From contig LT642148.1 of assembly GCA_900128585.1 (NCBI GenBank), positions 46,146-75,409 on the forward strand: a DNA stretch of 29,264 nucleotides, in the 5' to 3' direction. The notes under the pieces are model-generated. The model did no database searches, had not been told where the DNA came from, and worked only from the letters and a program-made list of their open reading frames with translations. The DNA comes from Stramenopiles sp. TOSAG23-3. Its lineage: Eukaryota; Sar. The translations under genes and the position numbers were made by a program. This document shows, in pieces, positions 1 through 29,264 of this stretch. Position 1 is the stretch's first letter. Each line of letters begins with the position of its first letter.

Positions 1-99
1 CGCTTTCCTACTTTTTAAGAAAATACAATTTAGCTAATAGCCGCAAATAATTTTATGGCCTTGGGACAACACCGCATTTCATCTCAAGTAAAGGAAGTT

Positions 100-236
100 A
101 ATTTTTATGGCATAGTGTAGTTTACCAAACCGTTCTCTCTTTTCTCTCTCTCTCTCTCTCTGGCATTCCAACTCTTCCCATCAAAAGTATCATACCGAAA
201 AGGGTTGGACCCAAATTTTTATGGCATAGTGTAGTT
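100..236. repeat. 23-bp direct repeat covering the 3' end of the giant gene
   Basis: The 23 bases at 100-122 are repeated exactly at 214-236, 114 bp apart. The second copy encodes the last residues and stop codon (NYTMP-stop) of the giant gene. The first lies downstream and would carry the same C-terminal codons. The sequence between is unrelated and holds a CT microsatellite at about 143-161. Confidence 0.9.
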
Positions 237-3200
237 GTACATGTCTGGTTCTGGGGCAGACAGGTTCATTGGCATGCCATAATAATCAAGCTGATCGGCT
301 GGTAGAGCCTCGGCGGTGTACCCAAAAGTATTGTTGTAACTGGCGTACTCGCACGATCCGCACCAGTTCGTGTCGCCGGCTGGGCACACTTCGCCCTCTT
401 CTAGGTGAGTAGCGTGAGGATCATAATTGTCCGCGTTCATGTCAGTGCAGCCGTATACTTTTTCTGGCCATATGCAGGTCGTCCCTGCTTCATCGGCTAC
501 CATCTTGGAGTACACAAAGTCACCATTGGGGGAGTAAGTCATTCCACACTCTTCGCAGTAAGGGACAGACATTGCGGTTTCGTCACACCACGGGTCAACG
601 ACCTCGATGAACTCGCTGGTTTCCTCAGTAGCGTTGGCAGTGTAGTTGACCTCAGTCCACGTTTCCCAGGTTGTCCCATCATCCTCAACGTAAACGGTGT
701 GGTTGTACTCAGGTACGTGCATGTCGACGGGCTCGAAGTGCGTGGTAACGATGCTTTTGAAGCTGCAGAACCCATTTCCATCATCGCTCGACGGCTTCGA
801 GTCCCCGTCCTTCCATTGAGAGCACCAATCGCAGTTGTCTGTGCAATAGGCGTGTCCATCCCCGGGGGGAGAGCAATACATCTGCGCGGTGGTGGAAGAT
901 TGCCAATCCCAGCCGTAGTCGGTGGGGTTCCTGCACTTCTCGGCAACCTCTTCTTTCGTGGCCATGCAGGACGTCGCATCGTATTTCTGGTGATCTACGC
1001 CGTGCGGGGGTCTGAACGGCAATCCTGGGCAATCCTCCTCGCACGAGGAGGACGAGTCGAGGCACTGGCGTGTCGTCGGGCACCACACTTTCCATTGGGC
1101 AATGCAATTTTCTTTGGTCTGCTCAATGCAAGTGCGGCTGCCAGCTTGCCAGTCCCATTCCGTCAACGAAAAGCGACCGCAGTGGTCTTCGCACGCCGTG
1201 TCGTCCTTCCATTCTGTATCCTCGCCTCCAATAACGGGGTCTTCGTCGCGGTTGTACGGGAAATTGTTTGGGCGGAGACACGTCTTTGTCAACGGGCAAT
1301 AGGCTTCCGGCTGGGACTGTTCGTACGGCCCCCAGCCTCCCCAATCGTATTTGTATTCAACATTGGCCGTTGCATCTGGGCACGCTGCGTCGCACGTTCC
1401 TGCCTCGCTGTTTGGAATATGGAAATCCACCACCTTCTCGGTCTCCTCCCACATGTAACTCACCTCATTGTGCCCCCACACCATCAACGTATCCGTACAG
1501 TCCGAGCAGTCCGCCGAGCACATTTGGCTGCCTTCGCACCAGTAGTGACCGTTGCCTTTGCACTCTTGCCTCATGTCTTTCTGTTCAACGCACGTGCCCG
1601 ATTTGTTCACTGGAAGTGGCAAATGCTGAACGTTCGCGGGGGTGTACTTGTCCGTTTTGTCATCTGCGCGAACGGGTTTGTAACAATTGTGGCAATCCAT
1701 TACGCACTCGCCAGTAAAAGTTCCGTCTTCCTTAGCCGTTTGGTCGTTCGGGCACCATGCCATACCGGCCCTTACGCAGGCGTCTTTGTCGGCAACTTCG
1801 CACGTTCGTTGTGGGCGATACGTATTCGAGGCACCGTGGTCAACGTGTTTTTTCTTTGCAAGGTGGTTGTTGGAGTCTTCGTCCCATAAATGGCACTCGG
1901 AGGCGCAGTGCTGTACGTCGTACTCCACGCTCTGTTTAGCGGTTTGAATGTTACACCGGTACATTCCAGCCCGCTGAAAGTTTGGATCAGCGGCACAGGT
2001 ATTATTGCCAGATTCAATTGTCAGCGGGTCATTGTTCCAGTCTACACATTTTGTGCCGGAACAATTGGTGAATGTATCGCCAGAGGTCGGGCAGTAGTAT
2101 CCCGTGGTCAGCGCCTTTGGTCGCACGCACTCTCCCGTGTCGGTGTCCCCGGCCGGCGTCCCATCGCACCAATTGCATTTGTCGACGCATTCCGTGCTCC
2201 ACTGTGTTTTGCACAAGAATTTGTTGCCATCAGCTTTGCACGAGGCCTTTGTCACCGGTCCGCACGAGGTCGCGTTGCCGTAGAAAGCATAATTGTTTGC
2301 GGAATGGAAGCGTACTCCTTGGTCGGCGCGACTCTCGCTCAGCTGCGTAAAATGGTGATTGTACATGCCGCTTGCCCCCATGTCCTTCTGGCACGCCCAG
2401 TCGGCGCACTCCTCGACGCAATCCTGGTTCAGTTCACAGAACACTTTGCCAAGTCGCCGGCAAACGTTCGGGTTTGGAATGGCGCACACATGGGTCTTTG
2501 GGTCACCGACGAGATGTGGCGTGATGGTGATGTCGATTCCCGCTATCCCGGTGCTGTTGCCACGGTGGTGGCACTCGCCGTGGCAGTGATCCACGCATTT
2601 GCGGCTTTCTGCGCAGTACATTTGCCCATTGGCGTTGCAGGTCGGGCCCGACGGGGTACCACATACCCTCACGCGCTCGGGGTGGTCGAACACCGAGGAA
2701 TCCATGCAGTTGAAGCACTTGCCATCGACCACAGGGACACACGCTGTCTTCCCAGATTTCGTGGACCTGCAGTACGCTGTCCCGTGTTCGCAACCGGGTG
2801 GTTTGTTGGATTCAACTTTTGGCATATTGTCGTTGCCTGGAAGACTATGGCACTTCTTGGTCATGTTGTTGTACAGGCAGCCCGGGTCCATCTCGCACTC
2901 TTTCCAATTCGAGTGCTCCATGCATTTCTTCTGCGTCCCATCATCGTTGCACGTGGAACATTCTGGGCAGTCTGGGTCGAATCCGGGCAGTTCGCTAGAC
3001 ACGTCAAACCCGGCGCAAAACTCTCCCACGGACGCGTACGTAGGGAAGAACTCTTGAAAGAAGTGAAAGTCCACGGTAATGCCGTCCGCAATGTGCATCG
3101 GGGCGTGCCCCAAATCGCTCAGTTCAATTACCGGCGCTTCGATGTCCGTCTCATGCCGAATCGTCAAGTCAACCGGGAACGTTGGGGATACCAGACTGTC

Positions 3201-6200
3201 CGTGTTCATGGATGACGTGTCGCACACGAAGAACTCCTCTTTTCCGGTCGCCTTAGATACGTCCTTGGTCATCTTTCCAGTCCCAGGGCAGCACGCCTGT
3301 GCGTCGCCAGTTGCATCAAGGCACTGGTTCGCAATGCGGTTGGCAACCTTCGTTGGAAATGTAGCCTGGCCAGAAATGGTGACTGCATCCAAGGACACGA
3401 CGCCGCAGTAATCCATGCTCATGCAGATTTTTTGTTCGCCCTCCTCGTCCGCATTTTTTTCATGAATTTCAAAAAAGAGCCGAAACTCTCCTTTTTCCTT
3501 GTCCCCGAAAATTACAGAGGGCAGGCCCGTCTGTTCGTCCTTGATAAAATGACGTTTTCCATACCCATACCCGGCTCGTCGTACGCTTCGTCCTCATTTT
3601 GCAACAATCTGCGCCGTTCCAACCCTTTGCGTTTTCTTTTCTCCTCTTGTCTCTTTGCCTTCCTCGCAGCCTTTGCGTCCGCCTTCTTGGCTGCTGTTTT
3701 GGCCAACCTATCTGCCTTCTTGGCGTCTTTCTTGTCTTGTTTTCGTGTTTGTTCGTCTTGTTTTCGTTTAGCCTGCTTCTGTTCTTTCTTTTTGGCTTTC
3801 TCCTCCATTATCTGTTCCCGAACGTAATTATCGGGGCCGTTGACGTTATGTTGCATTTCAACCCTCATCGGCGAGTCTTTGCACGGCTCGTGGGTGACAA
3901 CAGCAGTACAGTTGGGCATCGGTCTACCGGTACACCTCACATCTTTCCTCAAGTCTGGCATTGGTTCCTCTAAATGGCCTATCCTTTTCCCTCGAGGATC
4001 GGTGTAAGGTTCAGCGGATCGAACGGGCCGGGCCGAGTCTGTCACGTCATCAAAACTGGTATTGCCGCGCAGCCTTTGGCCTCTGGTCACACGCGTGTCG
4101 ACCCTCTCGTCCTCGGACCTTGGTCTTCTCCCACTCTGCTCCTCGCGGTCCGTGTCGATTCTTGCGCGCGTGTCACGGGCTACAACCTCCCTCCTTCTCG
4201 TGTCTTCCTCTACTGTGCGCACTTCGCGTTGTCGCATTCGAGTGTCAATCTTCTCTCGGGCATTGTCGTACGCCCTTGCGTCTCTCTCTGGGATACCATC
4301 CTCTCTTCTAGTATCTCTCTCATCCTCATCCCTTCTAGTATCTCTCTCATTTTCATCCCTTCCAGGATCCCCTCTCTCATCCCGAGCCTCGTCGCGGCGT
4401 TGCACTTGGACCCTTTCGTCCCTCCCGCTTGTTAGCGACACAGATCTCTCTGTTGCTGTCACCACCATTTCACGAGCGCAGCGGTCAACTTCTCTCTCGC
4501 ATTCGTGGTATGCTTCGCACACACTAATGCACTTGGCCTCTTCTCTGCCACCGGGGGCGGTGGAGAAATAGTCCTTGGTACAGCCACCGCAGTTGCGATC
4601 GCCGTCCGCCATTGTATCAGCGCAATCATCAATTTCTCGCCCCCGCCGCTCCATGACTCTTTCCGTGGTGTCCCTTGTGCTTTCACTTCTTTCTGATGCT
4701 TCCGATCGGGATGCGCGTTCTTGCCGGGTGTCCCTAACTGCCTCCCGAGGGTTTTCAATCCGCGGGTTCTCCCGCTCTCGCTCCTCAGGGCGACGCTCCA
4801 TGTTCATCTCTCGCTCACGGAAGGTTTCGGTAACGGCTGAAGTACCTCTTTCGTTGGACATTCTGTCGACGCGCTCGTTCACCCTTGCCGTCGTGCGTTC
4901 TTGCGTCCTCGCGGTGCCTGAGCCCCTGCCCATTTCGCTAGCGCCTCTGGTCTCACCTCGCAATTTACGCAGCCTGCGCCCGTAGTCATGCTGCTTTAAA
5001 CGGCGGTATGGTGCGAGTGAATCGGGGTGGAATTGCATTTCATGCGTACGGGTGAAGTGCGCGCCCCCATCGCTTGAGGGCTTGTGCGGAAACGTTGTGT
5101 ACGTACAAGGGGCCATCTTGTGGTCCATTGCTTCCAGGGACGCACCCATACCAATAAGGGCATCGACCGCCTCGTCGACATGGTGATTTGCAACGTATGC
5201 ATTATTATTCGATTCAAAGTCAGGGTAGACACTCATTGGGTCGTCGGGTTCGTGGTCCCAAGTTTCCCCCGTGAGGTATAAGTGTTCGTAATCAAACGTG
5301 GCTGGGGTGCAGGCTTGGGTGGTATCCTTGTGGCATGCCAAAGATGTGTTCGCTGCCAAGCTACCGGCGGCATCTGCCGTCTCTACGTATTCGTACATGT
5401 GGTCTACCAAGTACTCCTCTGCGGCATACATGTTCTGCTCTGCTCGAAACGACAGGGCGGCCGAGTGCTGCGTGTGGTTTGCGTGGTGGACCTCAAACTC
5501 TGCCTCGGCCAAATCGTGATTGCAGGGCTCAACGTTTTGTTGAAAAAATTCCAATTGATCGGCAGAAGCCGTCGTTGTAAGCGCTACCTGAAAGTCAAAG
5601 CACGTTTTCTCAACCGTCTCCAAGTGTGCGACTGCTTCCACCATATGGTCCATCGCAACCTCCATTTCCTTGAACGTGTGAGTCTTGTCGCATGTTGCAG
5701 CACCGCACATCGCCGCCTTCTGCGTCGCGGCGTACTCAACGGGTGCAGCAAAGACATCTCCGGGTTGCGCGACGGACTCTTCCGCGTAGTACTCGGGGGT
5801 TCCCATTCCTGCGCCAAGCGCAGCTTCAAAGTTATCGTTCATCCAGTCCTGGTGACCAACGTCGTGTGCCAGTTCCATAGCATGGGCACCGTGGGGCCCC
5901 AAGTCGAACTTGGGTGCGGCGGTGTCGATGTCGTGCATCATGTTTGGGTCGTGCTCAAATTGTGGGGGGGTCTCCATGTCCATCAATCGACGCCTGGTCT
6001 TATGGTGCGCCTTGGCAACACGCCTGGCGCGGAGGTGCGCCTTTCGGACAACGCGTAGCATTTTGCGGTGAAAGGCGTGTTTGGATAGGGCGTGGCGTTT
6101 CGCTGCAAGCAGCCTTCTCCGGGCACGAAGCCTGCGCACATGGTGTGGTCCTTCCGGTACTTGTTTGGCGATAAAATCCATGTCGCCATTGTCAATCTCG

Positions 6201-8494
6201 TACTGGTGAGCGGCGTTGCAATCTTCTACCATGATGCCTGTCGTAGGAGACTCGTACAAGGTCAAATCCGCCGCTGCAACGGGGGCTACCAAGCGTCGGT
6301 ACGCGTGGGCGGCAAGAAGAGGGTGGTACTTGGTCTTAACACTCCTTTTGTGCTTTTTACTGTTCTTGCTCAGGCGACGGTGCTTCTCTTTGAGTCGTCT
6401 CACCCTCCGTACCACGTCGTCGTCGTGCATTTGCATAAAATCGCCCGCCATTGGGCCCATGTGCATGGCCTCATTGCCGCCCGCGGGAGGAAGGCTCGCT
6501 GCTGCCTTGAACTCAATGTCGCCAGTGATACATTCGTGCTCCCCGCATGTCATAGAACCGTCAAAGTTGCACTTTGCGTGGGGCGCTACGTCTTTGACCA
6601 TTTCTTGGCAGTACATGCCCTGGCACATGGTGTGCATTTCTTTCATCATTAAATCGTCCATGCCGTCTGGCGTGTGGGTAACCATGGTCACCTCCGCCTC
6701 CGCTATAGCAACACCGGTAAGATCGTCCATCGTATACTCGCCTTCCATTTCAATCATCTCGTGGTGAGCATCGCTCGTGATGGTTCCATGCTCCTCGTGG
6801 AAGAGACTGGGTATTGGGTGCTCCACCCCGTCATCGTCTGTAAAATGGTCCAAGATGTATTCTTGAACACCAGGATCGTTCGCCGAGCAAGGGTGGGCTG
6901 CCTCTGGGTGATCGCACTGCTTCATAGTGGTGAAATCCATGTTGAACGCCGCCATCGGTGGTGGGGGCTCCATCATCGCTGGGTAGTCTTCGAACACCAT
7001 TTCCATCTTCAAAGGGTCGTACTTCTCCATGTCCACTCCCATGGGGGGTGCTGTGTCTTGGGCAACTTCATACGGTTTCTTGTTCGTTGGGGACGACGTG
7101 CCCTTGGCTTTTACATAGCATGCATTGTCGTAAGGGAGCATCATGGTGCCTTCCGGCCTCTCTGGGTCCAAATTGGTTGCGTCTCCCAGTTGGTTCGCGT
7201 ACACGAACTCCTCCTGCAACGATTTCGAGACGGCGATGGTGCCGTCTGCCCCAAGATGCACTACGCCGTCTGCCCCAGCGGGACCACCGGCTGCTACCGT
7301 GAACTTGGCGGTATTGCCAAAACCTCCGTCTGTTTCCTCCGGTGTCATTGCGCCCTCAAATACGAGATCATTAATGGCAGGGTTTCCTGGGCATGAGACC
7401 ACAATCTCCGAAACAGTCTCTAAGTGCTCTGGGTTCGTCGAACCATCTACAACAAAGGTGCGTGGAGCCCCCTTCACAATCGTCGTTTGTAGCCCAGAGA
7501 GCAATTCGTACGCTTTGTAGTTCGCATGGGCATCGAGATCGACATCGACTGCCGCTGCCACTTCCGGAGCGTCTTTTTTCAGTACCGTAGCCGTCCATTC
7601 AACAGCGTCTTGCGTCATGGTGATGGGGCTATCTTCTGACCCTAGCCCATACTTGACCATAAGTGGGTCAATTACTGCCTTTTCTCCCTTAACAGGGTCC
7701 TTCATAGTCGGGCAATCGTGCGTTGGGACAATCTGCGTCGTGGTACCGTCGTTATACAGGCATATCTCACATTTCAAGCATTCGGGGTCCACCAACGATG
7801 GGTAAATTTCATCCACTGGGGGGGCCGCATGCTCGGCTTCAATGAGTTTCTTGCACTCGTTGCAGTGCTTAAATTTGTCCTCTTTGTGCTTCGTCTGTTT
7901 TTCTTTCCCTGTCATACCCTCCATGGCCATGTATTTAGCTTCCATACTGACATCAATAGGGTCCTTGGGTTCTTCGGGCATCATCGGCGGTTCCATGGCC
8001 ACGGGCTTATCCCATTTCTCGCCTATGGTACTGGCGGGGGTAATGAGCCCCCTTCCCCCTAGCCGTCTCCGTTCAGAAGAGGAAGCGGGCAGTGCGGCAG
8101 AACTTCCAGGGGTTGCGACGGGGGTTCCCCCGCGCACGCGTGATTCTTTCGTGATCTCGATGGCGGCAATCCCCATGCACATGATACATCCAAGACAAAA
8201 TATTATGCCAATTACAATGCCACAAACAATTTTTCGAAGGCGGTTTGCATCTTTTTGAGCACGCTCTGCATCTTCTTCCAAGGATAATATTTCAATAAGT
8301 GATATGTCGCCATCGCCATCTCTGTCAAGTTTTCTTAAATTGCCGATGGTTTGTTTTTGCTTTTTGCTTAGTGTGCCCCCACCCTGGGTGAGGCTTCGTT
8401 CGATTTCGTTTACGTTGAACGTGTAGTCACTCAGACTTTTCCGTCCTGGGCGCTTACCCATTGGGTTTGTTTCAGTCATTTCTACTTCAGCCAT
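219..8494 (-). CDS. Giant EF-hand, single-pass membrane, Cys-rich repeat protein (one gene interrupted by a -1 frame change)
   Basis: I read this as one gene of about 2,758 residues. The start is the ATG at 8494; the longer frame to 8662 begins with TTG. Residues 57-68 (DRDGDGDISLIE) are a canonical EF-hand loop and 89-112 a single transmembrane helix. There is no signal peptide, which suggests a calcium-sensing cytosolic tail and about 2,640 residues outside the cytosol. Then follow acidic Met/His-rich blocks (about 150-690 and 840-1160) divided by basic Arg-Arg-Leu clusters, an Arg/Glu/Asp-rich region (1163-1475), a Lys/Ala/Glu-rich helix (1556-1632) and a Cys-rich region (about 1692-2717) with many N-glycosylation sequons. 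The first frame ends at TAA 3512-3514. The second is open from 3593 through its first ATG at 3422 down to TAA 219-221, so its upstream part reads sensibly without a start. Function is unknown. A cell-surface or extracellular matrix/wall protein is an inference. The alternative is two adjacent genes. Confidence 0.72.
822..2642 (-). repeat. Degenerate Cys-rich modules encoded in the giant gene
   Basis: The encoded protein repeats the pattern C-x(4-9)-aromatic-C-x(5-12)-C-x(3)-C-x(2)-C at irregular spacings of about 60-90 residues. Examples are NGQMYCAESRKCVDHCHGEC, GKVFCELNQDCVEECADWAC, GHYWCEGSQMCSADCSDC and KVWCPTTRQCLDSSSSCEED. I count about eight copies, with diverged linkers. This is a protein-level repeat rather than a recent DNA tandem. 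Disulfide-bonded extracellular modules are likely. Confidence 0.75.
3515..3593 (-). other. Frame-change zone inside the giant gene
   Basis: The upstream frame stops at TAA 3512-3514, and the downstream frame has its last in-frame stop at TGA 3594-3596, so the shift must fall between them. The new frame begins one base earlier (-1). One extra G in the GGG run at 3570-3572 would join the frames through the GGGTAT-GGGTAT tandem. The joined reading continues with a plausible peptide (FIKDEQTGLPSVIFGDKE) while the upstream frame's own tail looks non-coding. No perfect X-XXY-YYZ slippery heptamer is present (the nearest is GGAAAAC), and I see no intron of believable length. A one-base assembly error or a real indel is more likely than programmed frameshifting. 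Confidence 0.7.
4304..4360 (-). repeat. Short in-frame tandem repeat in the Arg/Glu/Asp-rich segment
   Basis: Two adjacent units of 27 nt encode ENERDTRRD and EDERDTRRE within residues 1379-1397 of the giant protein. The DNA units are nearly identical (on the plus strand, tctagtatctctctcatc and tctagtatctctctcatt begin successive copies). It suggests that the charged low-complexity segment grows by slippage. Confidence 0.75.
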
Positions 8495-9609
8495 ACTTTT
8501 GATATTTGTACAGATTTTGTTTCTGCTATATGAAGTGTTGCTAACCAATATTTTTTGAACGGGGGTGGGGGAAATTAGAATTGTCGGGGTAGAATTGGGC
8601 GCGTACACAAGTATTGTAGGGAGTGCAGAGTGGTATTTTAGGTATCTTTTCATCTCAAACAACTTTCGAAAAATAGTTATCAGTGCTCTGTGCCGCTAAA
8701 TATTATTGTGTAAAAAATAAAATAAGAGGGGACGCCATTACCACAGGCACTATAGCATGAAAATATTTTATTGTGATAAAAAAAATAGGAGAGACTAGAC
8801 CTCTGCCCAATTTATGACGATAACCATTCGCTATTGTCTACCCGTATTTTGATATATCTTGGAAGACATTAATCCAATGAATTTGCCTCACATGACCAAT
8901 TATGACGATGTTTGCCCATTTTTTTATCCCTTTTTCAATGCGAGTAAGAAAGCTCGTGTCGATTCTAGCGATGCCCTCCTCGTATATCATTACAGATTTT
9001 TGTCGACCCAAATATACTAGACTATGCTATTGACAAATCTGTTCTCGTTGTTTCGTGTTAAACAAATCACCTATCATTTTATCTATATTAAAATGTATTC
9101 TAATGAAATGACCTGACTGACGTCGTCTATTTTTTATAACCACCCAACACCCAACCAATATTTTTTTTCTGTAGTACTAAAAATAATAATCATGAAGACA
9201 AAAAATGGCTGTTATATTTAAGTATTTAAATTTTATGTTCAGTAAAGTTTCACTTCCTTTGTATAGCGAATTTATTTCTGCTCCTTAAAATAATAATAAA
9301 AATACCACCTGTTGTGTGAACGGATAATAATAATATGCGACTACTAATTAATAACAAAAAAATAAAAACCTTCTCTCCTTTTACTTTATTTTCGTAATCA
9401 TTTTAAAACAGAAAATTTTGATATTTAAATTGGTTTATGCACAGATATACTGTAACTTCAAAACAGTAACACGAGTGCTGACCTGTTGGTTATACGAAGT
9501 ACGAACATATACAGGAGCGAAACGGTGAAAAAATATGCTACCATCGCTGTTCTTGCTAGTTCCCTTCTTTCCCTTCTCTTTGTACGAAGTGCCATCAAAT
9601 CCGACTCCA
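8495..9609. other. AT-rich spacer, no gene seen
   Basis: This lies between the start of the giant gene and the stop of the ELOF1 gene. It should hold the giant gene's promoter and the ELOF1 3' flank. Only TAA-type simple sequence and a copy of the dispersed GGCTGTTAT...TTTAAGTA motif (around 9207-9230) stand out. No conserved coding or RNA gene was recognised. Confidence 0.7.
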
Positions 9610-10289
9610 TCAAGCCCTTGAATTGCGGGCTTCCCATCTGTCGTGTTCGTCTTCCTCTTCAGAACTCGACTTTTCATCGTCGTCGTCGGAACCTCTTTGG
9701 TTGTCTCTTTCAAGCTCATCGATCCATTCACAAAAAATGTCAATGGGCTGGTGCAAGTAATTTATCGGACCGTACTCAAAGCCTTGCCCGCAAACCCTGC
9801 ACTTCAGTCTTCCTACCTTTTCACGGCGGTCCCTTTTTCAAAGCAATAAAGAAACAAAAATATAAAGTTAGAGATCGTGTTTATATTCGTTAAACCAAGG
9901 TGTTAGTGTGCGTGGAGTTCGAAGACGAGAAGATTTCAGGTGCAGAGGATAGAACTAAGTGTTTTAAATGTTTCAATACCACCAGGGAATACTTAAAGCA
10001 AACGACGGAAAACGTTTGAAGCCGAAGGCTGTACTGACTTGGTTTAGCACATCTGTTCTCAACTTGGAATACTAAAAAAATCAAGTTGCTATCATATTGT
10101 GTGCGGCAGGAGGGATGTGAGGTCCGCAGAAGGAATCCTTCTTTCGGAAGACAAAAAAAGCGCACTCGGTACTTACATTTTACAAACAACGGTTCCTTCA
10201 TGATGGCAATGGGGACATTTAAACGTTGTATCCAAGGACACCTTTTTCTTTTCGACAATCTTCTTCTGTTTCTTTCTCCGTCGTCCCAT
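9610..10289 (-). CDS. ELOF1: Transcription elongation factor 1 homologue (ELOF1/Elf1), two exons
   Basis: Exon 1 runs 10289-10177 and exon 2 runs 9832-9610, giving 111 residues. The intron (10176-9833, 344 nt) starts GTAAGT and ends AG after a T-rich tract. The junction splits the Met codon of KMDRREK, the same KMDR context as in animal ELOF1. The protein begins MGRRRKKQKK, the typical basic tail. The zinc ribbon ligands are C25 and C28 (CPHC) and C49 and C52 (CRVC), followed by YGPINYLHQPIDIFCEWIDE, which matches the family's conserved C-terminal half. An acidic Ser/Asp/Glu tail follows (about 88-111). Elf1 binds elongating RNA polymerase II and acts in transcription through chromatin and transcription-coupled repair (family knowledge). 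The coding parts are too short and split to show as one ORF. Confidence 0.93.
9833..10176 (-). other. Spliceosomal intron of ELOF1
   Basis: The donor GTAAGT lies at 10176-10171 and the acceptor AG at 9834-9833. Removing these 344 nt joins AAAAT to GGACCGCC and restores the conserved KMDR reading. The intron has in-frame stops right after the donor (ATG TAA), which confirms that it is not translated. Confidence 0.92.
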
Positions 10290-11275
10290 CTTCTCTCACT
10301 GACGTGTTCACTTCCAAACGACGGGGAGAAATATTCAGTTTGAAAGAAGACGGAAAAATCAATTTACGTCTCTTCTTCATCTGCTCGTTTGTTTTCGTTT
10401 TAATTGAGCTTCTACTGACTTTGTCTACATTTTGCTTGCAGATGGTGATTGGATTAGTTTTTTTATAGAGTAAAGTTAATTTAAAAAATGTTGCGGTAAT
10501 ATTCTGGTTGTAGTATTATTAGTAGTATACGGAGAGGAATAATAAAAAAATAATAATAATACTGTAATAATAATTATAATATATTTATTAGACTATATTT
10601 TATATACGACTAGCTAGTCAACAGTAATAAATAAAAATAATAAAATAATTATTATTATTATATTTATTTTACCGGTACTGGTTTACTGGTACCGGTACCG
10701 TAATAATCCACTGGATAATAATAGACGACTAGGACTAATATATAATAATACTCTGTAATAATTATATTGGTTTAGATAAGAGAATATTACAGTAGCTAGT
10801 AAAAAAATATAGAATACGAAGAAGAAGAAGTAAAAAAATAAAATATTTTATTGCCTATTAAAGTATACTGTACCAAGTACAATGCACTTTTTTCTTTTTA
10901 AATTATTTTCACTTTTTTCAACATCAATGTAATGGGCTAGTCGGCCGGCGGTGTCCTGATCAGAATATATATGAATTTTAAAATTCGTACATTCGTTGTT
11001 GTATGATAGTTAAAAAACAAAAATAAGAATTCTTATTATTATAATAAAAACAAGTAAGAAGATAGTACAGTATCATATTATTATTTTAATAATTTAAAAA
11101 CAAGAAAATTGGCTGTTATTTAAGTAATTAAATTTAGCTTCCTCAAACATAGGTTGTTTAAATAGTAGAGAGTAATAATAAAAATTAGTACCATTTTTGT
11201 ACATGTAATATGCTTAGGTAAATTTAACTTGTATAAACGTTATGTCAAGGAGTCCACAAATTTAAATAACCACTT
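10290..11275. other. AT-rich spacer with palindromic CCGGTA/GGTACC cluster
   Basis: This lies between the ELOF1 start and the G6PDH stop. It holds TAA/ATT simple repeats (10540-10670), a dense run of ACCGGTA and GGTACC palindromes (10671-10700), one copy of a 17-bp dispersed motif (10717-10733), and one copy of a 23-bp dispersed motif (11099-11121) in the 3' flank of the G6PDH gene. No gene was recognised. Confidence 0.7.
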
Positions 11276-12904
11276 TTACAATTCCGAACTGCGAAGTTCA
11301 TCCACTTTATTCTTCCACATTTCTGCGGACTGCTTTCGGATCGCCTCGTACACCTCTGCGCCCCCAAACCCATATTTGATGGGCGGGGTAGTGCTCTCTT
11401 CGAACTCTTCAATAAGAGGTGTCCATATCTCCCAGGAGGGGAACAATGTCTTTGTCGTGACAAAATTTTGTCGAAGTCCGTCCACGACGTTCGCAATCAG
11501 CACTTCGTATGCATTCTTAACGGGGAGTTGTTCGGGCACTGCAAGGCTCGTGCCAGTTTCACCAGAGTATACTGGGCTGGTGGTAAATCCGGTTGGGCTA
11601 GAGAACAGTGGTGCCTCTGACGTTGCGGATATACTGGTGCCGCCGGGCCCACCTTGTATATTTATCATCAATTCGCCCTGTCCTCTTTTGAAAACGACCC
11701 TCACGAATGCCGCCCGTTCGTCTAGCGCTTTGCCAGAACTCAAAATGAACGGAACCCCCTGCCAGCGCTCGCTGTCAATGGTAAGCATGACAGCCGCGAA
11801 AGTGGCTTGCTTCGAGACCTTGTAGGGTTGATTGCCCCCACTATTGTCCTGCAGATCTCTGTTGACGTGCTCGTTGTAACCCGAATACTGCCCCATGACC
11901 GATTGCTCGACGGACGGCGCTCGCACTTTTGACAGCAAGGACGCTTTGTTTCGCAGCATAGATTCCGTGTCCGCAGTGCCTGTCGATGGAAGCTCCATTG
12001 CAACGAGGGCAGCGATCTCCGTTAGGTGGTTCTGCAGTACATCGCGGACAATCCCATACTGATCAAAAAAATTGGTCCGCCCAGCGCATGTGATTTTCTC
12101 TTTCATGACCACTTCGACCCGTTCGACATGCTCTCGGTTCAGAATCGGCTCGTAGGATCCCTGGTTCGCAACGCGAAAGTTAATGACCGCTTGGACCCCT
12201 AGCTTGCCAAGGTAATGGTCGATGCGATACATTTCTTCTTCCTTCAAATGCTTTTGCAAGTTTTTCGCCAACTCCTTCGCAGTGTCTAAATTTGAGCCGA
12301 ACGGTTTTTCCATAACGACCCTCAGCCATGCCCCGTTCGCACTGGGCGGCCGAGCATGGTTGTGAATGCTCTGTGCAATGCCCGAGTAAAAACGCGGAGG
12401 GATGGACAGGTAGAACAGTCGCCCAGCTTCGACGTTCGCGGTTCCCGTATCCGCCACGATGGCAGCGTTCAGCCGCTTGTAGTGCTCGCCCCCCCGAAGC
12501 TGCGTGTAGCCACGTACCACGTTAGTGATAAAAAAACGTTTGTCTTTCTCACAATACATTTGATCGGCAGGAACCGGGTAGTCAATTCCAAGCTCGCAGT
12601 TTATTTTCGTCTCCAATATTTTCTCCAAAGAGTGTCCTACTTTTTCTTTCGAACTTGAAGCTGCGGGCCAAATAACTAGCCGTGGCTGACTCGGCGTAGT
12701 GGTACTTCGGATGTGAAGCCGGAACAACGATTGCCACAGGTACTTTTTCGCAAGGTCACCAGTGGCACCAACAAGTACAACGTTGATCACCGACCCCTTG
12801 GGGCCTGCACCGTTTGTGGAAGGGAGGAAGTACACCCCGAGACCCACGACGGCAAAGAGCGCAAGCGTAACGGCGTGCCTCGCTCGCCTTTGTGAAAGTC
12901 TCAT
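11276..12904 (-). CDS. H6PD-like: ER-type glucose-6-phosphate (hexose-6-phosphate) dehydrogenase, no lactonase domain
   Basis: 542 residues. It oxidises glucose 6-phosphate to 6-phosphogluconolactone with reduction of NAD(P). The nucleotide-binding motif is GATGDLAKKYLWQ (46-58), nearly the H6PD form rather than the cytosolic GASGDLA form. EKPFG is at 199-203 and the substrate motif RIDHYLGK at 227-234. The catalytic Asp-His pair lies in RDVLQNH (D288, H293). Later H6PD-like blocks include GVPFILSSGKALDER. Residues about 10-27 form a hydrophobic N-terminal segment, a signal peptide or anchor, which fits an ER-lumen enzyme. Animal H6PD carries a 6-phosphogluconolactonase domain after this; here the protein ends after the dehydrogenase domain. 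Lumenal NADPH supply is inferred from the family. Confidence 0.93.
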   Translation of the reverse strand: MRLSQRRARHAVTLALFAVVGLGVYFLPSTNGAGPKGSVINVVLVGATGDLAKKYLWQSLFRLHIRSTTTPSQPRLVIWPAASSSKEKVGHSLEKILETKINCELGIDYPVPADQMYCEKDKRFFITNVVRGYTQLRGGEHYKRLNAAIVADTGTANVEAGRLFYLSIPPRFYSGIAQSIHNHARPPSANGAWLRVVMEKPFGSNLDTAKELAKNLQKHLKEEEMYRIDHYLGKLGVQAVINFRVANQGSYEPILNREHVERVEVVMKEKITCAGRTNFFDQYGIVRDVLQNHLTEIAALVAMELPSTGTADTESMLRNKASLLSKVRAPSVEQSVMGQYSGYNEHVNRDLQDNSGGNQPYKVSKQATFAAVMLTIDSERWQGVPFILSSGKALDERAAFVRVVFKRGQGELMINIQGGPGGTSISATSEAPLFSSPTGFTTSPVYSGETGTSLAVPEQLPVKNAYEVLIANVVDGLRQNFVTTKTLFPSWEIWTPLIEEFEESTTPPIKYGFGGAEVYEAIRKQSAEMWKNKVDELRSSEL

Positions 12905-13881
12905 ATTTTTAAACGGAGCGGGCAGCAGGGAAGAACAGGCGAATTACGAACTGTAGAAAAGGGTACCAATGGATCGTCTTGACGAACACTTCATGGCTTT
13001 GCTTTCCAATTGGGTTACTCCTTTTCTACCTACTATTTGACGTCTCTCTCTGCCCTACATTTGTTTTAAATTACAGTTGTCACGATGTTTTTTTTTGTTG
13101 AGTGGTGGGAGTGTGTTTGTTGTACGATGAGTTACGTATGATGATATAATAATACGAGCATTACAACAACAGAGGAACCTGATGTTTTTGATATTATACC
13201 GGTACCTGGTACCAGGTAGGCACCTGTAAAACAAAAACAACAGGAATTAAAATAAAATAATCAGGATTGGGCACCACCACCTTAAAGTTGGTTGGTCACG
13301 TTGTTTACATGAAGCACCGGTATTAGATAGGTGGTGATGTGGTGATAATACGTATTGTAGATTGCATATTTAAACACACAGCATTACACAGAAATATCGT
13401 TCCTCATACTTCAGTTGTTGTTTTATTTACCTCCAGTATTGTGTATTATCTTATTACACTTTAATAATATGTATTATTACAGTATTATATTTTTTATTCA
13501 ATTTTTTGATAGTCCTACTACTACACGAACGAAGTATAAAATATATTTTATTATATTATTTATATTTGTATATTTTAATAATAAAATAAAAAAAAAAAAT
13601 TAAAAAAATAAAAAACGAACAACTAAATCCTCGCGTCGTCGTCGTCGTATTATTTATGCTGCACCAGAAGAGAAAAGGGAAGGAGGCAGGCGACTATAGG
13701 AGAAATATGAAATGAACGACGGTATGATGCAATACAGCCAAATAGGAAGCAGGGCAAATTAAAGAAGAGAAAGTATTCTGTTTTCAACCCAACAGCATTT
13801 AACAGACTCCCGTAGATTAGCTATTTGCAAGAGCGCGCCCCCCCACACACACACAACTCTTTGTGCCCAGCCCCAGTCTTC
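12905..13881. other. Divergent spacer between G6PDH and uridine phosphorylase
   Basis: This must hold the promoters of both divergent genes. Visible features are a perfect 14-bp palindrome ACCTGGTACCAGGT at 13204-13217 inside further GGTACC/CCGGTA sequence, a GTC microsatellite at about 13633-13648, long A/T runs (13540-13615), and a short C-run plus CA repeat at about 13837-13856 just before the start codon of the plus-strand gene. No gene was recognised. Confidence 0.7.
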
Positions 13882-14898
13882 ATGCTCCGTTCTATCTTGA
13901 AACCGTTGCGGGTCACGGTCACCCATCAGGCCAAGTCGCATTTCTCTAAAAGCCATGTACCCATTGGCAACAAGCTATTGGAGTCGATGGATGGTGACTT
14001 TTTGTACCACCTTGGCCTCTCTTCTGACCAGGACTTAGAACGAATGTTCGGCGACGTCCGTTTCTTTTGTTGCGGCGGAAGTGCCCAACGGATGGGTGAG
14101 TTTGCACAAACGGTTGCGGACGAGTTGGGAAATACCGACGGGGCCTACCACGTCCCCTTCGGACTAAAGCCGTCCACGATCGGAAAAACAGACCGCTACT
14201 CGATGTTTAAAGTCGGACCAGTTCTCATTAGCTCGCACGGAATGGGCATGCCGAGCATGTCAATTTTGCTCCACGAAGTGACGAAAATGTTGCACTACGC
14301 CAAGGCTGAAAATGTCTCGTATTTTCGACTCGGTTCGTCGGGCGGGATCGGTGTGCAGCCAGGCACGGTAGTGTTAACGACAGAGGGGATGAATGGGTTA
14401 ATGGAACCCCACTATTCCCTGCCGATTTTAGGAGAAATGGTGCACCGGCCTGCAAAAATTGACGGGGGGTTGGTCGGCGACGTGTTTGCAGCATCTACGA
14501 AGCGGTTGCGTAACGTCAACGTCGCTAAAGGGAAGACCATGGGAGCCGACTGCTTTTACGAAGGCCAAGGCCGCCTGGACGGAGCCCTGTGCAACTACAA
14601 AGAGGAGGACAAGATGCGCTTTTTACACAAGTTGAACGAGAAGGGCGTTCGGAATATTGAAATGGAGGCCGTTATGTTTGCCGCATTTACCCACGAATTA
14701 GGAATCCCAGCCGCAGTCGCATGCGTGACCTTGTTGAACCGACTCGAAGGGGACCAAGTACTTACCACCGTCGATCAGTTGATGGAATGGGACGAGAACC
14801 CAGGCAAAGTCGTCCTTGCATACATTAAGGAGCAGTTGGGCATTCCGGAACCGAAAGCTCCCGTGTACGAAATCAAATGGACCAAAGCTGCTCATTAA
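13882..14898 (+). CDS. UPP: Uridine phosphorylase with probable mitochondrial leader
   Basis: 338 residues from the ATG at 13882; the frame extends upstream only through TTG. It cleaves uridine with phosphate to uracil and ribose 1-phosphate in pyrimidine salvage. Family blocks visible are SSHGMGMPSMSI (117-128), FRLGSSGGIGVQPGTVV (148-164, phosphate-binding Arg149), DCFYEGQGRLDGALCNY (223-239) and NIEMEAVMFAA (258-268, ribose-binding Glu-Met-Glu), then VTLLNRLEGDQ. These match eukaryotic UPP1/UPP2 rather than bacterial Udp alone. The first 24 residues (MLRSILKPLRVTVTHQAKSH, then FSKS) are basic, Ser/Thr-rich and free of acidic residues, as in mitochondrial presequences; import is inferred. 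Confidence 0.93.
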   Translation: MLRSILKPLRVTVTHQAKSHFSKSHVPIGNKLLESMDGDFLYHLGLSSDQDLERMFGDVRFFCCGGSAQRMGEFAQTVADELGNTDGAYHVPFGLKPSTIGKTDRYSMFKVGPVLISSHGMGMPSMSILLHEVTKMLHYAKAENVSYFRLGSSGGIGVQPGTVVLTTEGMNGLMEPHYSLPILGEMVHRPAKIDGGLVGDVFAASTKRLRNVNVAKGKTMGADCFYEGQGRLDGALCNYKEEDKMRFLHKLNEKGVRNIEMEAVMFAAFTHELGIPAAVACVTLLNRLEGDQVLTTVDQLMEWDENPGKVVLAYIKEQLGIPEPKAPVYEIKWTKAAH

Positions 14899-15948
14899 AT
14901 ATCTATGCTCCGTGGAGGGGAGGGGGGGGGGGCAATGTCGAGCTCTTTTTTTATTCAAACCATCACAATCCATTCGTGCATTCTTCGTTGTTCAAGTTCA
15001 AGTTGGTAGTAGCAGTAGTAGAATAGGAACAAACTTTTAATATAAAATAAGCACGGCTGTATTTGATCGGTTAAAATATATAATATTTATTATACTTATA
15101 ATTTAATATAATAGGCAAAAAAATACAATTAATATATACTATATTATATAGCTATTGTGCGTTTTATTTTTTCACCAAACCGGTAGTACTTCACGGTATT
15201 GATAAAATACGGGTACGGGTACACAGGAAGACGGAACAAACAAACTGGAAGAGTGAGTGTCTAAGGAGGAAAAGAGATGAGCGAGAAGAAGAACATTTTT
15301 TATTTATTTATTATACGTACTGTAGTACTGTACGTATATTTTTATATTTTTTTTATTTAAAAAAATAAATATTTTTCTTCTGTACTGCTGTACGGGTCTT
15401 GTATTGTATTATTAATACCTGGTAGAATATAGTAATAATAGAAAAAGTGTAATATATAAATGAAAAAAATAATAATAAATAAATATAAAATAGACGACGC
15501 CTAATTAGTAGCCTAGTCGTCTATTATTTTTATTATTCGTCTTCTTCTCTCTTCTTCCTTTTTTTACAATAAATAAAAAATATCATAATACTGTAGTACT
15601 ACTATACAAATTTATTATTTTAAGTTGTCCTTAGTCTACGTTGTCTAAAGTACCGGTACGGTTCCGGTATTATAGCAAGTCAAGTTAGTTATAGTTATTA
15701 TTTTTTATTATTTTTTTATTATTATATTATTATTTCATAATATTATACCAAGGTAATAATAGAAACGACAGTAGCAAATACCTTTTGGGACCTTGGTATT
15801 ACATAATGCGCTACAGTTGTTGAAGATAGAATATACATAATTATGGATATAAAGTGTTGCACCTCACGTAGAATTCACACCAGTTGTTGTTCTTACAGGA
15901 CTTTGCGTTTCAATTTGGACGCGGAGTACCACACGCCAAGGGTAGTCA
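14899..15948. other. AT-rich spacer with palindromes and possible 3' splice site
   Basis: After a G-run (14925-14932) the spacer turns very AT-rich. It holds an 8-bp-arm inverted repeat (ATACGTAC...GTACGTAT, about 15312-15337), an inverted repeat with 10-bp arms AATAGACGAC/GTCGTCTATT (about 15489-15525), CCGGTA-type palindromes (about 15650-15670) and a TACCAAGGTAATAATA motif (15746-15761). TTGTTCTTACAG at 15887-15898 looks like a 3' splice site, so the next gene may have a 5'-UTR intron, perhaps from the GTAATA at about 15753. No coding gene was recognised. Confidence 0.6.
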
Positions 15949-16497
15949 ATGCATAGAGGAAGGAACATGGCGAGCCTTCTTAACCCTTTGCGGCAGAAAG
16001 GTAGCGTTGGGATCAAATGGTTCTTACACCATCATCGGCGTGACCTGTCCACTTCGAATTTCCCTGCGGAGCTATTCGTCCATGGTGGGAGAGTCTACAA
16101 CGAAGAAACGTTTTGCACCATTGACGTGCGCTGGGGAGACCAAGATGCAATGAACCATGTAAATAATGCCACATACTTTACATATTTTGAGCAGGTGCGT
16201 TGTCTCTGGTGGGAAAAATCGAAAATTATCCCCGGTTTGTCGGCGTCTACAGTAATTGAAATTGCCCCAATCCTTTCGTCCACCCAGTGCAAGTTCCGGC
16301 GCCCCGTCGAGTTCCCAGATTCATTGTTAGTGGGCCTGTCGTGCGAACTAGTCAACCGCGATCGTGGAGACTTACGGCATCACTACGTTGTATACAGCGA
16401 AAACCAGGCTGCAATCGTCGCCGAGGGGACTGCCGATATTGTAGCATACAACTACCATGCAAAGTCCCGTGCCCCTGTCCCCGAGGAGTGGGTCTGA
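15949..16497 (+). CDS. Hotdog-fold acyl-CoA thioesterase (4HBT family), probably mitochondrial
   Basis: 182 residues from ATG 15949; an in-frame TAG lies two codons upstream. The ATG at 15967 (MASLLNPLRQKGS) is an equally good start. The hotdog catalytic block is RWGDQDAMNHVNNATYFTYF (starting about residue 62), with the Asp, His-Val-Asn and Tyr...Glu pattern of the 4HBT/YbgC-like family. A CKFRRPVEFPDSLLVG block follows, as in the second strand-loop of the fold. The family hydrolyses acyl-CoA thioesters; the substrate cannot be told from sequence. Residues before about 40 are basic with no acidic residue and resemble a mitochondrial leader. A probable splice acceptor at 15898 suggests an untranslated first exon. 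Confidence 0.85.
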   Translation: MHRGRNMASLLNPLRQKGSVGIKWFLHHHRRDLSTSNFPAELFVHGGRVYNEETFCTIDVRWGDQDAMNHVNNATYFTYFEQVRCLWWEKSKIIPGLSASTVIEIAPILSSTQCKFRRPVEFPDSLLVGLSCELVNRDRGDLRHHYVVYSENQAAIVAEGTADIVAYNYHAKSRAPVPEEWV

Positions 16498-16769
16498 TGC
16501 GCGGTGAAGTGGCTTAAATACTTAAATAACTAACAACCATCATTTTGTTTTTCTATTTTTATAAAAAAACAAAATAGATCTCCGAAAATGCATTAATTTG
16601 AATTTACGGATATACCTGCTTGCGTTGTAACATATTTATAAGATAACTTACCTTACGCTTTTCCTGTTTTAAAACTTTATTTCTTACGAAGTAAAAAAAT
16701 TAAGTGAAACAGAGAACGGTGTAAACATTTTTCCTCAAACAAAAACTAAACCAGCGCATTGTGAGGACT

Positions 16770-17130
16770 GCCTGGTCTGGTCAACCATACAAAGGAGGCG
16801 AACTACCGAGTAAATCTTTGGTCGAATCGTAGGATCTCCAAAGTTCAGCCTTCCAAAGAGAGAATGTTTGAGATTCATTGAAATGAGTCTGTGTCTTCTG
16901 ATCCAAGCTGTTTCGGTGTCAGATGTAAATCAAGTACTCCAGTGTGGCTGATTTTTGCCTGGTCATTTCCCAAGTGTACAAAGGAGATGAATTAGCAAGT
17001 AAATCGAGGCATGCTGTTTCTTTTGGCCGTGTGCTAAATACTTGTTTGATGGTCTTTTGATTGATGGGTGTGATGTGGGCCTGCGTCTTCTGGTCCAAGC
17101 TGTTTCGGTCTATGCGTACTTCGTATCAAA
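16770..17130. repeat. Imperfect direct duplication of about 190 bp
   Basis: GCCTGGTC...ACAAAGGAG...AGTAAATC occurs at 16770-16818 and again at 16957-17006. GTCTTCTGATCCAAGCTGTT at 16893-16912 recurs as GTCTTCTGGTCCAAGCTGTT at 17085-17104. The order is kept, with offsets of 187 and 192 bases, so this is an old tandem duplication with small indels. Its origin is unknown; it is GC-richer than the surrounding spacer. Confidence 0.75.
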
Positions 17131-17232
17131 GAATGACCGGTCATGAGTTTGATCTCATCCTGTTAACTGATCTCGGGCAAGTTTACCTTTTATATGAAAA
17201 ACAAACTTATATTCTCATTTTATATCAATACA

Positions 17233-17436
17233 AAGGGGAAACGTCACTTCATAAAAACTTAATTCTTCACCAGTTTGAACAAAAAGGAAATGTTTTACTT
17301 CGTAAAAATTTAACTCTTCTCCAGTTAGGATTAAGGAAAAGTTACTTCGTAAAAACTTAACTCTTCACCAGTTTGAACAAAAAAGGAAACGTTACTTTGT
17401 CAAAACTTAACTCTTCACCAGTTTGAACAAAAAAAG
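17233..17436. repeat. Tandem array of four units of about 50 bp
   Basis: Units start near 17233, 17284, 17333 and 17383. Each contains AAGGAAA-CGTTACTTCGTAAAA followed by CTTAACTCTTCACCAGTTTG, ending in AACAAAAA. Units 3 and 4 are the most alike; unit 2 carries a diverged 3' part. The array ends 25 bp before the SURF1 stop codon and would lie in its 3' UTR. Confidence 0.88.
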
Positions 17437-17461
17437 CTGGCCACACCTATGCTGCCATCCA

Positions 17462-18412
17462 CTACTTCAAGAATCGCACGTACGTCATAAATGTCCCAAA
17501 GGTCGCCAGCGAAAACCACGTCCCTGCATATATCAAGTGGGTGTCTGTTGTTGTGTAAAAATCATTGTAGGCCTTAATGGGGCGACAGATGGGGAATTCC
17601 CCCGCATTGTGCGATTTAGTAGAGGCAAGGAAGCAGAGCTCGTTCGTTTTTGCTTCCTTGGCCAACGGGAACGACTGGGATGCTTTCGAGAGCTGTTCCA
17701 ACTCGAACCATAAAAATCTGCGTGCTTGGACGTCGTTGGGTGGCGAAAACGTATTTCGTTCTTCCCCCTCTGTCAGTATACCCGTGACTTTCACAGGGCC
17801 TTCGACAAAGCGTTTTTGGCTTTCTGATAAGGCGTACGAATCTTTGGATTTCGCAACAAAAGAGGCAGGTATCCACCCCCTATTTACTAAAACCCTTTCT
17901 TCCTGCACCGTCCCTTTACCGATGACCAACGGCGTGACAACATAAAACCCAGCTGTTTCCCCCTTTACGTCCGCCAACCCCATGCCACCAGTGCGCTCCT
18001 TTGGCGGCGACCGTGGCCCTACTAATATTTCGCGGCTGTGGTCAAAAACACCTTCTACGGATATGGGCTTGTATTGCCACTTTTGCACCTCTTCGTCTGT
18101 AGTTGGTAATTTACTGAGTTGGGTGGCAGGGGCATCTAAAGACATTCTTCGCTTTGCCACAAGCTCGCTTTTCCATTTGTAGCGTTTCAATTGCCAAACG
18201 CCCAAACTGCCAGTAGCACACACAATGCCACCGAATACGAACAGCCCCAGCGTTCCTCCCTTTTTGCGCGATGCGGTCGATGAAAACGATACGCACGGGG
18301 ACAGACGGCCCACTTCCCGATGAGGGCACATCATTTTTCCAACCGACAAGTAACCGGTTGAACGGAGAGTTGCACGTCGCGCCGACGGCAACCTGACAAT
18401 AGAGAACAGCAT
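17462..18412 (-). CDS. SURF1: SURF1 family cytochrome c oxidase assembly protein
   Basis: 316 residues. SURF1 acts in the mitochondrial inner membrane in an early step of complex IV assembly, linked to heme a insertion into COX1 (family knowledge). The layout is typical: a basic leader (about 1-50, rich in Arg/Ser), a first transmembrane helix (about 53-73) running into the signature LGVWQLKRYKWK (70-81), a large intermembrane-space domain with WQYKPISVEGVFDH, GFYVVTPLVI and VLVNRGWIPASF, and a second helix at the C-terminus (about 292-312) ending FMTYVRFLK. The length is normal for the family. It shares a divergent spacer with the valyl-tRNA synthetase gene. Confidence 0.95.
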   Translation of the reverse strand: MLFSIVRLPSARRATLRSTGYLSVGKMMCPHREVGRLSPCVSFSSTASRKKGGTLGLFVFGGIVCATGSLGVWQLKRYKWKSELVAKRRMSLDAPATQLSKLPTTDEEVQKWQYKPISVEGVFDHSREILVGPRSPPKERTGGMGLADVKGETAGFYVVTPLVIGKGTVQEERVLVNRGWIPASFVAKSKDSYALSESQKRFVEGPVKVTGILTEGEERNTFSPPNDVQARRFLWFELEQLSKASQSFPLAKEAKTNELCFLASTKSHNAGEFPICRPIKAYNDFYTTTDTHLIYAGTWFSLATFGTFMTYVRFLK

Positions 18413-19305
18413 GTTCGTTTGAAACGGGGGGCGCGCGGTTTAAAGTCTGTCCACCCTAAGCGGCGTTGTATAGGATTATGCGCGGTGGTGGAGGTCAACT
18501 ATGCACTGAAGACTTTCTGCCTATACCTTGGGTAGTATGTCTATATATCTTGGGCATTGACCGGTCGCCTTATGGAATATTTTTGTATACGTCCACATGT
18601 ATGCTTACTCTTCTACCACAACCTACGATAGTGTAAGAACTGCATTCATATTTTTTGCGGAGAGTCGTGTCGTCGGTCTTCTAAAAAGAAATAATAATAA
18701 TAAATAAAATAAAAAACTGGGAAAAAATTTGAAAAAAAAAAAAGAGGAGGAGGAGGAGAGAGAAGAAGAAGAAGAAGAAGAAGAAGAAGAAGAAAGAAGA
18801 TGATGATGAAGAGGAAAAAACATGGAAAAAAAGGGTACGGGTATTATACCCGTATTACTATGATAATTCTTCTCGTATTTAACTCCTTATCCTTATTATA
18901 TTTCTTAAATTTCATCATCATCATCAATAATAATAATAATAATAATAAAAATAATCCAAAATATTATATTTTGCAGCAGGAGAGAGAAGACACCACACCC
19001 ACCCACCCCCCGTCCGTCCTACCGGGAACGAACGGTATACGGTATGAAATAAAATAATTATTAAAAAAATTCTTCTATTATTACTTGTATTATTACCAAG
19101 GTATTATAATAAAATATATATACCTGCCTGTGTAACAAAAAAATAATAAACACATCATATTCATAATCATTCTATATAATATACGTATATACGTACAAAC
19201 GAAAAGCAATCGCGATATCCACCCCGAAGGATGCCTTTACGGATTGATTAAACCACCAATCTATTGTAAAAAAGACAGTCGATGACTCGAAAAAAGTGAG
19301 TCGTG
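18413..19305. other. Divergent spacer with purine microsatellite
   Basis: This holds the promoters of SURF1 and ValRS. A purine-only tract at about 18731-18799 consists of an A-run, GAG/GGA units and a long GAA run. Further simple repeats are ATC/CAT at about 18912-18926 and AAT at about 18926-18949. An open frame over this tract encodes only Ser or Lys/Asn homopolymers and is not a gene. Confidence 0.75.
18731..18799. repeat. Purine-rich GAG/GAA microsatellite
   Basis: About 69 bases of only A and G on the plus strand: a poly-A run, five or so GGA units, then about ten GAA units. Mirror-symmetric purine tracts of this sort can form triplex DNA (established for GAA repeats). Here it sits upstream of both SURF1 and ValRS. 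Confidence 0.9.
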
Positions 19306-22300
19306 ATGCTTGGATATTATGTTTCTTCTGTGGCAGTTCGTTTTCGTCCTGGTGGTATGTGTAAAGGCCGGCCCAGGTACCGGGGAACAATCAGCAGAGC
19401 CTTCTCAGTAAGTAATAGGTCAAAGAAGTTGCTTGGTGCTTTTGATCCGAACACGATAGACTATGAAGGTATGTACCGACAGTGGGGTAGTGCAGGGTAT
19501 TTTACCCCGGGTGCACACGGCAAAGAAACCGTGCCCCCAAGGCCTGTTTTTTCAATGCTCCTGCCTCCCCCTAACATTACAGGTGCTTTACACATTGGGC
19601 ACGCACTAACTATAGCTATAGAAGATTCCCTAGTACGCTGGAACCGAATGAATGGGGCTTCCGTTTCATGGATACCAGGATTGGATCACGCAGGTATTGC
19701 TACGCAGACTGTGGTGGAAAAGCAATTGCTGAAGGAAAGCGGTTTGACGCGTCATGATATTGGCCGGCAAGCGTTTATCAAGCGCGTGCACGAATGGCAC
19801 AACGCATACGGCACACGGATATTTGAACAGTTGAAATGCCTTGGGGCAAGCTTAGATTGGGATCAGCAAGTGTTTACTATGGATGATGCGCGTAATAAAG
19901 CTGTAACTGAAGCATTTGTCCAGCTGCATGAGCGCGGTATGATATTTCGAGGTCGTAGGATGGTGAACTGGTGTGTAGCTTTAAATACGGCAATTTCTGA
20001 TATTGAGGTTGAACAACAAGAATTAGATGGAAGAACGACGATTTCCGTTCCTATGGATGGGGAAATAGACGGAATCGCTGTTGACTTTGGTGTAATGTAT
20101 GACATTGCTTACCCATTGGACAATTCAATGATGGGCACCACTGCCCCAAATGAACTAGTGGTCAGCACAACTCGGCCAGAAACGATACCAGGCGACGTTG
20201 CCTTGGCAGTACACCCCGAGGACGAAAGGTACCGTTATCTTTTGAAACCGGGCGCCCCAAGCCCACTGCACCCAATTACCTTGAAGCCGTTGCCGGTGGT
20301 GGGAGACGCCACTCTGGTCGACCCCTCTATTGGCACGGGTGTCGTAAAGGTGACACCAGCACATGATTTCAACGACTATGAATGCGGTGTGCGCCATGGC
20401 TTAGAAATCGTCAACGTAATGAATGATGATGGAACCCTGAATGAAAATGCAAGAGAGTGCGGCGTAGAAGGGATGAAAAGATTCGAGGCGAGACGTAATA
20501 TTTTGATCTCTTTGAAATCAAACGGAAATTATCGAGGTGAGACGGATCACAAAACGTCTATTTCGAGATGTTCACGCTCTGGTGATGTGCTAGAGCCGGT
20601 TCTGAAACCACAGTGGTTCCTAAACTGCAAAACCATGGCAAAACAATCTATTGGGATGGTCTGCGACTCCGAAAGCAGACACAATATTGGATTGTCCCCA
20701 GAACTGTATCGCGGCGATTGGGTGCGTTGGTTGGACAATATTGAAGATTGGTGTGTTTCTAGGCAGCTCTGGTGGGGCCATCGTGTCCCGGCGTATGCCG
20801 TTAATTTTGAAGACGGATCCCAACAAGACAACATCGGCAAAGAGAGGACGTGGGTGATCGCACGAGACGAAGAGGAAGCGAGAGAAAAAGTCAAAAGCAA
20901 TGGCAAGACATTTACTTTAAAACAAGACGAGGATGTTTTAGACACGTGGTTTTCTTCTGCGCTACTACCATTATCAGCACTTGGGTGGAGTGGCCAGGAA
21001 GAACATTTTGAATCGCCTCATTACCCTTTGTCGGTAATGGAGACAGGGTCAGATATCTTGTTTTTTTGGGTGGCAAGAATGTCCATGTTGTGCACCGCAC
21101 TGCAATCGAACGGAGGGTTGCCGAGCGAACAGTTGCCGCCATTCAAACAAATTTTCCTGCACCCCATGGTCCGAGATAAAACTGGGAGAAAAATGTCAAA
21201 AAGCCTAGGGAATGTGATTGATCCGTTGCATGTAATTCATGGGGTTTCATTGAGCACGCTTTTGAAAGAATTGGAAGAAGGCAATTTGGGCCGAAAAGAA
21301 ATCGTTCGGGCAAAGGCACAAGTAAAAAAAGAGTTTCCGGCTGGGATCGAAGCCATGGGCCCCGATGCCTTGCGTTTCGCACTTAGTATGTATATGAAGC
21401 AAGGAAGGGAAATTAATCTGGATATAAATACGGTTAAAGTAGCGAGGAATTTGTGCAATAAGATGTGGCAGGTGTCAAAATTTGTACTTTCGCATGCAAA
21501 GAGTGTGCAAACAGGAACATGCGAAGATGCCAAAATTGTTGCCTCCTCGTTGCCATGTAAATGGATCATGGGCCGCTTGGCAAGCACAATCGAAAGGTGC
21601 AATCATGGTTTTGAGCATTTTGATTTGGCGCTATCTGCAGATGCCATTCGTTCTTTCTTTTTAGACGATTTTTGTGGAGTTTTCGTCGAAACGGCGAAAG
21701 CTCAAACGTCAGCGGACCAAATTGCTGAGAACGCCGGTGTACTTTTGGTCTGCTTAAGAAACATATTATTAATGTTTCATCCATTTATGCCCTTCATTAC
21801 AGAAGAATTGTGGGGTGTTGTAAACCAAGGTGCTTCGGAGAGCATAATGGTATCAAAATTTCCCTGTGCAGACTACTTTTCGTCTAGTGCAGATCCAAGT
21901 GTAGGCAGACAAATGGATTATCTTCTCTCCGTGGCAGGATCGACGCGCAAACTTAAGTTTATCGCATCCCAGCTTGGCGTGAACACAAAAGAATCCAAAT
22001 TTTCGCTGGTGCTGAAGAAAAACAGCAAAAACTGGGCCACTATCAAAGAAAATATTCATTGTGTTGCAGTTTTGTCCCATGTGTCGGAATTTCATTTTTT
22101 CTCCAACGAAAACTCCTCTTCGTGCAACCCGATTGTTGAAGAAAACGAAAAAATAATTGAACTCCAAGTGGATGAAAGCACATCAGTATCGTTAATATTC
22201 GACGCAAGCGAAGACATCGTCATGAAAAAAGCGGGTGCTGAAATTGTGCGACTTCAACGTCAACTCGAGAAAATTCGTAAACAGATCAGTAAAATTAACA

Positions 22301-22452
22301 AACGCCAGAGCAAAGAACAGTACAAACTGCACACCCCGTTAGACATTAAGGAGCGGGATTTAGCAAAGTTGCACGAGCTGAGTTTAAAAGTAAAGAATTT
22401 AACTCAGACGGTTGAAACTTTGACCAATTTTTACGAAAGAACCCGTCAGTGA
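19306..22452 (+). CDS. VARS: Valyl-tRNA synthetase with organellar-type leader
   Basis: 1,048 residues from ATG 19306; the frame begins one codon earlier with GTG. It charges tRNA-Val. The class I signatures are HIGH (96-99, in PPPNITGALHIGHAL) and KMSKS (629-633, in GRKMSKSLGNVIDP). The CP1 editing domain lies between, with the conserved STTRPETIPGDVALAVHPED and GTGVVKVTPAHD blocks. WCVSRQLWWGHRVPAY precedes the second half of the Rossmann fold, and an anticodon-binding domain follows. The end (about 950-1045) is a Lys/Leu/Glu-rich coiled coil, the usual ValRS C-terminal arm. The first 40 residues are Arg-rich (RFRPGGMCKGRPRYR) and look like a mitochondrial leader; dual cytosolic and organellar service cannot be excluded. 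Confidence 0.97.
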   Translation: MLGYYVSSVAVRFRPGGMCKGRPRYRGTISRAFSVSNRSKKLLGAFDPNTIDYEGMYRQWGSAGYFTPGAHGKETVPPRPVFSMLLPPPNITGALHIGHALTIAIEDSLVRWNRMNGASVSWIPGLDHAGIATQTVVEKQLLKESGLTRHDIGRQAFIKRVHEWHNAYGTRIFEQLKCLGASLDWDQQVFTMDDARNKAVTEAFVQLHERGMIFRGRRMVNWCVALNTAISDIEVEQQELDGRTTISVPMDGEIDGIAVDFGVMYDIAYPLDNSMMGTTAPNELVVSTTRPETIPGDVALAVHPEDERYRYLLKPGAPSPLHPITLKPLPVVGDATLVDPSIGTGVVKVTPAHDFNDYECGVRHGLEIVNVMNDDGTLNENARECGVEGMKRFEARRNILISLKSNGNYRGETDHKTSISRCSRSGDVLEPVLKPQWFLNCKTMAKQSIGMVCDSESRHNIGLSPELYRGDWVRWLDNIEDWCVSRQLWWGHRVPAYAVNFEDGSQQDNIGKERTWVIARDEEEAREKVKSNGKTFTLKQDEDVLDTWFSSALLPLSALGWSGQEEHFESPHYPLSVMETGSDILFFWVARMSMLCTALQSNGGLPSEQLPPFKQIFLHPMVRDKTGRKMSKSLGNVIDPLHVIHGVSLSTLLKELEEGNLGRKEIVRAKAQVKKEFPAGIEAMGPDALRFALSMYMKQGREINLDINTVKVARNLCNKMWQVSKFVLSHAKSVQTGTCEDAKIVASSLPCKWIMGRLASTIERCNHGFEHFDLALSADAIRSFFLDDFCGVFVETAKAQTSADQIAENAGVLLVCLRNILLMFHPFMPFITEELWGVVNQGASESIMVSKFPCADYFSSSADPSVGRQMDYLLSVAGSTRKLKFIASQLGVNTKESKFSLVLKKNSKNWATIKENIHCVAVLSHVSEFHFFSNENSSSCNPIVEENEKIIELQVDESTSVSLIFDASEDIVMKKAGAEIVRLQRQLEKIRKQISKINKRQSKEQYKLHTPLDIKERDLAKLHELSLKVKNLTQTVETLTNFYERTRQ

Positions 22453-23370
22453 TAAGACTTGTAAGTTTTTGACGCCACTGCACTGCTTGGAAAAAGAATT
22501 TTAATCAAAAATATTTAAAAAAACAAAGTGCATTATTAAATATTGCTGTAAGTCTGCATTTGACGCAAATCCAAATACCCATACCGAATATGCATTGAGT
22601 ACATCAGAGAATGATAGTCTAGACTCTAGACGGGTTGACAGGAGTAGATTAGTTATTGAAATTACGGGAGCAGAGATAAGTTCGCAGTACATGAAGGAAC
22701 GTAAACCTGGACAAAAGGAGCAGATTCACATCCACAATACATGAGGAAGATAAATTTTAATTATGTACTTAAAAAACAAATTATATAACATTAATTTTAA
22801 TTACTTATAATTATAATAGTCAATTTTCTTGTTTTTGTATATAAAAAAAAAGCTTCTTTTTTTGTTGTTGCTGTCGTTGTTATTTTTTAGATATTATTTT
22901 TATCTCTATTATTTTTTGTATATTAAAAATCCTTTTTTTTTTATTATTATTATTAGACTAGTCAGTCTAAAAATAAAGAAGTTGTTGTTATTTTACTACT
23001 AGTCGTCTAATAATTCAACATCATGATACTATTATATATTATTATTTGTGTATTTTAAAAAAATGTTAATAGTAGGAATAATAATACAACCTGCACCAGC
23101 AGCATGCACAAACAAACTAATTAATACGAAGCAACACAATCAACAACACGACAACAAAAAAGAGGAGGAGGACAACAGCGTTTCTTTTTGCAAATTCTAA
23201 TATAATATAATTGAAAACAAGATTTGTTGTTTAATCTTTAGATTTCCATTGTCAAAAGTATTGTAGCGATAGGCCGCACGCACGTAATTAACTACCGTTA
23301 GGTATACATCACCTATGTGCCTTGACATACAAATTCGAGTTGCAAGAAACTAATTGAATTGTGTCATACT
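22453..23370. other. AT-rich spacer with a dispersed repeat copy
   Basis: This lies between ValRS and RPE, both on the plus strand. Bases 22708-22759 match 24803-24854 at about 43 of 52 positions. TAGTCGTCTA, a motif seen in other spacers, is at 23000-23009, and a TAGACTAGTCAGTCTA palindrome lies nearby (about 22954-22969). The rest is TTA/TAA simple sequence. No gene was recognised. Confidence 0.7.
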
Positions 23371-24163
23371 ATGCCACATCGAGCCCCTGCGAAGATTGGC
23401 CCGTCCCTGTTGGCGTGCGACCTTTCAAAGATGGCGTTGGAGGGCAGTGACGTTATGGCCAAGGGCGCTGACTATTTGCATGTGGACGTGATGGATGGAC
23501 ACTTTGTCCCAAATTTGTCCTGGGGTCCGCCAGTCATCAAGTCCCTGCGGAAAAATACCGAAGCGTTTTTGGATGTTCATTTGATGGTATCGAACCCTGA
23601 GTTTTGGGTAGAACCAATGGCAGATGCTGGGTAAGTCTTTAATTATTTCTCTTTTCTCTCTCTCTCTCTCTCGGCTACCCCTTCCAGAATCTGTTACACT
23701 AACATCGCTTCCCCAATTGAACAATCACAGTGCCGACAGCTTTACGTTTCATGTCGAGGCCACAAAAGACCCAAAAGCTTTGATCAATAGTATACGAAAC
23801 GCAAGCCGTAAGATGCAGGTTGGGGTCGCACTCAAACCGAAGACTTCGGTGGACGCTGTGCTGGAGTTTGCGAACGAGTGCGACATACTGCTGGTAATGA
23901 CGGTAGAACCTGGGTTTGGGGGGCAAAAATTCATGGTCCCAATGATGGAAAAGGTGAAAAGATTGCGCGAGCTTTATCCAGAGAAGGACATCCAGGTCGA
24001 TGGTGGGTTGGGCCCTTCGACTATCGATGCGGCGGCGGCGGCTGGAGCCAATATGATTGTTGCTGGCAGTTCCATTTTCAAGTCAAACGATCGCGCAGTG
24101 GTAATCAAACAACTCCGTGATAGTGTAATAAAGTATGGGCACGGGGTCAACGCAAACGTCTAG
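23371..24163 (+). CDS. RPE: Ribulose-phosphate 3-epimerase, two exons
   Basis: Exons 23371-23630 and 23731-24163 give 230 residues. RPE interconverts ribulose 5-phosphate and xylulose 5-phosphate in the pentose phosphate pathway. The TIM-barrel signatures are [13 protein letters not shown] (36-48, catalytic and metal ligand Asp39), DVHLMVSNP (68-76, metal ligand His70), [22 protein letters not shown] (second catalytic Asp) and [12 protein letters not shown] for phosphate binding. The Gly87 codon is split by the intron and the junction restores [16 protein letters not shown]. The start ATG at 23371 gives [14 protein letters not shown]; upstream the frame runs only from TTG. There is no evident leader, so it resembles the cytosolic form. 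Confidence 0.96.
23631..23730 (+). other. Spliceosomal intron of RPE
   Basis: A 100-nt intron with donor GTAAGT (23631-23636), a CT-repeat polypyrimidine tract (about 23653-23672) and acceptor CACAG (ending 23730). Removing it joins GG to TGCC and restores the conserved RPE protein. Confidence 0.95.
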
Positions 24164-25104
24164 AATCTTTGGCGCCCAGGCAGTAGGGGCGACGCTCGTA
24201 TTGCGGGTGGATATAACGGGGGAGACGGGTGAGAGTCTTAAAGCATAGGATACTATAAAAACTATATAATTTGTTTTTTCGATTATTTTATAAAAAATGG
24301 CCTGTAAAGTTGGAAATGCTTTATTATTTATTAGACTCAGTTTCAACAACCCAATCCTAAAATGAATTTTTTAATTTCGTTAGTTGTCAATCACTGAGGA
24401 ATTATATTTATAATATTCCAATGAACAATATTACTACCAAGTGAAAAAACAAATAAAATTGTTTCTTCTTATGATATCTTATAAAACATACTATATATTT
24501 TGGTTTTTCATATGCTTTAAGACTCTCATTTTATATCAAGTGATAATGTTTCTTTTCTTTGTTAAAGGTGATCTGTACTCAAGAAATCGATCCAGTTCCC
24601 ATATATTTCATGTACTGCCGATTTTTCTAATTTAGTCTTATTTTTTCTAAGGGGTATACATAATTTTCTTGTTTAAAATAAATAGTAAGTTATGCTTTAG
24701 GACTCTCACCTAAAACCAGCCATTGATTCCTTCAAAACCTATGTTAAGATTATTTTAATCCAGGACCAAGATATTCATATAATTTGTTTTTTTTGATTAG
24801 AATGGACAAAAGGTGCAGATTCATTTTCGCAGTGCAAGAGGAAGATACATTTTATTAATTAGACGACAAAATTTTTTGTTTTTTTTAAATATAGCATTAA
24901 TAGTTTTTACACACTCTTTAAAAACGATATACGCCTGGGATCTTCTGCGCCCTGAGCACGGGACGCAACATCCCTGCCTCTTTAAGCCTTTCTGAATAAA
25001 AGCGTTTGAAACATACGCCCAGGTGGAAAGAAATCCTCTTAAACAAATGAGCGTTTGCTTTTTTGAAATTCTTACAAACCATTCGATCGCATGCGCTGAC
25101 AGCT
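24164..25104. other. Convergent 3' spacer with short repeats
   Basis: This lies between the stops of RPE and the cyclophilin gene. It contains three copies of TATGCTTTAAGACTCTCA (24229-24247 inverted, 24511-24528, 24691-24710 with one change), two copies of ATATAATTTG plus a T-run (about 24264 and 24778), and the second copy of a 52-bp element (24803-24854). The open frame on the minus strand at 24918-25223 is the cyclophilin 3' flank read in a shifted frame. No gene was recognised. Confidence 0.7.
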
Positions 25105-25716
25105 TTAGTCTTCCTTGATTTCACCACTGTCAGCGATAACCAGAGTGCCGCTGGGGGTACCACTTTGGGAGCCCATGGCTTCGATCTTTTTGACGACGTC
25201 TTCCCCTTCGATAACTTTGCCAAAAACGACGTGGCGACCGTCCAACCAGGACGTTTTCACGGTGGTGATGAAGAATTGGGAGCCGTTGGTGTTTGGTCCA
25301 GAGTTTGCCATGGACAAGTAGTATGGCCCAGTGTGCTTCAGTTTGAAGTTTTCGTCATCAAACTTGTTCCCGTATATGCTTTCGCCGCCCACTCCGGTCC
25401 CGTGGGTGAAGTCACCACCTTGGATCATAAATTGAGGTATGACACGGTGGAATTTACTGCCTTTGTAGTGCAGTGGTTTGCCAGATTTTCCCATGCCTTT
25501 TTCACCAGTGCATAGGGCGCGGAAGTTCTCAGCAGTTTTTGGTACCGTTTTGCCAAACAGGCCCATGACGATGCGGCCGGCATCTTTGCCGTCGATAGTG
25601 ACGTCAAAGTATACCTTTGAGGTCATCGTTGGGCCCTTGCCCTTTTTCTTTGCCTCCGCAGCGGAGAAAACGGCCAAGACCACGACCAAGGCGATGAGAA
25701 ACTTTGTTGGGTTCAT
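25105..25716 (-). CDS. PPIB-like: Secretory-pathway peptidyl-prolyl isomerase (cyclophilin B type)
   Basis: 203 residues from ATG 25716; the frame runs further upstream only from TTG. It catalyses proline cis-trans isomerisation during protein folding. A clear signal peptide ([18 protein letters not shown], 5-22) is followed by a Lys-rich stretch KKKGKGP, as in ER cyclophilin B. The catalytic and cyclosporin-binding residues are present: [15 protein letters not shown] (Arg91, Phe96, Gln99), NGSQFFIT and [11 protein letters not shown] (Trp157). It ends SGEIKED, without a KDEL-type signal. Location in the ER or secretion is inferred from the signal peptide. Confidence 0.96.
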
Positions 25717-27327
25717 AATGTTGTTGTTCTGAAATAAATTGCTCAATAATGTCAAACGAAAAAAGAAACACGGGAGAATGGTTATACAATTTGTAATTAA
25801 ATATTACTATAGCTAGAGCTATTGGTTTTCTTTATTTCAACATATATATCGTGCATGTATATGACAATAACAACCAAAGTAATGAATTCGGTTGATCAAA
25901 ACGTACACTTCATCCTCCTCCTCTCTCCTTCTTCTCCCTTCTCCACCACACATCACCACATATAATAACAAGTGGAAAGTGGTTTGTACATACTACACAG
26001 TAAGAAAAGTAGAACGGAAGAATATCTTTCTTTCTTTCGTTGTTAGTCGTTTATTATTTTATTATATTTTAGTCTCTATAAAACATACTCGTAGTCGTCT
26101 AAAATAATATTAATAATAAATAATAATATTTTGGTAATATAGACACACGAAGACATACAGCATGATTAAAGATGAATTTTTTAAAGTTATATACAGTATT
26201 AAATAAATGTATAGTAAACTGATTTGTTTTTTATTTTTTCTCTCAAAAAAATAATCCCAAAAATCTTATTGGATGGATATAATTAACACGGATACGTGGC
26301 CCCAGCAGAAGAATTTTAGTAGATACCACCGGTATATATTTTAATTCCATAGGCGTTTTGTCACGTTTCATATAGAAATACGAAGGGCGTTTTGTCACTT
26401 TCTTTTCATCCTCGTAGACTATAGAAACACCGTATAGGCGTTCTGCATTTCAGGGAGTCTGGAGAATACGGTCCCATAACACACCTTAAAAAAAAAACGA
26501 CAGGGTCCTCGTGTCTCCTCGTCCTCGCCGTCGTCCTTCGTCCTAATAAGACGAATATACAAATATATAGAATAGACTACTAAAGCTATCAAAAGAGTAC
26601 GAGTTTCACTCACAAGTACCAACCGTAGTAAATAAAAATTTCAATTATTTCATACTACCAGGTATAACAACTATGTTTTATAGCTACAGTAGCAAAAAAC
26701 TATTTTTTTGGTATTTTTATTACTATCATACTGTAGAAGATATAATAAATATAAATAAATAGTGGTCTAATGGCAATAAAATAGTATCAAGTAGGAGGAC
26801 TAATTATTTGTACCGTACCGTAGTAGTAGAGCCTAAAATAATAATAAAATAGATTATCACACTAATGACCCATATTCAACTTCCTCATCCGATGTCTCAC
26901 ACTCGTAAATGAATCAATCCTTGTGTGGTTTTCCAAGCAGCGGCGTGAATATTTTTAAAGGATGCTCGTTGTTTGTCTTATAAATTTACTCTGAAAAAAA
27001 CATGCTTTACTTAGAAAAAAAACTAATGCTTACTTTTAGAATAATGCACATAACGTCTGATTTCTGATAATAGGTTATAATTTGCTGTTAAAATAACAGC
27101 CAATTTTCTTGTTCTAAACTAAGTTTTAAAAAAAATAAAATATATGTTAAAATTTGCATTCCCGAATCCCGAATCCCCAACTTCCGAAAATACGAAACAA
27201 AAAAAGTACTTTTTAGTAAGATATTGTAAAAGTCTAATTTAAAAAGCATTTAACAACAATTTCATTTATAGCCAGCTAGGGAAATAAGAAAGCTCCCCCC
27301 TCCTGGTTTTTGTATATTCAAAAGCAA
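25717..27327. other. Long AT-rich spacer, no gene recognised
   Basis: This 1.6-kb stretch lies upstream of the cyclophilin gene and downstream of the MDR-like gene. It contains CTC/TTC-rich runs (25910-25945), TAGTCGTCTA at 26092-26101, three spaced copies of GGCGTT(T/C)TG (26352, 26386, 26437) and an exact 23-bp match in inverted orientation (27091-27113) to 11099-11121. Short open frames here (for example 26419-26622 minus) begin with non-ATG codons and show no conserved content. Confidence 0.65.
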
Positions 27328-28530
27328 CTAATTTTCTTCGGCACCGTAAAAGCCTGCACTGCCTTTCGTGCGATTGACTTCGGTGTCCTCTCGCAAAAAC
27401 ATTTCTTGCTCCGCTTCCATAACCAAAGGGTGTAAAGGGTCCACCACCGACAGCTCGTTGATGATGGCCTGGGCAACCTGACTTTTCTTCTTCTTCAACG
27501 CAATGTCTGGCATGTCTTCCCCATCGACGGACATGACGACAGCACGCTCAAAGTTGCCATCCCGGTAGTTGCTTTTGACAAAATCTGCACCGATGTCCTG
27601 CTCCTGGCAGTGGTCGAATTCGTAATCCAGCAGCGGGGCGTGGTTTAGGGCGTCTTGCAGGATGCTCTTCACTTCGCCCGCTTTGCAGTGCTTCATCCAA
27701 TCGTGGTTTGCCAATCCTGCACTACTATCATACTTAATTACTGCCCTTTTCTCGCTACTGAACCCAGCACCAAGGCCTTTCGACACCTTCATCCCGGCCA
27801 GCACCCCGCTGCGGGCGTAGTCCTCCAACAAGGATTTCCGTGCCGAGAACCCTTTGGCCTTCTTGAAGGCGGCGAATTCCGCGGCGTATTCGTCGAAATC
27901 ACTGCCGTGGATGAGCGTTGAAGGGAATTCTATGCTTTCCAGGACGGAGTGATACGTTGCAGATCCTACCATGGATAGGGGGACTACCACGTCTGCCCCA
28001 GCATTGTAGAGCACGTTCACGGCCTTAGTATATTCCGCCCGGCTACGGCAGTCGTCAACGGCGCAGACAACGTTGCACCCCTTGGCCTTCCCCATACGGA
28101 CCAAATCCATGCTGAACAACCCGTGGTCGGCCACCGAAAGAAAGGTCGACCCGGACACAACCGTCGACAAAATGTGCAGTGCGGCACTCGGGGTGCTGGC
28201 CAGGGTCGCGCCAACCAAGGGATCTAACCACTCGCCATCGTCCACTTTCAAGAAGCTCCCCTCCCCCGCAACTACGTTACTATAACCGTCGGCACGGACT
28301 TTCTGGTCCGCGGGAAGGACATAATCGTCAACCTTCAAGTCTTTCACTTTAGGGCCGACCTGTGTTACGCGCCCTAGAAACGAGCGAGAGCCACCGCCCT
28401 CTTCCAAGTCAACAGGTTGGATGCACGAAACTTCCGACACAACCTCTACGTTTGCGCCAGACACACTAGAAAACGCCCGCGAGGCCCCAGCCGTGTTCCG
28501 TGCTACCCGGACAACATTTCGAGCAAACAT
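27328..28530 (-). CDS. Divergent mitochondrial MDR-superfamily protein resembling enoyl-CoA/ACP reductase (MECR/ETR1)
   Basis: 400 residues from ATG 28530, which begins a strong presequence (MFARNVVRVARNTAGASRAF). An upstream in-frame ATG at 28611 would add 27 residues in front of it. Residues about 51-160 resemble the MECR/ETR1 order: GRVTQVGPKVKDLKVDDYVLPA, then FLKVDDGEW, then GATLASTPSAALHILSTV, then a Rossmann-like beta-alpha-beta ending CNVVCAVDD. The glycine-rich NADPH loop expected after the SAALHIL helix is replaced by VADHGLFSMDL, and the N-terminal part with MECR's catalytic Tyr is missing or unrecognisable. The last 170 residues match nothing I know. It may be a non-catalytic relative or a new function; the MECR link is an inference. 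Confidence 0.6.
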   Translation of the reverse strand: MFARNVVRVARNTAGASRAFSSVSGANVEVVSEVSCIQPVDLEEGGGSRSFLGRVTQVGPKVKDLKVDDYVLPADQKVRADGYSNVVAGEGSFLKVDDGEWLDPLVGATLASTPSAALHILSTVVSGSTFLSVADHGLFSMDLVRMGKAKGCNVVCAVDDCRSRAEYTKAVNVLYNAGADVVVPLSMVGSATYHSVLESIEFPSTLIHGSDFDEYAAEFAAFKKAKGFSARKSLLEDYARSGVLAGMKVSKGLGAGFSSEKRAVIKYDSSAGLANHDWMKHCKAGEVKSILQDALNHAPLLDYEFDHCQEQDIGADFVKSNYRDGNFERAVVMSVDGEDMPDIALKKKKSQVAQAIINELSVVDPLHPLVMEAEQEMFLREDTEVNRTKGSAGFYGAEEN

Positions 28531-29264
28531 TTTCTTCGTTGGGTTGTGAGTATAGCTGGTGGTGCAATGTCTTACTAGGAGAAATGTCGACGGTACTTGT
28601 TCGCGACACATACATTTACGAAATTAGAAGCGGAAATATATTTTCCTAAAATCTTCCATACAGTTTGTCATGTTCAATATTCTTAATTTAATACGAGAGA
28701 GGAGGATTGAGATACCACTATAAGAAGATCCGATGATGTGGTTGTTCTCTTTCCGTTGTCATGTGCTACCAAGGTAATAATAATATGATGAAATTCATTT
28801 TTTATTGCTTCCTCTGTTTGCTTTTTGGTGGTCCGTCCGTCGATTTCCTTCGTGTGTGCATAATATATTTCAAATGCCTTATATATATTGTGTTAAAGTT
28901 AGGGTATATATATATGTGGGTGCTTTCGTGACAATCACCCTTTCAAGTCGTTGGCTTCACACGTCACCGGCCTAAGGATTCTTCTTCTTTCCTCATCACT
29001 ACCATAAATTAATTCCAAAGAAAATAACAATGGAGTGACGTATATATTCATTCCCCTATAATGTACATATGTACATGTATAGACAACTAAAAACGCGATA
29101 ATATATAGGGAATATCGAACCACTTTGTGAGTATAAAACGTTGTATTGTTGGGAGCTTTGGTTTGGGTTTTTGTTGTTTTGTTGTCGTGTTGTTGTGAGA
29201 AAAAAAAGTGTGTGTTGTTTTTTCGATAGTCTAAATAATTGATGTTTTTTATTACCTTTTGTAT
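28531..29264. other. Upstream flank of the MDR-like gene
   Basis: AT-rich sequence with a TACCAAGGTAATAATA motif at 28767-28782, identical to 15746-15761, a TATATATATATG run near 28905-28916 and GTTGTT repeats near the window edge. An open frame at 28935-29123 (minus) starts with GTG and has no recognisable domain. No gene is called. Confidence 0.65.

Follow-up and report, generated by a model that had tools for sequence, protein, structure and literature searches.

A giant, probably membrane-anchored protist protein with over-represented RRL sites and a Cys-rich module repeat, a candidate precursor of extracellular structural proteins

The stretch of DNA analyzed here (the window; 29,264 nucleotides, C408:46146-75409 within a 12.88-Mb, 660-contig assembly of Stramenopiles sp. 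TOSAG23-3) carries a giant gene whose product is, with a probability that we put near even, a type II, membrane-tethered precursor that yields extracellular structural proteins through predicted cutting at RRL sites. The gene lies on the minus strand, to which the window coordinates refer unless stated otherwise, in two reading frames: ORF1 (3512..8494), with 1660 codons from an ATG at 8494, and the Cys-rich ORF2 (219..3593), with 1124 codons from stop to stop. A paralog on contig C639 of the same genome (L006), with 1760 open codons counted from the contig edge, has the order found in the window: a basic RRL block, an APC[TS]Y...DGG region, an Arg-rich region, and a Cys-rich part. New here are the over-representation of RRL in both paralogs and the repeat of a six-Cys module in the Cys-rich part.

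Searches of 5.8 billion proteins, in which candidates were restricted by length and shared words, returned six homologs outside this genome (P0001 to P0006), two of them called "hypothetical protein" and four without a name, so that none of the six carries a functional name. Neither ORF1 nor ORF2 matched a family in Pfam or NCBIfam at an E value of ≤1, comparisons with PHROGs and PDB sequences found no described family, and no match in scans of the frames, their pieces, and the relatives at an E value of ≤10 reached the curated cut-offs, those to EF-hand models included. The protein, which a sequence-only reading of this DNA had already placed in no recognized family, has family members here only in this genome and among metagenome proteins that are "hypothetical" or lack a name, none of them characterized.

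The N-terminal end of ORF1 combines a short tail holding one EF-hand with a predicted signal anchor. A canonical EF loop has 12 residues, with D, N, or S at positions 1, 3, and 5, G at position 6, and E at position 12. Read directly, DRDGDGDISLIE at residues 57 to 68 (8291..8326) follows this pattern, and an equivalent loop of the same kind occurs in a second family member, of which contig C70 (L007) carries the EF-hand/helix start at its end. Pfam matches were weak, falling below the gathering score for both the window (EF-hand_5, E = 0.014, 15.3 bits versus a cut-off of 25.9) and C70 (EF-hand_1, 16 bits versus 25.4). The loop may bind calcium, and the calcium responsiveness supposed by the sequence-only reading has this one EF loop as its sole basis. 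A single transmembrane helix follows at residues 89 to 112 (8159..8230); the best 19-residue Kyte-Doolittle mean is 2.87 at residue 89, compared with at most 0.93 elsewhere in ORF1 and 1.27 in ORF2. The helix is followed directly by ITKESRVRGG, and VTKENHTKGG stands at that place in C70. Because the Cys-rich, sequon-bearing part lies far behind the helix, we infer a type II topology (N-in, C-out). The sequence-only reading had proposed an EF-hand and one transmembrane helix at these same residues and had spoken of an anchor or a precursor; the loop is present though its Pfam match is under the cut-off, the helix is the only hydrophobic one in ORF1 with none in ORF2, and both terms suit a predicted layout of a short EF-hand tail, one helix, and a very large outer part. 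The N terminus of ORF1 matches C70 with 45.1 bits (≤18.9 in 60 local shuffles), and it is possible that C70 carries the start that the C639 gene lacks. Adjoining it on the minus strand of C70 is a 691-residue open frame that looks secreted and, by eye, EGF-like and laminin-G-like.

Behind the helix, acidic and basic blocks alternate, and the net charge per 60 residues swings from -16 to +20. The first RRL stands at residue 143 (8060..8068), about 30 residues past the helix. An acidic, Met/His-rich block (residues ~170 to 690; 6425..7987) leads to a basic block (residues ~694 to 838; 5981..6415) that holds RRL at residues 699, 706, 733, 787, 793, and 835; the similar basic block of C639, with RRL at residues 96, 121, and 140, agrees with it in place and kind. 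A central acidic, His/Ala-rich region (5015..5980) has APCTYTTFPHKPSSDGG at its end, for which APCSYVNVPSEPSDNGG is the C639 counterpart, and is followed by RRL at residues 1164 and 1173 and RKL at residue 1176 (4961..5005). Beyond an Arg/Glu/Asp-rich region with a small Cys cluster (residues ~1180 to 1520; 3935..4957) comes a Lys/Ala-rich stretch (residues 1560 to 1627; 3614..3817) common to P0001 and P0002, and the last RRL, at residue 1628 (3605..3613), lies just before the Cys-rich part, where P0001 also has RRL and P0002 has RKL. The RRL sites are thus near block borders, as drawn by eye with the sites in view. By composition, the acidic Met/His-rich blocks, the Arg/Glu/Asp-rich stretch, and the Lys/Ala stretch noticed earlier are all present, as are the basic Arg-Arg-Leu clusters, which had been listed without a motif being singled out.

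RRL was first spotted by eye and then counted against local shuffles. ORF1 contains 10 RRL versus 0.85 expected (shuffles within 40 residues), more over-represented than any other tripeptide, and no tripeptide in 300 shuffles reached this excess of 9.15 (maximum, 8.41). RRL is also the top tripeptide of the C639 paralog (5 versus 0.48 expected; 5 was reached in none of 500 shuffles), at an excess that is not significant family-wise (4.52 versus a mean maximum of 4.05). When residues were shuffled within 30 or 60 residues, 0 of 2000 shuffles reached the observed number in either protein. Since the ten RRL of ORF1 use ten different codon combinations, the set is not one recent repeat. In a genome sample consisting of the first 10 kb of contigs C1 to C20, 77 ORFs of at least 120 amino acids hold 17 RRL (about 12 expected), with never more than two in one ORF; this ordinary density indicates that RRL is special to the giant family as far as sampled. 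RRL is not enriched in the 12 sampled ORFs with a hydrophobic N terminus (1 versus 1.0), and a general RXL secretion signal is therefore not seen in the organism.

These counts bear on two explanations in which the chain is never cut. Since the relatives reach no further than the C-terminal part, a single paralog serves for comparing the earlier RRL sites, and the RRL clusters could simply be conserved basic patches. This is how they would be understood if the protein were an uncut giant surface adhesin or receptor, with the Cys-rich modules as a rigid binding stalk, the charged blocks as spacers, and the EF-hand tail coupling to the cytoskeleton or to calcium signaling. We consider this possible but unlikely: in ORF1, RRL is enriched but neither RR (25 versus 23.9 expected) nor furin-type R-x-[KR]-R (4 versus 5.5) is, so that a need for positive charge alone fails to explain RRL, and Foldseek returned nothing at an E value of ≤0.001. 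Rather less probable is a one-chain polyanion or mineral-organizing scaffold without proteolysis, in which the Arg/Lys clusters and acidic blocks would drive coacervation or bind silica, calcium carbonate, or polysaccharide. The alternation of strongly acidic and strongly basic blocks and the resemblance of RRL to the RXL motif of biosilica proteins speak for such a scaffold, but it gives no reason for RRL over any basic string, and no match to the silicon transporter family PF03842 was found in the 12.9-Mb, 660-contig assembly, with a cut-off that no control genome passed either. The biosilica setting of RXL may therefore not apply here, although silicon uptake by other proteins is possible.

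ORF2 contains 84 Cys in 1124 residues, in line with the roughly 1,000 residues of Cys-rich modules that had been proposed. A six-Cys module with the pattern C-x7..9-C-x7..8-C-x5..15-C-x3..6-C-x2..4-C occurs six times in ORF2 and five times in the C639 paralog (1000 shuffles averaged 0.013 and 0.016 and never exceeded 1 and 2, respectively). By pattern match, the ORF2 modules are at residues 311 to 341 (2571..2663), 370 to 401 (2391..2486), 444 to 476 (2166..2264), 598 to 637 (1683..1802), 668 to 699 (1497..1592), and 822 to 855 (1029..1130). Across six aligned sequences covering ORF2 residues 361 to 1124, Cys is the residue with the highest rate of invariance (57 of 59 positions, compared with 26 of 45 for Pro and 19 of 51 for Gly). 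All six sequences keep N-x-S/T at half of the 12 N-glycosylation sequons of ORF2 (6 of 12). This suggests that the Cys-rich part is disulfide bonded and N-glycosylated. At its C-terminal end is a YGCTDMNADNYDPHAT stretch (219-461), with no Pfam match, which we take to resemble the GCTDxxAxNYxPxA motif of many secreted proteins. Two plus-strand open frames (405-1889 and 1890-3215; 494 and 441 codons) lie antisense to ORF2 and are probably by-products of its codon use.

The homology of the Cys-rich parts is strong (196 bits between ORF2 and the C639 paralog; ≤42 in 60 locally shuffled controls). ORF1 matches the first 700 residues of the paralog with 43.5 bits (≤35.8 in 60 local shuffles); composition correction reduces this match to residues 1074 to 1179 (E = 1.4e-5), so that only these residues of ORF1 are securely homologous. 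In the window, ORF1 and ORF2 overlap at 3512..3593, and relatives match ORF1 down to ~3551 and ORF2 from ~3548 on. The sequence-only reading had given a single reading of about 2,758 residues. That claim does not hold for the window, which has two different minus-strand frames (8494-3512 and 3593-219); the single reading was therefore a join made by its reader. P0001 and P0002 (93% and 68% identical to ORF2) start inside the end of ORF1 and continue into the Cys-rich part in one frame. In tblastn searches, residues 1 to 100 of P0001 fell in the ORF1 frame down to 3551 and the remainder in the ORF2 frame from 3548. At this break (3551/3548), the window copy is ~43 nucleotides (~15 residues, 2 Cys among them) shorter than P0001 and changes frame, P0002 has a stretch similar to the extra ~15 residues of P0001, and both proteins are intact. 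Because P0001 and P0002 read through the join and C639 joins the corresponding parts in one frame, the giant protein appears to be one gene in its family, shifted and ~15 residues shorter at the join in the window copy; the possibility of two separate genes, raised earlier, is thereby largely answered in the negative. That the Cys-rich frame is a separate gene or the window copy a decaying pseudogene is quite improbable, for although the frames differ in the window and the calls of P0001 and P0002 start at Met codons within the end of ORF1, which leaves their upstream part unseen, these two proteins link the ORF1 Lys/Ala stretch to the Cys-rich part, C639 links the basic block, the APC[TS]Y region, and the Cys-rich part within its 1760 open codons, and apart from the join, ORF1 and ORF2 are each open along their full length. 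The break is better explained by one recent lesion or by an assembly error than by gene decay.

The genes around the giant gene are ordinary. A Pfam family was found in seven of the eight window ORFs scanned, and the neighbors are a G6PDH, a nucleoside phosphorylase, a thioesterase, SURF1, a valyl-type class I tRNA synthetase, a ribulose-phosphate epimerase, and a cyclophilin. A 431-residue open frame at 27331-28623 on the minus strand has no Pfam match at an E value of ≤0.001. The epimerase match (23612-24160, plus strand) begins at profile position 73, and an upstream exon or frame is therefore missing from the open frame. The next gene beyond the left end of the window, downstream of the giant gene, is a 1079-residue frame with a Gly_transf_sug (DXD) glycosyltransferase domain (L008:1281-4517, minus strand; E = 8.7e-12); the middle of L008, the part of C408 to the left of the window, has a run of masked bases, which give X in translations. 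The 12.9-Mb, 660-contig assembly gave no positive sign of a stramenopile host: the only TPI found is an open frame of 268 amino acids, which without an intervening intron leaves no room for a GAPDH fusion, and searches for a chlorophyll a/b-binding protein and, as above, a silicon transporter found neither.

The genome does encode a candidate for the cutting enzyme. A site-1 protease ortholog is located on contig C449 (L032; match 16139-16930, in a 1004-codon open frame), with 838 bits to PDB chain 8uwc and MBTPS1-specific Pfam domains. A second subtilase-family match lies on C350. RxLx-type sites and a site-1 protease gene are thus both present in this genome, and the sites would face the lumen in the predicted topology. 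Site-1 protease is widespread in eukaryotes, and its presence is therefore weak evidence for cutting at RRL; several of the sites (RRLG and RRLR) are not obviously good site-1 protease sites. In diatoms, RRL/RXL is the presumed processing motif of biosilica-associated precursors (PMC5525289, PMC5647440, PMC4557024), and RXL is described at repeat ends in frustulins, cingulins, and silacidins (PMC4557024); one of these reports notes that its part in precursor processing still needs proof (PMC5647440), and another called its protease "yet unknown" in 2017 (PMC5525289). RXL is also reported in silicanin homologs of Parmales (PMC10328945). In plants, site-1 protease is described as cutting RRXL/RRIL sites (PMC11371470, PMC5258720), and RRLM, the tetrapeptide found at residue 835, as being cut by another subtilase (PMC13157962). 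Among the papers listed for site-1 protease, RXL, and diatoms, so spelled, none had more than two of the three.

In the precursor that we propose, the short cytosolic EF-hand tail and single signal-anchor helix would direct a chain of about 2,600 residues to the secretory pathway. This chain would present its charged blocks (acidic Met/His, basic, acidic helical, Arg/Glu, and Lys/Ala) and then a C-terminal part of about 1,100 residues, rich in disulfides and N-glycosylated. The RRL sites, found behind the membrane helix, inside the basic block and at its ends, and ahead of both the Arg/Glu block and the Cys-rich part, would most likely be the targets of an RXL-type endoprotease acting in the Golgi or in a compartment beyond it, the leading candidate being the site-1 protease ortholog encoded in this genome. 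Such cuts would release a Cys-rich scaffold and oppositely charged blocks, which could co-assemble outside the cell into a coat, scale, lorica, or matrix. Only tentatively do we extend this to a new giant polyprotein family in an apparently non-photosynthetic protist, in which an RRL-specific step performed by an ordinary site-1 protease would cut a calcium-sensing, anchored chain into a kit for covering the cell.

Among known systems, the diatom RXL precursors (silaffins, silacidins, cingulins, and frustulins) are closest in having RRL/RXL after or between blocks with presumed release by an endoprotease (PMC4557024, PMC5525289). In these precursors, as described, RXL lies behind a signal peptide or a repeat, whereas the giant protein would have an EF-hand tail and a signal anchor; silaffins, cingulins, and silacidins are described with one Cys or none (PMC5525289), unlike the 84 Cys and the module repeat found here. 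Moreover, the diatom precursors are biosilica associated, whereas the search described above found no silicon transporter in the genome that encodes the giant protein. Silicanin-1 (Sin1) shares a single transmembrane helix, RRL, and conserved luminal Cys, and its luminal part is cut from the anchor (PMC5525289), but its description as a type I protein with a C-terminal helix, an NQ-rich domain, and 18 Cys sets the giant protein apart: the only helix is at ORF1 residues 89 to 112, with no type I layout of N-terminal signal peptide and C-terminal helix, and whole-frame composition gives no NQ-rich domain (N+Q of 5.9% in ORF1 and 8.3% in ORF2). The silicalemma-associated proteins TpSAPs are likewise membrane tethered, with one helix and RXL sites, and are cut (PMC5647440), but they are reported to have a signal peptide, a serine-rich luminal part, and a cytosolic C terminus, unlike the giant protein. 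Plant RALF precursors, which are site-1 protease substrates, share an RRXL-type site in a secretory precursor (PMC11371470, PMC5258720); they are typically 80 to 120 amino acids long (PMC11371470), whereas the giant chain has ten RRL and its cleavage is only predicted. The combination of an anchor with a Cys-module part is in none of the RXL proteins as described in the cited papers.

Cleavage as proposed would let one gene deliver, from a single anchored precursor, several parts of a cell covering in fixed stoichiometry, and the RXL code would then extend to proteins other than the silica-associated ones of diatoms and their sister group. Site-1 protease would also become a candidate for the RXL protease of diatom silica proteins. 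In protist surface biology, the giant family stands for a part that so far has no characterized member.
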